Origin: Gordonia westfalica
GTDB lineage: Bacteria > Actinomycetota > Actinomycetes > Mycobacteriales > Mycobacteriaceae
Assembly (NCBI RefSeq): GCF_900105725.1
Contig: NZ_FNLM01000034.1
Location: 1,984,001-2,048,000, forward strand
Reading direction: 5' to 3'
DNA length: 64,000 nucleotides
Positions 1 through 64,000 of the stretch are shown piece after piece. The notes below the pieces were generated by a model. It did not search any database. It was not told the origin of the DNA and saw nothing but the letters and a program-made list of their open reading frames with translations. Position numbers and translations under genes: made by a program. How positions within the stretch are numbered: position 1 is the first letter of the stretch; every line of letters starts with the position of its first letter.

Positions 1-1
1 G

Positions 2-667
2 GACGAGCCGGAGGTCGACGAGGACATCGAGATCGTCGAGACCGCGGACGAGTCCGAAGATGACGACGAAGACGAAGACGAAGACGAAGACGACGAGGAC
101 GAGGATTACGACGACGACGATTTCTGGGCGTCGGTCGGCATCGACCCGATCCGGATCGTCACGAGCAGCAACGAATACCTGACGCTGCGCTGCTACCTCG
201 GCGACGACCCGGTGTTCCTGGGTGCGAAGGGCAAGATCTTCGTGTTCACCTCGCCGCGAGCGCTCTCCCGCTTCCTCGCCGACGACAACACCCACGACCT
301 CTCCGAGCTGTCGACCTTCGACGACGTCCGCACCGAGGCCACCAACGGCTCACTCGAGTTCGATGTCATCGACGACAACGTGTACGTCCTGCCGGGCCTG
401 GCAACGGACATCGCCGACGGCCCGCGCCGCATGGACCGCGACCAGCTCGACCTGGCCGTCGAACTGTTCACCGACGCAGCCGACTACGCCGACGACGACA
501 CCGTCAACGAGGCCCTGGGAACCTCCACTCCCCTCGGCTGGTTCGTCGACTACACCGTCAACCCCGACCCGAAGCGGATGGCCCCGAGCGGACCGTTCGA
601 CAACGAGGCCGAGGCGTGGCGCGCCCTCGAGCACGACTTCGAGAACCGGCTCGTCAAGAAGGGTTAA
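2..667 (+). CDS. Conserved protein with acidic tract, 5'-truncated (Rv3311-like)
   Basis: This frame is open from the window edge to the stop at 665-667, so the true start lies upstream. The first ~40 codons visible encode an extremely acidic stretch of Asp and Glu, and the rest is a folded domain of about 180 residues. No catalytic motif is recognised. Its position beside add/deoA/cdd and sdh matches the M. tuberculosis conserved protein Rv3311, recalled from memory; homologues are sometimes labelled primosomal protein without clear grounds. Its stop codon overlaps that of the convergent add gene (TTAA at 664-667). The GTG at 212 is internal. Confidence 0.75.
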
Positions 668-1779
668 CCCGAACCCACAAGGACCGCGTAGCCCGGCTTG
701 ATCACGTCGTCGATGAACGCCAGCCGTTCGTCGAAGTGGATGAACGCCGACTTCATCGCGTTGACCGTGAAGCGTTCGAAATCTGCCCAGCCGTAACCGA
801 ACTGGTCGGCGAGCAGACCGAACTCCCTGCTCATCGTGGTGTCGCCCATCAGCCGGTTGTCGGTGTTGACCGTGACCCGGAAGCGGAGTCGGGCCAGTAC
901 GTTGAACGGATGTTCGGCGAGGGAGGCGACCGCACCGGTCTGCACATTCGAACTCGGGCACAGTTCCAGCGGAATCCGCTTGTCGCGCACGCTGTTCGCG
1001 ATCAGACCGAGTTCCGCGCCGGCGAAGGAGTGGGCGGCGAGGTCGACACCGTCGGGGAGTTCGATGTCGTCGAAGACCCGCACTCCGTGACCGAGACGGT
1101 CGGTGCCGCAGAAGCCGATGGCCTCGTGGATCGACGGCAGACCGAACGCCTCACCGGCGTGGATGGTGAACGGCGCGCAGTTGGCACGCATGTACTCGAA
1201 GGCGTCGAGGTGGCGGGTGGGCGGGTGCCCTGCCTCGGCGCCGGCGATGTCGAAACCCACGACCCCGCGGTCGCGGTAGCGCACCGCGAGTTCGGCGATC
1301 TCCCGTGATCGTGCCGCGTGGCGCATCGCCGTGACCAGACATCGCACGGCGATCTTCTTCCCGCGGTCGGCGGCGATCCTCTCGCCGTCGGCGAACCCGC
1401 GGAGAACGGCCTCGACCACCTCGTCGAGGGTGAGCCCGGCTTCGAGATGCTGTTCGGGCGCGTACCGCACCTCGGCGTACACGACGTTGTCGTCGGCGAG
1501 GTCCTCGACGCACTCGCGCGCGACCCGTTCCAGGGCGTCGACGGTCTGCATGACGGCGACGGTGTGGGTGAAGGTCTCCAGGTAGCGCTCCAGGGAACCA
1601 CTGTCGGCGGCCTCGCGGAACCAGCGGGCGAGCCCGGCCTCGTCGTCGACCCGCAACCCGTCGTAGCCGACCTCGTGCGCGAGTTCCAGGACGGTCGCCG
1701 GCCGCAGCCCGCCGTCGAGATGGTCGTGGAGAAGCACCTTGGGCGCGAGGGTGAAGTGCGCCGGATCCAGCGTCGTCAT
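664..1779 (-). CDS. add: Adenosine deaminase
   Basis: Hydrolytic deamination of adenosine or deoxyadenosine to inosine in cytosolic purine salvage. The 371-residue length is normal for the family. The zinc-binding HxH motif is at residues 18-20 (HDHLDGG), and TIHAGE, which carries the third zinc histidine and the catalytic Glu, is near residue 205. A SHxxxN-type GLIANSVRD segment and late NTDN (metal-binding Asp) are present. It is the last gene of cdd-deoA-add. Its ATG (1777-1779) overlaps the deoA stop as ATGA, which implies translational coupling. Confidence 0.96.
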
Positions 1780-3122
1780 TTTCTGAACCTAACGGAATCG
1801 ATGATCAGAGGCCGGTCACCGGCGCCGCTCGTATCCGTGTCTCCGGCGCCGAACCGCACCGCACCGTCGAGACATGAGCGCGCGCCCGCGATCCGATCCT
1901 CATCCTGCGTGTGCAAGGTGAACAGCGGCTGACCGGCGCGGACGGCGTCGCCGGGTTTGGCGTGGATCACCACGCCCGCCTCGGCCGAGACCGATTCGCC
2001 CGGTTTGGATCGTCCGCCGCCGAGACGCCACGCGGCGTCGCCCACCGCACGGGCGTCCATGCCGGTCAGGACACCGTCCCGGTCGGCGACGAACACGTCC
2101 CGGTGCCGGGCGACCGGCAGCGCCGCATCCGGGTCGCCGCCCTGTGCGGCGATCATCGACCGCCACGAGTCCATGGCGCGCCCGTTCGCCAGATGCTCGG
2201 CGGGATCGGCCTCGGGCAGGCCCGCGGCGTCGAGCATCTCGCGGGCGAGGGCGAGGGTCAGTTCGACGACGTCGGCGGGTCCACCACCGGCGAGCACCTC
2301 GACCGATTCGGCGACCTCGACGGCGTTGCCGACGGTGAGACCGAGGGGCACGCTCATGTCGGTGATCAACGCACGGGTGTCCACCCCCGCGTCGAGTCCG
2401 AGCTCGACCATCGTCGACGCCAGTTCACGCGCCTCGGATTCGTCGGGCAGGAATGCTCCCGACCCGGTCTTGACGTCCAGGACCAGCGCGGCCGTACCCT
2501 CCGCGATTTTCTTGCTCATGATCGACGTGGCCAGCAACGGGATGGATTCCACCGTTCCGGTCACATCGCGCAGCGCGTAGAGCTTGCGGTCGGCGGGAGC
2601 GAGGTCGGCGCCCGCGGCGCAGATCACCGCGCCCACACGCTCGAGCTGGGCGAACATCTCCTCGGTGCTCACCTCGGCCCGCCAGCCCGGGATCGATTCG
2701 AGTTTGTCCAGGGTGCCGCCGGTATGACCGAGGCCGCGGCCCGACAGCTGCGGCACCGCGACCCCGAAGGACGCGACGAGCGGCGTCAGGGGCAGCGTGA
2801 TCTTGTCTCCGACGCCACCGGTGGAGTGTTTGTCGACGGTCGTCAGCGGCCGGCCGGCGCGGCGGAGGCCGGTCAGATCCATCCGTCGTCCGCTGTCGAT
2901 CATCGCCCGCGTCCACGTCGCGATCTCGCGCCGGTTCATGCCGCGGAGATATATGGCCATCAACAACGACGACATCTGCTCGGGCGCGACCTCGCCGCGG
3001 GTGTAGCCGTCGACCATCCACGCGATCTGCGCATCGCTGAGCTCTGCGCCCCCTCGTTTGGTCGCGATCACCGAGACGGCATGAATGACCTCGTCGACCG
3101 CGATACCCGCCTCGCCCGTCAC
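1776..3122 (-). CDS. deoA: Thymidine phosphorylase
   Basis: Phosphorolysis of thymidine or deoxyuridine to the base plus deoxyribose-1-phosphate. The pyrimidine-nucleoside phosphorylase signature [10 protein letters not shown] starts near residue 98. The glycosyltransferase family 3 body and the C-terminal PYNP domain ([14 protein letters not shown]) are both present. The GTG at 3120-3122 is chosen because it overlaps the cdd stop as GTGA and yields a normal 448 residues. The longer open frame to 3392 is a shadow of cdd. It is the middle gene of the salvage operon. Confidence 0.95.
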
Positions 3123-3523
3123 GAGACCACCCCGGCGATGTCGTCGGGACCGAAGGCGTCCGGCAGGAGGTCGCCCAGGGTCCGTGGCCCGGCGGGGTGA
3201 TCGACGAGGAGATCGCGGCCGCCGTGCTCGAGGAGCACCTGCCGGCACCGGCCACAGGGCATCAGGACCTTGCCGGAGGCATCGGTGACCGTCACCGCAC
3301 GCAGGACCCCGCCGCCCTGTGAGATCAGGTCCGCGACCAGCGCGACCTCGGCACAGATCCCGAGCCCGTATGAGACATTTTCCACATTGCAACCAGCCAC
3401 GACACGCCCCTCGGAGGTGACGCCCGCCGCACCGACAGGGTAATGCGAGTACGGGGCATAGGCACGAGACAACATTTCAGTTGCTCTGTGTCGCAGGACA
3501 TTCCACTGGATTTCGGTACTCAC
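3119..3523 (-). CDS. cdd: Cytidine deaminase
   Basis: Zinc-dependent deamination of cytidine and deoxycytidine to uridine and deoxyuridine; at 134 residues it is the small tetrameric type. Zinc ligands are Cys57 (CAE, with catalytic Glu59) and the PCGRC pair Cys90/Cys93. The GTG at 3521-3523 is chosen because a strong AGGAGG ribosome-binding site lies just upstream; the open frame to 3571 adds non-conserved residues. It is the first gene of cdd-deoA-add and is divergent from sdhC across a 225-bp region that carries an iron box. Confidence 0.95.
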   Translation of the reverse strand: MSTEIQWNVLRHRATEMLSRAYAPYSHYPVGAAGVTSEGRVVAGCNVENVSYGLGICAEVALVADLISQGGGVLRAVTVTDASGKVLMPCGRCRQVLLEHGGRDLLVDHPAGPRTLGDLLPDAFGPDDIAGVVS

Positions 3524-3583
3524 GCCCACCTCCTGGCAAATGGTGTAACCAACCGGACATGCGCAATTCATCGCCGCAAAAGA

Positions 3584-3602
3584 TTGGGTAAGGCAAACCT
3601 AA
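3584..3602. promoter_or_regulatory. IdeR/DtxR-type iron box between cdd and sdhC
   Basis: TTGGGTAAGGCAAACCTAA matches the 19-bp IdeR/DtxR consensus TTAGGTTAGGCTAACCTAA at 16 of 19 positions. It lies 147 bp upstream of the sdhC start and 61 bp upstream of the cdd start. IdeR is the iron-responsive regulator of this order. The site probably makes sdhCDAB, whose product carries three iron-sulphur clusters and heme, iron-responsive. The direction (activation or repression) cannot be read from sequence. Confidence 0.8.
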
Positions 3603-3748
3603 GTCGTAATGTCTTGTGCCTCAAATCGGTTCGGGCAATTTATCACCGGATTGGGCATGGGTTTAGAGTCTCTTGTCATGGGTCCATGGTCGAGTCGGAG
3701 GATGCCGATTCGACGCGTCCATCGACGATGTTGGAGGCCACTTTTCCT

Positions 3749-4153
3749 ATGAGCACCTCGACCGAAGTCGCACCTGACCCGGTGCGACGACGTTCTCTGT
3801 ACCGCGGCGACCCGGGCATGTGGTCCTGGGTTCTGCACCGCATCACCGGCGTCACCATTTTCTTCTTCTTGTTCGTACACGTGCTGGACACCGCGGTCAT
3901 CCGCGTCGACCCCAACCAGTACGACGAGATCATCGAAACGTACAAGACCCCGATCATCGGTCTCATGGAGATCGCACTGGTCGCGTGCGTCCTGTTCCAC
4001 GCCTTCAACGGTGTGCGCCTGATCCTGGTGGACTTCTGGTCCAAGGGTCCCAAGTACCAGCGACAGATGCTGTGGGTCGCGGTGACCCTGTTCGTCGTCG
4101 TGTTCGGTGCCGGCGCGATCCGCCTGCTGCAGATCCTGTTCAGCCACCTGTAG
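3749..4153 (+). CDS. sdhC: Succinate dehydrogenase cytochrome b556 subunit
   Basis: Membrane anchor of complex II. It holds heme b with SdhD and passes electrons to menaquinone. Three hydrophobic helices are visible (about residues 37-56, 75-95 and 110-130). The family motif SLYRGDPGMWSWVLHRITG precedes helix 1, and FHAFNGVR, with a likely heme-ligand His, is in helix 2. The ATG at 3749 has GGAGG 11 bases upstream. Upstream in-frame codons run into the regulatory region. First gene of sdhCDAB. Confidence 0.93.
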   Translation: MSTSTEVAPDPVRRRSLYRGDPGMWSWVLHRITGVTIFFFLFVHVLDTAVIRVDPNQYDEIIETYKTPIIGLMEIALVACVLFHAFNGVRLILVDFWSKGPKYQRQMLWVAVTLFVVVFGAGAIRLLQILFSHL

Positions 4154-4165
4154 GAGACACCAGAG

Positions 4166-4621
4166 ATGACCACCTCGGAAGCCACCGGTGTCGCCAAGAC
4201 CCTCGGCAAAGAACACGACCGTCCGGCCAGCCTGGACAACCCCCGCTCGCCGCGTAAGCCCAAGGGCGGAAACTTCGAGAAGAACGCATGGATGTTCATG
4301 CGCTTCTCCGGCCTGATCCTCGTCTTCCTCACCATCGGCCACATGTTCATCATGCTGGCGTGGGACGGCGGCGTGCACCGCATCGACGCCTCGTTCGTCG
4401 CCGCTCGCTGGAGCTCGCCCGGCTGGCAGATCTGGGACCTGACCATGCTGTGGCTCGCCCAGCTGCACGGCGGCAACGGTGTCCGCACCGTCATCGCCGA
4501 CTACTCGCGCAAGGACTCGACACGCTTCTGGCTCAACGTGCTGCTGGCCGTGTCGATGATCCTGACCCTGTTGCTGGGCACCTACGCGATCCTCACCTTC
4601 GACGTCAACAGCGTCGGCTAA
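4166..4621 (+). CDS. sdhD: Succinate dehydrogenase hydrophobic membrane anchor subunit
   Basis: Second membrane anchor of complex II, 151 residues. A basic N-terminus of about 45 residues is followed by three predicted transmembrane helices (about 46-65, 90-108 and 122-145). [12 protein letters not shown] is a likely heme or quinone-site segment. It starts 12 bases after the sdhC stop with AGGAG just upstream, and it is followed by sdhA. Confidence 0.93.
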
Positions 4622-4635
4622 AGGAGACCAAGAAC

Positions 4636-6389
4636 ATGCAGGAACACCGCTACGACGTCGTCATCGTGGGCGCCGGCGGCGCCGGGATGCGTGCGGCGAT
4701 CGAATCCGCCCCGCGTGCCCGCACCGCGGTTCTGACCAAGCTCTACCCCACCCGCAGCCACACCGGCGCGGCTCAGGGCGGCATGTGCGCCGCGCTGGCC
4801 AACGTCGAGGAGGACAACTGGGAGTGGCACACCTTCGACACCGTCAAGGGTGGTGACTACCTCGCCGATCAGGACGCCGTCGAGATCATGGCCAAGGAGG
4901 CCATCGACGCGGTGCTCGATCTGGAGAAGATGGGCCTCCCGTTCAACCGGACCCCGAGGGCAAGATCGACCAGCGTCGTTTCGGTGGGCACACCCGCGAC
5001 CACGGCAAGTCGCCCGTGCGTCGTGCCTGCTACGCCGCCGACCGCACCGGTCACATGATCCTGCAGACGCTGTACCAGAACTGCGTCAAGCACGACGTGG
5101 AGTTCTTCAACGAGTTCTACGCCCTCGACATCTGCCTCACCGAGAACTCCGACGGCGAGCAGGTCGCGACCGGCGTCGTCGCCTACGAGCTGGCCACCGG
5201 CGAGATCCACGTCTTCCACGCCAAGTCGATCGTCTTCGCGACCGGCGGCTCGGGCCGTATGTACAAGACCACGTCGAACGCCCACACGCTGACCGGCGAC
5301 GGCATGGGCATCATCTTCCGCAAGGGCCTGCCGCTGGAGGACATGGAATTCCACCAGTTCCATCCGACAGGTCTCGCCGGTCTGGGCATCCTCATCTCGG
5401 AGGCCGTCCGCGGTGAGGGCGGCATCCTGCGCAACGCCGACGGCGAGCGCTTCATGGAGCGCTACGCCCCCACCATCAAGGACCTCGCGCCCCGCGACAT
5501 CGTCGCCCGCTCGATGGTTCTCGAGGTGCTCGAAGGCCGCGGTGCCGGACCGAACAAGGACTACGTCTACATCGACGTGACACACCTCGGCGAGGACGTC
5601 CTCAACGAGAAGCTCCCCGACATCACCGAGTTCGCCCGCACCTATCTCGGCGTCGACCCGGTCACCGAGTACGTGCCGGTGTTCCCGACCTGTCACTACG
5701 TGATGGGCGGCATCCCGACCAACATCAACGGTCAGGTGCTGCGCAACAACGACGAGGTCGTCCACGGCCTGTACGCCGCCGGTGAGTGTGCCTGCGTGTC
5801 GGTGCACGGCGCCAACCGTCTCGGCACCAACTCGCTGCTCGACATCAACGTCTTCGGACGCCGCGCCGGCATCGCCGCCGCCGAGTACGCCAACAACGCC
5901 GAGTTCACCGAACTCCCCGAGCAGCCGACCGAGATGGTCGACAGCTGGCTCGAGCTGCTCCTGTCGGATCACGGCCACGAGCGCGTTGCCGACATCCGCA
6001 CCGAGCTGCAGGCGTCGATGGACAACAACGCGTCGGTGTTCCGCACCGAGGAGACCCTCAAGCAGGCGTTGACCGACATCCACCGCTTCAAGGAGCGCTA
6101 CGCGCACATCCGCGTCCACGACAAGGGCAAGCGCTTCAACAGCGACCTCCTCGAGGCGATCGAGCTCGGCTTCCTCCTCGAGATGGCCGAGGTCACCGTG
6201 GTGGGTGCCCTCAACCGCAAGGAGTCGCGCGGCGGACACGCCCGCGAGGACTACCCGGATCGCGACGACGTGAACTACAAGCGTCACACCATGGCGTACA
6301 AGAGGGGCACCGACCTTCTCGCGGACATCGAGTTGGACTACAAGCCAGTGGTCGAAACCCGTTACGAGCCGATGGAGCGTAAGTACTGA
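4636..6389 (+). CDS. sdhA: Succinate dehydrogenase flavoprotein subunit (apparent 1-base frameshift)
   Basis: Oxidises succinate to fumarate using covalently bound FAD. The N-terminal part has the FAD-binding [13 protein letters not shown] motif, and the flavinylation segment [11 protein letters not shown] follows at about residues 38-48. The later frame contains HQFHPTG, the [11 protein letters not shown] flavin motif and the [14 protein letters not shown] active-site segment. The frame breaks in the C run at 4952-4955. Adding one C restores an uninterrupted protein of about 584 residues, with [20 protein letters not shown] spanning the joint. The ATG at 4636 has AAGGAG upstream. Its stop overlaps the sdhB start (TGATG). 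The shift is probably a base-call error, because the gene is otherwise intact and central to respiration. Confidence 0.93.
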
Positions 6390-7177
6390 TGACATCTGTT
6401 CTGGACAAGCCCGCACCGTCCTCCGACGAGCCGCCGCTGCCCCCGGTGCCCGAAGAGGCCACCATGGTGACGCTCAAGATCGCCCGGTTCAACCCGGAGA
6501 ACCCGGATGCCCAGGGCTGGGAGAGCTTCCGCGTCCCGGCGCTCCCGACCGACCGCCTGCTCAACCTGCTGCTGTACGTGAAGGGCTACCTCGACGGCAC
6601 CCTGACGTTCCGCCGCAGCTGCGCGCACGGCGTGTGCGGCTCGGACGCCATGCGCATCAACGGCGTCAACCGCCTCGCCTGCAAGCTCCTCATGAAGGAC
6701 ATGCTCCCCAAGGACAAGTCCAAGGAGATCACCATCACCATCGAGCCGATCCGCGGCTTGCCGGTGGAGAAGGATCTCGTCGTGGACATGGAGCCGTTCT
6801 TCGACGCGTATCGCGCCATCAAGCCGTTCCTGATGACCTCGGGCAACGAGCCGACCCGCGAGCGCATCCAGAGCCAGAGCGACCGCGCCCGCTTCGACGA
6901 CACCACCAAGTGCATCCTCTGTGCGTGCTGCACCACGAGCTGCCCGGTGTTCTGGACCGAGGGTTCCTACTTCGGCCCGGCCGCGATCGTCAACGCGCAC
7001 CGCTTCATCTTCGACAGCCGTGACGAGGGCGCCGTCGAACGTCTCGACATCCTCAACGACGTCGACGGTGTGTGGCGCTGCCGCACCACCTTCAACTGCA
7101 CCGACGCATGCCCCCGAGGCATCCAGGTCACGCAGGCGATCTCGGAGGTCAAGCGCGCACTCATGTTCTCGCGCTAG
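6389..7177 (+). CDS. sdhB: Succinate dehydrogenase iron-sulphur subunit
   Basis: Carries electrons from FAD to the membrane quinone site. Cluster motifs are in order: the plant-type [2Fe-2S] CAHGVCGSDAM...LACK segment (about residues 73-92), the [4Fe-4S] CILCACCTTSCP (about 174-185) and the [3Fe-4S] CTDACPRG (about 234-241). At 262 residues it has normal length. Last gene of the operon; a strong hairpin follows 26 bases after the stop. Confidence 0.96.
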   Translation: MTSVLDKPAPSSDEPPLPPVPEEATMVTLKIARFNPENPDAQGWESFRVPALPTDRLLNLLLYVKGYLDGTLTFRRSCAHGVCGSDAMRINGVNRLACKLLMKDMLPKDKSKEITITIEPIRGLPVEKDLVVDMEPFFDAYRAIKPFLMTSGNEPTRERIQSQSDRARFDDTTKCILCACCTTSCPVFWTEGSYFGPAAIVNAHRFIFDSRDEGAVERLDILNDVDGVWRCRTTFNCTDACPRGIQVTQAISEVKRALMFSR

Positions 7178-7203
7178 GCAATTCAGCTTTCTCTGCAGCC
7201 CGG

Positions 7204-7238
7204 CAACGGTCCGCACCGATTTTCGGTGCGGGCCGTTG
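7204..7238 (+). terminator. Hairpin terminator after sdhB
   Basis: A 15-bp inverted repeat (CAACGGTCCGCACCG, with one G-T pair in the stem) encloses a 5-base loop ATTTT. There is no long T-tail, as is usual in actinobacteria. It would end the sdhCDAB transcript and separate it from the convergent TetR gene. Confidence 0.75.
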
Positions 7239-7301
7239 CTCATCTCGGCCCCACTCGGATCCACCCATTGCGCAGCCCCCCCACCCAACCACCGGTCGAC
7301 G

Positions 7302-7922
7302 TCAACCCGGCCCGCAGACTTCGATCGACGTCTGCCAGTCGAGTTGAGGTTCGGCAGTCGGGGGTCCGACCGTCCGCGCCCCGCCGCGGAACACCCCCGC
7401 GACGATCGCGTCCACCAAGGCCGCCTCCTCCCCGGGACCCGCGGGCCACAGCAGCATGGTCAGCACCGATCGGATCGCGAACCGTGCGGCGGCGGTGTCG
7501 TCGGGATCGAGGCCGATGAGCTCGGCGGCCACGGCCAGCACGGTGGGTGAGGCGAGCACGGTGGGGGTCGACGCGACGAGGGTCGGCGGACGGAGGAACT
7601 GACGGATCACCCGGTCCGCCCTCAGTGCCCGGACCGCCGCCATGATCGCGATACGTGCCCGCTCCTCCCCTGCCGTGCCGGCGGCCTCCTCGCGGATCGA
7701 CTCGAGGACTGGGGCGGCGGTCGTCGCCAGCACCGCCTCTATCAGCGCGGTGCGCCCGCCCGCGTGGCGGTAGATCGTCGCGCGCGAGCAGTGGGCCCGA
7801 ACCGCCAGTTCGTCGACGCTGAACGCTTCGAGGCCCCGAGCCGCGATGAGCGCCGCCGCCTCGGAGACGAGCCTTCGCCGGGCCGCATCGCCACGATCAC
7901 TGCCCACCAGCCAGTCCGTCAT
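7302..7922 (-). CDS. TetR/AcrR family transcriptional regulator
   Basis: An N-terminal TetR helix-turn-helix occupies about residues 15-60 (LAVRAHCSRATIYRHAGGRTALIEA is the recognition region), followed by an all-helical ligand domain; 206 residues in all. The ATG at 7922 is preceded by GGAGGGACACCG, which decides the start over one 45 bases upstream. It is divergent from a cytochrome P450 gene with a palindrome between them, so it probably represses the P450 and itself. The ligand is unknown. Confidence 0.85.
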   Translation of the reverse strand: MTDWLVGSDRGDAARRRLVSEAAALIAARGLEAFSVDELAVRAHCSRATIYRHAGGRTALIEAVLATTAAPVLESIREEAAGTAGEERARIAIMAAVRALRADRVIRQFLRPPTLVASTPTVLASPTVLAVAAELIGLDPDDTAAARFAIRSVLTMLLWPAGPGEEAALVDAIVAGVFRGGARTVGPPTAEPQLDWQTSIEVCGPG

Positions 7923-7958
7923 CGGTGTCCCTCCGTCCAGATCCCTGCTGTCCCAGAT

Positions 7959-7971
7959 TCTCATCATGAGA
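7959..7971. promoter_or_regulatory. Candidate TetR operator between TetR and P450 genes
   Basis: TCTCATCATGAGA is a 13-bp palindrome (6-bp arms around a central C) in the 120-bp divergent intergenic region. The half-site word TGAGACAA at 7967-7974 recurs at 8021-8028. This is the usual placement of a TetR autoregulatory operator. Confidence 0.5.
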
Positions 7972-8046
7972 CAATCAGCGGCACCCTGAAGTCCCTTTCA
8001 CACAGTTCAGCGCCACAACGTGAGACAACTGCCGCGTTCACCGCGG

Positions 8047-9252
8047 ATGCCTCGTATCGACTTCCCGGTAGTCGTTGCCCCGGCCGTGCCCGTCGGCGAC
8101 GCTGAGGACATGCTCGCACTCGACGACCCGGCATTCCTGTCGCGCTTCCACGCCGGTCACCCCGTCCAGCGGATCGGCGATTCCCCGTTCTTCGCCGTCG
8201 GCACCTGGGATCTCATCGCCGACGTGGTTCGACGACCTCAGGAGTTCTCGTCGAACCTGACCGCCACCATGGTCTGCCACGACGACGGTTCGGTCTCGGA
8301 GTTCCCGGTCGCCGGACTCGGCGACGCGATGCACGTCTTGGCGACCGCGGACGGTCCACGGCACCGGCTGCATCGGTCGCTGGTGATGCCGTCGCTGACA
8401 CCGGCACGTATCCGGGCGCTGGAACCCTACGTCACCGAGGTGGTGGACACCGCGTGGACCGAGGGCGTGCAGGACGACCGCATCGACTGGATTCATGCTG
8501 TGGCACAGCGGGTTCCGATAACCGTGGTCACCGAGCTGCTCGGGCTTCCCCATGACGACGTCGACGACCTCGCCCGCTGGGCCGGCGGGACCAACGTGTT
8601 GATCGACGGCGTCATCACCCCGGACCAGCTGACGACCGCGACCACCGCGGTAGGCGAACTCACCTCGTATCTCGACGGCGCGCTGGCAAGCACTCCGGGA
8701 CGGGGGGTGCTCGCCGACATCGCGGCGGCCGTCGACCGCGGAGACCTCGATCGCCCATCTGCGGTCATGGTGCTCCTGCAACTCGTCGCCGCGGGCTCCG
8801 ACTCCACCGTCGGTCTCCTGACGAGCGCGGTCCGGATTCTGGCGCGGCACCCCGACGTCGCCGCGCGTCTCCGCGGCGAACCCGGCCTCATCCCGGCGTT
8901 CATCGACGAGACACTGCGCCTGGAGTCCCCGTTCCGCGGACACTTCCGACATGTCGTCGGCGACACCACGCTCGGCGACGCCCACCTCCCGGCGGGCTCC
9001 CACGTCTATCTCATGTGGAGGGCCGCCAACCGCGACCCCGACCAGTTCGACGACCCGTCGCGCATCGACCTCGACAGTACGACCGCCACCCGCACCGGAC
9101 ACGGCACCCATCTCGCCTTCGGCAAAGGACTCCACCTGTGCGTGGGTGCCGCACTGGCGCGGCTGCAGGGCCGGTTGTCGATCGGCCGGTTGCTCTCGGC
9201 CACAACGCATTTCCGGCAGTCCTCGTCCGGGGAGCTGACACTCGTCCGCTGA
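8047..9252 (+). CDS. Cytochrome P450
   Basis: Soluble bacterial class I P450. It shows the I-helix motif AAGSDST (oxygen activation), the ExxR motif ETLR in helix K and the heme-thiolate loop FGKGLHLCVG with the axial Cys near residue 364. From the ATG at 8047 the protein has 401 residues; an in-frame GTG at 8020 is possible but overlaps the second TGAGACAA repeat. No ferredoxin or reductase gene is adjacent, so the redox partner lies elsewhere. The substrate cannot be predicted. A divergent TetR gene probably controls it. Confidence 0.9.
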   Translation: MPRIDFPVVVAPAVPVGDAEDMLALDDPAFLSRFHAGHPVQRIGDSPFFAVGTWDLIADVVRRPQEFSSNLTATMVCHDDGSVSEFPVAGLGDAMHVLATADGPRHRLHRSLVMPSLTPARIRALEPYVTEVVDTAWTEGVQDDRIDWIHAVAQRVPITVVTELLGLPHDDVDDLARWAGGTNVLIDGVITPDQLTTATTAVGELTSYLDGALASTPGRGVLADIAAAVDRGDLDRPSAVMVLLQLVAAGSDSTVGLLTSAVRILARHPDVAARLRGEPGLIPAFIDETLRLESPFRGHFRHVVGDTTLGDAHLPAGSHVYLMWRAANRDPDQFDDPSRIDLDSTTATRTGHGTHLAFGKGLHLCVGAALARLQGRLSIGRLLSATTHFRQSSSGELTLVR

Positions 9253-9340
9253 CCCGTGGAACCACACCGCGTCCGGCTGCGTCCAAGAAGAGTCCGGGTT
9301 CGAGAAAGAACCCAACCAGCCCGCCGAACGGAGCGCCGAC

Positions 9341-9751
9341 GTGGTCCGAATCCTGTACTTCCGTTTCCTGTTCACCCTCCTGGTCAGCACCGTTCTGTGC
9401 CTCGCGGTCTTCTCCCCCGCCACGGCGTCACCGGCGGACGAGCCCGGCACCCACCGGATCACGATCACCTTCACCTCCGACCGGCAACACAACGGCGCCG
9501 CGGTGTGGTTCGACGCGGACGGACGACTCCGGACCCAGACCGATGTCCCGCTCGCACATCAGAACGCGCAGACGAAGCTGTGGTCGGCATCGCTGGTGTA
9601 CACGCGCCGTTCGCCGAGCGAACCACTCGACGCGCTATTCCAGTCCACCGGAAGCCTTTCCAGGTGTGAGATCTGGGTTGATTCCATTCTCGTGGCCGAC
9701 GACACGGTGCGCGGACACCACCCGACCAGCGCGTGCCGACCACGCAATTGA
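9341..9751 (+). CDS. Small secreted protein, unknown function
   Basis: 136 residues starting at GTG 9341. An N-terminal signal peptide is clear: a VRILYFRF start, a hydrophobic core to about residue 26 and an AxA-type site near TASPA. The mature part is a beta-rich domain with two cysteines (CEIWVDSILVAD and a C-terminal SACRPRN), which are probably disulphide-bonded. The CEIWVD segment recalls extracytoplasmic MmpS-like domains, but the match is weak. No partner gene is apparent. Confidence 0.6.
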   Translation: MVRILYFRFLFTLLVSTVLCLAVFSPATASPADEPGTHRITITFTSDRQHNGAAVWFDADGRLRTQTDVPLAHQNAQTKLWSASLVYTRRSPSEPLDALFQSTGSLSRCEIWVDSILVADDTVRGHHPTSACRPRN

Positions 9752-9834
9752 GCCGGGTTTCGTCCCTGGAGGGAGGAATTGCGGACGGAATCGTACGCTG
9801 TCACTCGTCACGAACATGTGAGCGGAGAACGAGC

Positions 9835-11364
9835 ATGGCGGAGCGCATCGAGATCGGAGCCGGCGACGGCAGATCCGTCGTGGAGAACCCGGGCGACAAG
9901 GGCCTGCGAATCGGTTCGATCGGGCTGATGGGCAACGTCATCATCGGCTTGTCCGCCGTCGCACCGGCTTACAGCCTCGCCGCGACCCTCGGATTTGTGG
10001 TCGACAGCGTCGGCGACAAGGCGCCGGCGATGTTCGTCCTCGCGTTCTTCCCGATGTTGCTGGTGGCCTTCGCTTATCGCGAACTGTCCCGCGACACCCC
10101 GGACTGCGGCACCACCTTCACCTGGGGCACAAAGGCTTTCGGGCCGTGGATCGGCTGGATCGGCGGGTGGGGCCTGGCGGTCTCGGCGATCATCGTGCTG
10201 GCCAACGTCTCCGAGATCGCCGCGCTGTACCTGTTCCGGTTCCTCGGCCTCGACGCCCTGGCCGACAGCCTTCTCGCGAAGCTCCTGCTCGGCAGCTTCT
10301 TCATCATCGCCATGACCTGGATCAGCATCCGCGGCATCGTCATCAGCGAACGCATGCAGGCGGTCCTGATGTTCATCCAGTTCGCGGTGCTCATCGTCGC
10401 GAGCGCGATCGCGCTGATCAAGGTGGGGACGGGACGCGCCGGCGAGCAGGCGGTCGACCCCCGGTGGTCCTGGTTGTGGCCCAGCGGCCTCGACCAGTCG
10501 CAGATCGCCGCCGCGACCATCCTGTGCATCTTCATCTACTGGGGGTGGGATGCGTGCCTGGCGATCAGCGAGGAGACCAGAGACCCCGACAAGACCCCGG
10601 GCCGCGCGGCTCTGCTCACGTGCGTGATCCTGGTGGCCACCTATGTGCTCGTCGCCTACGCGATCCAGTCCTTCGCCGGCTTCGGCGACACCGGGATCGG
10701 GCTCGGGAACGACGCGAACAACGAAGACGTGCTGACGATTCTCGGAGACCCGGTGGCGGGTGCGGTCATGTCGTCAGCCCTGCTGCTGACCGTCTGCGTC
10801 TCCGCGCTGTCGTCGACCCAGTCGACGATCCTGCCCACCGCACGCGGCAGCCTGTCGATGGCCGTCTACAAGGCACTGCCCGAGAAGTTCGCCTCGATCC
10901 ACCCGCGCTACATGACGCCCGCCTTCGGTACCGCCGTGATGGGCGCCGCGGCACTGACCTTCAACCTGGTCCTGTCCCTGCTCAGTCAGGACACGCTCGC
11001 CGACTCCATCGCCTCCCTCGGGCTGGCGGTCGCGTTCTACTACGGCATCACCGCCTTCGCCTGCGTCTGGTACTTCCGCTCGACGCTGTTCTCCTCCGCA
11101 CGCCACTTCTTCCTGCGCGGCCTCTTCCCGCTCCTCGGCGGCCTCGCGATGGCCGCGGCCTTCATCCGTTCGGCGATCGACATGATCTCCCCTGACTACG
11201 GGGCCACCTCGGTCGGCGGTATCGGTGGTGTGTTCGTGCTCGGCGTGGGCATGCTGGTCCTCGGCATCCCGCTGATGCTGGCCTGCTTCGCCCACAACAG
11301 CGACTTCTTCCGGGGCAAGACGCTGACCGCGACCACCGAGGTGAAGGTTCCCGATGTCTACTGA
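9835..11364 (+). CDS. APC-family amino acid/polyamine permease
   Basis: 509-residue integral membrane transporter with about 12-14 hydrophobic segments. The first helix has the APC signature LMGNVIIGLSAVAPAYSLAA, and IYWGWDACLAISEETRDP lies near helix 8. It probably imports amines or amino acids by cation symport. The ATG at 9835 follows GGAGAACGAGC; the upstream open frame is not conserved. It overlaps the following UspA gene by 11 bases and heads a locus of amine-degrading enzymes, which suggests a polyamine or GABA-type substrate. Confidence 0.88.
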   Translation: MAERIEIGAGDGRSVVENPGDKGLRIGSIGLMGNVIIGLSAVAPAYSLAATLGFVVDSVGDKAPAMFVLAFFPMLLVAFAYRELSRDTPDCGTTFTWGTKAFGPWIGWIGGWGLAVSAIIVLANVSEIAALYLFRFLGLDALADSLLAKLLLGSFFIIAMTWISIRGIVISERMQAVLMFIQFAVLIVASAIALIKVGTGRAGEQAVDPRWSWLWPSGLDQSQIAAATILCIFIYWGWDACLAISEETRDPDKTPGRAALLTCVILVATYVLVAYAIQSFAGFGDTGIGLGNDANNEDVLTILGDPVAGAVMSSALLLTVCVSALSSTQSTILPTARGSLSMAVYKALPEKFASIHPRYMTPAFGTAVMGAAALTFNLVLSLLSQDTLADSIASLGLAVAFYYGITAFACVWYFRSTLFSSARHFFLRGLFPLLGGLAMAAAFIRSAIDMISPDYGATSVGGIGGVFVLGVGMLVLGIPLMLACFAHNSDFFRGKTLTATTEVKVPDVY

Positions 11365-12256
11365 GACCACCGAGACCCCGGCGACCGACCCGACCACCCC
11401 CCGGCTCACGGTCGGATACCTCGCGACGCCGTCCGGCGCCGACGGAGTCGTCCTGGCCGTCGCGCTCGCACGCGTCACCGGCGCCGCGATCGACCTCGTG
11501 TGCGTCGTCCGCCCGGTCCCCTACGACGGTCGGCCCGGACTCGCCCAGTACCAGCAGCGCATCGAGGCGCAGGCCGCCCGGTGGCTCGCCGAGGGCGCTG
11601 CGCTCATCCCTGAGGGTTTCCCCTACCGCACCGTCGTCGCCGTCAACGACTCCTTCACCGACGGCCTCGCGTCGCACGCCGTCGCGACCGAGTCCGAGAT
11701 GATCGTCGTCGGCGGCACCGGCGACGGGCTGTTACGCAGGCACACCCTCGGCACCATCAGCAACGAACTCGTCCACTCCTCGCCCGTCCCGGTCGCACTG
11801 GCGCCGCGTGGATATGCCGACCGGGTCGACGCGGTCCTGGACATGGTGACGGTCGCCGTCCCGGTCAAACCCGGCACCGACAATCCGCTTCCGTTCGCCG
11901 AGAAGCTCGCCGAACGCGCCGAACTCGACCTCCGGCTGCTGTCACTGGTCTCCCTCGAATCCCCCTTCGACGACGACTCGTCCCGCGATGCGCGAACCGC
12001 GCAGATCACCGTCGCGCGTGAGCTTCTCGAGAAGACCCGGGCCGAGGTGAACAGTGAACTCGACGTCGACGTGCTCGTCGCCGACGGAGCAACCCTCGAC
12101 GAGGCACTCGCCAATCTGCCCTGGGACGCCAACGACATCGTCGCCATCGGTTCCGGCCACCTCGGATCGCCCAACCGGGTCTTCCTCGGCAGCACCGCCG
12201 CTCGTATCCTCCGGTGGACGACGGCACCGGTTATCGTGGTCCCCAAGAACCGCTGA
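11354..12256 (+). CDS. Tandem universal stress protein (UspA) domain protein
   Basis: 300 residues with two Usp domains. The first (about 18-155) ends with a partly degenerate GGTGDG...ELVHSSPVPVALAP. The second (about 160-298) has an ATP-type loop GSGHLGSPNRVFLGSTAARIL and ends TTAPVIVVPKNR. The start lies inside the permease gene (11-bp overlap), which implies coupled translation. Usp proteins paired with APC permeases probably bind ATP and modulate the transporter; this is inference. Confidence 0.85.
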   Translation: MSTETTETPATDPTTPRLTVGYLATPSGADGVVLAVALARVTGAAIDLVCVVRPVPYDGRPGLAQYQQRIEAQAARWLAEGAALIPEGFPYRTVVAVNDSFTDGLASHAVATESEMIVVGGTGDGLLRRHTLGTISNELVHSSPVPVALAPRGYADRVDAVLDMVTVAVPVKPGTDNPLPFAEKLAERAELDLRLLSLVSLESPFDDDSSRDARTAQITVARELLEKTRAEVNSELDVDVLVADGATLDEALANLPWDANDIVAIGSGHLGSPNRVFLGSTAARILRWTTAPVIVVPKNR

Positions 12257-12299
12257 CGCTGGAGTCCGCAGCATCCCGATCCCGAGGACCGACACCGAC

Positions 12300-13058
12300 G
12301 TGACCGACGACCGCCCGCGCGTGCTCGAGATCCGACACGCCGACTCGGAACCACCGGGTTCCTACGGCCCACCGCTCCACGATCTCGCCGACGTGACGAC
12401 GCTGCGGATCTGGCGCGAACCCGTACCCACCGACCTCAGCGGATTCGACGCCATCGTGACCCTCGGTGGCGCAATGGGAGTCGGTGACGTACAGCGCATC
12501 CCGTGGATCGTCGATGAGATCGATCTGCTGCGACGCGCACTCGGTCTCGGCATCCCGATCTGGGGCGTATGCCTGGGCGCGCAGATGCTGGCTGCCGCAC
12601 TGGGCGGGGACGTGTACACGAGCACGGATCCCGAGGTCGGCATCCACTCCGTCACCCTGAACGACGCAGCGGCCACCGACCCCGTGTGGGGCTTCGCGGC
12701 CGGTACGGCCCTCGAACCCGCCGCCGGCACCGTGCCCACGGAATTCGACGTCGTGCAATGGCATTTCGACACGTTCACCCTGCCGCCCGGTGCGACACTG
12801 CTGGCGTCGTCGGCGATGTGTGTCAATCAGCTGTACCGCCACGGGAATTCGTACGGCGTGCAGTTCCACCTCGAGGCCGGCGGACAACTCGTCGGTGAGT
12901 GGCTCGACTCGCCGGGGTCCCGGTCGCTGATCACCGAGACGATCGGCGCCGAGGCCACCGACCGGTTCGCCGCCGACGCCGCGGACACGGAATCGGTCAC
13001 CGTGCCGCTGGCGCGCACGGTGCTGACCCGGTGGCTGAGCGGTCTCACACGGGGGTGA
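12300..13058 (+). CDS. Class I glutamine amidotransferase-like protein
   Basis: 252-residue single-domain GATase1. The nucleophile elbow is GVCLGAQ with Cys near residue 90, and VQFHLE gives the His/Glu pair near residues 187-189. QWHFDTF is also conserved in this family. Its neighbours suggest a PuuD-like role in hydrolysing a gamma-glutamyl intermediate of polyamine breakdown, although PuuD itself belongs to another GATase1 branch. The GTG at 12300 gives a full-length domain; no strong ribosome-binding site was seen. Confidence 0.82.
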   Translation: MTDDRPRVLEIRHADSEPPGSYGPPLHDLADVTTLRIWREPVPTDLSGFDAIVTLGGAMGVGDVQRIPWIVDEIDLLRRALGLGIPIWGVCLGAQMLAAALGGDVYTSTDPEVGIHSVTLNDAAATDPVWGFAAGTALEPAAGTVPTEFDVVQWHFDTFTLPPGATLLASSAMCVNQLYRHGNSYGVQFHLEAGGQLVGEWLDSPGSRSLITETIGAEATDRFAADAADTESVTVPLARTVLTRWLSGLTRG

Positions 13059-13071
13059 ACCCCGGGCCGGG

Positions 13072-14505
13072 TCAGCTGTCGAAGCCCAGCCCGACCCTGT
13101 CCAGCAGGGTGAGCCACGCACCCCGACGCCCGTTGCGGCGTTCGCTGCGCGCCATCTGCCGGCGGGTCAAGGTGATGCCCGCCCACCGGACCGGTTCAGG
13201 CGGGAACGGTAACGGCTTGCGGCGCACCATCTCCAGGGCGGTGCGTTCGGTCCGCAGACCGTCGACGAGGTCCAGCGCGGTCGCGGCGGCGAAATGCGAG
13301 GCACCGACGCCGAGCCCGGTGAAGCCCACCGCCGTCACCACCCGCCCGCCGTGCGAGGTGTCCCAGAAGGCGCAGAACCGCGAGCAGGTGTCGATCACCC
13401 CACCCCATGTGTGCGTCGCGGTGATCCCCTCGAGTTGCGGGAACATCTGGAGCAGATGCTCGCCGAGCAGTGCCCACTCGCCGGGCTGGTGGGCGCGGCG
13501 CGGGTCGTCGTCGGACCCGAAGTGGTACGGCGCATCCCAGCCGCCGAACAGGATCCGGTTGTCGGCGGTGAGCCGGAAGTAGTGGAACCGTGGACCGCTG
13601 TCGGCGAGCCCCTCGCGTCCGGACCAGCCGAGCGAGGCGAGGCGGTCGTCGGACAGCGGCTCGGTCATGAGCGCGTAGTCCCACACGGGGACCGTGTAGA
13701 GACGCAACCTGCGGACCAGGGCCCGGCTCGCCGACGTCGCGACCACGACCCGCCCGGCACGCACCTGTCCGTATCCCGTCCGGGCACGGACCGACCCACC
13801 CGAGGACCCCGCGGACGACAGCCCCAGCACCTCGCTGTCCTCGAAGATCCGGACGCCGAGCCGTTCCGCGGCGTCGGCGAGACCGAACGCGAGTTTGGCG
13901 GGATCGATGATCATGACGTGGGGGTCGTAGAGGGCGCCGCGGACCATCGGTGAGTCGACGCGCTCGCGTGCCGCCGCCGCGTCGAGCAGCACGAGTTCCT
14001 CACCGAGCGCCTGACCTGCTGCCGCCGTCTCGGCGAGGTCGTCGTACTGCCAGTCGGTGGTCGCGAGGTCGAGTTCGCCGGTGCGCTCGACGTCGGCGTC
14101 GATGCCCAGACGGTCGAGCGTGTCCTCGATGGCGTCGAGCGTCTCGCGGCCCATGCGCAGCAGCGTCGGCATCTCGTCGCGGAAACGCTGCAGACCGTTG
14201 CCGAGTCCATGCGTGAGGCTGGCGGCGCAGAAGCCGCCGTTGCGTCCGGAGGCGTGTTCGGCGATCCGATCGCGTTCGACGAGCACGACCGATCGGCCCG
14301 GATTGCGCTGTGCCGCTTGCACCGCCGCCCACAGTCCGGTGAAGCCACCCCCGATCACCAACAGGTCGGCGGTGGTCTCCCCGACAAGCCGGGGCCGGGG
14401 TTCGGGACGCAGGTCTCGGTCGAGCCAGTAGGGACTGGCCGCGGCCCGCGCGACCATCTCGACACCACGTGGGGTCGGCTGCGAGGCCCACATCCGAGCA
14501 GTCAC
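13072..14505 (-). CDS. FAD-dependent amine oxidoreductase (DAO family, PuuB-like)
   Basis: 477 residues. The N-terminal dinucleotide-binding motif LLVIGGGFTGLW is near residue 47, and ERDRIAEHASGRNGGFCAA is the second FAD-binding segment of the DAO family. The C-terminal GFTGLGVGASHFAA completes the FAD site. Related proteins include gamma-glutamylputrescine oxidase. The GTG at 14503-14505 is chosen because it overlaps the aldehyde dehydrogenase stop as GTGA; an ATG at 14544 would overlap by 43 bases. An oxidase and an aldehyde dehydrogenase in one operon would oxidise an amine to the aldehyde and then to the acid. Confidence 0.88.
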   Translation of the reverse strand: MTARMWASQPTPRGVEMVARAAASPYWLDRDLRPEPRPRLVGETTADLLVIGGGFTGLWAAVQAAQRNPGRSVVLVERDRIAEHASGRNGGFCAASLTHGLGNGLQRFRDEMPTLLRMGRETLDAIEDTLDRLGIDADVERTGELDLATTDWQYDDLAETAAAGQALGEELVLLDAAAARERVDSPMVRGALYDPHVMIIDPAKLAFGLADAAERLGVRIFEDSEVLGLSSAGSSGGSVRARTGYGQVRAGRVVVATSASRALVRRLRLYTVPVWDYALMTEPLSDDRLASLGWSGREGLADSGPRFHYFRLTADNRILFGGWDAPYHFGSDDDPRRAHQPGEWALLGEHLLQMFPQLEGITATHTWGGVIDTCSRFCAFWDTSHGGRVVTAVGFTGLGVGASHFAAATALDLVDGLRTERTALEMVRRKPLPFPPEPVRWAGITLTRRQMARSERRNGRRGAWLTLLDRVGLGFDS

Positions 14506-16001
14506 CCCTTCGAATCGCCCAAAGTGAAGATCGTTCGGTGCCATTCCTTTTCGGCGACGCCGTGCAGATCGCTCATGACGTGTTTGATCTGCAGGTACTC
14601 GTCGAGGGAGTAGGTCGACATGTCCTTGCCGAAGCCGGAGGCGCCGTAGCCGCCGTGCGGCATCTCGCTGATGATCGGGATGTGGTCGTTGATCCAGACG
14701 CATCCGGCCCGGATCTTCCGCGAAGCACGTTGTGCGCGATAGACATCGCGTGTCCACGCCGACGCCGCGAGGCCATACGGCGTGTCGTTCGCGCGGCGGA
14801 TCGCGTCGTCGTCGTCGGTGAAGCGGCTGACCGTGAGCACCGGTCCGAACACCTCGTCGCGGTAGATCTCCGAGTCCTCGGCGACATCGGCCACGAGCGT
14901 GGGCGGGTAGAAGGCACCCGGACCGTCGGGCACCGTTCCGCCGGTGACCACCCGCGCGCCGGCTTCGCGCGCACGGTCGACCATTCCGGCCACCTTCTCG
15001 CGATGGCGCCGGGAGATCAACGAACCCAGATCGGTTGCCGGATCGGTCGGATCGCCGATGACGACGCTCGACATGAGGTCGGCGACACCGTCGACGAAGT
15101 CGTCGTAGAGGGCGGGGGCGACGATCGCCCGGGTCGCCGCGGTGCAGTCCTGCCCGCCGTTGATGATCGAGCCCGCGACCGCACCGTGGATCGCGGCCTG
15201 CAGGTCGGCGTCGTCGAAGACGACGAACGGCGCCTTGCCGCCGAGTTCCAGCTGGATGCGCGCCCCGGTGGTGGCGGCCTGCGCCATCACCTGCCGGCCG
15301 ACCGCGCTCGAACCGGTGAAGGTCACCATGTCGACACCCGGATGCCCGGCCAGATGGGCCCCGGCGTCCGGACCGGTGCCGACGACGATGTTGAGGACCC
15401 CGTCGGGGAGTCCGGCCTCGGTGGCGATGCGCGCCATCGTGAGCGTGGTCAGCGGCGTGATCTCGGCCGGCTTCAGCACCACCGCACAACCGGCGGCCAG
15501 AGCCGGGATGACCTTCCACACCGCCATCTGCAGCGGGTAGTTCCACGGCGTGATGGTCCCGACGACGCCGACGGGTTCACGGCGGATGGACGAGGTGTGG
15601 TCACCGGAGTACTCCGCGCTCGCCTTGCCCTCGAGATTGCGCGCGACCCCGGCGAAGAACTCCACGTTGTCGATCGAACCCGGGACGTCGAACTCGGTCG
15701 CGAGCCGGACGGGCTTACCGGTGTGGGCGACCTCTTCGGCGATCAGGACATCCGACTCCGCGGTCAACGCCCTCGCCATCGCGAGCAGCACACCCGAGCG
15801 TTCGGCCGGGGTGGCGCCGCCCCAGGCCGGCTGTGCGGCGCGGGCGCTCGCAACCGCGGCGTCGACATCGCCACGACCTGCGAGTTTCACGGTCGCGACC
15901 GGATCATCCGTGGCAGGATTGACCACGATGTGATCGGCACCGGTCGAGTGATGGGGCTTACCGTCGATCCAGCCGGACGGAATGCTGGTTGGTGAGGACA
16001 T
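14502..16001 (-). CDS. Aldehyde dehydrogenase, probable gamma-aminobutyraldehyde type
   Basis: 499-residue NAD(P)-dependent ALDH. TPWNYPLQMAVWK is the cofactor-binding segment. The general base Glu is in LELGGKAP near residue 252, and the catalytic Cys is in NGGQDCTAATR near residue 286. DNDIP-like INDHIPIISEMPHGGYGASG near the C-terminus is typical of amino-aldehyde dehydrogenases (PuuC/Prr). It is first in a two-gene operon with the FAD oxidase and divergent from the Lrp/AsnC regulator. Confidence 0.9.
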   Translation of the reverse strand: MSSPTSIPSGWIDGKPHHSTGADHIVVNPATDDPVATVKLAGRGDVDAAVASARAAQPAWGGATPAERSGVLLAMARALTAESDVLIAEEVAHTGKPVRLATEFDVPGSIDNVEFFAGVARNLEGKASAEYSGDHTSSIRREPVGVVGTITPWNYPLQMAVWKVIPALAAGCAVVLKPAEITPLTTLTMARIATEAGLPDGVLNIVVGTGPDAGAHLAGHPGVDMVTFTGSSAVGRQVMAQAATTGARIQLELGGKAPFVVFDDADLQAAIHGAVAGSIINGGQDCTAATRAIVAPALYDDFVDGVADLMSSVVIGDPTDPATDLGSLISRRHREKVAGMVDRAREAGARVVTGGTVPDGPGAFYPPTLVADVAEDSEIYRDEVFGPVLTVSRFTDDDDAIRRANDTPYGLAASAWTRDVYRAQRASRKIRAGCVWINDHIPIISEMPHGGYGASGFGKDMSTYSLDEYLQIKHVMSDLHGVAEKEWHRTIFTLGDSKG

Positions 16002-16057
16002 ACCCCCGGAGTCTACCGCCGGCGTTGCGGATTCACGTGTCGAAAACAGGTATCACT

Positions 16058-16068
16058 ACGGTTTCCGT
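16058..16068. promoter_or_regulatory. Candidate Lrp/AsnC binding site 1
   Basis: ACGGTTTCCGT has 4-bp palindromic arms around TTT. A second copy starts 31 bases (three helical turns) downstream, in the divergent region between the aldehyde dehydrogenase operon and the Lrp gene. This spacing suits a dimer or octamer wrapping regulator. Confidence 0.45.
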
Positions 16069-16088
16069 CGTGAAAGTTGCGCATGGCT

Positions 16089-16099
16089 ACGGAATCCGT
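16089..16099. promoter_or_regulatory. Candidate Lrp/AsnC binding site 2
   Basis: ACGGAATCCGT is a perfect 11-bp palindrome about the central A. It is related to the site at 16058 and lies 13 bases before the preferred start of the Lrp/AsnC gene. A degenerate copy, ACGGAATCGT, occurs at 9785-9794 upstream of the APC permease. Confidence 0.5.
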
Positions 16100-16111
16100 C
16101 ACGATCATGGA

Positions 16112-16576
16112 GTGGCCGACCCTGCATCCACACCGCTGGACGCAACCGCGAAGAAGATCATCGAACTGCTTCAGACCGATGGTCGGAGCAGTTATGCCTC
16201 CATCGGAAAGATCGTGGGACTTTCCGAGGCCGCCGTCCGCAATCGCGTGCAGAAGCTCAGCGAGAGCGGCCTCATGCAGATCGTCGCGGTCACCGATCCC
16301 CTCAAACTCGGGTTCGCCCGGCAGGCGATGATCGGAATCCGATGCGTCGGCGACACCCAGGCACTGGCCGAGCGGCTCGCGGAACATCCCGAGATCGACT
16401 ACGTCCTGCTGACCGCGGGGTCCTTCGACGTCATGATCGAGGTCGTGTCCGAGGACGACGACCATCTGCTGGAGATCCTGAACAAGAAGGTGCGCGTGCA
16501 CCCGGAGGTCGTCGGTACCGAGACCCTCGTCTACCTCAAACTCGTCAAACAGCAATACAACTGGGGAACACGATGA
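16112..16576 (+). CDS. Lrp/AsnC family transcriptional regulator
   Basis: About 154 residues. The N-terminal AsnC-type helix-turn-helix (DGRSSYASIGKIVGLSEAAV) is followed by the RAM ligand domain (AERLAEHPEIDYVLLTAGSFDVMIEVV). The open frame extends upstream, but the GTG at 16112 fits the usual start a few residues before the PLDATAKKI helix and leaves both palindromes outside the gene; a GTG at 16070 is an alternative. It is divergent from the oxidase/ALDH operon and precedes the aminotransferase by 16 bases. It is probably the local amine-responsive regulator. Confidence 0.85.
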   Translation: MADPASTPLDATAKKIIELLQTDGRSSYASIGKIVGLSEAAVRNRVQKLSESGLMQIVAVTDPLKLGFARQAMIGIRCVGDTQALAERLAEHPEIDYVLLTAGSFDVMIEVVSEDDDHLLEILNKKVRVHPEVVGTETLVYLKLVKQQYNWGTR

Positions 16577-16592
16577 CCGACTGGAAGTCACC

Positions 16593-17984
16593 ATGACACT
16601 GACCGCACCCTCGACACCCCCGAACTCCGCCGAGTCGCTCGGCGCGCGCAGCGCGGCTCATCTCTGGGGCCACTTCGCCCGGCACGGCGACGCCATCACC
16701 CCGCCGGTGATCACCCGCGGCGAAGGCGTCCGGATCTACGACGATCAGGGACGCAGCTATCTCGACGGCCTCGCCGGCCTCTTCGTCGTGCAGGCGGGCC
16801 ACGGACGCGAGGAGCTGGCCGAAGCAGCGGCAAAACAGGCCAAGGAACTCGCCTTCTTCCCCCTGTGGTCGTATGCGACGCCACCTGCCATCGAACTCGC
16901 GGAGCGACTCGCCGCCTACGCCCCCGGCGATCTCAACCGCGTCTTCTTCACCACCGGCGGCGGCGAGGCCGTCGAGAGTGCCTGGAAACTGGCCAAGCAG
17001 TACTTCAAGCTCGTCGGCAAACCCGGTAAGCACAAGGTCATCTCGCGGGCGGTCGCCTACCACGGCACCCCGCAGGGCGCACTGGCCATCACCGGCGTGC
17101 CGGCGCTCAAGGAAGCCTTCGAACCGTTGACGCCCGGCGCGTTCCGGGTGCCGAACACCAACATCTACCGAGCCGGCGACGGTATGTCCGAGGACCCGAA
17201 GAAGTTCGGGCGCTGGGCCGCCGACCGCATCGCCGAGGCGATCGAGTTCGAAGGCCCCGACACCGTGGCCGCCGTCTTCCTCGAGCCGGTCCAGAATGCG
17301 GGCGGCTGCTTCCCGCCGCCGCCCGGCTACTTCGAGCGGGTGCGCGAGATCTGCGACGAGTACGACGTCCTACTCGTCTCCGACGAGGTGATCTGCGCGT
17401 TCGGTCGCATCGGGTCGATGTTCGCCTGCGAGGACTTCGGCTACGTCCCCGACATCATCACCTGCGCCAAGGGCATGACGTCGGGCTACTCCCCCAACGG
17501 CGCGATGATCGCCAGCGACCGGCTCTTCGAACCGTTCCGCGACGGCACGACGACCTTCGCCCACGGCTACACCTTCGGCGGTCACCCGGTGTCGGCGGCG
17601 GTCGCGCTGGCCAACCTCGACATCTTCGAGCGCGAAGGCCTCAACGACCACGTCAAGACGCAGGCGCCGGCGTTCCGGGCGACACTCGAGAAGCTGTACG
17701 ACCTGCCGATCGTCGGTGACGTCCGCGGCGAGGGCTTCTTCTATGGAATCGAACTCGTGAAGGACAAGGCCACCAAGGAGACCTTCACGGCGGCCGAGTC
17801 CGAGCGCATCCTGCGCGGATTCCTCTCCACCGCACTGTTCGACGCCGGGCTCTACTGCCGCGCCGACGATCGCGGCGACCCCGTCGTCCAGCTCGCGCCG
17901 CCGCTCATCGCGGGTCAGGCCGAGTTCGACGAGATCGAGCAGATCCTCCGATCGGTCCTGGGCGAGGCGTACTCGCTGCTGTAG
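16593..17984 (+). CDS. Class III (omega) aminotransferase, probable polyamine/GABA type
   Basis: 463-residue PLP enzyme. TTGGGEAVESAWKLAKQY is the phosphate-binding region, SDEVICAFGR holds the cofactor Asp, and the Schiff-base Lys is in TCAKGMTSGY near residue 293. It transfers a terminal amino group from a diamine or omega-amino acid to pyruvate or 2-oxoglutarate. Its position before dacB matches the M. tuberculosis aminotransferase Rv3329 (from memory). It is co-directional with the Lrp/AsnC gene and probably co-transcribed. Confidence 0.9.
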   Translation: MTLTAPSTPPNSAESLGARSAAHLWGHFARHGDAITPPVITRGEGVRIYDDQGRSYLDGLAGLFVVQAGHGREELAEAAAKQAKELAFFPLWSYATPPAIELAERLAAYAPGDLNRVFFTTGGGEAVESAWKLAKQYFKLVGKPGKHKVISRAVAYHGTPQGALAITGVPALKEAFEPLTPGAFRVPNTNIYRAGDGMSEDPKKFGRWAADRIAEAIEFEGPDTVAAVFLEPVQNAGGCFPPPPGYFERVREICDEYDVLLVSDEVICAFGRIGSMFACEDFGYVPDIITCAKGMTSGYSPNGAMIASDRLFEPFRDGTTTFAHGYTFGGHPVSAAVALANLDIFEREGLNDHVKTQAPAFRATLEKLYDLPIVGDVRGEGFFYGIELVKDKATKETFTAAESERILRGFLSTALFDAGLYCRADDRGDPVVQLAPPLIAGQAEFDEIEQILRSVLGEAYSLL

Positions 17985-18066
17985 TCCGGGCCGTTGTAGT
18001 CCTCGCGGCCGGACGTCGGACACGTCGGGTTCGCACGTCCGGAGACCGCGTGGTTCCGCTGGTAAC

Positions 18067-19383
18067 GTGCGATCGGTGACCTCGGGGTGGACTCGCCGGA
18101 CCGCATCGGCACTCGTCGCCGCTCTGTTGTGCGCCCTCCTGTGCGTGATCTCCCTCGGCCCGGCCGGTGTCGGACGAGCCGGGGCCGTTCCCGTCCCGAC
18201 CGGCCCGTCGCCGGTCTTCACGACGCCGGTCACCGATCACTGTCCCCACAAGGTCGGCACGCCGCCGGCAGTCGACGAATCCGAGGTCGTCGCACCGGGT
18301 TCGACGACCCCGCCCTCGCTGCCGGTCCCCACACCCGCGATCGGCGGCGACGATCTGTCCTACTGCGGCGTCGTCGCCGATCCCGCCGCGGGTCCCGTTC
18401 CGCCGCGGCTGACCTCGGCCGGATGGCTGATCGCCGATCTCGACTCCGGCCACGTCCTGGCGGCCAAGGATCCCCACGGGCGGTACCGACCCGCGTCGAC
18501 GATCAAGGTGTTGCTCGCGCTCATCGTCCTCGACGAACTGGACCTCGACGCGACGGTCGTCCCGACCGCGGAGGACTGGAGCACCGAGGGCGACTCGTGC
18601 GGGATGGGTCCGGGCGGCCACTACACCGTCCGCGACCTGCTGACCGGACTGGTCATGGTGTCGGGGAACGACTGCGCCAACGCACTCGCCCGCGAACTGG
18701 GTGGCGTGGAGACCACTCTGGAGAAGATGAACGAGCGCGCCCGCGAACTGGGCGCCGCCGACACCCGCGCGGCGAGCCCGTCCGGCCTCGATGCCGCCGG
18801 AATGTCCTCCTCACCGTACGATCTCGCACTGATCTTCCGAGCAGCCATGGCGCAGGAGACCTTTCGGGAGCTGATCGCGAAACCGACCTTCCGGTTCCCC
18901 GGCTACCCGCGCCGTCCTGATGTGCCCGGCGACAAAGACCATCCGGCCTACGACATGTACAGCAGCAATCGTCTTCTCGTGGACGGGTATCCGGGGATGC
19001 TGGGCGGCAAGACCGGCTACACCGACGACGCCCGCAAGACCTTCGTCGGCGCAGCCGAACGCGACGGGCGCCGCATCCTGATCGTGCAGATGTTCGGCTT
19101 GTCGGTGGAGGGCGACATGTACTCGGACCAGGCACGGGAGATGTTCGAATACGGCTTCCGTACCGGCCCGGACGTCACCGTCGGACGTCTCGTCGAGCCG
19201 ACCGGCGACGAGGCCGCGGAACCGCCTGCGCGGCGAGCTGCGTCGTCGTCGGACTCACACCTGGCGAGTTCTGGTTCCGACACCGCTTCCCCGATGTCGG
19301 TGCGCGTCCTGATCGGTCTGGTGTCCGCGCTGGCCGCAGTGATCCTGCTCCTGTTGGGCCTCAGGCTCTTCGGGCGCAGGTGA
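18067..19383 (+). CDS. dacB: D-alanyl-D-alanine carboxypeptidase (PBP5/6 type)
   Basis: Trims the terminal D-Ala of peptidoglycan stem peptides outside the membrane. Signal or anchor segment at about residues 10-40. Active-site motifs are in order: SxxK in PASTIK (about 142-146), SGN near 198 and KTG in GGKTGYT near 315. A C-terminal transmembrane helix (about 410-432) follows a Ser/Ala-rich linker and ends in RLFGRR. The 438-residue length with both anchors agrees with mycobacterial DacB1 (Rv3330). Starts at GTG 18067. Confidence 0.92.
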   Translation: MRSVTSGWTRRTASALVAALLCALLCVISLGPAGVGRAGAVPVPTGPSPVFTTPVTDHCPHKVGTPPAVDESEVVAPGSTTPPSLPVPTPAIGGDDLSYCGVVADPAAGPVPPRLTSAGWLIADLDSGHVLAAKDPHGRYRPASTIKVLLALIVLDELDLDATVVPTAEDWSTEGDSCGMGPGGHYTVRDLLTGLVMVSGNDCANALARELGGVETTLEKMNERARELGAADTRAASPSGLDAAGMSSSPYDLALIFRAAMAQETFRELIAKPTFRFPGYPRRPDVPGDKDHPAYDMYSSNRLLVDGYPGMLGGKTGYTDDARKTFVGAAERDGRRILIVQMFGLSVEGDMYSDQAREMFEYGFRTGPDVTVGRLVEPTGDEAAEPPARRAASSSDSHLASSGSDTASPMSVRVLIGLVSALAAVILLLLGLRLFGRR

Positions 19384-19395
19384 CTCGTTCCTCGT

Positions 19396-19617
19396 CTACC
19401 CGGCCGACAGTCGGATCGCACTCAGACCATGTCGTCGGGCGAAGCCTTCGGACTCCGTCACACCGGCGATCAACTCTGTGGTCGCGTGCTCGGCAGCAAG
19501 CACGAGCGCACTGTGGTGTATCGGTGACATGTCGTCGATGACGACCACCGCGCGACCTTCGCGGATCGACGCCACCGCGTGCAGCACCGAGGCCCGGTTG
19601 AGCACCACCGACGTCAT
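19396..19617 (-). CDS. RibB-like mini-protein, probable vestige of DHBP synthase
   Basis: 73 residues. The segment IREGRAVVVIDDM...ALVLAAEHATTELIA resembles the N-terminus of 3,4-dihydroxy-2-butanone-4-phosphate synthase. The catalytic acidic loop (normally DEDRENEGD) is replaced by DMSPIHHSA, and two thirds of the enzyme are absent. Its ATG overlaps the stop of the preceding mini-ORF as ATGA. It is either a relic or a small accessory protein for the flavin enzymes upstream; enzymatic activity is very unlikely. Confidence 0.5.
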   Translation of the reverse strand: MTSVVLNRASVLHAVASIREGRAVVVIDDMSPIHHSALVLAAEHATTELIAGVTESEGFARRHGLSAIRLSAG

Positions 19618-19718
19618 GACATGCTCCCGTCGTCCAGAGCGACCCAGTCGACGCCAGGCGGGAAGGCACCGAACACTTCTCGGAGGCGGCTCGGGACGAG
19701 ACCGGTCGGTTCAGTCAT
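19614..19718 (-). pseudogene. Truncated flavin reductase N-terminal fragment
   Basis: A 34-residue frame (ATG at 19716-19718, stop TGA overlapping the next ATG). Its RLREVFGAFPPGVDWVALDD segment resembles the conserved opening of the HpaC-like flavin reductase domain, which normally runs about 160 residues. The rest of the domain is missing. It sits between the ferredoxin reductase stop and the RibB-like mini-gene and was probably left by a deletion in the flavin-supply part of this cluster. Confidence 0.4.
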
Positions 19719-19745
19719 CGCATGGCTTCTCTCGCTTCAGGCTTC

Positions 19746-20738
19746 TCACAGATCGAGTACCAGTCGGGCGGTACGGGCCCGGGATACGCAGGTCATGATC
19801 ACGTCCCCGGCTTCGCGCTCGTCGTCGGTGAGCACGGAATCCCGGTGATCCGGTACGCCGTCGAGGACGGTGGTCTCGCATGTTCCGCAGGTTCCCTCCC
19901 GGCAGGAGGAGGAGACGATCACCCCGCCGGTCCGCTCGACCGCTTCGAGGATCGTTTCGTCCTCCGCGACAGTCACTTTCACCCCGGACATCTGACACTC
20001 GACCACGAAGGACGCGTCACCGATGCGCGGCCCCACCGGCTCGGCCGGGCTGAAGCGCTCAGTGTGCAGAGTCTCGCGCGGCCAATCGGCCGTTTCCGAT
20101 TCGATGGCCGTCAGGAGCCCCTCCGGTCCGCAGCAGTACACGCCGACGCCCTCTCGCGGTTCACCGAGAACCCGCGTCAGGTCCAATGGGCCGACCTCGT
20201 CCTGTGGGTACAGGACGACCTTGTCGCCGTACCCGGCGAGTTCCTCTGCGAAAGCCATCGAATCCCGCGTACGTCCGCCATAGTGCAGCGACCATGGGAC
20301 ACCCCGCTCCTCGGCGTCGCGGAGCATCGGCAGAATCGGCGTCACCCCGATCCCTCCAGCGATGAACAGGTACTCGTCGGCATCGTCGAGCGGGAAGTGG
20401 TTGCGCGGTCCTCGAACCCGGACTCGGTCGCCGCAGGAAAGTCGGTGCGCACGTTCGGAGCCGCCACGGCTCTCGCGTTCCCGCAGGACTGCGATGCGCC
20501 ATGTCGGCTCGCCGCGCAAGCCGCACAGCGAGTACTGCCGAACGAGGTCGTCGCCGAGGTCGAGGTCGATGTGGGCGCCCGGCGAGAAGTCCGGCAGCGC
20601 GGTCCCGTCATCCGCTTCCAACGACAGACTCACCACCCCGATGCCCACGGAGCGCACGTCGCTCACAACCACTCCGACCCACTGCGCATCGTCCGACGCG
20701 ATGGCGACCGGGCCTTTGACCACGGAAGTCTGTGTCAT
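19746..20738 (-). CDS. Ferredoxin--NAD(P)H reductase with C-terminal [2Fe-2S] domain
   Basis: 330-residue phthalate-dioxygenase-reductase-type protein. The FMN/FAD-binding RQYSLCG is near residue 70, the NAD-binding GGIGVTPILPML near 128 and VYCCGPEGLL near 200. The plant-type ferredoxin domain at the C-terminus has SCREGTCGTC and a later TCVSRA Cys. This order is that of VanB/PDR reductases, which supply electrons to an oxygenase. Here it may serve the P450 or another oxygenase; the luciferase-like enzyme would need free reduced flavin instead. It is followed by two flavin-related remnants. Confidence 0.88.
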   Translation of the reverse strand: MTQTSVVKGPVAIASDDAQWVGVVVSDVRSVGIGVVSLSLEADDGTALPDFSPGAHIDLDLGDDLVRQYSLCGLRGEPTWRIAVLRERESRGGSERAHRLSCGDRVRVRGPRNHFPLDDADEYLFIAGGIGVTPILPMLRDAEERGVPWSLHYGGRTRDSMAFAEELAGYGDKVVLYPQDEVGPLDLTRVLGEPREGVGVYCCGPEGLLTAIESETADWPRETLHTERFSPAEPVGPRIGDASFVVECQMSGVKVTVAEDETILEAVERTGGVIVSSSCREGTCGTCETTVLDGVPDHRDSVLTDDEREAGDVIMTCVSRARTARLVLDL

Positions 20739-20811
20739 ACGCCATCACCTGGCCGGCCCCGAAGGCGTCGGAGGTCCTCTGGGACGTGGCGGGTTCGGAG
20801 ACCTTCCACGG

Positions 20812-22242
20812 TCACCAGCGCACGCCACGAGCGTCGATGACGCGGCGTGCCTTGAAGGTGGTCGGCTCCAGAGTTCCGGGCGTGAGGGGCTCAAACACAA
20901 TACGGATTCCCAGCCGCTGCCTCAGCACAGCCTCGGCACGGCCTACGAGCGCAGCCTGGGCTTCGGCACGTCGGTCGTCGTCCACCGCCTGCCAGGCCTC
21001 ATGGGTGCCGGCCGAGACCTCGGCGTGGACTTCGATCTCGTCCAGTGCACCTTCGGTGTGGACATGAATCCGGAATTCGGGTCCGAGTTCAGGGATGTCG
21101 CGCAACGCTGTCTCGATGGCGCTCGGATAGATGTTGGCACCCCGGATGACGAGCATGTCGTCGAGTCGTCCGAGCACGCCTTCGGGCATGCGCGGGTACG
21201 TTCGTCCGCAGACGCAGGGAGTGTCGTCGAGATACGTCTCGTCTCCGGGCGCGAAGCGGATCATCGGCTGGGACTCACGCCAGAGATGCGTGTAGATCAC
21301 CGCACCCCGCTCGCCGACCGAGATCGCCACGTTGTGATCGTTCCGATCGACGACCTCGGTGTAGACCTCGTCGGTGATCAGATGGGTACCGGTACCGGCC
21401 TCGCATCCGACGCTGGTCTGGAACGGATACATCTCCGACGTCGACCCCGCATCGGCAACCGTTGCGCCCCAGCCCTCTTCGATGATGCGTCGGGTTCCGG
21501 GCAGGCTGCCACCGGGTTCTCCACCGACCAGCACGTGCCGTACCGAACTGTTGCGCAGATCGACACCCATCCGCTCCGCGACGGACAGCAGGTGTATGCA
21601 GTACGACGGGGTCGCGCTGAACACCGTGGAGCCGAGAGTGCGGATCATCTCGATGTGCTTCTCGGAGTCGGTGACCCCCAGAGGAAAGACGGACGCCCCG
21701 ATACGTTCCACACCCTGCAGGACGCCCCAACCACCGAAGAACAGACCGAACGGGAAGCCGATCTGTACGAGGTCGTCGGGCCGCACCCCGGCACACCACT
21801 GGGCCATGGCGTGCACGTCGGCCGCCCGGTCCCAGTCACCCCGGGACACCGCGTACATTGTCGGGGTCCCCGAGGTCCCCGACGAGCCGTGGATGCGGGC
21901 GATGCCGCCGGCACCGAAATCCTTTGTGTACGAACCGAACGGCGGGTGCTCCCGCTGGTCCTCCACGAGCATCTTCTTGGTGATGACCGGTACCTTGGCG
22001 GTGAAGTCCGCGAGGGACTGCACCGCGTCGGGCCGGAACCCGTGCCGATCGTAGTGACGACGGTAGAAGGGCAGCTCTTCGTAGACGTAGCGGAGCTGGT
22101 GCTGCATCCGTTCGAGGATGCGACGTTCGCGGTCGGCGGGATCGCAGGTCTCACGGGCCTCGTCCCAGTACCGGCGAGTCGCCGGCCTCTGGTCCGTGGT
22201 GCCGGCGACCGGCCCGGAGGCGATCGTGTGTGATGAGGTCAT
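20812..22242 (-). CDS. PaaK-like aryl/acyl-CoA ligase
   Basis: 476-residue adenylate-forming enzyme of the phenylacetate-CoA ligase branch. The AMP-binding P-loop HGSSGTSGTPT is near residue 117, ADAGSTSEMYPFQT near 265 and GRLDDMLVIRGANIYPSAIE, the hinge region, near 370. The C-terminal PaaK-type AMP-binding domain is complete. It probably activates an aromatic or cyclic carboxylic acid to its CoA thioester for the thiolase encoded nearby. Same strand as the reductase and the luciferase-like monooxygenase. Confidence 0.88.
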   Translation of the reverse strand: MTSSHTIASGPVAGTTDQRPATRRYWDEARETCDPADRERRILERMQHQLRYVYEELPFYRRHYDRHGFRPDAVQSLADFTAKVPVITKKMLVEDQREHPPFGSYTKDFGAGGIARIHGSSGTSGTPTMYAVSRGDWDRAADVHAMAQWCAGVRPDDLVQIGFPFGLFFGGWGVLQGVERIGASVFPLGVTDSEKHIEMIRTLGSTVFSATPSYCIHLLSVAERMGVDLRNSSVRHVLVGGEPGGSLPGTRRIIEEGWGATVADAGSTSEMYPFQTSVGCEAGTGTHLITDEVYTEVVDRNDHNVAISVGERGAVIYTHLWRESQPMIRFAPGDETYLDDTPCVCGRTYPRMPEGVLGRLDDMLVIRGANIYPSAIETALRDIPELGPEFRIHVHTEGALDEIEVHAEVSAGTHEAWQAVDDDRRAEAQAALVGRAEAVLRQRLGIRIVFEPLTPGTLEPTTFKARRVIDARGVRW

Positions 22243-22292
22243 CGAAAGTCTGTCCTTAGCTGGCAGATACGGGCTCGCGGGACGTCAACAGG

Positions 22293-23399
22293 TCAGACCC
22301 CCAGGGCGACGCGCGCGAGCTTGTTGCGACGAGCCATGTTCTCGCGCGGGGTGAACTGCGGTGTGACGTAGCGTGCGAAGAGCTCGAGGGACCGGTTCCA
22401 CTTGTCCGTGGTCACCCAGTCACGACTGTTGATCAGGAAGGTCCCGAAACCGCCGGTGACCTCTTCGAGTTCGCGGATCTGCCGGATACAGTCCTCGGGA
22501 CTTCCGATGATCCACGGGATCTCCTCGACCATCCACTCGAAGGTGAGTTCGGCGTCGGGCATGTTCTCGTCCTTCTTCATCAGCGCGCCGAGACCGAGGC
22601 CGAGGAGATACTCGTACGACCGGTGCACGCCTTCCCTGATCTCCCTCATGGCCTGGTCCTTGCTGTCGGACACGTAGACCTCGCGAGTGATCCGCCAATT
22701 CTGACGCGCGACATCGGGGTCCAGGCCGTTCTCCGCCGCTGCGGAGGTGAGCGCGGCGGCATGGGCCGCGAGATCGGGGGCGTTGGGGTAGCCGTTGTTG
22801 TCGCCCGGCGCGAAATAGACGCTGAGCGCCTTCCAGCCCTTGGCGCCACAGCGGGCGTAGTTGTGGGTTCCGGTCAGGCCGGCGATGGCGAACGGGGGGA
22901 CCTCTTGATAGGGCCCGACCTGCAGCTGGCGGTTCTCGTATTTCCAATACACGCCTTCGTAACTCACCGGTTCGTCGGACGTCAGCAGCTGCCAGATGAT
23001 CTCGAGCGCCTCGGCGGTGCGCGGCGCGGCCTCGGATCGTTCGAGCTGGAAGAGCGCCTGATCGGTGGGCAGGCCACCACCGCCGAATCCGTACTCCAGG
23101 CGGCCGTGGGTGAGGTGGTCCAGGAAGGCCATCCGTTCGGCCACCTGGAACGGGTCCTGGTACGGAAGGTTGATCACGCCGGTACCCAGTCGAATCCTGC
23201 TGGTGAGCGCGGAGGCCTTCGCCAGCAGCAATTCCGGCATCGGAACGTTCTCGTAACCGCCGGTGTGGTGCTCGCCGATCCAGAACTCGCTGAAACCAAG
23301 CTTCTCCGCGAGGACGATCTCGTCGATGTCGCGGTCATACGACAGCGACCAGTTCTCGATCGGAGGATGTTCCGGCATCGCGAACAGACCAAACCTCAT
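22293..23399 (-). CDS. Luciferase-like (LLM class) flavin-dependent monooxygenase
   Basis: 368 residues with the bacterial luciferase TIM-barrel pattern: MRFGLFAMPEHPP start, EFWIGEHHTGGYENVPMPELLLA near residue 40, and IRLGTGVINLPYQDPFQVAERMAFLDHLT. It would use FMNH2 and O2 to oxygenate an organic substrate; relatives include limonene and alkanal monooxygenases. The ATG at 23399 has GGGAGGTCGCAC directly upstream, which overrides the longer frame. Its promoter region carries strong inverted repeats. First gene of the leftward arm of the cluster. Confidence 0.9.
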   Translation of the reverse strand: MRFGLFAMPEHPPIENWSLSYDRDIDEIVLAEKLGFSEFWIGEHHTGGYENVPMPELLLAKASALTSRIRLGTGVINLPYQDPFQVAERMAFLDHLTHGRLEYGFGGGGLPTDQALFQLERSEAAPRTAEALEIIWQLLTSDEPVSYEGVYWKYENRQLQVGPYQEVPPFAIAGLTGTHNYARCGAKGWKALSVYFAPGDNNGYPNAPDLAAHAAALTSAAAENGLDPDVARQNWRITREVYVSDSKDQAMREIREGVHRSYEYLLGLGLGALMKKDENMPDAELTFEWMVEEIPWIIGSPEDCIRQIRELEEVTGGFGTFLINSRDWVTTDKWNRSLELFARYVTPQFTPRENMARRNKLARVALGV

Positions 23400-23416
23400 G
23401 TGCGACCTCCCTATAG

Positions 23417-23453
23417 AAACCAACCTTCGGCTTGACCAAACGTTGGTTGGTTT
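23417..23453. promoter_or_regulatory. Inverted-repeat operator in the divergent LLM/Zn-ribbon promoter
   Basis: AAACCAAC at 23417-23424 is the exact inverse of GTTGGTTT at 23446-23453. Nested between them is ACCAAACGTTGGT (23435-23447), near-palindromic with 5-6 bp arms. A second symmetrical element, AGTGA-6 bases-TCACT, lies at 23468-23483. The TetR regulator at the right end of this cluster is the natural candidate to bind here. Confidence 0.55.
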
Positions 23454-23587
23454 ATTGACGCACTCATAGTGATGCGAGTCACTAGTCGGTGTCAAGCACT
23501 ACGCGCATATCGCCGTCTCGGCAGCATGTTTCGCTCGCACCCCGGGCCTCCTCCTCCTTGATAACCAGACTTACCTATGTTTATCGT

Positions 23588-23980
23588 GTGACTGTGAACA
23601 CAAGCGTCTCCCCTACCGGCACCCCCGGCACCGACCCTCGCCCCGTGATGGAACAAGCCGACGGCGTCTGGACCGTGTCCGGCTCGCGGTGCGGACAGTG
23701 CCGCCGTGCCATCGCCTACGCCTGGCCGCACTGCCCCGGCTGCGCCGGAAACGTGAACCCGGAACGCTTCGGCGACACCGGCACCGTCTGGAGCCGCACC
23801 GTCGTCAACATCGCCGTCGGAACACACGTCCCGCCGTACGAGATCGCCTACGTCGACCTCGATCACGGTCCTCGCGTGCTGGCACACGTCACCGGCGCTC
23901 CGGTGGCGATCGGCCGGGCTGTGCGTCTGCTCGCCCCGTCGGCCGAGGGCGATCTCCAGGTCGAGGCGGTGGGTGCATGA
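23588..23980 (+). CDS. Zn-ribbon/OB-fold acyl-CoA-associated protein (DUF35 type)
   Basis: About 130 residues from GTG 23588; the GTG at 23594 or ATG at 23648 are alternatives, and the last gives 110 residues. A rubredoxin-like zinc ribbon, CGQCRRAIAYAWPHCPGC, is followed by an OB-fold (GTVWSRTVVNIAV...PPYEIAYVDLDHGPRVLAHV). Proteins of this family pair with thiolase-like enzymes and bind acyl-CoA. It overlaps the thiolase gene as ATGA, which agrees with that partnership. Confidence 0.85.
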   Translation: MTVNTSVSPTGTPGTDPRPVMEQADGVWTVSGSRCGQCRRAIAYAWPHCPGCAGNVNPERFGDTGTVWSRTVVNIAVGTHVPPYEIAYVDLDHGPRVLAHVTGAPVAIGRAVRLLAPSAEGDLQVEAVGA

Positions 23981-25107
23981 GCCGCGTCGCGGTGCGCGGG
24001 GTCGGCATGTCCCGCCTCGGCCGCCAACCCGATCGGGACATCATCTCGCTGGTCGCCGAAGCCGTCGACGAAGCCTGTGCCGACGCCGGCATCGAGGCCG
24101 TCGACGCGGTCTGGGTGGGCACGGTCTTCGGCGCACCGGGGGTTGCGCAACGCGTGCTGCGGAGTATGGGCGTCACCGGTGTCCCCATCATCACCGTGGA
24201 GAATGCCTGTGCCAGCGGCACAACTGCATTCGTCGAGGCCTACGAGGCGGTCCGCACCGGCAGGTTCGGACGGGTCCTGGCGCTCGGCGTGGAACAGATG
24301 AGCACCGCGTTCACCGGCCCGATCGTGCCCGAGTCGACGGACCCGGAAGGTCGTACCGGCCTCGCGCTGCCCGCCCTGTACGCGATGAGCGCCGCCCGTT
24401 ACCTCCACGAGGGAGCGGTCACCCCGGAGCAGCTGGCCGCGGTGTCGGTGAAGAATCGCGAGCACGCGGCAGGGAATCCCCGGGCCCCGTTCCGCAACCG
24501 CCTGACCATCGACGAGGTGCTGAGCTCGCGGCTGATCGCCGATCCCCTCACACTCCTCCAATGCTGCCCGACCAGTGACGGTGCCGCCGCCGCGATCCTG
24601 GCGCCCGCTACCGGCGCCGACGGCGAGGTGACCGTGCGCGCGACCGCCATGCGCAGCGGACGCGTCTGGGACCAGTCGTCGCCCCATGTGTGGGGCTTCG
24701 ACATCGTCCGCGACACCACGGTCGATGTACTCGCCGCCGCCGCAGTCGATTCCGTTCACGACATCGACGTCTTCGAGGTACACGACGCCTTCACGATCGG
24801 TGAGATCGTGACAACCGAGGCACTGGGCATCGTCGCGCCGGGTGAGGGCGGCGCCGCGGTGGCGGCGGGGAGGACATCACTGCGCGGCGACATGCCGGTC
24901 AACCCGTCGGGCGGACTGTTGTCGCGGGGCCATCCGCTGGGAGCCACCGGACTCGCCCAGATCGCCGAGATCACCTGGCAGCTGTGCGGACGCGCGGGCG
25001 ACCGACAGGTCGGGTCGGCACGGCTCGGACTAATCGAGACGATGGGCGGAGGTGTCTCCGTCCTCGATGGGAACTCCTGTGTCATGACGATTCTGGAGGC
25101 ATCATGA
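23977..25107 (+). CDS. Thiolase family protein (SCP-x-like acyl-CoA thiolase)
   Basis: 376-residue thiolase fold. The nucleophilic Cys is in ENACASGTTAF near residue 78, VHDAFT holds the conserved His, and RGHPLGATGLAQ contains the second active-site His. The usual C-terminal Cys (CxG) loop is replaced by ETMGGG. This is typical of the SCP-x/lipid-transfer branch, which performs thiolysis or retro-aldol cleavage together with a DUF35 protein. The start overlaps the DUF35 stop and the stop overlaps the P450 start, so the three genes are coupled. Confidence 0.88.
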   Translation: MSRVAVRGVGMSRLGRQPDRDIISLVAEAVDEACADAGIEAVDAVWVGTVFGAPGVAQRVLRSMGVTGVPIITVENACASGTTAFVEAYEAVRTGRFGRVLALGVEQMSTAFTGPIVPESTDPEGRTGLALPALYAMSAARYLHEGAVTPEQLAAVSVKNREHAAGNPRAPFRNRLTIDEVLSSRLIADPLTLLQCCPTSDGAAAAILAPATGADGEVTVRATAMRSGRVWDQSSPHVWGFDIVRDTTVDVLAAAAVDSVHDIDVFEVHDAFTIGEIVTTEALGIVAPGEGGAAVAAGRTSLRGDMPVNPSGGLLSRGHPLGATGLAQIAEITWQLCGRAGDRQVGSARLGLIETMGGGVSVLDGNSCVMTILEAS

Positions 25108-26369
25108 GCACGTCCGACCTCGACGTGGACAGCGCCGATCTCCTCGGCCCCGCGGCTCTCGCCGATCCGTACCCGGTGTTCGCGTCACTGCGCGAACAGG
25201 ATCCGGTCCACTGGGACGCCAAGTACCGCTCCTGGTTCATCACCTCGTTCGAGGATGTCACCGAGGCGCTCAGAGAGCCACGATTCACCTCCAACCGCAT
25301 CACTCCGTACCGCGAGAAGATCCTCAGCCGTCCCGGCACCGACCCGCTGCTCCGTGAGGCCTTCGGCGTGCTCGACGACTGGATGGTCTTCAAGGATCCG
25401 CCGGACCACACGCGACTTCGGCGACTGCTGAGCCGAGCGTTCACCCCGCGTTCCGTGTCGCGAATGCGCCCGGCGATCGAGGCGATCGCCGAGGAACTGC
25501 TCGACCGGGTGATCGCCAGGGGCGACAACCACGTCGACCTCATCGCCGACTACGCCTATCCGCTGACGGCGTCGGTCATCGCCGAGATGCTCGGCGTCCC
25601 GAAGCAAGACCGTGATCGGTTCAAGGACTGGTCCGACCAGATCAGCGGACTCGTCTTCGGGAGTCTCGGCGATGAGGACCGGCATCGCCGGGGTGCAGAG
25701 GGGATGACCGAACTCACCGGTTACCTCGATGATCTGGTCGCCGCCCACCAGAGGTCGGAAGCCGACGACCTCATCTCGATGCTGATCGCGGCGCGTGACG
25801 ACGATGACTCGCTCAGTCACGACGAGGTCATCGCGACCGGCGTCCTGCTGCTCTTCGCCGGACACGAGACCACGACCAACCTCATCGGCAACGGAATCCT
25901 GGCGCTGCTCGAACATCCGGGGCAGCAGACCGACCTCGATGCCACCGACCCGGCGCGGGTGAACGGACTGGTCGAGGAACTCCTGCGCTACGACGGGCCG
26001 GCGAAGAGTGTGGTGCGTCTCGTGACCGAGGACATGATCTGGCGTGGGAAGCAGATGAAGGCCGGAGAACGCGTCTTCCTCTTCCTGTCCAGCGCGAACC
26101 GCGATCCCGACGCGTTCGAGAATCCCGACACCTTCGACGTCGGGCGACGCCCCGGCCGACAGCTCGGTTTCAGTGCGGGCCTGCACTACTGCCTCGGTGC
26201 ACCGCTCGCCCGGCTGGAGACGTCGATCGCGGTACCGGCCGCGCTCGGACGACTCCCCGGCCTGACACTCGATCCCCACTCGGCGATCTCGTGGGCGCCC
26301 ACGCTTCTCACGCGTGGGATGTCGCGGTTCCCGGCCACCTACGAACTACCATCGGGTCCTGATCGGTAG
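25104..26369 (+). CDS. Cytochrome P450
   Basis: 421-residue soluble P450. The I-helix AGHETTTN is near residue 255, the ExxR motif EELLR near 291, and the heme loop FSAGLHYCLGAPLARLE has its axial Cys near residue 362. Complete, with an ATGA overlap to the thiolase gene. It probably hydroxylates the substrate or an intermediate of the cluster's pathway. The ferredoxin reductase of the leftward arm may be part of its electron supply, although no separate ferredoxin gene is seen. Confidence 0.92.
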   Translation: MSTSDLDVDSADLLGPAALADPYPVFASLREQDPVHWDAKYRSWFITSFEDVTEALREPRFTSNRITPYREKILSRPGTDPLLREAFGVLDDWMVFKDPPDHTRLRRLLSRAFTPRSVSRMRPAIEAIAEELLDRVIARGDNHVDLIADYAYPLTASVIAEMLGVPKQDRDRFKDWSDQISGLVFGSLGDEDRHRRGAEGMTELTGYLDDLVAAHQRSEADDLISMLIAARDDDDSLSHDEVIATGVLLLFAGHETTTNLIGNGILALLEHPGQQTDLDATDPARVNGLVEELLRYDGPAKSVVRLVTEDMIWRGKQMKAGERVFLFLSSANRDPDAFENPDTFDVGRRPGRQLGFSAGLHYCLGAPLARLETSIAVPAALGRLPGLTLDPHSAISWAPTLLTRGMSRFPATYELPSGPDR

Positions 26370-26424
26370 CCACTAGGACGATCCATGACTGCCCGAGACC
26401 GCCCGATTCGACACAGGAGGTGTG

Positions 26425-27069
26425 ATGGCCCGCCCCAGCCGGTGGACAGATGTCGTCGAAGCGGCCGGTGAGGAGTTCCGGATCCGCGGTTACGACAGTG
26501 CGACACTCGAGGACATCGCCGCGCGTGTGGGCATCCTCAAAGGCAGCATCTACAACTACGTCCAGAACAAGGAAGAGCTGCTACTCGCCGTCGTGGAGCG
26601 TCCGGCGCATGTCCTGCTCGCCGATCTGGAACAACTGCGAGACGACGGCAGGCAGTCGGCGACCATCCGCTTGCGCACGCTGTTCCGCATCCAGGTTCGG
26701 GTCTTCAGCGAGTACTACCCCGCGGCATTCGTGTACCTACGCAACATCGGGCGCACCGATCTGTCCGACAAGTTCGGCAAGTTCGGGGAGATGGACGCCA
26801 GGTACATGAGCATCCTCGAGGACCTCATCGCCGACGGGGTCGCCCGCGGCGAGTTCAACCCACCGGTGAGCCCCAAGATCGCGGCCCTGTCGCTCGTCGG
26901 CATCCTGAACTGGATGCAGCACTGGTTCACTCCGGCCGGCGACGAAGCAGACAACCGCCTCGCCGACGACTTGTTCGCGATGGCCCTCGGCGGACTCACC
27001 ACCGGTGGGAGCCTGGCCCGGATTCTGGAGCACTCCGAAGATCGAGCCCGCCCCTCCTCGGTGGGGTGA
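26425..27069 (+). CDS. TetR/AcrR family transcriptional regulator
   Basis: 214 residues. An N-terminal HTH with TLEDIAARVGILKGSIYNYVQNKEELL is typical of TetR proteins controlling acyl-CoA metabolism. The C-terminal domain contains YYPAAFVYLRNIG and a LVGILNWMQHWFTP helix. AGGAGG at 26415-26420 supports the ATG at 26425 (GTG at 26422 is also in frame). It follows the P450 by 55 bases in the same direction and probably controls the cluster through the operator near 23417. Confidence 0.87.
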   Translation: MARPSRWTDVVEAAGEEFRIRGYDSATLEDIAARVGILKGSIYNYVQNKEELLLAVVERPAHVLLADLEQLRDDGRQSATIRLRTLFRIQVRVFSEYYPAAFVYLRNIGRTDLSDKFGKFGEMDARYMSILEDLIADGVARGEFNPPVSPKIAALSLVGILNWMQHWFTPAGDEADNRLADDLFAMALGGLTTGGSLARILEHSEDRARPSSVG

Positions 27070-27085
27070 TCATCCTCGTGCGGCG

Positions 27086-28144
27086 TCAGCGGTGTCCTCG
27101 CCGGCCGATGACCGCCATCGCCAGCGCTCCGACCGCGGCCGCCGCCGCCAGCGCCCCGGCGCGCGGTGCCGGACTCACCTCGACCGTCGGCGAGATGACA
27201 ACCGGCCGATGCAGTTCCGCGTCGGTGTCCTCCACGACCTGGAACTCCGCATTCGCCGGGTCGGTGGCGCACCAGGCGGCGGCGTAGAGGACGATGCGCG
27301 ACGCCAGGTAGGCGAACACCATGACACCGAGGATCGGGCCGAACGCCACCCCCGCCGGACTGCTCAGCACCGACGAGAGATAGATACCGCCGATCGTCTT
27401 GACGATCTCGAAGGCGACCGCGGTGATCAGGCCGGCCTTGATCGTGTTGCGGAAGGGCAACTGCACCAACGGGAGTCGCGCCATGATGAACGTGAACAGC
27501 GCCCAGGTGGCGAGGATCGAGACCGCGATCGACACCAACCGGACGAGGATCGGCGCCCACGATGCGTCGTCGAGACCGACCCACCCGAGCACGGTCCGCG
27601 TCAGACCCGAATTACCCAGGGCCGTAACGGCCATCGTCACCGCGAAGGCGACGCCGAGACCGGCGAACGCCACGAGGTCCCACACCTTCGACATCACGGC
27701 GTTGCGCTGTACGCGGCCGCCCCACATCTCGGTCATCCCGGCACGGACACCCGAGATCCACCCGATGCCGGTGAACGCCGCGCCGAGCAGACCGACCACA
27801 CCGACCGTGGTGCGGGAGTCGATCGCCGAGGTGATGATGTCGGACACCTGATCGCCGAGCTGCCCCGGCATCTTCTCCACGACCGCGTCCTGGATGTCCT
27901 GCAACAGTTCCGGCTGCCGGGCCAGCACGAAACCGGCGACCGCGAAGGCGACCATGATGATCGGGACGAGCGCGAGGATGCCGTTGAAACTGATGCTCGC
28001 GGCGTAGAGATTTCCTCGTCGATCGTTGTAGCGATCGAAGGTCCGCAGGAGATGGTCGAGCCACGTCCAGCGCTCGCGCCGGTCCTCGTAGATCGATTTC
28101 GCCCGGGTGACGAGTGACTTCCCCGAATCGACCACCGAACTCAC
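27086..28144 (-). CDS. YihY/BrkB family membrane protein
   Basis: 352 residues with about six transmembrane helices. The family signature NLYAASISFNGILALVPIIMV starts near residue 44, and FGPILGVMVFAYLASRIVLYAAAW closes the core. A hydrophobic C-terminal tail ends RRGHR. The biochemical role of the family is unsettled; the old label ribonuclease BN is incorrect. Its position next to trpS matches M. tuberculosis Rv3335c-Rv3336c (from memory). The GTG at 28144 is the start, and it converges on the TetR gene with a 16-base gap. Confidence 0.88.
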   Translation of the reverse strand: MSSVVDSGKSLVTRAKSIYEDRRERWTWLDHLLRTFDRYNDRRGNLYAASISFNGILALVPIIMVAFAVAGFVLARQPELLQDIQDAVVEKMPGQLGDQVSDIITSAIDSRTTVGVVGLLGAAFTGIGWISGVRAGMTEMWGGRVQRNAVMSKVWDLVAFAGLGVAFAVTMAVTALGNSGLTRTVLGWVGLDDASWAPILVRLVSIAVSILATWALFTFIMARLPLVQLPFRNTIKAGLITAVAFEIVKTIGGIYLSSVLSSPAGVAFGPILGVMVFAYLASRIVLYAAAWCATDPANAEFQVVEDTDAELHRPVVISPTVEVSPAPRAGALAAAAAVGALAMAVIGRRGHR

Positions 28145-28192
28145 CGCACGCCTCCTCGTCGGATCGCCGAGGCCACCGCACTCAGTACTGTG

Positions 28193-29278
<1,086 letters not shown>

Positions 29279-30115
29279 TCACTCGTAGGTGACGGTGACC
29301 GGGGCATGATCCGACCAGCGCAGGTCATACGCCGCGGCGCGGTCGACCGTGGACTTGACCGCGCGCTCGGCGAGCGAGCGATTCGTCAGCTGGTAGTCGA
29401 TCCGCCACCCGGAGTCGTTGTCGAAGGCCTTGCCGCGCCACGACCACCACGAGTACGGACCGCTCTCGCCCGGGTACAGGTCACGGGTGACGTCGTGCCA
29501 GCCGGCATCGAGGAGACCGTCGACCCACGCACGCTCGTGCGGGAGGAAGCCCGGGCTCTTGAGATTGCCCTTCCAGTTCTTGATGTCCGCCTCTGCGTGG
29601 GCGATGTTCCAGTCGCCGCCGACGACCACATGCCGACGACGACGCACCAGCCGACCGAGGTGGTCGCCGAACTCGTCGAGGAACCGCGCCTTCTCCTCGT
29701 ACTTGGCGATGTCCTTCTCGGCGTCGGTGAGCGCCGCACCCTTCGGCAGGTAGAGGCTGGCCGCGGTCACCGGACCGAGGTCGGTGTCGAGGTCGACTTC
29801 GAGGTAGCGGCCGAGATCGTCGAACTCCGCGCTGCCGAAGCCGAATCGGACGGCGCCCGGGGCCGAGCGGGTCAGCACGCCGACTCCGGCATGCCCTTTG
29901 ACCGCCGATTCGCTCATCGTGAGATGCCAGCCGGCGTCGAGCGCGGGAGCCAGGGCGTCCCGGGCGAGGTCCTCGCTCGCACGCACTTCCTGCAGCAGCA
30001 CGACGTCGAGCGACGAGTCCTCCAACCAGGGCAGGAACCCGCGGTTGGTTTCGGAACGATGCTTGACCGCTGCGCGGATTCCGTTGACGTTGACCGTGGA
30101 AATGGAGAGTGGCAC
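29279..30115 (-). CDS. xthA: Exodeoxyribonuclease III / AP endonuclease
   Basis: Repairs abasic sites and trims 3' ends in base excision repair. All signature segments of the exonuclease-endonuclease-phosphatase fold are present: VNVNGIRA, LQEVRA (metal-binding Glu), GDWNIAH (catalytic Asp and Asn), WRIDYQL and the final SDHAPV His. Full length at 278 residues. Upstream of trpS on the same strand and divergent from bfd. Confidence 0.94.
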   Translation of the reverse strand: MPLSISTVNVNGIRAAVKHRSETNRGFLPWLEDSSLDVVLLQEVRASEDLARDALAPALDAGWHLTMSESAVKGHAGVGVLTRSAPGAVRFGFGSAEFDDLGRYLEVDLDTDLGPVTAASLYLPKGAALTDAEKDIAKYEEKARFLDEFGDHLGRLVRRRRHVVVGGDWNIAHAEADIKNWKGNLKSPGFLPHERAWVDGLLDAGWHDVTRDLYPGESGPYSWWSWRGKAFDNDSGWRIDYQLTNRSLAERAVKSTVDRAAAYDLRWSDHAPVTVTYE

Positions 30116-30205
30116 GAGGCCTCATCCTACGGATGCGGTCCGACAGAGCCGCGCCCGCGGCGCACCTGCAGAGAGCGTTTCCGACGTCTCGGAATGAGAC
30201 GAAAT

Positions 30206-30224
30206 AGAGGTAAGGCAACCCTTG
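30206..30224. promoter_or_regulatory. Degenerate iron box 1 upstream of bfd
   Basis: AGAGGTAAGGCAACCCTTG matches the IdeR consensus at about 12 of 19 positions, with the core GGTAAGGC shared with the box upstream of sdhC. It lies 60 bases before bfd. Two adjacent boxes are the arrangement by which IdeR is known to act on mycobacterial ferritin genes. Confidence 0.5.
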
Positions 30225-30239
30225 CGCGAGCCCCGCAGA

Positions 30240-30258
30240 GTATGTAAGCATTACCTAA
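30240..30258. promoter_or_regulatory. Degenerate iron box 2 upstream of bfd
   Basis: GTATGTAAGCATTACCTAA matches the IdeR consensus at about 13 of 19 positions and keeps the conserved right half TTACCTAA. Its centre is 34 bases (just over three helical turns) from box 1. A further TTAGGT half-site occurs near 30272. Confidence 0.55.
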
Positions 30259-30283
30259 TCCAGGCTCTACGTTAGGTCCAGAG

Positions 30284-30466
30284 ATGTTCGTTTGCATTTG
30301 CCGCGCCGTCACCGTCGACGAAGTTCATGAGCACTGCGATGCCGGCGCTTACACCGTCGACGACATCAGCGATCGGTGTGGCGCGGGCGAGGGCTGCGGA
30401 ACCTGCCTGGACAAACTCGACAGCATCCTGAGCGAAAGGCTGGCCACCGCGACGAGCGCCGCATGA
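30284..30466 (+). CDS. bfd: Bacterioferritin-associated ferredoxin
   Basis: 60-residue [2Fe-2S] protein that reduces ferric iron in bacterioferritin for release. Cluster ligands Cys4, Cys6, Cys38 and Cys41 (FVCICRA and GCGTCLDK) have the same spacing as E. coli Bfd. Followed 107 bases later by bfr, with a terminator-like hairpin between, so the two genes may be separately tuned. Iron boxes upstream suggest IdeR control. Confidence 0.9.
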   Translation: MFVCICRAVTVDEVHEHCDAGAYTVDDISDRCGAGEGCGTCLDKLDSILSERLATATSAA

Positions 30467-30491
30467 TCTGACATCCGACAACTCCGGTCAC

Positions 30492-30522
30492 AACCTCGCG
30501 CGAGTGCGCGCGCGGGGGTTTT
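30492..30522 (+). terminator. Hairpin with T-run between bfd and bfr
   Basis: AACCTCGCGCG pairs with CGCGCGGGGGTT, allowing one G-T pair and one bulge, and is followed by TTTT. It would end or attenuate the bfd transcript before bfr. Confidence 0.6.
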
Positions 30523-30527
30523 GCCGT

Positions 30528-30559
30528 GTTAGCTTCGTCACGAGACATATTCGGCTAAC
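30528..30559. promoter_or_regulatory. Candidate bfr promoter/operator
   Basis: GTTAGC (30528-30533) and GCTAAC (30554-30559) form a perfect 6-bp inverted repeat around a 20-base spacer that contains a CATATT -10-like element (30546-30551). It ends next to the GGGAGG ribosome-binding site of bfr. Which protein binds is unknown. Confidence 0.4.
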
Positions 30560-30572
30560 GGGAGGCTGTCAT

Positions 30573-31058
30573 ATGCGTGGCGACGACGAGGTCATCGAAC
30601 TCCTCAACGAGCAGCTCACCAGCGAGCTCACCGCGATCAACCAGTACTTCCTCCACGCGAAGATGCAGGAGAGCTGGGGCCTCACCGAGATCGCGGCCAA
30701 GACCCGCGCGGAGTCCATCGAGGAGATGACGCACGCGGAGATCCTCACCGACCGCATCCTGTTCCTCGAGGCACTGCCGAACTACCAGCGTCTGCTGCCG
30801 CTGCGCATCGGACAGTCGATCCGCGAGCAGTTCGAGTCGGACATGGCCATCGAGGTCGAGGTCGTCGAGCGACTGCGCCCGGGCATCGCGATGTGCCGCG
30901 AGAAGGGCGACATCACGAGCGCGAATCTCCTCGAGAAGATCCTCGCCGACGAGGAAGAGCACATCGACTACCTCGAGACACAGCTCGAGCTGATCAACAA
31001 GCTCGGCGAGCCGCTCTACCTGTCGAAGACGATCGCGACTCCCCCGTCCAACGGCTGA
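30573..31058 (+). CDS. bfr: Bacterioferritin (heme ferritin)
   Basis: 161 residues, 24-mer iron-storage shell. Di-iron ferroxidase ligands are all present: Glu18, Glu51, His54, Glu94, Glu127 and His130. Met52, the inter-subunit heme ligand, is also there (SIEEMTHAE). The ATG at 30573 follows GGGAGG; the longer frame from 30504 starts inside the terminator. Paired with bfd for iron release. Confidence 0.96.
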   Translation: MRGDDEVIELLNEQLTSELTAINQYFLHAKMQESWGLTEIAAKTRAESIEEMTHAEILTDRILFLEALPNYQRLLPLRIGQSIREQFESDMAIEVEVVERLRPGIAMCREKGDITSANLLEKILADEEEHIDYLETQLELINKLGEPLYLSKTIATPPSNG

Positions 31059-31078
31059 CCGGCCGCACCCTCCACCAC

Positions 31079-32350
31079 TCAGGCGCCGGCAGGCCGGCGT
31101 CGGGCCGTCAGGATCGCGACTCCGGCGACGGCGAGGCCACCGACGGCCAGGAGCGCACCGATCGCCGAGGGCGACAGGAATCCCCAGCCGGCACCGACCA
31201 CGACGCCGCCGAGAAAGGCGCCCGCGGCGTTGGCGATGTTGAGCGCCGAGTGGTTGAGCGCGGCGGCCAGCGTCTGTGCGTCGGCCGCGACGTCCATCAG
31301 GCGCGTCTGTAGCGCCGGGAGCATCGTCGACCCGGTCAGTGCGACGAAATACGTGAGAATCAGTGCCGCCCAGGCATTCTGGGCAAGGACCGCGAAGGCT
31401 GCGAGCGTGACGGCACTGGTGAACAGCCCGGCGAGGATGGCGATGGACACACTGCGGTCGGCGGCGTAACCGCCGACGAAGTTGCCGGTCACCATGCCCA
31501 GGCCGTACAGCATCAGGGCGAAGGGCACGACCGAGACCGATAATCCCGTCACCGAGGTGAGTGCCGAGTTCAGGTACGTGTAGAAGGCGAACATCCCGCC
31601 GAATCCGACGACGCCGATCACCAGGGTGAACCACACCTGCGACCGCTTGAGGGCCCCGAGCTCGGTCAGCGGGTCGGTGATCGTCATACCCGACAGGCTC
31701 GGCAACGCGCGGACCAGTGCGACGACGGTCGCCACACCGATGACGACGACGATCGCGAATGCAGAGCGCCAGCCGAACGTCTCCCCCAGCCAGGCGGCCG
31801 CCGGCACGCCGACGACGTTCGCGACCGACAGACCGAGCATCACCTGCCCGACCGCCTTGGCCCGATTCCCCGGGCCGGCGAGGTGCGCAGCCACCAGCGC
31901 CGCCACCCCGAAGTACGCACCGTGCGGCAGACCGGCGACGAACCGCGCCACCAGGAGAAGTCCGTACGACGGCGCGAGCACGGTCGCCAGGTTGCCGATG
32001 GTGAACGCCACCATCAGGGCGATCAGCAGCGTCCGCCGCGACATCCGGGCCGTCAGCGCCGCGATCAGCGGGGCACCCACCACGACGCCGAGCGCATACG
32101 CGGAGATGACGTGACCGGCGGTCGGTTCGGAGACGTCGAGCGAGCCGGCGATGTTGGGGAGCAGCCCCATCGCGACGAACTCGGTGGTCCCGATACCGAA
32201 ACCGCCGAGGGCGAGCGCGAGGATCGTCAGCCGGCGGGCACGACCCGAGATCGTCGAGGGACGCCCCCGCACCGTCGACGACGCGTCGTCGAGCACGTTC
32301 AGAGCGAGATCGTCCGGTGCACCGGAGGTCGTCGTGGGAGCGTCAGGCAC
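31079..32350 (-). CDS. MFS transporter, DHA1 family (AraJ/CmlR-like efflux)
   Basis: 423 residues with about 12 transmembrane helices after a 40-residue hydrophilic N-terminus. GIGTTEFVAMGLLPNIA in helix 1 is typical of the arabinose-efflux/chloramphenicol-exporter branch. The MFS motif A region (LTARMSRRTLLIALM) and motif C-like VMLGLSVANVVGVPAAAWLG are visible. Probably a proton-driven exporter of small molecules; the substrate is unknown. It converges on bfr with a 20-base gap. Confidence 0.85.
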   Translation of the reverse strand: MPDAPTTTSGAPDDLALNVLDDASSTVRGRPSTISGRARRLTILALALGGFGIGTTEFVAMGLLPNIAGSLDVSEPTAGHVISAYALGVVVGAPLIAALTARMSRRTLLIALMVAFTIGNLATVLAPSYGLLLVARFVAGLPHGAYFGVAALVAAHLAGPGNRAKAVGQVMLGLSVANVVGVPAAAWLGETFGWRSAFAIVVVIGVATVVALVRALPSLSGMTITDPLTELGALKRSQVWFTLVIGVVGFGGMFAFYTYLNSALTSVTGLSVSVVPFALMLYGLGMVTGNFVGGYAADRSVSIAILAGLFTSAVTLAAFAVLAQNAWAALILTYFVALTGSTMLPALQTRLMDVAADAQTLAAALNHSALNIANAAGAFLGGVVVGAGWGFLSPSAIGALLAVGGLAVAGVAILTARRRPAGA

Positions 32351-32438
32351 GCCTCATGCCAACCGGCCCCCGGAGCGCGCCATTCCCCTACACCCGGTGA
32401 GTTGATTCACAGAGTTCGACTGCTCCTGCCCGGCGGAC

Positions 32439-34280
32439 CTACTCGGCGCCCGAGCCGCTGCTCGACGAGCCGTCGGAGTCGCTGCTGCTGTCCGAGTTCG
32501 AGCTGCTGCTGTCCGCGCCACTGCCGCTGTTCGAGTTCGAGCTGTCCGAGTTCGAGCTGTCCGAGTTCGAGCTGTCCGAGTTCGAGCTGTCCGAGTTCGA
32601 GCTCTCCGAACCCCCGGAGCCGCCGTCCGGACCGCCCGAGGTCCCATCGTCGGACGACGGCGCATCCGCGGGGTCGCCTTCGGAGCGCGTGACGCCGGGA
32701 TCGCTGCCACCGGCCGAGGGGACGGTGCCGTCTCCACCGCCGGTCGGGGTGCGGTCGGGTTCGGCCGCCGGCACGGTCGCCGCTGCGTCCGGGCCCGTGG
32801 CGGAGTCGTCACCCGACGGACCGGCCACGTCGGTGACGGCCGGCCCGTCGGAACCGCGGTCGGTCGCCTCGACCACCGGCGCGCCGGTCCCGGACTCGTC
32901 GTCGACGGTGGCGACGAACCGCGCGAGGGCCACCGACGCGCGGGAGCCGCCGGCGTCGTCGTATGCGAGCACCGCAGGGGTCGTCGGCTGCGACGTGACC
33001 GTCGGCCCGACGATCTCACCCGCCCAGTACCGGACGAAGTTCACCGGCAGCAGCACGATGCTGCGCACGCTGGCGGCCAGCGCGGTCACACCGCGCATGA
33101 GACGCGCCGGGGACAGGCTGACGATGCCCTGCAGGATGTCCTCGAAGACGAAGAGGTCGGGAAGGTAGCCGCCGTAACCCAGCTGCGGCAGCGGCGGCAG
33201 CAAACCCTGGACGAGGCGGACGACGGGCTGCAGGTTCGCCAGGGTGATGCCGAGCGGCAGGCCGATCGTCGGACGGCCGGACAGGAAGTCGCCGATCTCG
33301 CCGGTGTATCCGAGGTCGGACGCCCAGCCCTGGACGAGCTCGGCGAATGCGGACTTCGCCCCGACCATGCAGACCGTGCCCGCGGCGTTGCACGAGACCG
33401 GTCGCGTCGCCCACTGGGACGTGGGGTCCCGGTACATCGCGAACGGGTAGAGGAAGTGCTTGACCTGATATCCGAGAAGCCCGTCGATCGCACCGATCGG
33501 GTCGTAGATGGGATCGGGCAGGTCGCAGATGGGGTCGCCCTCGATACACACCGACACCACGCGGCCCTCGAGCTCACCGAAACCGCTGTCGGTCCCGGTG
33601 GCCCCGCGCGGACCGGACATCGTCAGCCCCGGGATCACGCCGATCAAGGAGAGTTCGATTCCGCGTCCGGTCTTGTCCCCGGCCCGCCGTGGGTCGGAGT
33701 AGAGCTCGCCGCTGACCCCGTCCGGGTCGATGACGACGGTGACCGGGTTGCCCTCGTCGTCGAGAATCGGGTCGCCGTTCTCGTCGGTCGCCACTACCTC
33801 GACGGGAGCACCCGAGCCGATGTCGGCGAGGACATCGCCGGCGACCCGGGCGCCCTGGGAGTACCCGGCCACGACGACCGGTCTGCCCGAACACCGTGAC
33901 TGGTAGCCGGCGATCGCGGACTTGGTCGCCGCGTTCCCCTGTGCGACGCTGTCGTCGTAGCCGGCCGCGCCCAGCGGCCACAGCGTCGTCGGATAGTCGG
34001 CGTAGATGACCTTGTAACCGGCGTCGCCCGCGTACTGCGAATTCGGATCGGGCTGTCCGTTCGGTCCGAGGCCCGTATAACGCTGTGTGACGCCGACGAG
34101 GTGTCGTCCCTCGGGGTCGTTGGTGCCCGCCGCGATCACGACGGCGCCCGCGCCGCAGGAAGCCGAGTCATCGGCGAGCGCCTCGCCCGGAAGACACATC
34201 GCCGCGGCGACGGCGAAACCGGTGATCGAAGCGATCAGCAATGAGGTCCGACGGGACCGGAGGTGCGCCATCGCAGCCAT
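32439..34280 (-). CDS. Secreted PE-PPE domain serine hydrolase-like protein with Ser/Asn/Asp repeat tail
   Basis: 613 residues. A signal peptide ends near GEALA-DD (about residue 38). The alpha/beta-hydrolase PE-PPE domain has VVVAGYSQGARVAGD (nucleophile elbow) near residue 140 and conserved Cys pairs (CIEGDPICDLP, CNAAGTVCM). A hydrophobic stretch (LPQLGYGGYL...LLPVNFVRYW) follows. The last ~130 residues are low-complexity, with an SSNSD-type repeat. The ATG at 34280 is preceded by GAGGAGAACGACCTC, which sets the start. It is probably exported and may act on mycolate or lipid esters; no PE or PPE partner is seen. Confidence 0.8.
   Translation of the reverse strand: MAAMAHLRSRRTSLLIASITGFAVAAAMCLPGEALADDSASCGAGAVVIAAGTNDPEGRHLVGVTQRYTGLGPNGQPDPNSQYAGDAGYKVIYADYPTTLWPLGAAGYDDSVAQGNAATKSAIAGYQSRCSGRPVVVAGYSQGARVAGDVLADIGSGAPVEVVATDENGDPILDDEGNPVTVVIDPDGVSGELYSDPRRAGDKTGRGIELSLIGVIPGLTMSGPRGATGTDSGFGELEGRVVSVCIEGDPICDLPDPIYDPIGAIDGLLGYQVKHFLYPFAMYRDPTSQWATRPVSCNAAGTVCMVGAKSAFAELVQGWASDLGYTGEIGDFLSGRPTIGLPLGITLANLQPVVRLVQGLLPPLPQLGYGGYLPDLFVFEDILQGIVSLSPARLMRGVTALAASVRSIVLLPVNFVRYWAGEIVGPTVTSQPTTPAVLAYDDAGGSRASVALARFVATVDDESGTGAPVVEATDRGSDGPAVTDVAGPSGDDSATGPDAAATVPAAEPDRTPTGGGDGTVPSAGGSDPGVTRSEGDPADAPSSDDGTSGGPDGGSGGSESSNSDSSNSDSSNSDSSNSDSSNSNSGSGADSSSSNSDSSSDSDGSSSSGSGAE
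32536..32610. repeat. Five 15-bp tandem repeats in the PE-PPE protein tail
   Basis: Five head-to-tail copies of a 15-base unit (TTCGAGCTGTCCGAG on the + strand, last copy imperfect) encode the SNSDS repeat on the - strand. Copies are nearly identical at DNA level, so the array is probably recent and length-variable. Confidence 0.85.
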
Positions 34281-34543
34281 GAGGTCGTTCTCCTCGATGA
34301 GCCCGGACCACATGGTGGAGCCGTCCGCCGGGGTTGCCCGAACCCTATTCGGCTCCGACGAACCTGACACGATGCTGAGAAACGCTAATGATCGTGTACT
34401 GGCGATTCACACTGCACATTCCGCGATTTCAACCGGTCGGACTACACATTCGATACACGTTTCCGGCGCCTTTCGAGGGGTTCGATTCGCGGTGACCGGG
34501 AGGGTTCTCTGGCACTCACATCCGTGTTATATCCTTGTCGCCA
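34281..34543. other. Intergenic region before the SAM riboswitch
   Basis: About 260 bases with no credible gene. It must contain the leftward promoter of the PE-PPE gene and the rightward met promoter. TTATAT at 34527-34532 is a plausible -10 element and would place the transcript start a few bases before the riboswitch at 34544. Confidence 0.5.
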
Positions 34544-34665
34544 GGTCATGAGTATCAGCGTCAAGCCCCGGCTTGCTGATCGGCAACCCTCCAACCGCGG
34601 TGGGGTGCTCCGGGTGATGACCGGGTTGTGGGATCGCAGAAGCGACGCCCCGGCAAGCGCGGGTC
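34544..34665 (+). ncRNA. SAM-IV riboswitch upstream of metY-metX
   Basis: The segment opens with GGTCATGAGTATCAGCG and continues with CAAGCCCCGGCTTGCTGATC, CGGCAACCCTCCAACCGCGG, TGGGGTGCTCCGGGTGATGACC and finally CGGCAAGCGCGGGTC. This is the conserved core, paired helices and 3' pseudoknot strand of actinobacterial SAM-IV riboswitches. GGTCAT pairs with ATGACC to close the multiloop. A following hairpin (GGTCCG/CGGACC, 34662-34677) and a CAGGG/CCCTG hairpin probably form the expression platform. SAM should switch off synthesis of the methionine enzymes downstream. Confidence 0.92.
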
Positions 34666-34728
34666 CGAAGGTCGGACCCCAACAGGGTCGAGTTTGGCCC
34701 TGCCGACCGTAGAAAGTGATCAATCGTC

Positions 34729-36065
34729 ATGTCTGATGCCAACGAGGGCACCAATCCAGCCGACAGCTGGAGCTTCGAGACCAAGCAGATCCACGCCGGC
34801 CAGGCCGCCGACGCGGCCACGAATGCCCGGGCGCTGCCGATCTACCAGACCACCTCCTACGTCTTCAACGACACGCAGCATGCGGCGAACCTCTTCGGTC
34901 TCGCGGAGCCGGGCAACATCTACACCCGCATCATGAACCCGACGCAGGACGCGGTCGAGCAGCGCATCGCCGCCCTCGAAGGCGGCGTCGCCGCTCTGCT
35001 CGTGTCCTCGGGCCAGGCTGCCGAGACCTACTCGATCCTCAACATCGTCGAGACCGGCGGTCACGTGGTGTCGAGCCCGCGTCTCTACGGCGGCACCTAC
35101 AACCTCTTCCACTACACCCTGCCGAAGCTCGGCATCGAGGTGAGCTTCGTGGAGGATCCCGAGGATCCCGCGTCGTGGCAGGCCGCCGTCCGTGACAACA
35201 CCCGTGCGTTCTTCGGTGAGTCGATCTCCAACCCGAACAACGAGATCCTCGACATCAAGGGCATCTCCGAGGTCGCGCACCGCAACGGCGTGCCGTTGAT
35301 CATCGACAACACCGTCGCCACCCCGTACCTGATCAACCCGCTGGCCCACGGCGCCGACATCGTCGTCCACTCGGCCACCAAGTACATCGGCGGACACGGC
35401 ACCGCGGTCGGCGGCGTCATCGTCGACGGCGGCACCTTCGACTGGCGCGTCCAGCGGGACGGCCCAGATGGAACCAAGACCGACCTGTTCCCCGGCTTCA
35501 CCACCCCGGACCCCAGCTACCACGGCGCGGTCTTCGCCGACCTGGGCGCCCCGGCCTACGCACTCAAGGCTCGCGTCCAGTGGTTGCGCGACACCGGCGC
35601 CGCGATCGCCCCGTTCAACGCGTTCCTGCTCGCCCAGGGCCTCGAGACCCTGAGCCTGCGCGTCGAGCGTCACGTCGCCAACGCACAGAAGGTCGCGAAG
35701 TTCCTGGAGGGTCACGCCCAGGTCGAGTCCGTCGCCTACGCCGGTCTCGAGTCCTCGCCGTGGTACCAGCGCGGCCAGGAGCTCGCCCCCAAGGGCCAGG
35801 GTGCGATCATCGCCTTCGAGATCAACGGCGGTGTCGACGCGGGCAAGAAGTTCGTGGACGCCCTGAGTCTGCACAGCCATGTGGCCAACATCGGCGACGT
35901 CCGTTCGCTGGTCATCCATCCGGCCTCGACCACCCACAGCCAGCTGACCCCCGAGGAGCAGCTCGCCGCAGGTGTCACCCGGGCCTGGTGCGCCTGGCCG
36001 TGGGTATCGAGGGAATCGACGACATCCTGGCGGACCTCGAACAGGGCTTCGCAGCCGCCAAGTGA
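34729..36065 (+). CDS. metY: O-acetylhomoserine sulfhydrylase (apparent 1-base frameshift near the 3' end)
   Basis: PLP enzyme converting O-acetylhomoserine and sulphide to homocysteine. The cofactor Lys is near residue 218 in [16 protein letters not shown], and [23 protein letters not shown] is the family segment. The frame breaks in CCC at 35978-35980. With one more C it runs into [20 protein letters not shown] and stops at 36063-36065, giving the normal length of about 445 residues. As given, the frame reads through into metX, a false 835-residue fusion. Directly under the SAM-IV riboswitch. Confidence 0.93.
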
Positions 36066-36087
36066 GACAGGTGAGGCAGTTTTGTCG

Positions 36088-37236
36088 GTGAGTATCGACC
36101 TGAACGCGCAAGCGTCTGATCAGCCCGACTGGGAATCGGTCCCGGACGGGAAGCTCGTCGGCATGGGCATCGGCTCGCTGCCTCTCGACAGCGGCGAACG
36201 GATCGACAACGTCACCCTGGCGTTCCAGCGCTGGGGGACGTTGTCGCCGTCCCGCGACAACGTCATCCTCACCCTGCACGCACTCACCGGCGACTCCCAC
36301 GTCACCGGTCCCGCCGACGACGAGCACGAGGCGCCCGGCTGGTGGGACGGCCTCATCGGCCCCGGCATGGCCATCGACACCGACGAGTGGTGCGTCATCT
36401 CGGCCAACGTCCTCGGCGGCTGCAAGGGATCGACCGGCCCCGGCTCCCTCGCCTCCGACGGCCGGCCGTGGGGTTCGCGCTTCCCGCAGATCACCGTGCT
36501 CGACCAGGTCCGCGCCGAGGTCGCCCTCCTCGACCGTCTCGGAATCCGCAGCGTCGGAGCAGTTCTCGGCGGCTCGATGGGTGGAGCCCGCGCACTCGAA
36601 TGGGCCATCGAATACCCGGAGCGTGTCCGCAGTGCACTGGTGCTGGCCGTGGGCGCCCGCGCCACCGCCGACCAGATCGGCATCCAGAACACGCAGATCG
36701 CCGCCATCAAGGCCGACCCGGCATGGCACGACGGCGACTACCACGCCACCGGACAGATCCCGTTGGCCGGCATGGGCATCGCCCGGCAGATCGCCCACCT
36801 GACGTACCGCACCGAACACGAACTCGACGAACGGTTCGAGAACAAGCCGCAGGGCGACGAGCAGCCGTTGCTCGGTGGCCGGTACGCCGTGCAGAGCTAC
36901 CTCGAGCACCAGGCGTCGAAGCTGATGCAGCGCTTCGACCCGAGCAGCTACGTCGTGCTCACCGAGGTCCTCAACCACCACGACGTCGGCCGCAACCGCG
37001 GTGGCGTGAAGAAGGCACTCAACGAGTGCCGGGTCCCCGTCATCGTCGGCGGTATCGACTCGGATCGCCTGTACCCGTTGCGGTTACAGGCCGAACTCGC
37101 CGAAGAACTGGGCAACTGCGTCGGCGGCCTGCAGGTCGTGCGCTCCGACACCGGGCACGACGGCTTCCTCACCGAGTTCGACGCCATCAGCGACCTGCTC
37201 AAGCGCACGGTCGAACTGGCGCGCCGCGACGCCTGA
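36088..37236 (+). CDS. metX: Homoserine O-acetyltransferase
   Basis: Acetylates homoserine from acetyl-CoA, the committed step of methionine synthesis. Alpha/beta-hydrolase fold of 382 residues from GTG 36088. The nucleophile elbow is [12 protein letters not shown] with Ser near residue 163, DSDRLYP holds the catalytic Asp and GHDGFLTE the catalytic His. [10 protein letters not shown] is a MetX-specific segment. AGGTGAGG lies upstream of the GTG. It supplies the substrate of MetY and shares its riboswitch-controlled transcript. Confidence 0.93.
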
Positions 37237-37278
37237 GCCGTTCTCGGCCCACGACACCGGTACTTCCTCCCGAACGCC

Positions 37279-38838
37279 TCAGCGCGGGATGGGTACCGGT
37301 GTGCTCGGCGTCGACGCGCCGGGCGCCGACGGCACGGGCGCTCCCGACTCCACTCCGTTCGGCGATGCCCCCCGACCGCTGTCGGTGGTCGATCGCGGCG
37401 GCGAGGGAGTCCGGTTGAGCTGCGGAGGAGTCGGCGTGGAACTCCGCGGCCGCAGGTCCGGCGGCAACAGATCCGGCGGGATCGACGGAGTCGTACCCGG
37501 TGCGAACGGGAGGGTCGGCCACGGGAACGGCGACAACGTACGCGTGCTCGTACCGGTCGACGGCAAGGTCGGCGGCAACTCGGTGGTGGCCCAGCCCGGT
37601 GGTCCGCCCCAGCTCGGGGGCGGAACAGGCTGCGGCGGGTAGACGGGCTGCTCGTAGGTCTGCTCGATCGGCTGGTCCGGGACCTGCGTCACCGGAGCCG
37701 ACGTCGTCGGGACCGGGTCGGGCCGGTCCTCGCTCGTCGTCGCGACCGCCGGCACGCTGCCGACCGTCGGCGACGGCTCAGGGTTCTGACGTTCGGCGAA
37801 CGACGAGCTGACCGCGTAGACGGTGATCAGTGCCGCGGCGATGATCGCGCCCGCGACCGCGAGCGGTGTGGCCGACAACCACTCACGCTGCCGCTGGCCC
37901 CCGATGAAGGCGAGTCGGGTGGTGCCCGAGAAACTCTCGCCGGCCAGCAGCGCCGCTCCCGTCGCCGCCACCAGTTCGGGGGTGGACGGACACACCGTGT
38001 CGAATTCGTGTCCCCGCGCCATCTCGCGGACCGCGGGCAGGTTGGCGAGACCGCCGACGAAGACCACCGCGTCCGGGCTGACACCTCGGGCGGCCGCATC
38101 CGCGATGTACCGGTCGAACACCTCGCGCGCCTCGCGGACCATCGGTGCGACCGCATCCGCCACATGGGTCTCGGTCAGCGACACCCGACCCGAGCCGCCC
38201 GGAAGCGTCACCGAGGACCCCTCGGCGACCCCGGATCCCGAAGGCCCGTACGCGATCTCCTCCTTCGCCGTCCGACAGGCGCTGAGCAGCTCGCTGCGTC
38301 CGGCGCGGGTGCGCGACGCTTCGCCGAGTGCGGGGTTGTCGGCGGTGAGGTTAGCGGCGATGGCACGGTCGAGGCGCCGGCCGCTGATGACCGTCGACCG
38401 TTCGACGGCGGTGATCCGGCGGTCGCGCGGGTCGACGGTGTACATCGTCATTCCGGTGTCACCGCAGTCGACGACGACAGCGGTGGAGAACCGGTCGATC
38501 TCACCGGTGTCGGCGAGGTAGGCGACGACGGCCTCGTCCTCGGCGACCAGATGGATCTGGCGGCGGGGGCCGCTCCCCCGCGACCGCAGGTGGCGTCGTT
38601 GGGCGGCGGTCCGGGCGGCCACGCCGATCGGTCCGACACGCGTGTCGGCCTCGCGGGCGGCGGTGAGCATGACGTCGATACCGGCGTTGACACGACCGGC
38701 ACCGTCGAGACCGTCGGTCGGGTCGACGTCGATCACGCGGGAATCCACCACGCTACGGCCGAGATCGTCACGCGTCAGCAGGACGTAGTGGATCATGCCG
38801 GCGCCTGCCGACACGCCCATCGACGTCATTTCGTTCAC
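37279..38838 (-). CDS. Membrane-anchored Hsp70-like ATPase with proline-rich tail
   Basis: 519 residues. The N-terminal ~300 residues have an actin/Hsp70-like fold: VVVDCGDTGMTMYTVD (phosphate 2 loop), AVISGRRLD-like STVISGRRLDRAI, and VVFVGGLANLPAVREM (adenosine motif). A single transmembrane helix follows at about 318-342. The last ~170 residues are Pro/Thr/Ser-rich and probably outside the membrane. There is no substrate-binding domain, so it is not a standard DnaK. Start is GTG 38838; ATG at 38829 is an alternative. No partner is evident. Confidence 0.75.
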   Translation of the reverse strand: MNEMTSMGVSAGAGMIHYVLLTRDDLGRSVVDSRVIDVDPTDGLDGAGRVNAGIDVMLTAAREADTRVGPIGVAARTAAQRRHLRSRGSGPRRQIHLVAEDEAVVAYLADTGEIDRFSTAVVVDCGDTGMTMYTVDPRDRRITAVERSTVISGRRLDRAIAANLTADNPALGEASRTRAGRSELLSACRTAKEEIAYGPSGSGVAEGSSVTLPGGSGRVSLTETHVADAVAPMVREAREVFDRYIADAAARGVSPDAVVFVGGLANLPAVREMARGHEFDTVCPSTPELVAATGAALLAGESFSGTTRLAFIGGQRQREWLSATPLAVAGAIIAAALITVYAVSSSFAERQNPEPSPTVGSVPAVATTSEDRPDPVPTTSAPVTQVPDQPIEQTYEQPVYPPQPVPPPSWGGPPGWATTELPPTLPSTGTSTRTLSPFPWPTLPFAPGTTPSIPPDLLPPDLRPRSSTPTPPQLNRTPSPPRSTTDSGRGASPNGVESGAPVPSAPGASTPSTPVPIPR

Positions 38839-38986
38839 GTGGTCATCGGTCGGTGTTGCAGTGATACGTACTCCAGCGGTTGGTTGCGTCTGCCCCAGCG
38901 TCGTACTCAGTGCTGCTGGGCAGAGAGAGTTGCCTGGTCAGGCGCGACCACTCGTCCTAAAGGTCACGCTCAGGTCTCTATTGTAA

Positions 38987-39391
38987 TCAATCCGTGCCCA
39001 AAGAGTCGATCGAGGTGGCGAGCCAGAGCATCACACCACCGACCGTCGCCATCACCGAGACGTCGAACAATTTTCCTCTGACCTGCAACAATCCGGCTCG
39101 CGATGACGGGATGAAGGCGCGTAGCAATGCTCCGACGAGAAGCGCCGCGCCGAAGACGAAGGATCCGCGTCGCCAGCGGTCGAACATCACGAGCAACGCT
39201 GCCGCGAGCACACCGAGCATGACCAGCAGGTACGGGATCTGGACGAGGACCGCACGCAGACCCTGCACCTGTTCTGGAGCGGGCTCGGCGTCGTGCCGGC
39301 CGTCGTCCACGGGCAGCGGTCGCGGCCGATTCGGATCCGACGAGGGCAGATCCGCAGGGGAAGGCCCGGCGTGCGGCTCGTCCGGGCTCAC
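38987..39391 (-). CDS. DUF3017 membrane protein
   Basis: 134 residues: a hydrophilic N-terminus of about 48 residues, then three hydrophobic helices (about 50-68, 76-92 and 112-128). It resembles the actinobacterial DUF3017 family, found next to folD also in M. tuberculosis (Rv3355c, from memory). GTG start overlaps the folD stop as GTGA. Function unknown. Confidence 0.82.
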
Positions 39392-40302
39392 GCCGTGCCG
39401 CCGCCCTCAACCCCGGCGACGACTCCGGCAGCGGATTGCTGGGCGGCGAGCTGCTGCTCGGCCCGTTCGACGACGTTGACGAGCAGGAACGCACGGGTCA
39501 GCGGGCCGACGCCACCGGGGTTCGGCGACACGTGTCCGGCGACCTCCCACACATCGGGATGAACGTCGCCGACCAGGCCGTCGTCGGTCCGGCTGACGCC
39601 CACGTCGATGACCGCGGCACCCGGCTTCACCATGTCCTTGGTGATCAGATGCGGTACTCCTGCAGCCGCGACGACGATGTCGGCGCGCTCGATCTCGGCC
39701 TTGAGGTCGGCGGTACCGGTGTGGCAGAGGGTGACCGTGGCGTTCTCACTGCGACGGGTCAGCAGCAGACCGATCGGCCGGCCGATGGTGACACCGCGAC
39801 CCACGACGGTGACCCGGGCACCCGCGATCGGGACGTCATAGCGGCGGAGGAGGTGGATGACGCCGCGCGGCGTGCAGGGCAGCGTCGACTCCTTGCCCAG
39901 CACCAGTCGACCGAGGTTGATCGGGTGCAGTCCATCGGCGTCCTTGAGCGGATCGATCCGCTCGAGCGCCGCGTTCTCGTCGAGGTGCTTCGGCAGCGGC
40001 AACTGCACGATGTAGCCGGTGCAGGCCGGGTCGGCGTTCAGCTCGTCGATCGCCGCGTTGAGCTGCTCTGTGGTGGCGTCGGCCGGCAGGTCCTTGCGGA
40101 TGGACTCGACACCGATACGGGCGCAGTCCGCGTGCTTGCCCTTCACGTAGGAATGCGAACCGGGGTCGTCGCCGACGAGCACCGTGCCCAGACCCGGGGT
40201 GATGCCCGCCTCGCGGAGCTTGTTCACCCGTTCGGTGAGATCTGCGAAGATCTCGTCGCGCGTGGTCTTGCCATCCAGTCGTATCGCGGTCACGACCGAC
40301 AT
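39388..40302 (-). CDS. folD: Methylenetetrahydrofolate dehydrogenase / methenyltetrahydrofolate cyclohydrolase
   Basis: Bifunctional enzyme of one-carbon metabolism, 304 residues with a short C-terminal extension. Signatures: [14 protein letters not shown] (catalytic Lys), [34 protein letters not shown] and the NADP-binding [28 protein letters not shown] is near the C-terminus. ATG at 40302; a GTG nine bases inside is possible. First gene of folD-DUF3017. Confidence 0.96.
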
Positions 40303-40349
40303 TCTTCCATTCGCACGGGCGACGATGTGAGCGCACTACTGTCGATGCC

Positions 40350-41288
40350 GTGACAGCAGTGTCGATCGATGTCTACGGAGCCGCTGCGACCATCTCGCCG
40401 CACCTGCGGCGGACACCGGTCCTGCGCAGCACCATCCAGACCGTCGACGGCCCGCGGGATGTCGTGTTCAAACTCGAGTATCTCCAGCTCGGCGGCTGTT
40501 TCAAGGTTCGTGGCAGCCTTTGGGCGACGCTGCACGCGCGCGCCGGGGGAACACTGACCGACGCCGGGGTCCTCGTCGCGTCGGGAGGCAACGCCGCGAT
40601 CGGCGCGGCCTGGGCCGCACGCATCGCCGGCGTGCCCTGCACCGTGGTGGTCCCGGAGACAGCTCCCGAGGTCAAGGTCGCGACTCTGCGGACCCTGGGT
40701 GCCCAGGTCCACCTCGTCGGACTGCGCTATCAGGAGGCCGCCGACGCCGCGGTGGACATCGCCGAGGCCACGGGCGCCCTGGCGCTGCATGCCTACGACC
40801 TACCCGACATCGTCGCGGGTGCGGGCACGATCGGCCTCGAGATCGCCGGGGACATCGCGGGTCCGCTCACCACCGTGGCCTGCGTCGGCGGCGGTGGACT
40901 CCTGGCCGGACTCGCGGCGACGCTGCGTCCCGGCGACCGTCTGGTCGGTGCCGAACCCCTCGGATCGTCGTGTTTTCACCAGGCGCGGGCGGCGGGTGCA
41001 CCCGTCCCGGTCGAACTCGAGAGCATCGCCGCCGACTCCCTCGGCGCGACACGCATCGGCGACATCTGCTGGGAGACCGCGGCACAGCACCCGGCCGTCG
41101 ACAGCGTGCTGGTGACCGACGACCAGCTCATCGCCGCCCGACGGATGCTGTGGGACTCCCACCGCATCCTCGTCGAACACGGCACCGCCGCTGCGGTCGC
41201 CGCGGTGACCACGGGAGCGGTTCGGCCCGAACCGGATTCGACGCTGTGCATCGTGCTGTGCGGGGCGAACACGGGGTTCGAGCTGTAG
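40350..41288 (+). CDS. Threonine/serine dehydratase-like PLP enzyme
   Basis: 312-residue fold-type II PLP protein. The cofactor Lys lies in GGCFKVRGS near residue 52, SGGNAAIG near 78 binds substrate carboxylate, and VGGGGLLAGLA near 180 binds the PLP phosphate. The lid CGANTGFEL is at the C-terminus. Probably deaminates serine or threonine; the usual SFK is CFK here, so specificity is unsure. There is no ACT domain, so this is not the regulated IlvA. Divergent from folD, starting at GTG 40350. Confidence 0.85.
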   Translation: MTAVSIDVYGAAATISPHLRRTPVLRSTIQTVDGPRDVVFKLEYLQLGGCFKVRGSLWATLHARAGGTLTDAGVLVASGGNAAIGAAWAARIAGVPCTVVVPETAPEVKVATLRTLGAQVHLVGLRYQEAADAAVDIAEATGALALHAYDLPDIVAGAGTIGLEIAGDIAGPLTTVACVGGGGLLAGLAATLRPGDRLVGAEPLGSSCFHQARAAGAPVPVELESIAADSLGATRIGDICWETAAQHPAVDSVLVTDDQLIAARRMLWDSHRILVEHGTAAAVAAVTTGAVRPEPDSTLCIVLCGANTGFEL

Positions 41289-41331
41289 CGATCGGAACGC
41301 GGCACCGCCCTGCGACTACGCTGGGCACATC

Positions 41332-41796
41332 ATGTTCCGGATCATGTTCTATCAACCCTGCATCCCGCCGAACACCGGAAACGCGATCCGGCTGGCCGCC
41401 AACACCGGATGCGAACTACACCTCATCGAACCGCTGGGGTTCTCGATGTCCGACGCCCAGGTCAAGCGGGCGGGTCTGGACTACCACGAGATGGCCACCG
41501 TGACCGTGCATCCCAACCTGGTGACGGCGTGGACCACCCTGAAGCCCGAGCGGGTGTTCGCGTTCACCGCGCACGCGGAGCGCTATCACACCGACGTCGA
41601 CTATCGCCCCGGCGACGTGCTGCTGTTCGGTCCGGAACCCACGGGACTGCCCGACGAGGTCCTTGCCGAACCCGAGGTCACCGACCGCGTGCGTATCCCG
41701 ATGCTCGCCGGCCGTCGATCGCACAACCTCGCCAACGCGGCGAGCATCGTCGTCTACGAGGCGTGGCGGCAGAACGGTTTCGCCGGGGCCGTCTAA
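41332..41796 (+). CDS. trmL: tRNA (cytidine/uridine(34)-2'-O)-methyltransferase
   Basis: 154-residue SPOUT methyltransferase. PPNTGNAIRLAANTG at the N-terminus and LLFGPEPTGLP plus RIPMLAGRRSHNLANAASIVVYE at the trefoil knot are diagnostic. It modifies the wobble base of certain leucine tRNAs in characterised bacteria. The stop overlaps that of the convergent DUF167 gene (CTAA, 41793-41796). Confidence 0.93.
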   Translation: MFRIMFYQPCIPPNTGNAIRLAANTGCELHLIEPLGFSMSDAQVKRAGLDYHEMATVTVHPNLVTAWTTLKPERVFAFTAHAERYHTDVDYRPGDVLLFGPEPTGLPDEVLAEPEVTDRVRIPMLAGRRSHNLANAASIVVYEAWRQNGFAGAV

Positions 41797-42020
41797 CCCA
41801 CTCGGAACCGTTTGGTGCGGGCGGTCGCCCCGCCGATGAGCGCGACCTTGCTCTTGGGCACTCCGAGATGTGAGGCGAGCACTTCGGCGACGGCCTTGTT
41901 GGCACGACCCTCGGTGGCGGGCTCGCGAACATAGATGGTGACGGCACCGTCGGGTCCGGTTTCCACCAGCGGCCCCTTGCTGCTCTTCGGTTTGACGGTC
42001 ACCACGACCAGCTGCGACAT
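41793..42020 (-). CDS. DUF167 (YggU family) protein
   Basis: 75 residues matching the small YggU fold: VTVKPKSSKGP..., REPATEGRANKAVAEVLASHLGVPKSKVALIGG...KRFRVG. Function unknown; structures show a nucleic-acid-binding-like surface. ATG at 42020. It lies just downstream of dnaE2 on the same strand. Confidence 0.9.
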   Translation of the reverse strand: MSQLVVVTVKPKSSKGPLVETGPDGAVTIYVREPATEGRANKAVAEVLASHLGVPKSKVALIGGATARTKRFRVG

Positions 42021-42067
42021 CGATGTCCCCGATTCCTCGTCTTCTCGATCTGGCAGGCCCCCGCGGG

Positions 42068-45000
42068 CTACTGCCAGTCCCTGGATCTGGTTCCCACCCG
42101 AAGATCCATGCGCTGCAAACGATCTGCGACGACGGTCACGGCCCCCTCGGCGTTCTGTACCCGACCGCGCACCAGCAGAGCCGGTGCTGTCTGTGCCAGT
42201 ACACGGTACCGCGCCCACAGGCCCACCGAACACACCACATTGACCATCCCCGTCTCGTCCTCGAGGTTGATGAAGGTCACCCCGAGGCCGTCGCAGGTCG
42301 TTGGCGGTGGGTCACCGCACCACCGATCAGCACACGCGCACCATCGGGCACCGACAGCAACCGGTCCGCGGCCACCACCCCCATCGCATCCAGCCGTGGA
42401 CGCAGGAACTGCGTCGGATACGACGTCGGGGTGATGCCGGTGGCCCACGCGTCGGTGGCCGCCAGCTCGATGTCGGACAGGCCGGGCAGCGTCGGCGTGG
42501 CACCCGCCGATCGCAGTTCCAGCTGATCGTCGCGGACGGTCGCGGCGGCCCCGGCCTCCCAGAGCGCCTGCCGTCTACTGAGGCCGAAACCGTCGAAAGC
42601 CCCGGCCCCGGCGAGTCCCTCGAGCTCCTTGGCACTCAACGCGGCACGCCGGGACAGATCGGTGATGTCGGTGTACGGCCCGGCCGCTCGACGGTCGACG
42701 ATGCGTTGGGCGACCTCCTCACCGACCCCGCGCACCTCGTCGAGTCCCAGCCGGACGTCGAGGCCGTCGTTCTCCAGCGTCGCGTGCGCGAGGGAGGCGT
42801 TGATGTCGGGCCGATGGACGGCCACCCCGTGCCGGCGGGCGTCGGCGACCAGCGACTGCGGCGAGTAGAAACCCATCGGCTGCGCCCGCAGCAGCGCCGC
42901 ACAGAACGCGGCCGGATGGTGCAGCTTGAACCACGACGAGTAGAAGACCAGCGACGCGAAACTCTGCGAATGGCTCTCCGGGAAGCCGAAATTGGCGAAG
43001 GCGGCCATCTTCTCGAAGATGCGGTCGGCGGTGTCGCCGGTGATGCCGTGTAAACGCTCCATGCCGGCGTAGAAGCGCCTGCGCAGCCGCTCCATCTTCT
43101 CCGGCGACCGTTTGGAGCCCATTGCGCGTCGCAACTGGTCGGCCTCGGAGGCGTCGAAGCCCGCGACGTCGACGGCCAGCTGCATCAGCTGCTCCTGGAA
43201 CAGCGGCACACCCAGTGTCCGTTCGAGCGCCCTGAACATCGACGGGTGTTCGACGGCGACCGGTTCTTCCCCGTTGCGCCGTTTGATGAAGGGATGCACC
43301 GAGCCGCCCTGGATGGGTCCGGGACGGATCAGCGCCACCTCGACGACCAGATCGTAGAAACAACGTGGTTTCAGCCGCGGCAGGGTCGCCATCTGGGCGC
43401 GCGACTCCACCTGGAACACGCCCACCGAATCGGCGCGGCAGAGCATCTCGTAGACCGCGGGTTCGGCGAGATCGAGCGTGGCGAGGTCGACCTCGACGCC
43501 CTTGTGCTCGGCGACCAGATCGATCGCATAGTGCAGCGCCGAGAGCATGCCGAGACCGAGCAGGTCGAACTTGACCAGCCCGATGGCCGCGCAGTCGTCC
43601 TTGTCCCACTGCAGCACGCTGCGGTTCGCCATCCGCGCCCACTCCGTGGGGCAGACGTCGGCGATGGGCCGGTCGCAGATCACCATGCCACCGGAGTGGA
43701 TACCCAGATGCCGTGGCATACCGAGGATCTCACCGGCCAGATCGGTCACGTCCGATGGTGCGGTGTCCGGGGATTTCGCCCAGGCGTCCTGCTGACCGGG
43801 CGCATAGCCCAGTGCCCGCGCCATGTCCCGGATGGCCGACTTACCGCGATAGGTGATGACGTTGGCGACCTGCGCGCTGCGATCCCGGCCGTACCGGCGG
43901 TAGACGTACTGGATGGCCTCCTCACGACGGTCCGACTCGATGTCGACGTCGATGTCGGGCGGCCCGTCGCGTTCCGGGGCCAGGAACCGCTCGAACAACA
44001 GCTTGTTGGCGACCGGGTCGACGTTGGTGATCCCCAGCGCGTAACAGACCGCCGAGTTGGCCGCACTCCCCCGGCCCTGACACAGGATGTCGTTGGCCTT
44101 GCAGAAGTCGACGATGTCGGCGACGACGAGGAAATAGCCGGGGAACGTGAGTGCCTCGATGATGGCGAGCTCGTGTTCGATCTGCCGGTAGGCCTGCGGA
44201 TGTTCGGCAGGCGTGCCGTAGCGGCGCCGCGCGCGGGTCATGGTGAGTTCGCGCAACCAGCTGGCCTCGGTGTAGCCCTCCGGCACGTCGAACGGCGGTA
44301 ACTCGGGCGCGATGAGACCCAGCCGGAAGGCGCAGTCGGCGGCGAGACCGGCGGCGTTGTCGATCGCGTCGAGGTGCGCGGGCATCAGCCTGGCCATCTC
44401 GTCGCCGCTGCGCAGGTGCGCGCCGGCCACTCCCGGCATCCAGCCGGCGATGGTCTCGACGTCGGTCCGGGCCCGCACCGCCGCCATCGCCATCGCCAGC
44501 CGGCGGCGGCGGGGTGCGGCGAAATGCGCCCCCGTGGTGGCCACCGTCGGCACCCCGGCGCGTGCGGCGAGCCCCGCGAGCACCGCGTTGCGCTCGTCGT
44601 CGTCGGGCATGGCCTGTGCGGTGAGTTCCAGGACGACGTTGTCGTGGCCGTAGGTCTCGATCATCTCCCGCAACGCGATCTCCGCGGCCGGGACACCGCC
44701 GCGTTCCAGCGCGCGTCGGACCGCACCCTTCCGGCAGCCGGTGAGGATCAGCCAGTGCCCGTCGCCGGCGCCGGCCAGGGCATCACGGTCATAGCGCAGC
44801 AGCCCCTTCTCGCCCGCGACCATGTGCGCATCGGCGATGGTCCGCGACAACCGCCGGTAACCCTCGCCGTCGCGGGCGAGAACCAGCAGGTGTTCTCCTG
44901 GCGGGTCGTTGTGTCCGGTCCGGGCGATGTCGGGTTGCAGCGACAGCTCCGCACCGAAGACCGTCGGCATGTCGAACTCGCGGGCGGCCTCGGCGAACCG

Positions 45001-45351
45001 GACGATGCCGTAGAAGCCGTCGTGATCGGTGACGGCAAGCGCCGCCAGGCCGAGCCGCTCCGCCTCCTCGACCAGCTCCTCCGGCATCGACGCACCGTCG
45101 AGGAAGCTGTACGAGCTGTGCGTGTGGAGTTCGGCATAGGCCACCGACGACGAGCCGCGCGTGACGCCATCCGCCTGGTACGCACCACGTTTGCGCGACC
45201 AGGCCGGGCTGTCGCCGCCGTCACCCGGGAACATCGCATGGTCGCTGTCATCGGGACCGAAGGCGGTGCCCGGGCGACCGCCGCCGGGCGCCCGACCGGA
45301 GAGCACCCGCTCCATCTCCGACCACGTCGGTGGTCCCTGATCCCAGCCCAC
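42068..45351 (-). CDS. dnaE2: Error-prone DNA polymerase III alpha-like subunit DnaE2/ImuC (apparent 1-base frameshift)
   Basis: C-family translesion polymerase of the SOS mutasome. The N-terminal PHP domain starts at YAELHTHSSYSFLDG (about residue 70). PDIDVDIES near residue 465 holds catalytic Asp residues, followed by the fingers segment IHSGGMVI. The C-terminal OB-fold is split by a frame break in the G run at 42281-42284. One extra base joins ...RQRPATASG to VTFINLEDETGMVNVV and ends at TAG 42068, giving about 1094 residues. GTG at 45351 starts the protein 13 bases from a perfect LexA box. It works with ImuB and ImuA'. Confidence 0.94.
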
Positions 45352-45363
45352 CCGGACAGTCTA

Positions 45364-45379
45364 TCGAACATCAGTTCGA
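45364..45379. promoter_or_regulatory. LexA (SOS) box upstream of dnaE2
   Basis: TCGAACATCAGTTCGA is a perfect match to the mycobacterial SOS box TCGAAC-N4-GTTCGA. It lies 13 bases before the dnaE2 start, so LexA should block initiation until DNA damage. It is also about 150 bases from the divergent acrA1 start. Confidence 0.93.
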
Positions 45380-45490
45380 CGCGACATCCGGAACCCGTTG
45401 ATTCCGCAAGGATCATTGCGCTCGGCCGAGGTAAGTGCAACTCTGAGTACCAGATAGATTCCAGCTCCCATCGGGGGGACGAGAACATCC

Positions 45491-45509
45491 AGCGGGCGAC
45501 ACGCCCGCT
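45491..45509 (+). other. Hairpin in the acrA1 leader
   Basis: AGCGGGC (45491-45497) and GCCCGCT (45503-45509) form a 7-bp stem around GACAC, 20 bases before the acrA1 start. It may influence translation or be part of an operator; no ribosome-binding site of normal strength is visible after it. Confidence 0.4.
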
Positions 45510-45528
45510 CACATGATGGGATCCCTAC

Positions 45529-47469
45529 ATGACTAGCTACTTCATCACCGGAGGCAGCGGGTTCATCGGCCGGCGCGTCATCGATCGTCTTCTGACCGTC
45601 GATCCCGACGCGACCATCCATGCGCTGGTGCGCGAATCCTCGCGATCCGCGTTCGCCGCCCTGCTCGACGACCTCGGTGCCACCGAGCGGGTCACCCCGG
45701 TCGTCGGCGACCTGACCAGTCCGGGCCTCGGTCTCGACGCGAATGACCTGCCGGACTTCGACCACGTGGTCCACCTCGCCGCGATCTACGACATGGCCGC
45801 CGACGCCGAATCGCAGCGGACGGCCAACGTCATCGGCACCTCGCGTGTCGCCGATTTCGCCATCGCCCACGACGCCCTGTTCCATCACGTCTCCTCGATC
45901 GCGGTGGCCGGCGACTTCCGCGGCCGGTTCACCGAAGCCGATTTCGAAGTCGGACAGGGTTTTCCGACGGCCTATCATCGGACCAAGTTCGAGGCCGAAC
46001 GGGTCGTCCGGGAACGTGAGGGCCTGCGGTGGCGCGTGTACCGGCCCTCGATCGTGGTCGGCGACTCGCGCACCGGCGAGATGGACAAGATCGACGGCCC
46101 CTACTACTTCTTCGGTCACCTCGCGGCGCTCGGACGCCTGCCGTCGTCGCTGCGGTTGCCGATGCCCGACCTCGGCACCCTCAACATGGTGCCCGTCGAT
46201 TTCGTCGCCGCCGCGATGGTGGCACTCATCGCCGTGGAGCCCGATCGCAGCGGACTCGTCTTCCACCTCGGGGACCGGCGTTCGCTCACCACCACCGAGA
46301 TGTACAACGCGCTCGCCCCGTCGTTCGGCGCACCTCGGGGATTCGACGCCGTCCCCCACACCCTGGTGGAGCCGGTGTTGGCGCTGTCGGGCATGGGACC
46401 CGCCCGCGTCGGCCGCAATCTCCTGGCCGCCCAGCAGGGAATCCCGTCCGCGGTCCTCGACGCGGTGTCGTTGCCGGTGGACTTCTCCTCCGACGCCACC
46501 ATCGCCGTCCTCCACGAGCACGGGATCAGCGTCCCCGACTTCGCCGACTACGCACCACGCCTGTGGCAGTACTGGTCGCGACACCTCGACCGCTCCCGCA
46601 ACCGGCGTCGCGACCCCCGCGGCCCTCTCGTGGGCAAGAACATCCTCATCACCGGCGGATCGAGCGGCATCGGGAAGGCCACCGCCCGGATGTGCGTCGC
46701 ACGTGGCGCCAACGTGATCATCGTGGCCCGGTCTTCGGACGAACTCGAGTCCGCCGCAGACGAATTGAATTCGACAACCAGCAAGAAGGGCATCCCACCC
46801 GGCCGCGCGGTGGCGTATCAGTGCGACATCACCGACGAGGAGTCGGTCAACGCGCTGGTCAAATCGGTACTGGCAGAGCACGGTCACGTCGACGTGCTGG
46901 TCAACAACGCCGGCCGGTCCATCCGGCGCGCCACCGTGAACTCGGTGCAACGCTCCCACGACTACCACCGGGTCATGGCGGTCAACTACTTCGGTGCGGT
47001 CAACCTCATCCTCGGACTCCTGCCGCACATGGTCGCCCGGCGGTCGGGGCATGTGGTCAACGTGACCTCGATCGCGGTGCAGTCCCGCGGTCCGCGTTTC
47101 GGCGCCTACGCGGCGTCGAAGGCGGCGCTGGAGGCATTCAGCGACGTGACCGGCACCGAAACCGTCTCCGACCACGTGACCTTCTCCAATGTGCGTCTGC
47201 CGCTGGTGAAGACGCGGATGATCTCACCCACCGAGGCCTACGAGAACCAGCCCGGCACCTGGGATGTCGACAAGGCCGCATCCCGGGTGTTGCACGCCAT
47301 CATCGACCGGCCCAAGCGGGTCAGCTCGGTCGTCGGGACGATCGCCGAGATGGGGCACCGCCTCTCCCCCGACCTGACCACCCGCATCCTGCACCAGGAG
47401 TATCTGCTGTTCGGCGAGTCGGCAGCCGCCATGGGTCGTCCCCGTCGTTCCGGTGGTCGCGACGCGTGA
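45529..47469 (+). CDS. acrA1: Two-domain SDR fatty acyl-CoA reductase-like enzyme (AcrA1 type)
   Basis: 646 residues with two Rossmann reductase domains. The first (1-~355) is an extended SDR: YFITGGSGFIGRRVID at the start and YHRTKFEAE active-site Tyr/Lys near 150. The second (~365-646) is a classical SDR: NILITGGSSGIGKATA, NNAGRS and YAASKAAL. This architecture matches M. tuberculosis AcrA1 (Rv3391), a proposed acyl-CoA reductase for fatty aldehyde or alcohol (wax) synthesis. ATG 45529. Coupled by a GTGA overlap to the next gene. Confidence 0.85.
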   Translation: MTSYFITGGSGFIGRRVIDRLLTVDPDATIHALVRESSRSAFAALLDDLGATERVTPVVGDLTSPGLGLDANDLPDFDHVVHLAAIYDMAADAESQRTANVIGTSRVADFAIAHDALFHHVSSIAVAGDFRGRFTEADFEVGQGFPTAYHRTKFEAERVVREREGLRWRVYRPSIVVGDSRTGEMDKIDGPYYFFGHLAALGRLPSSLRLPMPDLGTLNMVPVDFVAAAMVALIAVEPDRSGLVFHLGDRRSLTTTEMYNALAPSFGAPRGFDAVPHTLVEPVLALSGMGPARVGRNLLAAQQGIPSAVLDAVSLPVDFSSDATIAVLHEHGISVPDFADYAPRLWQYWSRHLDRSRNRRRDPRGPLVGKNILITGGSSGIGKATARMCVARGANVIIVARSSDELESAADELNSTTSKKGIPPGRAVAYQCDITDEESVNALVKSVLAEHGHVDVLVNNAGRSIRRATVNSVQRSHDYHRVMAVNYFGAVNLILGLLPHMVARRSGHVVNVTSIAVQSRGPRFGAYAASKAALEAFSDVTGTETVSDHVTFSNVRLPLVKTRMISPTEAYENQPGTWDVDKAASRVLHAIIDRPKRVSSVVGTIAEMGHRLSPDLTTRILHQEYLLFGESAAAMGRPRRSGGRDA

Positions 47470-48548
47470 TCGACACCCCGTACCTGGAGGTCGACGTCGA
47501 CCGCCTGGACCGTAACCTCGCCACCCTCGCCGGAGCGGCCCGGAAGGTCGGTGTCGACGTCCGGCCGCACGCCAAGACCCACAAGTGCGCCGAGATCGCC
47601 CGGATGCAGATCGATCACGGCGCGGTCGGCCTGACCGTGGCGACCATCGGTGAGGCCGAGGCCTTCGCCGACGCCGCGGACGTCACCGGGTGCACCGACA
47701 TCTTCATCGCCTACCCGTTGTGGCCCACCTCCGGCCAGGCGTCCCGTCTGCGCGCTCTCGCCGAGCGGGTCACCCTGCGGGTGGGGATCGATTCACTGGC
47801 CGGCGCACGGCATCTCGCCTCGGCGGTCGGTCCGGCCCGTCTGCAGGTGCTCGTCGAGGTCGACTCCGGTCAGCACCGCACCGGTGTCGCCCCGGAGCTG
47901 GCCGGCTCGGTCGCCGCGGCGGGTGTCGCCGAGGGACTCGACGTGATCGGCGTGTTCACCTTTCCCGGTCATTCCTACGGCCCCGGGGACACCCGACGCA
48001 CCGCCGCCACCCAGGAGATCGCCGCGCTGGCGACCGCGGCGGACGGGTTGCGCACCAACGGCATCGAACCGCGGGTACGGAGCGGCGGCTCGACCCCGAC
48101 GATCGGTTTCCTCGACGCCGAACAGGCAGACGTCCTCACCGAGATCCGGCCCGGCGTGTACCCGTTCAACGACGCCCAGCAGGTGGAGATCGGCTCCTGC
48201 TGCTTCGACGACATCGCGTTGACCGCCGTCGCGACGGTGGTACGTCGTGACGCCCACCGGATCGTCCTCGACGCGGGCAGCAAGATCCTCGGCGCCGACC
48301 GCGCTTCCTGGGCAACCGGGTACGGCAGACTCCTCGACCACCACGACGCGCGCATCGTGTTGTTGTCGGAACATCATGCGGTGGTGGACTTTCCGGCGTC
48401 CTCGGCAGAGGGAATCCCCGGTATCGGCAGTTTCGTGCGGGTGGTCCCGAACCACGTGTGCAACGCGGTCAATCTCGTCGACGAGCTGGTGGCGATCGAC
48501 GGGTCGGACACCCGATGGCCGGTCATCGCGCGGGGCCGGAACAGCTGA
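47466..48548 (+). CDS. Alanine racemase-fold PLP enzyme (D-threonine aldolase/D-serine dehydratase-like)
   Basis: 360 residues, fold-type III. The cofactor Lys is in VRPHAKTHKCAEIA near residue 38. The C-terminal domain has the metal-binding pattern LSEHHAVVDF and VPNHVCNAVN, typical of D-threonine aldolase and D-serine dehydratase. Its GTG overlaps the acrA1 stop. The link between an acyl-CoA reductase and an amino-acid lyase is not obvious; substrate unknown. Confidence 0.85.
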   Translation: MIDTPYLEVDVDRLDRNLATLAGAARKVGVDVRPHAKTHKCAEIARMQIDHGAVGLTVATIGEAEAFADAADVTGCTDIFIAYPLWPTSGQASRLRALAERVTLRVGIDSLAGARHLASAVGPARLQVLVEVDSGQHRTGVAPELAGSVAAAGVAEGLDVIGVFTFPGHSYGPGDTRRTAATQEIAALATAADGLRTNGIEPRVRSGGSTPTIGFLDAEQADVLTEIRPGVYPFNDAQQVEIGSCCFDDIALTAVATVVRRDAHRIVLDAGSKILGADRASWATGYGRLLDHHDARIVLLSEHHAVVDFPASSAEGIPGIGSFVRVVPNHVCNAVNLVDELVAIDGSDTRWPVIARGRNS

Positions 48549-48552
48549 GGCG

Positions 48553-49809
48553 TCAGGCCGGAGCGCCCGTCACGCGAATTCCCTCGGTCGCCAGGAACTC
48601 GCGTGCACGACCGATCTTGCGGTCGTTGGAGAACGCGTGCCACTGGTCGTTGAGGTCGAATTCGTGGACGGCGTCGCGGAATCGGCGGAACGCGCCGCGA
48701 CCTTCGATGGCCCGTTCCAGCCGGTCCCGCACCTTCGGGTCGCGTTGTCGTACGGCGAAGTCGGCCATGTCGCGCCATCCCTCACGGGATCCGGTGCAGT
48801 CGTACCGGATCCAGCGGTCGGGGTCGAGGTCGTCCTCCTCGCCGATGCCGAGCTCGTCCCGATCCACGAGGTCCATCATCTCGTCGTCGTAGGGCATGCC
48901 GGTCTCGAGGTCGATGTAGCCGCCGGTAGACAGGCTCGGATCCCCCTCCATCGCGTCGGCGAGCATCTCGAGGTCGACACTGGCCACGCGTCCGGGTAGG
49001 GGTTCTCCGCGTAGACGCGCGAGGAGGTCCTCGGCCAGTTCCGAATCACCTGCATCGCCGCGTCGGCGCAACCGCTCGACGATCGACGCCGCCACCTGTT
49101 CGGCTCGCTGGGGTCGGGCCTTCAGTGCCGCGGGGACGCCTGCCCCGACCTGCTGGAGGACATCGTCGATGTCGCGACCGCTCACCGCGTCGAGGAAGCG
49201 GTCCGCGTCCCCGGACCTGATCGCTACGAGCACCTCCCGCAGGTCGAGTTCGGGAACCGGTTGTCGGCCCGGCCATTTCCCGGTGAGCATCGGGTGCGCC
49301 TCGTGCGGTCGCGCGGGTACCGGGCCCGTACCGTCGTCGTCGGACCACCGACGTCCGTACTGGTCGGGGATGTCACCCCAACCCCAGTACGGGAGTGGGG
49401 CTCGCGGTGAGACGCCGAGCGTCTCCTTCGGATCGATCTTCTCGGGGGCCACCACACAGCGGTGTGTCCAGTCGTCGCCCAGATCGAAGGTGTACTGGAA
49501 CTCGGCACCGGGTTTCACGGTCTGGTGGACCTTGGCCGAGTCGATGTCCAATGCCTCGCTCAACGGGCCTGGTCCTCCCGCGATCAGGTCGTCGCCGACC
49601 TCCGGGGCGGTGACCACTCGACCGTCGTCGAGGGTGAACATCGACAGATGGGCGAGGTCCCACCGGGCGAAGGCGCTGTTGATGGCGTTCGCGAGGTCGG
49701 TGAAGGTGTGCGCCGGTCCGACCGCGAAGATCCGTCCCGGACAGGGCCACAGCTCCTGCCCACGCCCACCGAGTAGTTCGACCGTCACCGACAACCAGGT
49801 TGGTGCCAT
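48553..49809 (-). CDS. IS1096 TnpR-like (pRiA4b ORF-3) / UPF0158 fusion protein
   Basis: 418 residues. The N-terminal half (about 15-190) has the pRiA4b ORF-3/TnpR passenger pattern: VGPAHTFTDLANAINSAFARWD, LSMFTL, FQYTFDLGDDWTHRCVV and WGWGDIPDQYGRRW. The C-terminal third (about 275-418) resembles UPF0158: GGYIDLETGMPYDDE, DRWIRYDCTGSREGWRDM and GAFRRFRDAV. No catalytic centre is recognised. It follows imuB by 47 bases on the same strand, so it may belong to the SOS-controlled imu transcript. Start chosen at ATG 49809. Confidence 0.8.
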   Translation of the reverse strand: MAPTWLSVTVELLGGRGQELWPCPGRIFAVGPAHTFTDLANAINSAFARWDLAHLSMFTLDDGRVVTAPEVGDDLIAGGPGPLSEALDIDSAKVHQTVKPGAEFQYTFDLGDDWTHRCVVAPEKIDPKETLGVSPRAPLPYWGWGDIPDQYGRRWSDDDGTGPVPARPHEAHPMLTGKWPGRQPVPELDLREVLVAIRSGDADRFLDAVSGRDIDDVLQQVGAGVPAALKARPQRAEQVAASIVERLRRRGDAGDSELAEDLLARLRGEPLPGRVASVDLEMLADAMEGDPSLSTGGYIDLETGMPYDDEMMDLVDRDELGIGEEDDLDPDRWIRYDCTGSREGWRDMADFAVRQRDPKVRDRLERAIEGRGAFRRFRDAVHEFDLNDQWHAFSNDRKIGRAREFLATEGIRVTGAPA

Positions 49810-49856
49810 GCGACCGAGGATGCCATGTTGTTCTCCGTTCGCCAGACGCAATCGGT

Positions 49857-51494
49857 TCACTCGTAGACCCCTTCCACCATCCACTCGCCGCCGCGGTAAC
49901 ACAGCAGCAGTGCCCGTGAGTCGTCGAGCAGCACCTGCGCCCGCGCGATCAGTTCGGTGGTCCCCGCCGCGGATGCACGGTCCATGCCGACCGGCCACGG
50001 CCCGGCCCACCAGCACAACCCCCAGCTGGACTTTCGGCCCTTTCCCCCACCCGGCGACTCCGACAGCCGGACGGTCACCGGTTCGGCGGTGAACGCTCCC
50101 CGATCGGTCACCCGCACCGGCCGGCCGAGGGCGTCGAGCACGCTGATCGCCGTCTCCACCAGCACCGTCGGAGTGGGTTGCGGCAGGTGACCCGGCCACG
50201 GTGCGGACGGATCCCGGAGCGGTGTCCGTTCATCACCGAGGGACACCATCGTGATCCGCTCGGCCGGCCCGCGACCACCGCTGAGCACCGGGATACGAAC
50301 CGCATCACCACCCAGCAGCCCCTGGATACGGACCAGCGAGCGTCGGACGCGTTCCTCGACGTCGGGGTCGACCGCCGTGCCACCGGAGAGCCCGTCGGAG
50401 AGCTGATAATGCAGCGCACCGGCCTCGACGACCTCCACCGGCTCCAACCGCAGGCGCACGATCGGCGAGTCGGGGCGGGTGTCCTTGCCCCGCTCCTGCG
50501 CTCCCCGGCCTTTTGCCCGACGACCGCCGGTCAGCCAACCCTCCAACTGCCAGCGGATGCGATCCGCGGTCGTCTCCGGGGTCAGCGGCTGGGCACAATG
50601 CCACGTCCGCGAATGTCGTTGGCCGCGTTCGGTGGTCGCCTCGATGGTGAGTCGGGTGCAGGCGACCGCGGCGTCCCGCAGTCGATGATGCAGTTTGTCG
50701 GCGAGGGTACGTCCGATGAACGCCGCGACGTCGATGCGGTCGACGGGCGGGTCGCAGGTGTGGTCGACGTCCAGTTCCGCAGGCAGGTGCCTGCCCGACG
50801 GCACACGACCCGGCAAGGCATTGGCCAGCCGGTGCGCGAGTACCGCATCCCGGGCGAAGCGGGTCGCCACGTCGGCGATGTCCATCTCGGCGAAGGCACC
50901 GATGGTGCCGATCCCCAGGCGCCGCAAGAGATCCACCAGCTCGGCACGTGACGGGTCACTCATGCTCGGTTCGAGGGCGAGGTCGGCGACGGGCCGGCCG
51001 GCGAGGTAGGCACGATCCCCGCCCGGCTCCACCTGATGTCCGCGCCGCGCGGCGAGGACGGCGGTGAAGATCTCGTCGGCGATGCCGACCTGCGATTCGA
51101 TGCCGCAGGCCGACACGACGTCGACGAGCTCCTCGGCGAGCGCCTCCATGCCACCGAAGTAGCGCGCCGCCCGATCACCGGGGATCACCAGAAGACCCGG
51201 CCGGAGCACCTCGAGGGTCGGGATCACCTCGGCCACCGCGGCCACCACCGGGTCGAACAGCCGGCCGTCGCGTGACTCGTCGGCCGCGACGACGGTCATC
51301 TCCGGGCACAGCGCCTGCGCCTGACGTTTGCGCATACCGCGCCGGACGCCGACGGCCCGGGCGGTCGACGAACAGGCCACCACCCGATTGGCCGACAGCA
51401 CCGCCACCGGATGCAGCGGCGGCAGGTCGGCCTCGGCGGCAGCCGCCATCGCCGGCCAGTCCGGGCACCAGAGTGCGAGAGTCCGGCGGCTCAT
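49857..51494 (-). CDS. imuB: ImuB, catalytically inactive Y-family polymerase-like mutasome subunit
   Basis: 545 residues with Y-family architecture (N-terminal palm/fingers, little-finger region, disordered C-terminal part). The catalytic acidic residues expected near the N-terminus are replaced (LALWCPDWPAM), as is known for ImuB. It bridges DnaE2, ImuA' and the beta clamp in damage-induced mutagenesis. ATG overlaps the imuA' stop as TGATG, so the two are coupled. A Lys/Arg/Gly-rich insert sits near residue 330. Confidence 0.93.
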   Translation of the reverse strand: MSRRTLALWCPDWPAMAAAAEADLPPLHPVAVLSANRVVACSSTARAVGVRRGMRKRQAQALCPEMTVVAADESRDGRLFDPVVAAVAEVIPTLEVLRPGLLVIPGDRAARYFGGMEALAEELVDVVSACGIESQVGIADEIFTAVLAARRGHQVEPGGDRAYLAGRPVADLALEPSMSDPSRAELVDLLRRLGIGTIGAFAEMDIADVATRFARDAVLAHRLANALPGRVPSGRHLPAELDVDHTCDPPVDRIDVAAFIGRTLADKLHHRLRDAAVACTRLTIEATTERGQRHSRTWHCAQPLTPETTADRIRWQLEGWLTGGRRAKGRGAQERGKDTRPDSPIVRLRLEPVEVVEAGALHYQLSDGLSGGTAVDPDVEERVRRSLVRIQGLLGGDAVRIPVLSGGRGPAERITMVSLGDERTPLRDPSAPWPGHLPQPTPTVLVETAISVLDALGRPVRVTDRGAFTAEPVTVRLSESPGGGKGRKSSWGLCWWAGPWPVGMDRASAAGTTELIARAQVLLDDSRALLLCYRGGEWMVEGVYE

Positions 51495-52261
51495 CAGTTC
51501 GCCACCGCGAGGACCGGACGGGCGCGCGTCGTCGAGACCAGCTCCACCGTGCGGTCGGCGCCCTGACCTCGTGCCAGGAGATCGACCTCGGTGCTCTGCG
51601 ACTGCCGTCCGCGTCCCGACGCCGTGACCTGCAGTCTCATCCCGCCGATGCGGCCGTAACCGCTACGTGCGGAGTCCAGGTCGGTGGCGCCGGACAACAA
51701 CGGGCTGTGCCGATAGGTGAGCACCCGCGCCTCGATGGTCAGCTGCGCACCCGGCCAGGCACCACCGGCGACCAGCAGGACCGACGACAGTTTCCGGACG
51801 CGCCCCATCACCACGCGCGCCCGCGACGGGGCGACCGCATCCGCCGTGCCCGGCCCCACCCGGCCGAGCACCACCAGATCCATGCCGTCGAGCAGTACCG
51901 CGGCGACCTCCACCGGATCGATGCCCGGATCCGGGATGGTGGCGATACGCGAGAGGTCCGCACCCATCTCCACCGCCGACAACAGGCTCAGACGGGGCAT
52001 CCCGACGATCCCGACCTGCCCACCCGCACGGGTGACCGACGCGATCATCGCGACCAGCAACGAGTTGGCACCGTCGAACCGCGCGACCGTGCCACGCGGA
52101 ATACCGTTGTGCGGCAGCACCTCCGACAACGGCTCGGGAATCGGCAGCACACCGGCAGCCGGATCGCGCGTCTGGACCGAATGCCGGTCGGGACGCCCGG
52201 ACATCGCCGCCATGCGCCGGCGGAGCCCTGCCAAATCATCCGTACGGGACGACACATCCAT
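51494..52261 (-). CDS. imuA': ImuA', RecA-like mutasome accessory protein
   Basis: 255 residues of the actinobacterial ImuA' family with a degenerate RecA/SulA-like core (GTVARFDGANSLLVAMIASV near residue 58, LVVLGRVGPGTADA near 130). Needed with ImuB for DnaE2-dependent mutagenesis in mycobacteria. The ATG at 52261 has GGAGAG upstream; the frame opens further to a GTG at 52348. A LexA box lies 113 bases upstream of the ATG. First gene of imuA'-imuB. Confidence 0.9.
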   Translation of the reverse strand: MDVSSRTDDLAGLRRRMAAMSGRPDRHSVQTRDPAAGVLPIPEPLSEVLPHNGIPRGTVARFDGANSLLVAMIASVTRAGGQVGIVGMPRLSLLSAVEMGADLSRIATIPDPGIDPVEVAAVLLDGMDLVVLGRVGPGTADAVAPSRARVVMGRVRKLSSVLLVAGGAWPGAQLTIEARVLTYRHSPLLSGATDLDSARSGYGRIGGMRLQVTASGRGRQSQSTEVDLLARGQGADRTVELVSTTRARPVLAVAN

Positions 52262-52373
52262 GACACTCTCCAGTCGCGTGGTGGTACTCGAGCGAGCCGG
52301 GAAGTTGCTGCGCCATCTGGTTCTCGAACCGCAGTGAGGAATGACCACGAGAGCGATCTCGTCCGCCGATCAT

Positions 52374-52389
52374 TCGAACATTGTTTCGA
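52374..52389. promoter_or_regulatory. LexA (SOS) box upstream of imuA'-imuB
   Basis: TCGAACATTGTTTCGA matches TCGAAC-N4-GTTCGA at 11 of 12 specified bases (G to T at the first base of the right half). It puts the imu operon in the same damage regulon as dnaE2. Confidence 0.88.
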
Positions 52390-52510
52390 TAACCAGAGAG
52401 TAGAACCACCCACCGACAAGCGTCAACCGACGACCATCGAGAGCCTGCCACCAGGCGTAACACGTTGAACTGGTGCATCTTTCGTCACACAATGCAAAGA
52501 CCTGCTCCCC

Positions 52511-52573
52511 GAGGTGCGAACACCACCCCCGCCGCCTGAGGTGCGAACACCACCCCCGCCGCCTGAGGTGCGA
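52511..52573. repeat. 27-bp direct repeats
   Basis: Two perfect head-to-tail copies of a 27-base unit beginning GAGGTGCGAACACCACCCCC (52511-52537 and 52538-52564), then the first nine bases of a third. The unit is related in inverse orientation to the repeats at 52645-52735, so this is the left flank of a larger symmetrical element. Confidence 0.85.
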
Positions 52574-52650
52574 GGTGCGAGCGAAGCGAGCCACGAAGGC
52601 CTGGTGACGTCATCTCACCAGGCCTTCGTGGCTCGCTTCGCTCGCACCTC
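52572..52650. repeat. 36-bp perfect inverted repeat hairpin
   Basis: Two perfectly complementary 36-base arms (52572-52607 and 52615-52650) enclose a 7-base loop CGTCATC. The arms contain GCGAGCGAAGCGAGCC. It lies in the 472-base gap between imuA' and the radical SAM gene, both on the - strand. It could terminate the radical SAM transcript, but its length and repeated flanks suggest a mobile or dispersed intergenic element. Confidence 0.88.
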
Positions 52651-52735
52651 AGGCAGCGGGGGTAGCCGGATTCGCCCTTCCACCTCAGGCAGCGGGGTCG
52701 CTGGATTCGCTCTTACACCTCAGGCAGCAGGGGTC
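52645..52735. repeat. Imperfect 35-36-bp tandem repeats
   Basis: Three copies beginning CACCTCAGGCAGC at 52645, 52681 and 52716. The first two share most of a 35-36-base unit, and the third is cut short by the stop of the radical SAM gene. The unit's start is close to the reverse complement of the left 27-bp repeats. Confidence 0.75.
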
Positions 52736-53765
52736 AGAACAGAGTGAGTGCGTGCTGAAGTTCGGGCGCGGCCACCGAATCGGACGAGACCGCCTCCGAG
52801 CCGGACTGCCGCAGGCCGCCCGAGCCCGCCAGCCCGTGGCGCTGCACCAGGGGCTGCATCCGCTCCCGCAGCCACGACGAGTACTCGGGCGTCACGTAGG
52901 CGCCGCGCCCGTAGAGGCCGCGATACCGGCGGATGAGCGCCGGATGCTCCTCGGCCAGCCACTCCAGGAACCACGGCTTGGTCGACGACCGCAGGTGCAT
53001 CGGGAACGCGGTCACACCCGACGCCCCCGCGTCGGCGAGAGCGCCGAGCAGCTCGTCGAGATGAGACTTGGCGTCGGTCAGATACGGGATGACCGGAGCG
53101 ACCATCACGTGCGGCGCGAGACCGGCGTCGGCGAGATCGCGGATCAGCGACAGCCTGGCCTGCGGAGACGGTGTGCCGGGTTCGATCTTCTTCTGCAGAT
53201 CCGGGTCGATGATGGCCAGCGAGATTCCGACACTCACCGGGACCTGACCCGCCGCCTGCCGCAACAGCGGCAGATCGCGCCGGATCAGCGTGCCCTTCGT
53301 GAGGATGGAGAACGGCGTCCGGGACTCCGCGAGCGCCGCGATCACCCCCGGCATGAGCTTGTACCGGCCCTCCGCGCGCTGATAGGGGTCGGTGTTGGTG
53401 CCCAGCGCGACGGTCTCCCGCGTCCAGGAGCGACGCTTCAGCTCCTTGCGCAGCACCGCGGCCACATTGAGCTTCACGACCACCTGGGAGTCGAAGTCCT
53501 TGCCCGCGTCGAGATCGAGGTACTCATGGGTCGGCCGGGCGAAGCAGTACCGGCAGGCGTGGGTACACCCGCGAAAAGTGTTGACGGTGAACTGGAATGG
53601 GAGATGAGCCGCCTCCGGGACGCGATTGAGGGCACTCTTCGCCAGCACCTCGTGGAAGGTGACCCCCTCGAAGTCGGGCGTCCGCACCGACCGCACCAGG
53701 CCGGAGCGGCTCAGCCCGGGGAGTGCCCCGTCGTCGACCTCGACCGCCTGCTCGGACCATCGCAT
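52734..53765 (-). CDS. Rv2578c-family radical SAM protein
   Basis: 343 residues. Radical SAM cluster motif CTHACRYC near residue 67 in TFRGCTHACRYCFARPTHEY, with a spore-photoproduct-lyase-like TKGTLIRRDLPLL and GISLAIIDPDLQKKIEPGTPS. The N-terminal MRWSEQAVEVDDGALPGL matches the actinobacterial family of M. tuberculosis Rv2578c. The reaction is unknown; relatives repair or modify nucleic acids. A LexA box 10 bases before the ATG points to a DNA-damage role. Confidence 0.88.
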   Translation of the reverse strand: MRWSEQAVEVDDGALPGLSRSGLVRSVRTPDFEGVTFHEVLAKSALNRVPEAAHLPFQFTVNTFRGCTHACRYCFARPTHEYLDLDAGKDFDSQVVVKLNVAAVLRKELKRRSWTRETVALGTNTDPYQRAEGRYKLMPGVIAALAESRTPFSILTKGTLIRRDLPLLRQAAGQVPVSVGISLAIIDPDLQKKIEPGTPSPQARLSLIRDLADAGLAPHVMVAPVIPYLTDAKSHLDELLGALADAGASGVTAFPMHLRSSTKPWFLEWLAEEHPALIRRYRGLYGRGAYVTPEYSSWLRERMQPLVQRHGLAGSGGLRQSGSEAVSSDSVAAPELQHALTLF

Positions 53766-53774
53766 GGCAGCGAG

Positions 53775-53790
53775 TCGAACACATGTGCGA
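53775..53790. promoter_or_regulatory. LexA (SOS) box upstream of the radical SAM gene
   Basis: TCGAACACATGTGCGA matches TCGAAC-N4-GTTCGA at 11 of 12 bases (T to G in the right half). It starts 10 bases before the ATG of the radical SAM gene, a good position for repression. The divergent kinase gene starts 55 bases to the right. Confidence 0.8.
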
Positions 53791-53844
53791 TCACACTGTC
53801 AAGTGCGGTGCCCGTCGACGGGCCCTCGCCGCTATCATCGCCGT

Positions 53845-55119
53845 ATGCCACCGTCCGTCGGAACCCATCATGCCCCAGGTCCCCAGTACCTGGTGGCCGG
53901 CCGATACCGCCTGAAGTCGCGGATCGGCGGCGGCGGCATGGGCACGGTGTGGCTGGCCCGCGACCAGCTCCTCGACCGCGAGGTGGCCGTCAAACAGGTC
54001 GTCTCCACCGAGGGCCTCACCGAGGATTCCGCCGACAACGTCCGCAAACGGGCGATGCGCGAGGGCCGCATCGCGGCGAAGCTGTCGCACCGCAACGCCA
54101 TCGCGATGCACGACGTCGCCCTCGACCGCGGTGAGCCGTGGCTGGTGATGGAATACCTGCCGTCGCGCAGCGTCGCCCAGATCCTGCATGCGACAACGAC
54201 ACTCGAGCCGAAGGAGGCCGCCCAGATCGGCGCGCAGGTGGCCGACGCGATGGTCGAGGCCCACGCGGCAGGGATAGTGCATCGTGACATCAAACCCGGC
54301 AACATCCTGATCGCCGAGGGCGGCCGCAACGCCGGACTCGTCAAGATCACCGACTTCGGGATCTCGCGGGCGAAGGACGACGTGACACTCACCCAGACCG
54401 GCGTGATCACCGGAACCCCGGCCTATTTCGCGCCCGAGGTCGCCCGCGGCGCGGAGCCGATGGAGGCCTCCGATGTCTACTCGCTGGGCGCCACGATCTA
54501 CACGATGGTCGAGGGGCAGCCGCCGTTCGGCGTCGACGACAACTCGATCGCGCTGCTGCACAAGGTCGCTCGGGCACGGATCAACCCGATGACGAAAGCC
54601 GGCGACCTCGAACCGGTACTGCTGCGACTACTGGAACCGAGCCCGACGAAGCGACCCTCGATGACGGAGGCGCGCGACGCCCTCACCGCCTTCGCCGCCG
54701 GCTCCCGCGGCACCAGGGATCAGGTGCTCACCGGCCTCATCACCCGGCCCGGCGCCGGTACGCCGGTGTGGGCGCAACGCAACAACCGCTCGTCGACACC
54801 CGGCTCGACGACGACGGGGCCCCACCGCCCGGTGGCCGGCGCTACCCTGCCGCCGTACGCCCCGACCCTGGCCGGCGATCGCGGCTCCCGCGACGTCCCG
54901 CACACCCGGCAGGAACACCTCTCCCCGACGGTGATGTCGACGCCGCAGCCGTATTCGTTTGCGACCCAATCGTCCTCACCCCATCAGCCGACGAACCCCG
55001 GCTACGGACCACCCTCCCGGAACACGGCCACGTCGAGCACGGCCCTCGCGGTGTCGGTGTTCGTGTTCTTCGCGGTGCTGGCGGTTCTCGTGGTCCTCGC
55101 CATCGCGCTGTTGCGTTAG
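53845..55119 (+). CDS. Serine/threonine protein kinase with C-terminal transmembrane helix
   Basis: 424 residues. Hanks-type kinase domain at about 20-285: IGGGGMGTVW (Gly loop), VAVK (ATP Lys near 49), HRDIKPGNIL (catalytic Asp near 148), DFGIS and APEV. A Pro/Ser/Thr-rich juxtamembrane linker of about 110 residues leads to a transmembrane helix at about 398-422 that ends the protein in LLR. It thus has no extracellular sensor domain. ATG at 53845; no strong ribosome-binding site. Confidence 0.93.
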   Translation: MPPSVGTHHAPGPQYLVAGRYRLKSRIGGGGMGTVWLARDQLLDREVAVKQVVSTEGLTEDSADNVRKRAMREGRIAAKLSHRNAIAMHDVALDRGEPWLVMEYLPSRSVAQILHATTTLEPKEAAQIGAQVADAMVEAHAAGIVHRDIKPGNILIAEGGRNAGLVKITDFGISRAKDDVTLTQTGVITGTPAYFAPEVARGAEPMEASDVYSLGATIYTMVEGQPPFGVDDNSIALLHKVARARINPMTKAGDLEPVLLRLLEPSPTKRPSMTEARDALTAFAAGSRGTRDQVLTGLITRPGAGTPVWAQRNNRSSTPGSTTTGPHRPVAGATLPPYAPTLAGDRGSRDVPHTRQEHLSPTVMSTPQPYSFATQSSSPHQPTNPGYGPPSRNTATSSTALAVSVFVFFAVLAVLVVLAIALLR

Positions 55120-55157
55120 AACCCCGCCTCCACCGGAGGTGAGCGCAGCGTTGTATC

Positions 55158-56927
55158 TCAGAACGGTGGTGGGTTGTTTCGGTCCCACTCGTCTTGTCGT
55201 TGACGGTGGGTGTCGGTGCGAGTGGCGCGTTCGTCGTCGAGTCGCCGCCTCGCCGGATGGTCAGGCGGTTGGGTTTTCAGTGACGCGAACAGGTCCCGTC
55301 CGGTGAACGGATTGCCCAGGTACACATGGCCGGTGGGTGCTTCGAACCAGGTCGCCAGGTACTCGTCCTGCGAATCCCGCCACGCCCCGAAAGTCTTGAT
55401 CCGGTGATGGAACCGGCACAACGGCTTCAGATTCCGTTGCGCGGTCTTCCCGCCGCTGTCGGGGTTGCGGTGGTCGAACGGGTGAGTGTGGTCGAGATCG
55501 ACAGTCCACACCGGCTGGTTACAACCCGGAAAGGTACAGCACAACTCCCCGGCCCGGACCAGTGCCTGCAGTTTCCTGCTGGGCACATACCGGCTCGCTG
55601 CAGCAGCGGCCGCCGCATCCGCTTCGGCCGGTTCGGTGCGCACACCGGTGGTGACGTAGGTGTGGGTGGCGTCGGCGAACAGAGCACGCATGACATCGGC
55701 CTCGATGAGCCCGTAACCGTCGAGCATGCCGGGATCGTTGTCGCGACCCTGCAACGTCGTCTCGTTGGCCACAATGTGAAACGTCGGACGCGGAGCCCGG
55801 CACCGGGCGCACGTGCACGTACATTCCTCGGGCGACTCTGAGGCTTCCGTGACGGTTTCATCAGCGGCTTCGGCCACCGGTACACCACTCTCGGTGACCA
55901 CATCGTCGACCTCGCGGTCGTCGAGGTCCTGCACGGCGGGCTCGGGGGCGTCGAGTTCCTGTATGGCGGACTCGGGGATGTCGAAGTCCTGTACGGCGGG
56001 CTCGGGGGTGTCGAGCTCCTGCGCAACCGGTTCGGGTGCGCAGTCCTCACACTGGCAGTCCAGGTCCTGGTGGCCGTGCGCCAAAGCTAGTAGCGCGTCA
56101 GCGCGGCGCTGGCTCATAGTGCGCCCATCACCCTTGTGAACACCGGCGGCCATCGCGGTCAGACGGGCGTTGAGCGCGGCGCCGTCGATGTCGGGCACAT
56201 GCCCGGCGATGCGCGACTGCCCGGGCTGATGCCGGTCCGGACGAATCGAGAGACCGCGGTCGCGGGCGGCGTGGTCGTTGCGGCGCTTCACCGCCTCCGG
56301 GGCGTGAGTGTGGACGATCTGGTCGACCATCGTGGTCAACCGCGTGATGGACATCGGGTCACGGGCCAGGATCGCCTCGGCCAACGCCGCATCCACGGCC
56401 GGCATGGCGGCGTCGTCGACGAAATCGGTGCGCTTCATCGCGATCTGGAACCGGGCCAAATCGATACGGGCACAGGCCAAAGTGGTGCCGGTCAGGGGCA
56501 GTCGGTACCGCATCGCATCGCCGGTGCGGATCATGTCCCGCGCCTGAGCCGCAGTCATGTTCATCGCGGCACCGAACTCCGCGACGGCCTGCTCGAACCC
56601 GTTCGGACCGAACTCCTCATACGGGCCACTGCCGGACATCGCGTCGGCGGTCATCCTCAGCAGATCTTCGACCGACTCGGCCTGCCCCGAACGGAGTTGA
56701 CTACGCCGCAGCAGATACTCCTCTTCCCGATGCTCGTGCAACAGACTCGCGGCCATCAACATCCGGCACGTGTTGACCGCATTCATCGACGCCGAATACC
56801 GCGCGGAGTCGATCAACGCTTCCGGCGAGAGCCCCGCCAGAGGCCCGAACACATCGAACCCCGCCACATCAAACCCCGGGTCGGGGAGATCCCCGGCGGG
56901 GTCGATGGTGCCGAACTCGAAAGCCAT
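55158..56927 (-). CDS. DUF222/HNH endonuclease domain protein (REP13E12-like)
   Basis: 589 residues. N-terminal DUF222 helical domain (about 40-290), an acidic repeated linker (about 296-336), a Cys cluster CQCEDC/CTCTCARC around 285-360, and a C-terminal HNH motif (CCTFPGCNQPVWTVDLDHTHPFDH...NLKPLCRFHH, about 462-510). The HNH zinc and metal ligands look intact. These proteins are multi-copy in actinobacteria and resemble M. tuberculosis REP13E12 proteins. Cellular role unproven. ATG 56927 chosen over a start 42 bases upstream. Confidence 0.85.
   Translation of the reverse strand: MAFEFGTIDPAGDLPDPGFDVAGFDVFGPLAGLSPEALIDSARYSASMNAVNTCRMLMAASLLHEHREEEYLLRRSQLRSGQAESVEDLLRMTADAMSGSGPYEEFGPNGFEQAVAEFGAAMNMTAAQARDMIRTGDAMRYRLPLTGTTLACARIDLARFQIAMKRTDFVDDAAMPAVDAALAEAILARDPMSITRLTTMVDQIVHTHAPEAVKRRNDHAARDRGLSIRPDRHQPGQSRIAGHVPDIDGAALNARLTAMAAGVHKGDGRTMSQRRADALLALAHGHQDLDCQCEDCAPEPVAQELDTPEPAVQDFDIPESAIQELDAPEPAVQDLDDREVDDVVTESGVPVAEAADETVTEASESPEECTCTCARCRAPRPTFHIVANETTLQGRDNDPGMLDGYGLIEADVMRALFADATHTYVTTGVRTEPAEADAAAAAAASRYVPSRKLQALVRAGELCCTFPGCNQPVWTVDLDHTHPFDHRNPDSGGKTAQRNLKPLCRFHHRIKTFGAWRDSQDEYLATWFEAPTGHVYLGNPFTGRDLFASLKTQPPDHPARRRLDDERATRTDTHRQRQDEWDRNNPPPF
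55921..56040. repeat. Four 30-bp tandem repeats in the HNH protein linker
   Basis: Four consecutive 30-base units encode the decapeptide series ending PEPAVQDLD, PESAIQELD, PEPAVQDFD and a diverged copy. The lower conservation of the outer copy suggests ongoing expansion and decay. Confidence 0.8.
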
Positions 56928-57083
56928 GACAACACCATACGAGCGGCCACCGACAATCCCGATCGGCACGAGATCGTCGAATCGCAGGACGTGTCAACGA
57001 CTTTCGGTAGTAGATCTTCCCGCGTGACCGATTCCTTCCCGCTTACCCGCTATCGCCCGCGGGATGGAAATGGACCCGCGGGA

Positions 57084-57812
57084 TCAGCCGATGTGGCGCG
57101 TGGCCGCCCAGCGGGTCAGCGCGTTGCGGTTGGACTGCTGGGTCTTGCGCAGCACGTTGGACGCGTGCGTCTCCACGGTCTTGATCGAGATGAAGAGTTC
57201 CTCGGCGATCTCCCGGTAGGTGTAGCCGCGGGCCAGCAGCCGCAGCACCTCGAGTTCGCGCCGCGTGAGGGAGTCGAGTTCGGGATCCAGCGGCGGTTCG
57301 GGTGCCGACGACTTACCGGTGAACGAGTCGAGCACGAATCCGGCCAGCCGGGGGCTGAACACCGCGTCACCCTCTGCGACCCGGCGGACCGCGTCGGCGA
57401 GTTCGGCGCCGTCGATCGTCTTGGTGACGTAGCCACGGGCCCCGGCGCGGATCGTCGCGATCACGTCCTCGGCGGCGTCGGACACGCTCAGCGCGAGGAA
57501 GACCGGCGTCATCTCCGAATCGGCGCCCATCCGGTCGAGCACGCCCCGCAGCACCGCGACGCCGCCCCCGGCGGGCATGTGGACGTCGAGGAGCACCACA
57601 TCCGGTGTGGTGGCGACGATCCCGGCGACCGCCTCGGGAACGGTGCCCGCCTCCCCGACCACCCGCAGTCCCGGCTCGTCGGCCAGTTCGGCGCGCACCC
57701 CGGAACGGAACACGGCGTGGTCGTCGACGAGATACACGGTGTAGGTCGACGCCGGCGGGTCGGCGTTGTAGGCCGTCGTGTCCGTCGGGTTCGGGGTCTG
57801 CTCGGGGGTCAT
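57084..57812 (-). CDS. LuxR/NarL-family response regulator
   Basis: 242 residues. Receiver domain at about 24-145 (YLVDDHAVFRSGVRAEL, phospho-acceptor Asp near residue 74 in VVLLDVHMP, Lys in VTKTIDGAEL). LuxR-type HTH at about 178-235 (LTRRELEVLRLLARGYTYREIAEELFISIKTVETHASNVLRKT). ATG at 57812 overlaps the kinase stop as ATGA. Partner of the sensor kinase upstream; targets probably include the divergent PspC gene. Confidence 0.94.
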   Translation of the reverse strand: MTPEQTPNPTDTTAYNADPPASTYTVYLVDDHAVFRSGVRAELADEPGLRVVGEAGTVPEAVAGIVATTPDVVLLDVHMPAGGGVAVLRGVLDRMGADSEMTPVFLALSVSDAAEDVIATIRAGARGYVTKTIDGAELADAVRRVAEGDAVFSPRLAGFVLDSFTGKSSAPEPPLDPELDSLTRRELEVLRLLARGYTYREIAEELFISIKTVETHASNVLRKTQQSNRNALTRWAATRHIG

Positions 57813-59086
57813 CGCACCTTCCGGTTGTCCATGGGTTCTCGGTCTGCCTGGTCCCGATCCGCCGGGGACGCTCCGGCCTCGCCGGCCGCCTCCTCGACCA
57901 CCGGCACGCCGACGCCGCGCGGCATCGTCAGCGCGACATTGGTGCCGCGCCCGGGCGTCGACGTGATCGACACCCGACCACCCACCCGTTCCATCCGTGC
58001 CCGGATCGACCGGCTGATGCCCTGGCGATCGTCGTCGACGACGGCGGGGTCGAAGCCGACGCCGCGGTCGCGGACGAACACCTCGACCTGGTCCTCGGTC
58101 ACCTCGCCGTAGACGTCGACGGTACGTTCCCCGGAATGCTTGGCCGCATTGACCAGCGCTTCCCGCGTCGCACCGGCCAGCGCCGACCATCGTTTCGCAT
58201 CCCGCGCATCGTTGGGTCGCAGGTCGCCGACGGTGATGATCTCCACGTCGACGCCGTAGGCGTCCTCGACCTCCGCGCCGACGCTGCGCAGCGCCGCGGC
58301 GAGCGAACCGCGTTCCTGTGCGGGGTCCCCGAACAGCCAGGCACGCAGCTCCCGCTCCTGGCTGCGAGCGAGGCGGGCGACCTCCTCCGGACGGTGGGCC
58401 TTCTTCTGGATGAGTGCGAGGGTCTGCAACACCGAATCATGCAGGTGCGAGGCGATCTCCTCGCGTTCGGCGTTACGGATGCGCGCGGCGCGTTCCTCGT
58501 TGAGGGTCCGCCACATCCGCATCCACAGCGGCACCGTCAGCAGCACGACGCCGATCAGCGTCGCCACCACCGCGAGGATCGTCGAATTGAGACCACCGAA
58601 GCTGCGGTCTCCGGCGAGGACGATCACCACGAGACCGCCGACCACCAGCAGGACACCGCCGATCAGCCGTGTCCAGGTCAGCAGCGGGGCGCGGGGCGCG
58701 CGGTGGGAGGTGTCGAACTCGCGCCAGACCAGACTGGCGCCGATGGCGATGAAGACGAAGGGTACGAGGTACTCCGCGGGCGTGCCTGACGCCGCGAAGC
58801 CGACCACCGACATCGCGACGAGCCCGATCACCGCCAGGCCCAGGGACTGCCGGCGCTCGCCCGGCGCGGGCGGGGTGGTGTCCTTGCCGGGCGGGCAGAA
58901 GAACCACAGCAGACCGTAGGCCGCGACACCGGCTCCAGCGAGCGCGGCGAGCACCACGAACACGATCCGGACGCGGAAGACGTCGACCCCCAGATGGTCG
59001 GCTATCCCGCCGGCGACCCCGGCGACCACCCGGCCACCGTCCCGTCGCACCAGCCGCGGGACAGGCTCCACCTCCGTTCCACTCAC
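57809..59086 (-). CDS. Sensor histidine kinase with N-terminal PspC domain
   Basis: 425 residues from GTG 59086 (ATG 59131 also possible). PspC domain at about 10-70 (RRDGGRVVAGVAGGIADHLGVDVFRVRIVFVVLA), about four further transmembrane helices to ~195, HisKA_3 box REEIASHLHDSVLQTLALIQ with the phospho-His near 216, and a HATPase_c domain (EALVNAAKHS, DRGVGFD, GRGTNVALTMP). Domain order agrees with envelope-stress kinases of actinobacteria. Operon with the LuxR regulator; divergent from a second PspC gene. Confidence 0.93.
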   Translation of the reverse strand: MSGTEVEPVPRLVRRDGGRVVAGVAGGIADHLGVDVFRVRIVFVVLAALAGAGVAAYGLLWFFCPPGKDTTPPAPGERRQSLGLAVIGLVAMSVVGFAASGTPAEYLVPFVFIAIGASLVWREFDTSHRAPRAPLLTWTRLIGGVLLVVGGLVVIVLAGDRSFGGLNSTILAVVATLIGVVLLTVPLWMRMWRTLNEERAARIRNAEREEIASHLHDSVLQTLALIQKKAHRPEEVARLARSQERELRAWLFGDPAQERGSLAAALRSVGAEVEDAYGVDVEIITVGDLRPNDARDAKRWSALAGATREALVNAAKHSGERTVDVYGEVTEDQVEVFVRDRGVGFDPAVVDDDRQGISRSIRARMERVGGRVSITSTPGRGTNVALTMPRGVGVPVVEEAAGEAGASPADRDQADREPMDNRKVR

Positions 59087-59237
59087 CCCACGATGTTCCC
59101 ACGCCGAACCGAACCGGACATCGGGGTTCACCCCCGTTTCTCCATTCGCGGTCTCGGGGTGCCCGGTGCGCTTCGGGGTCCCACCGGGTGGAAATCAGGG
59201 AATCACCCGATGTGCTGTCCGCGTTCGGGGGAGCACG

Positions 59238-60620
59238 ATGATCGGCATGGACACCAAGGAGTTCCAGAATCAGATCAGGGAGCTGTGGTCGACACGCCCC
59301 TGTCGTCCGGAGAACCGGACCATCGCCGGCGTGTGCAGTGGCATCGCCGCCCGCTACCGCGTCGATCCCACTCTCGTGAAGGTCGCCTTCGTGGTCTCCG
59401 CCTTCTTCGGCGGCAGCGGACTGATCCTGTACCTGGCGGCCTGGATCGCCTTCCCGGGCCGGCAACGGGCCCACTCGGAGGCCCTTCGCGCGGCGCACGC
59501 CGGACACAGTGGCCGACGCCACGGTGAGGGACACGGCTGGGGCAACCCGCAGTTCATCGTGCTCGCCGTCCTCGCCATCGTCATCGTCACCTCGATCGGC
59601 CCCAACCGCACCTGGGGATCCGGTGGACTCGTCGGCGCGATCCTGATGCTCGGCGGGTGGTACCTGCTCTACCTGCGCACGCCGACGGCCCCGCCCGGCA
59701 CCAGCATCGACACCGTGGCCGTCACCGACGTCGTGGTGCCGCCGCCGACGGCAGGGCAGTTCGAACGATGGGTCCCGCGGGCGATGACAGGTGTCGCGAC
59801 GACCGGACCCGCGAGTTCGCCGACCACGCCGACCGTCGACCTGCAGAAGACCGGCACTGATCAGAACGACGCCGAGTCCGCCGGCGCGCAACGCTGGTCA
59901 CCGATGCCGACCCCGGCGCCCGCACCCGACGACATCGACACCGCTCCGCCCGCATGGGATCCGTTGGGAGCGGCCCCGTTCGCCTGGGATCTGCCCGAAC
60001 CCGCCGCCCCCGTGAAGCCGGTGCAGCCGCGGCGTCGACGGTCAGCGCTGACGCTGGTCGTCCTCGGACTCGCGGTCATCGTCGGCGCAGCCGGGGCAGC
60101 CCTGAATCAGGCGGGGGTGGACTGGTTCACCGTGCCGCGCATCCTGTCGCTGTGTCTGGCGGTCGTCGGTGCGGGCCTGCTGCTCGCCGCGACCCGCCGC
60201 CGACGAACCGGCGACCACAGCACCGGCCTGCTGCCCATCGCCATCCTCCTGGGTGTCGCGACGATCGTGACCACGACGGCCTCCGGCATCACGGTCCCCT
60301 CCGGAGGGGCCGGAGATCGGAACTGGAAGCCGTTGAGTGAGAACGATATCCAGTCCGAATACTCCCTCGGAGTGGGTGAGATGACCCTGGACCTGCGCGA
60401 GGTCGACCTCACCGCCGACCGGCGGGTGGAACTGCGGAACGGGGTGGGCCTCATCGAGGTCATGCTGCCCGAGAACATGAACGTCCGGGTCACCTGCGAC
60501 ACCGGGATCGGCGACATCGACTGCCCCACCGGACTCGACGGTGGCCGTGACGGCACCGACGGGCCCGTCCTCGAGGTCGACGCACACACCGGCATGGGAG
60601 AGGTTCGGGTCACGCGATGA
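59238..60620 (+). CDS. PspC domain membrane protein with C-terminal DUF2154-like (LiaF-type) domain
   Basis: 460 residues. PspC domain at about 18-75 (RPENRTIAGVCSGIAARYRVDPTLVKVAFVVSAFFGG). Transmembrane pairs follow at about 105-145, then a Pro/Thr-rich linker and three further helices (about 270-365). The C-terminal ~110 residues form a soluble beta-rich domain with repeated VGEMTLDLREV, NGVGLIEVMLPENM and TGMGEVRVTR, like the LiaF/toast-rack domain. ATG 59238 has GGGGGAG upstream. Probably senses or buffers envelope stress with the divergent kinase. Confidence 0.87.
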   Translation: MIGMDTKEFQNQIRELWSTRPCRPENRTIAGVCSGIAARYRVDPTLVKVAFVVSAFFGGSGLILYLAAWIAFPGRQRAHSEALRAAHAGHSGRRHGEGHGWGNPQFIVLAVLAIVIVTSIGPNRTWGSGGLVGAILMLGGWYLLYLRTPTAPPGTSIDTVAVTDVVVPPPTAGQFERWVPRAMTGVATTGPASSPTTPTVDLQKTGTDQNDAESAGAQRWSPMPTPAPAPDDIDTAPPAWDPLGAAPFAWDLPEPAAPVKPVQPRRRRSALTLVVLGLAVIVGAAGAALNQAGVDWFTVPRILSLCLAVVGAGLLLAATRRRRTGDHSTGLLPIAILLGVATIVTTTASGITVPSGGAGDRNWKPLSENDIQSEYSLGVGEMTLDLREVDLTADRRVELRNGVGLIEVMLPENMNVRVTCDTGIGDIDCPTGLDGGRDGTDGPVLEVDAHTGMGEVRVTR

Positions 60621-60847
60621 ACGAGCAGTTCAACGGCGACGCCACCGCGCCGGACGAGTACACCGAATCAACCCACCGCGCACCGGGATTGGGAATCGTG
60701 GGCATCGCGGCGCTGGCCGTGGCCGGATGGGGTCTGGCCGGCGGACCCGCACTGCCCGAGGCCGCCGACCTCGGCTGGGCCGCCGTCGGCGTCGGGCTGC
60801 TGATCGGCCTGCTCCTCATCATCTCCGGGACCCGCCGCAGCAAGTGA
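60617..60847 (+). CDS. Small two-helix membrane protein
   Basis: 76 residues, ATGA overlap with the PspC gene. A 22-residue polar N-terminus, a helix at about 24-42, a short acidic loop and a second helix at about 54-70, then a basic TRRSK tail. No family recognised. Co-translation suggests it belongs to the same envelope-stress unit. Confidence 0.75.
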   Translation: MNEQFNGDATAPDEYTESTHRAPGLGIVGIAALAVAGWGLAGGPALPEAADLGWAAVGVGLLIGLLLIISGTRRSK

Positions 60848-60858
60848 GAGACGAGGGG

Positions 60859-60905
60859 TGAATGCAGCGGGCCCGCGTGATGATCACACCGGCCCGCTGC
60901 ATTCA
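60859..60905. terminator. Bidirectional terminator between the PspC operon and guaA
   Basis: A perfect 15-bp inverted repeat (TGAATGCAGCGGGCC and its inverse) encloses a 17-base loop that itself contains GTGATGATCAC. It lies between converging genes, 11 bases after one stop and 3 bases from the other. Confidence 0.8.
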
Positions 60906-60907
60906 GG

Positions 60908-62500
60908 TCACTCCCACTCGATGGTGCCCGGCGGCTTGCTCGTCACGTCGAGGACGACGCGGTTGACGTCGGGGACCTCGTTGGTGATGCGCGTCGAGAT
61001 GACCTCGAGGACCTCGTAGGGCACGCGCGTCCAGTCGGCGGTCATCGCGTCCTCGCTCGAGACCGGACGCAGCACGATCGGGTGACCGTAGGTGCGGCCG
61101 TCGCCCTGGACGCCCACGCTGCGGACGTCGGCCAGCAGCACCACCGGGCACTGCCAGATCTGGGCGTCGAGTCCGGCGGCGGTCAGCTCCTCGCGGGCGA
61201 TCAGGTCGGCCTTGCGCAGCATCTCGAGCCGGTCGGCGGTCACCTCGCCCACGATGCGGATCGCCAGGCCCGGACCCGGGAACGGCTGGCGCGCGACGAT
61301 CTCCTCGGGCAGGCCGAGCTCGCGGCCGACCGCGCGGACCTCGTCCTTGAACAGCAGACGCAGGGGCTCGACAAGGCTGAACTCGAGGTCGTCGGGCAGT
61401 CCGCCGACGTTGTGGTGGCTCTTGATGTTCGCGGTGCCGCTGCCGCCACCGGATTCCACGACGTCGGGGTAGAGCGTGCCCTGGACCAGGAAGTCGACCT
61501 TCTCCCCCACCTCGGCCTCCTCGCCGAGGACCTCGCTCACCGCGCCCTCGAAGGAGCGGATGAACTCGCGGCCGATGATCTTGCGCTTGGTCTCGGGGTC
61601 GCTGACGCCGGACAGTTCCTTCAGGAACACCTCGGCGGCGTCGACGGTGACGAGCTTCGCGCCCGTCGCGCCGACGAAGTCGTGCTGGACCTGCTCGCGC
61701 TCACCGGCGCGGAGCAGTCCGTGGTCGACGAAGACACAGGTCAGGCGGTCGCCGATGGCGCGCTGGACCAGCGCGGCGGCGACCGCGGAGTCGACACCGC
61801 CGGACAGACCGCAGATGGCCCGGCCGTCGCCGATCTGGTCGGCCACCGCGTCGATGAGGGCGTCGGCGATGTTCGCCGCGGTCCACGTGGCCTCGAGCCC
61901 GGCGACCTCGTAGAGGAAGCGCGTCAGGATCTGCTGACCGTGCGGGGTGTGCAGCACCTCGGGGTGGTACTGGACGCCGGCCATGCGGCGCTTGAGGTTC
62001 TCGAACGACGCGACGGGCGCACCCGGCGTCGAACCGGTGACGGTGAAGCCCTCCGGGGCCTGCTGCACCGCGTCGTTGTGGCTCATCCACACCGGCTGGG
62101 TGTCGGAGAGCCCCTGGTGCAGGATGCCCTCGCCGTTCACCGTCAGCGTGGTGCGACCGAACTCGCGGCCACCGGTGTTGGCGACCTCGCCACCGAGCTT
62201 CGCGGCCATCGCCTGGAAGCCGTAGCAGATGCCGAAGACCGGGATGTCGAGATCGAAGACGCCGGGATCGAGTTCCGGGGCGTCCTCGGCGTACACCGAC
62301 GCCGGTCCGCCCGAGAGGATGATCGCGACCGGATTCTTCTCCTGGATCTTCGCCAGCGGGGCGTCGTGGGAGATCACCTCGGAGTAGATGCGCGCCTCAC
62401 GCACTCTCCGTGCGATCAGCTGCGCGTACTGCGCTCCGAAGTCGACGACGAGAACGGGCCGCGGGCCCTCGAGGAAATCCTCAGCAGAAGAGTCTGTCAC
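60908..62500 (-). CDS. guaA: GMP synthase (glutamine-hydrolysing)
   Basis: Converts XMP to GMP using glutamine and ATP. The GATase1 domain has [10 protein letters not shown] (Cys near 91) and GVQYHPEV; the ATP-pyrophosphatase domain has the P-loop [14 protein letters not shown] near residue 230. The C-terminal dimerisation domain ends [20 protein letters not shown] at 62500 gives 530 residues; the longer frame to 62791 is a shadow of bioY on the other strand. Last gene of the conserved M. tuberculosis-like segment (Rv3396c there). Confidence 0.96.
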
Positions 62501-62549
62501 CCGGTCGAGTCTAGTGTGCGACCACGACGTGAAATACTTCGACACCGAC

Positions 62550-63176
62550 ATGACTGCATCTCCCCGTACCACCGCATGGTCGTTGAGCATCTCCGACCTC
62601 ACCCAGGCCGCCGTCTTCGCCGCCTTGATCGCCGCGCTCGGCCTGCCCGGGACCATCAACATCGGCAGCAGCGGCGTCCCGATCACGTTCCAGACCCTGG
62701 GCGTGATCCTCGCCGGCGCGGTCCTCGGCCCCCGGAAGGGCACCCTCGCGGTCGTCATCTTCATGGTGCTGGCCATCGCCGGACTCCCCATCCTGTCCGG
62801 CGGGCGCAGCGGTCTGACCGCGCTGGCCTCCCCGACCGCCGGCTACTTCGTCGGCTTCCTGCCCGCGGTCATCGTGATCGGCGTGCTCACGGCGGCGATG
62901 ATGTCCGTCGGCGACAAGCCGCGCTACCGCGTGCTCTGGGGCATCGGGATCAATGCGCTGGGCGGGATGTTCGTGCTCTACCTGTTCGGAGTGCTCGGGC
63001 TGATCCTGCGCACCGATCTGACGGTGTGGGCGGCGATCACGTCGAACGGCCCGTTCATCATCGGCGATGTCCTCAAGGTCGTCGTCGCCGCGCTGGTGGC
63101 CGCGCAGATCCATCGCGGTCGTCCCGGCCTCATCGAGCCGCTGCGGTTGTCCCGGCGCTCCGGCGCCGGCAGCTGA
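62550..63176 (+). CDS. bioY: Biotin transporter substrate-binding subunit BioY
   Basis: 208-residue membrane S-component of an energy-coupling-factor transporter with about six helices. [26 protein letters not shown] at residues ~45-70 and a [12 protein letters not shown]...PTAGYFVGF segment are BioY hallmarks. ATG at 62550; GTG at 62529 is possible. First gene of bioY-bioM-bioN. Confidence 0.9.
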
Positions 63177-63204
63177 ACCGCTCGCCGGCGATCGACCCGT
63201 TTCG

Positions 63205-63879
63205 ATGATCGAGTTCACGGATGTCTCGCACTCCTACGACGACCGCGTCGTGCTGCGCGATGTCTCGCTGACGCTCACCGAGGACCGGATCGGCATCGTC
63301 GGGGCGAACGGCAGCGGGAAGTCGACGCTGGCGCGGATGATCAACGCGCTCGTCGTGCCGGGGTCGGGAACAGTCACCGTCGACGGCGTCGACGTCTCCC
63401 GCAACAAACGTGAGGTCCGTCGCCGCGTCGGGTTCATCTTCTCCGACCCCGACCGGCAGATCATCATGCCGACGGTCATCGAGGACATCGAGCTGTCGCT
63501 GCGTCGCACCGACCTCGACAAGAAGCAGCGCGCCGCTCGCGCCCTCGAGGTGCTCGAGCGTTTCGGCCTGGGCCGGCACGCCGATCATCCCGCCCAGCGG
63601 CTGTCCGGCGGACAGAAGCAGCTCCTCGCGCTCGCGTCGATCTTCGTGACCGACCCGGCGATCATCGTCGCCGACGAGCCGACGACACTGCTCGATCTCC
63701 GCAACACCCGCATGCTCACCGACGTCTTCGCGACGCTCGACGAACAGCTCATCGTCGTCAGTCACGACCTCGACATCCTCGACGGCTTCGACCGCGTCAT
63801 CGTGATCGACGACGGCCGGGTCGTCGCCGACGACGAGCCCGATCCCGCGCTCGCCTTCTACCGGACACTGATGTCGTGA
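63205..63879 (+). CDS. bioM: Energy-coupling factor ATPase, biotin uptake
   Basis: 224-residue ABC ATPase. Walker A GANGSGKST near residue 36, Q-loop SDPDRQIIMPTV, signature LSGGQKQ near 137, Walker B IIVADEPT and switch His in VSHD. It powers biotin uptake with BioY and BioN. ATG 63205; GTGA overlap with the next gene. Confidence 0.92.
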   Translation: MIEFTDVSHSYDDRVVLRDVSLTLTEDRIGIVGANGSGKSTLARMINALVVPGSGTVTVDGVDVSRNKREVRRRVGFIFSDPDRQIIMPTVIEDIELSLRRTDLDKKQRAARALEVLERFGLGRHADHPAQRLSGGQKQLLALASIFVTDPAIIVADEPTTLLDLRNTRMLTDVFATLDEQLIVVSHDLDILDGFDRVIVIDDGRVVADDEPDPALAFYRTLMS

Positions 63880-64000
63880 ACGTCCTCGGCGTCTACCGCC
63901 CCGGGAACACCCTGCTGCACCGGCTCGGCCCGGGGATCAAGTTCGTCGCCATGGCCCTGGCGATCCTCGTCATGTCACTGACCGTGCGGACGCTGCCGGC
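63876..64000 (+). CDS. bioN: Energy-coupling factor transmembrane protein, 3'-truncated by the window
   Basis: GTG at 63876 overlaps the bioM stop. The 41 visible codons read a short amphipathic N-terminus with YRPGNTLLHRLGPGIKF, then the start of a transmembrane helix (VAMALAILVMSLTV). This is the usual opening of the EcfT/BioN component. The gene continues past the window. Confidence 0.8.
   Translation, partial: MNVLGVYRPGNTLLHRLGPGIKFVAMALAILVMSLTVRTLP

Follow-up and report, generated by a model that had tools for sequence, protein, structure and literature searches.

The 64,000-nucleotide stretch of the Gordonia westfalica genome analyzed here (hereinafter the window) carries a real, widely shared and uncharacterized enzyme set, which combines an LLM (luciferase-like) flavin monooxygenase, a CoA ligase, a DUF35–thiolase pair, a cytochrome P450 and a TetR regulator, as an insertion between dacB and yihY/trpS. 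We tentatively interpret it, with somewhat less than even confidence, as a TetR-controlled and probably horizontally acquired catabolic island acting on a non-sugar compound that is cyclic or branched, most likely a terpenoid-like ketone or alicycle. The original prediction did not recognize the set as a characterized pathway and, in agreement with this, no published account of it was found in the literature searched.

Organization, insertion and conservation of the gene block

All seven named genes (Table 1) have open frames devoid of internal stops in our ORF check, and each matches its expected family in the Pfam and NCBIfam profiles, bearing out their predicted places and identities; two coupled remnant ORFs lying within the same coordinates had been overlooked. 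As predicted, the rightward arm is translationally coupled except for its last gene, with 4-bp overlaps at the DUF35/thiolase and thiolase/P450 junctions and a gap of 55 bp between the P450 and TetR genes. The genes of the leftward arm lie near each other, with gaps of 50 and 73 bp and no overlaps. The block was also said to interrupt a conserved gene order: it indeed sits within dacB–yihY–trpS, and dacB and yihY are adjacent in all 26 examined loci without this LLM. The LLM is present in 4 of 59 Gordonia genomes, and the island was probably gained by horizontal transfer.

Table 1. Features of the block, in window coordinates.
Feature	Coordinates	Strand	Length	Supporting evidence
Seven-gene block and two remnant ORFs	19396..27069	LLM/ligase/PDR reductase (-); DUF35/thiolase/P450/TetR (+)		
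RibB-like (DHBP synthase fold) remnant	19396..19617	(-)	73 aa	PF00926 24.9 bits, below cut-off 26.4
Flavin reductase remnant, internal deletion	19614..19718	(-)	34 aa	Alignment with full-length copies; no Pfam match itself
PDR-type ferredoxin-NAD(P)H reductase, C-terminal 2Fe-2S domain	19746..20738	(-)	330 aa	PF00111 56.7, PF00175 28.5 bits
AMP-forming CoA ligase, PaaK fold, HCL-like	20812..22242	(-)	476 aa	PF14535 64.4, PF00501 30.7 bits
LLM flavin monooxygenase	22293..23399	(-)	368 aa	PF00296 150.5 bits
Divergent promoter region common to both arms, inverted repeats	23400..23587		188 bp	Spacer comparison, repeat scan
DUF35/ChsH2-C OB-fold protein, Cys4 zinc ribbon	23588..23980	(+)	130 aa	PF01796 45.4 bits
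SCP-x type thiolase	23977..25107	(+)	376 aa	PF22691 118.3 bits
Cytochrome P450	25104..26369	(+)	421 aa	PF00067 107.4 bits
TetR-family regulator	26425..27069	(+)	214 aa	PF00440 46.3, PF17932 73.3 bits

Relatives of the LLM at 71–96% are found in 32 loci of genome contigs, one of them partial. The search for co-occurrence in other genomes, which had been suggested as a check, shows that, of 36 close loci drawn from six genera, 28 combine the LLM with the full complement of DUF35, thiolase, P450, CoA ligase and TetR, as against none of 42 distant LLM loci; the TetR gene by itself is found in 29 of the close loci. The predicted combination of oxygenation, CoA activation and carbon–carbon cleavage is accordingly a co-inherited unit. 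The PDR-type reductase is present here as described, but among the 36 close loci only the three Gordonia ones possess it, and hence it probably lies outside the ancestral core. The remaining genes of this strain's copy evolve under purifying selection, with dN/dS values, averaged across the whole divergence and hence blind to recent loss, of 0.30–0.43 for DUF35 and 0.03–0.18 for the other six genes (0.03–0.04 for the LLM).

Erosion of the accessory genes

A sister Gordonia possesses a fuller operon with an SDR, a flavin reductase, a RibB-like gene and a gene for a 103-aa protein. This strain has only an incomplete, stripped-down copy: the SDR and the 103-aa protein are absent, and the other two survive as the remnants. 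The 34-aa remnant aligns to the full flavin reductases of three loci, L044, L015 and L096 (the last scoring 115.8 bits with PF01613), and a match in its own genome spans residues 1–32 at 81%. The RibB-like remnant, the start of which overlaps the stop of the 34-aa ORF, matches both ends of the 212-aa L096 protein with the middle absent. These losses raise the prospect that what this strain carries is a relic in decay, unable any longer to sustain growth on the island's substrate; in G. alkanivorans, too, the SDR and a complete RibB-like gene are missing. We consider this improbable, as all seven remaining genes are open, their dN/dS values are as given above with the same blindness to recent loss, and the genome offers 13 flavin-reductase matches, of which ten are long and reach E≤2e-14, with an in-frame TGA in one of the ten.

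A shared spacer with an operator-like repeat

The spacer carries the predicted inverted repeats common to both arms: AAACCAACC/GGTTGGTTT at 23417–23453 and TAGTGA/TCACTA at 23467–23484, along with a CAAAC-N4-GTTTG-like site with one mismatch at 23437–23450. Allowing for up to one mismatch, this pattern is found in 21 of 24 orthologous spacers, whereas 200 shuffles averaged 0.135 and never exceeded 2; the contrast is flattering because the pattern was chosen from the same 24 spacers and some of the loci are near-identical. Counting back from where the LLM start codon ends, 17 of the 21 sites lie at 43–93 bases and the other four at 194–201. The promoter scan identified a TTGATA/TATCGT promoter-like pair facing the rightward arm at 23558–23587; inspection by eye, but not the scan, gave a further pair, TTGACA/CACTAT, on the strand of the LLM, and this pair recurs in L015 and L044. 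The conserved repeat in the common spacer makes co-regulation of both arms likely.

The LLM monooxygenase and its probable affinities

The LLM adopts the TIM-barrel fold of the bacterial luciferases, as indicated by PF00296, its AF2 model (pLDDT 90.6) and Foldseek. Its best sequence match in phmmer is the type II Baeyer–Villiger monooxygenase (BVMO) 3,6-diketocamphane monooxygenase (DKCMO), at about 25% identity, and DKCMO is also the top Foldseek match of the model, taking ranks 1, 2, 4 and 5. Its VIA-align scores for DKCMO, luciferases and RslO1 tie, and it is phmmer and Foldseek that put DKCMO first. The fold scores alike for FMN and F420 enzymes. The genetic surroundings point to FMN as a possible cofactor: 9 of the 36 close loci have a flavin reductase gene in the vicinity of the LLM (as do 7 of the 42 distant loci), and a Natrinema plasmid encodes a 46% relative beside SDR, riboflavin kinase and RibB genes. 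Two distant LLM relatives, from Bacillus (L045) and Nocardioides (L049/L145), adjoin a type I BVMO homologue, a Zn-alcohol dehydrogenase and an Abhydrolase_3 hydrolase, a predicted ketone-to-ester-to-acid set.

Many LLM relatives bear the JGI annotation 'limonene 1,2-monooxygenase', and a LimB-like enzyme would epoxidize or hydroxylate an unsaturated terpene instead of performing a Baeyer–Villiger reaction. Such a route is quite unlikely: the name is a transferred annotation, no match to this LLM turned up in any of the four 15-kb regions that surround strong LimA-like genes, and, in a comparison by gene context, no limonene epoxide hydrolase is found among the nine ORFs scanned, on which ground limonene degradation of the LimA–LimB type was also rejected. 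The genome has one LEH-family match.

The CoA ligase, the DUF35–thiolase pair and the P450

The ligase had been described as PaaK-like. This is correct with respect to the fold but not the nearest relative: its full-length similarity to the solved 2-hydroxyisobutyryl-CoA ligase (HCL; 6hdw, 374 bits) exceeds that to other PaaK-fold ligases, with the solved PaaK scoring 208 bits. Phenylacetate-CoA ligase PaaK proper was likewise rejected, with TIGR02155 scoring 263.8 bits, below its cut-off of 646.3. The ligase is 42% identical to a ligase from the Methylibium PM1 plasmid, which we take to be the HCL of that organism, and 53% to a Pseudonocardia plasmid ligase adjoining two ThDP-enzyme genes. 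These affinities could suggest a short branched acid as substrate, as in 2-hydroxyisobutyrate or tert-alkyl degradation, with the P450 oxidizing a tert-alkyl group and the ligase activating the resulting tertiary 2-hydroxy acid. The ThDP neighbors recall the lyase–HCL cluster type, going by the part of the source consulted (PMC7176365), and an EthD-domain protein occurs in 3 of the 36 close loci. Nevertheless, this possibility is very improbable, for the window block contains neither a mutase (B12) nor a ThDP lyase gene, and such a route needs neither a thiolase nor an LLM.

The thiolase retains all its catalytic residues, Cys78 (within NACASG), His269 and His319, and adjoins the DUF35 protein, whose GTG start was chosen in this analysis and which displays CxxC-x10-CxxC at residue 35; together, the catalytic Cys/His and the adjacent Zn-ribbon/OB protein identify an SCP-x thiolase with its DUF35 partner. 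It scores 221 bits against the SCP2-thiolase 6hsj and 197 bits against BbsB (7pxp). Its two closest plasmid homologues, at 57–58% identity, are each paired with a separate DUF35 in Rhodococcus operons that also hold PEP-utilising, biotin-carboxylase and AMP-ligase genes and resemble the hydroxyphenylethanone (Hpe) pathway, as far as the consulted part of its description goes (PMC9618137).

This resemblance favors an aromatic route from an aryl ketone or aryl-alkanoic acid, in which the LLM or P450 would hydroxylate the ring or side chain, the ligase form an aryl-acyl-CoA and the DUF35–thiolase take acetyl- or propionyl-CoA off an aroyl-beta-keto thioester. A 61% LLM relative (L042) lies near genes that, as read from sequence, resemble the aerobic benzoyl-CoA pathway, and extradiol-type dioxygenases occur close to the cluster in four Pseudonocardia loci. 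We nonetheless regard this route as unlikely, since the dioxygenases were seen only in those four loci, the ligase is closer to HCL than to PaaK, and the described Hpe pathway, in the portion of the account consulted, cleaves by a predicted hydrolase rather than a thiolase (PMC9618137). The Hpe pathway itself was rejected, its two-component kinase and biotin-dependent carboxylase genes being absent from the window block.

The P450 has an intact heme-ligand Cys (HYCLG at 361) and AGHETT helix (at 252). In the Nocardioides versions L143 and L144, it is accompanied by a ferredoxin reductase and ferredoxins.

A proposed pathway and its relation to known systems

In our preferred reading of a cyclic or branched, terpenoid-like substrate, we infer an order of steps in which the P450 would hydroxylate the skeleton and an SDR, which relatives have in their island but this strain lacks, would oxidize the alcohol to a ketone. 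Next, through Baeyer–Villiger-type chemistry of the type II kind, the LLM would introduce oxygen next to the carbonyl, and the resulting lactone or ester would open to give an acid; the FMNH2 would be supplied by a flavin reductase, here from another site in the genome. Subsequently, the HCL-like ligase would form the CoA thioester, and the DUF35-assisted thiolase would cleave a beta-ketoacyl-CoA. With inducer present, TetR would free both arms from a single operator region.

This scheme is supported by the restriction of the core set to close LLM loci, the type II BVMO as the best phmmer and Foldseek match, the ketone-to-ester-to-acid neighbors of LLM relatives, the ferredoxin partners of the P450, the retained thiolase Cys/His/His and the low dN/dS of the six genes. 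A precedent is the LLM for progesterone degradation from the pdc cluster of Caenibius tardaugens, whose Baeyer–Villiger activity is demonstrated and whose cluster, in the part of the account consulted, has a TetR as in the island but no assigned flavin reductase gene (PMC12239570). By the same partial account, that cluster differs in having four genes and no P450, ligase or thiolase (PMC12239570). The pdc-type LLM plasmid pNL2 was unmatched at E≤1e-25.

Using the order of steps in the camphor (CAM plasmid) upper pathway for comparison, the island shares with it a P450, a dehydrogenase (in relatives), a putatively two-component LLM with a separate flavin reductase (in some relatives) and a CoA ligase, with the diketocamphane monooxygenase being similar in fold and the best sequence match. 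However, the LLM identity is only about 25%, the island ligase is of the PaaK/HCL type and the island lacks a type I BVMO; further, we know of no DUF35–thiolase in CAM. HCL clusters share the ligase family, but the island lacks their mutase or ThDP lyase partner. BbsAB-type (benzoylsuccinyl-CoA) and related pairs similarly couple a small Zn-ribbon/OB protein with an adjoining SCP-x type thiolase bearing the Cys and HDAF motif, but the BbsA and BbsB models score 22.2 of 250 and 206.3 of 750 bits, respectively, and the island has no bbs genes.

The cholesterol side-chain aldolase ChsH2–Ltp2 also combines a DUF35 domain with an SCP-x-like partner. In Ltp2–ChsH2 steroid aldolases the thiolase Cys is lost, whereas the island thiolase retains it; moreover, the island DUF35 is a 130-aa stand-alone protein with no hydratase partner in the block. 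The thiolase scores just 83.8 bits against the 'lipid-transfer protein' chain 6ok1, which is presumably Ltp2-type. The steroid aldolase was ruled out by the presence of Cys78 in NACASG and the absence of a MaoC gene from the block.

Implications

More broadly, and still less confidently, the block might represent an undescribed, horizontally mobile actinobacterial pathway that unites a P450, a Baeyer–Villiger-type LLM, an HCL-like ligase and a DUF35–thiolase, bypassing classical beta-oxidation. Some lineages would add two unrecognized flavin accessories, namely a RibB-fold protein minus the catalytic acidic motif and the 103-aa protein, whose predicted fold matches no solved structure. Its recurrence in six genera, together with the lack of a paper on it in our searches, makes the set a good target for understanding what Pseudonocardia, Gordonia and like soil actinobacteria degrade. 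If the Baeyer–Villiger chemistry of the LLM is true, the few type II enzymes characterized so far would gain a representative from actinobacterial catabolism, and that route would have a genetic marker.

Gene content of the island

All seven named genes of the original prediction are intact and lie in two divergent arms between dacB and yihY/trpS, on a contig of a 6.4 Mb genome with 95–98% matches to named Gordonia loci. The thiolase keeps its catalytic Cys78/His269/His319, the P450 its HYCLG and AGHETT motifs, the DUF35 protein its Cys4 ribbon and the ligase SSGTSGTP.

Locations of island features and of related proteins and operons, with the occurrence of variable members among 36 loci with a close luciferase-like monooxygenase (LLM)
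Feature	Coordinates	Remarks
dacB	18067-19383	left border; yihY/trpS on the other side
Leftward arm		LLM, CoA ligase, PDR-type reductase
Rightward arm		DUF35, thiolase, P450, TetR
RibB-fold proteins	L096:14827-15465; L101:17641-18285; L179:12095-12772	
k9, ~100-aa conserved protein	L096:15497-15808	relatives in L016, L028, L030, L031, L143, L144, L145; 7/36 with either of two queries
SDR		two types in 19/36 each, third type in 6/36
Second AMP ligase		16/36
Flavin reductase		9/36; also 7/42 distant loci
RibB-like protein		3/36
Ferredoxin reductase		3/36
EthD protein		3/36
PDR reductase		3/36, all Gordonia
Rhodococcus plasmid operons	L100:2162-14317; L101:8-12313	
R. oxybenzonivorans plasmid region	L105:8010-12219	
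Second LLM of the same genome	L187:9288-10430	contig C36

Conservation of the core set

The LLM, searched against one genome per species (84,980 genomes), recovered 164 relatives. The best 80 of them, at 78 loci, were retained; 32 of these loci, together with L096, L099, L143 and L144, constitute the close-LLM set. A search for co-occurrence, suggested with the original prediction, found the gene set elsewhere: DUF35, thiolase, P450, ligase and TetR all lie inside the fetched DNA in 28 of these 36 loci. None of the five partners scored above thresholds in 42 distant and five intermediate LLM loci, many of the distant ones being short; with a more permissive cut-off, a TetR match appeared in two distant loci. 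Two Nocardioides loci (L143, L144) additionally carry ferredoxins of the 2Fe-2S and 4Fe-4S types along with a ferredoxin reductase, the expected P450 partners. On the left part of four Pseudonocardia loci (L034–L036, L040), the cluster is adjoined by two extradiol-dioxygenase-like genes, an IclR regulator and a MetE-like protein (families checked in L034 only).

Insertion at a single site in Gordonia

YihY is present in 59/59 Gordonia genomes and the LLM in four, the window's included (E<=1e-100). Among the best 30 of the 59 YihY loci, TetR adjoins yihY in all four LLM-bearing ones, while dacB and yihY are adjacent in 26/26 LLM-free ones (33–321 bp between matched parts). The block was thus inserted at a single site, which bears out the earlier claim that it interrupts the dacB–trpS gene order. 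Its distribution is patchy: the site is empty in three genomes with YihY 86–91% identical to the window genome's (G005, G035, G029), whereas the sister Gordonia G021, with a YihY 70% identical, carries the block. We read this pattern as probable horizontal transfer, with loss as the alternative. TrpS from the genomes of L016, L019 and L034 is 63, 65 and 71% identical to the window genome's (none was matched in the L024 genome at E<=1e-60), as against 89, 86 and 75% for the LLM; as the other L016 cluster proteins, DUF35 excepted, show 61–75%, the LLM alone stands out. Composition gave no additional sign of transfer, and no tRNA was found near the block.

A fuller operon and its reduction

At the same insertion site, G021 (locus L096) encodes LLM, SDR, ligase, PDR, flavin reductase (PF01613, 115.8 bits), a RibB-like protein (PF00926, 160 bits) and k9. 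G. namibiensis (L015) retains the SDR and flavin reductase, and G. alkanivorans (L044) the flavin reductase without the SDR. The window copy lacks SDR and k9, and keeps flavin reductase and RibB-like protein only as remnants in two tiny coupled ORFs downstream of the PDR reductase that the original prediction overlooked: one of 34 aa, with fragments of the former, and one of 73 aa, with both ends of the latter. Judged against three relatives, the dN/dS values of the LLM (0.03–0.04), ligase (0.07–0.11), PDR (0.13–0.18), thiolase (0.11–0.16), P450 (0.12–0.15) and TetR (0.08–0.12), with higher values for DUF35 (0.30–0.43), indicate purifying selection on the genes that remain. The flavin reductase query gave 13 matches in the window genome, one being the 34-aa remnant itself; ten are long (E<=2e-14; one with an in-frame TGA), so a supply of reduced flavin in trans is possible.

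The RibB-fold proteins of L096 and L101, each adjoined by a flavin reductase, lack the RENEGD-type acidic motif kept in M. tuberculosis RibB and a Natrinema plasmid RibB (RENE), and hence look like non-catalytic relatives linked to flavin-dependent oxygenases. k9, with a motif resembling MVDYARSKGW, is found in LLM loci, often beside the flavin reductase. The L096 copy has no Pfam match; its 120 homologues (E<=1e-5), where named, are mostly "hypothetical", with two called Lsr2. Its AF2 model is confident (pLDDT 94.6) and matched nothing in the PDB at E<=0.001.

The shared spacer

The predicted inverted repeats are present in the 188 bp spacer between the arms. Across 24 loci with DUF35 and LLM adjacent and divergent, CAAAC-N4-GTTTG is matched exactly in 12 spacers, rising to 21 when one mismatch is allowed (shuffles: mean 0.135, maximum 2), the motif having been derived from the spacers on which it was scored and several loci being close kin. 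It lies 43–93 bases before the LLM start-codon end in 17 of the 21 and at 194–201 in four. The L015, L044 and L016 spacers have two-mismatch matches only, at a different place in both Gordonia. As the window holds three one-mismatch occurrences against 0.39 expected, a single copy means little and place is what counts. TetR is the putative binder of this repeat.

Proposed route and related systems

Gene content and weak enzyme kinship suggest a possible, still tentative route governed by a single TetR: the P450 would hydroxylate the substrate, an SDR would convert the alcohol to a ketone, the LLM would insert oxygen with subsequent opening to an acid, and the HCL-like ligase would activate this with CoA for cleavage by DUF35-thiolase. 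As no acyl-CoA dehydrogenase or enoyl-CoA hydratase is among the seven genes, a beta-keto function would need the oxygenases and SDRs or enzymes encoded elsewhere. Less likely alternatives are an aromatic, terpene-epoxidation or short-branched-acid pathway, or simple decay.

The Rhodococcus plasmid operons L100 and L101 resemble the hydroxyphenylethanone pathway in their PEP-utilising enzyme, biotin carboxylase and AMP ligase; however, the published version has a predicted hydrolase where they have a DUF35-thiolase pair. The R. oxybenzonivorans plasmid region encodes an HCL-like ligase, a P450 and a 537-aa protein annotated as OB-fold, with no LLM seen within 17 kb; the C-terminal part of this protein resembles the island thiolase (32%), and it is possibly a DUF35-thiolase fusion. 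The second LLM of the window genome (33–34% identical) lies in a separate region together with an AMP ligase, SDRs and a gene that by eye resembles an acyl-CoA dehydrogenase; a weak k9-like match is ~4 kb away.

No description of this gene set was found in the literature searched, subscription papers being mostly outside its reach and long listings partly covered. The locus is an oxygenase–ligase–thiolase catabolic island, of a known kind in an uncharacterised combination.
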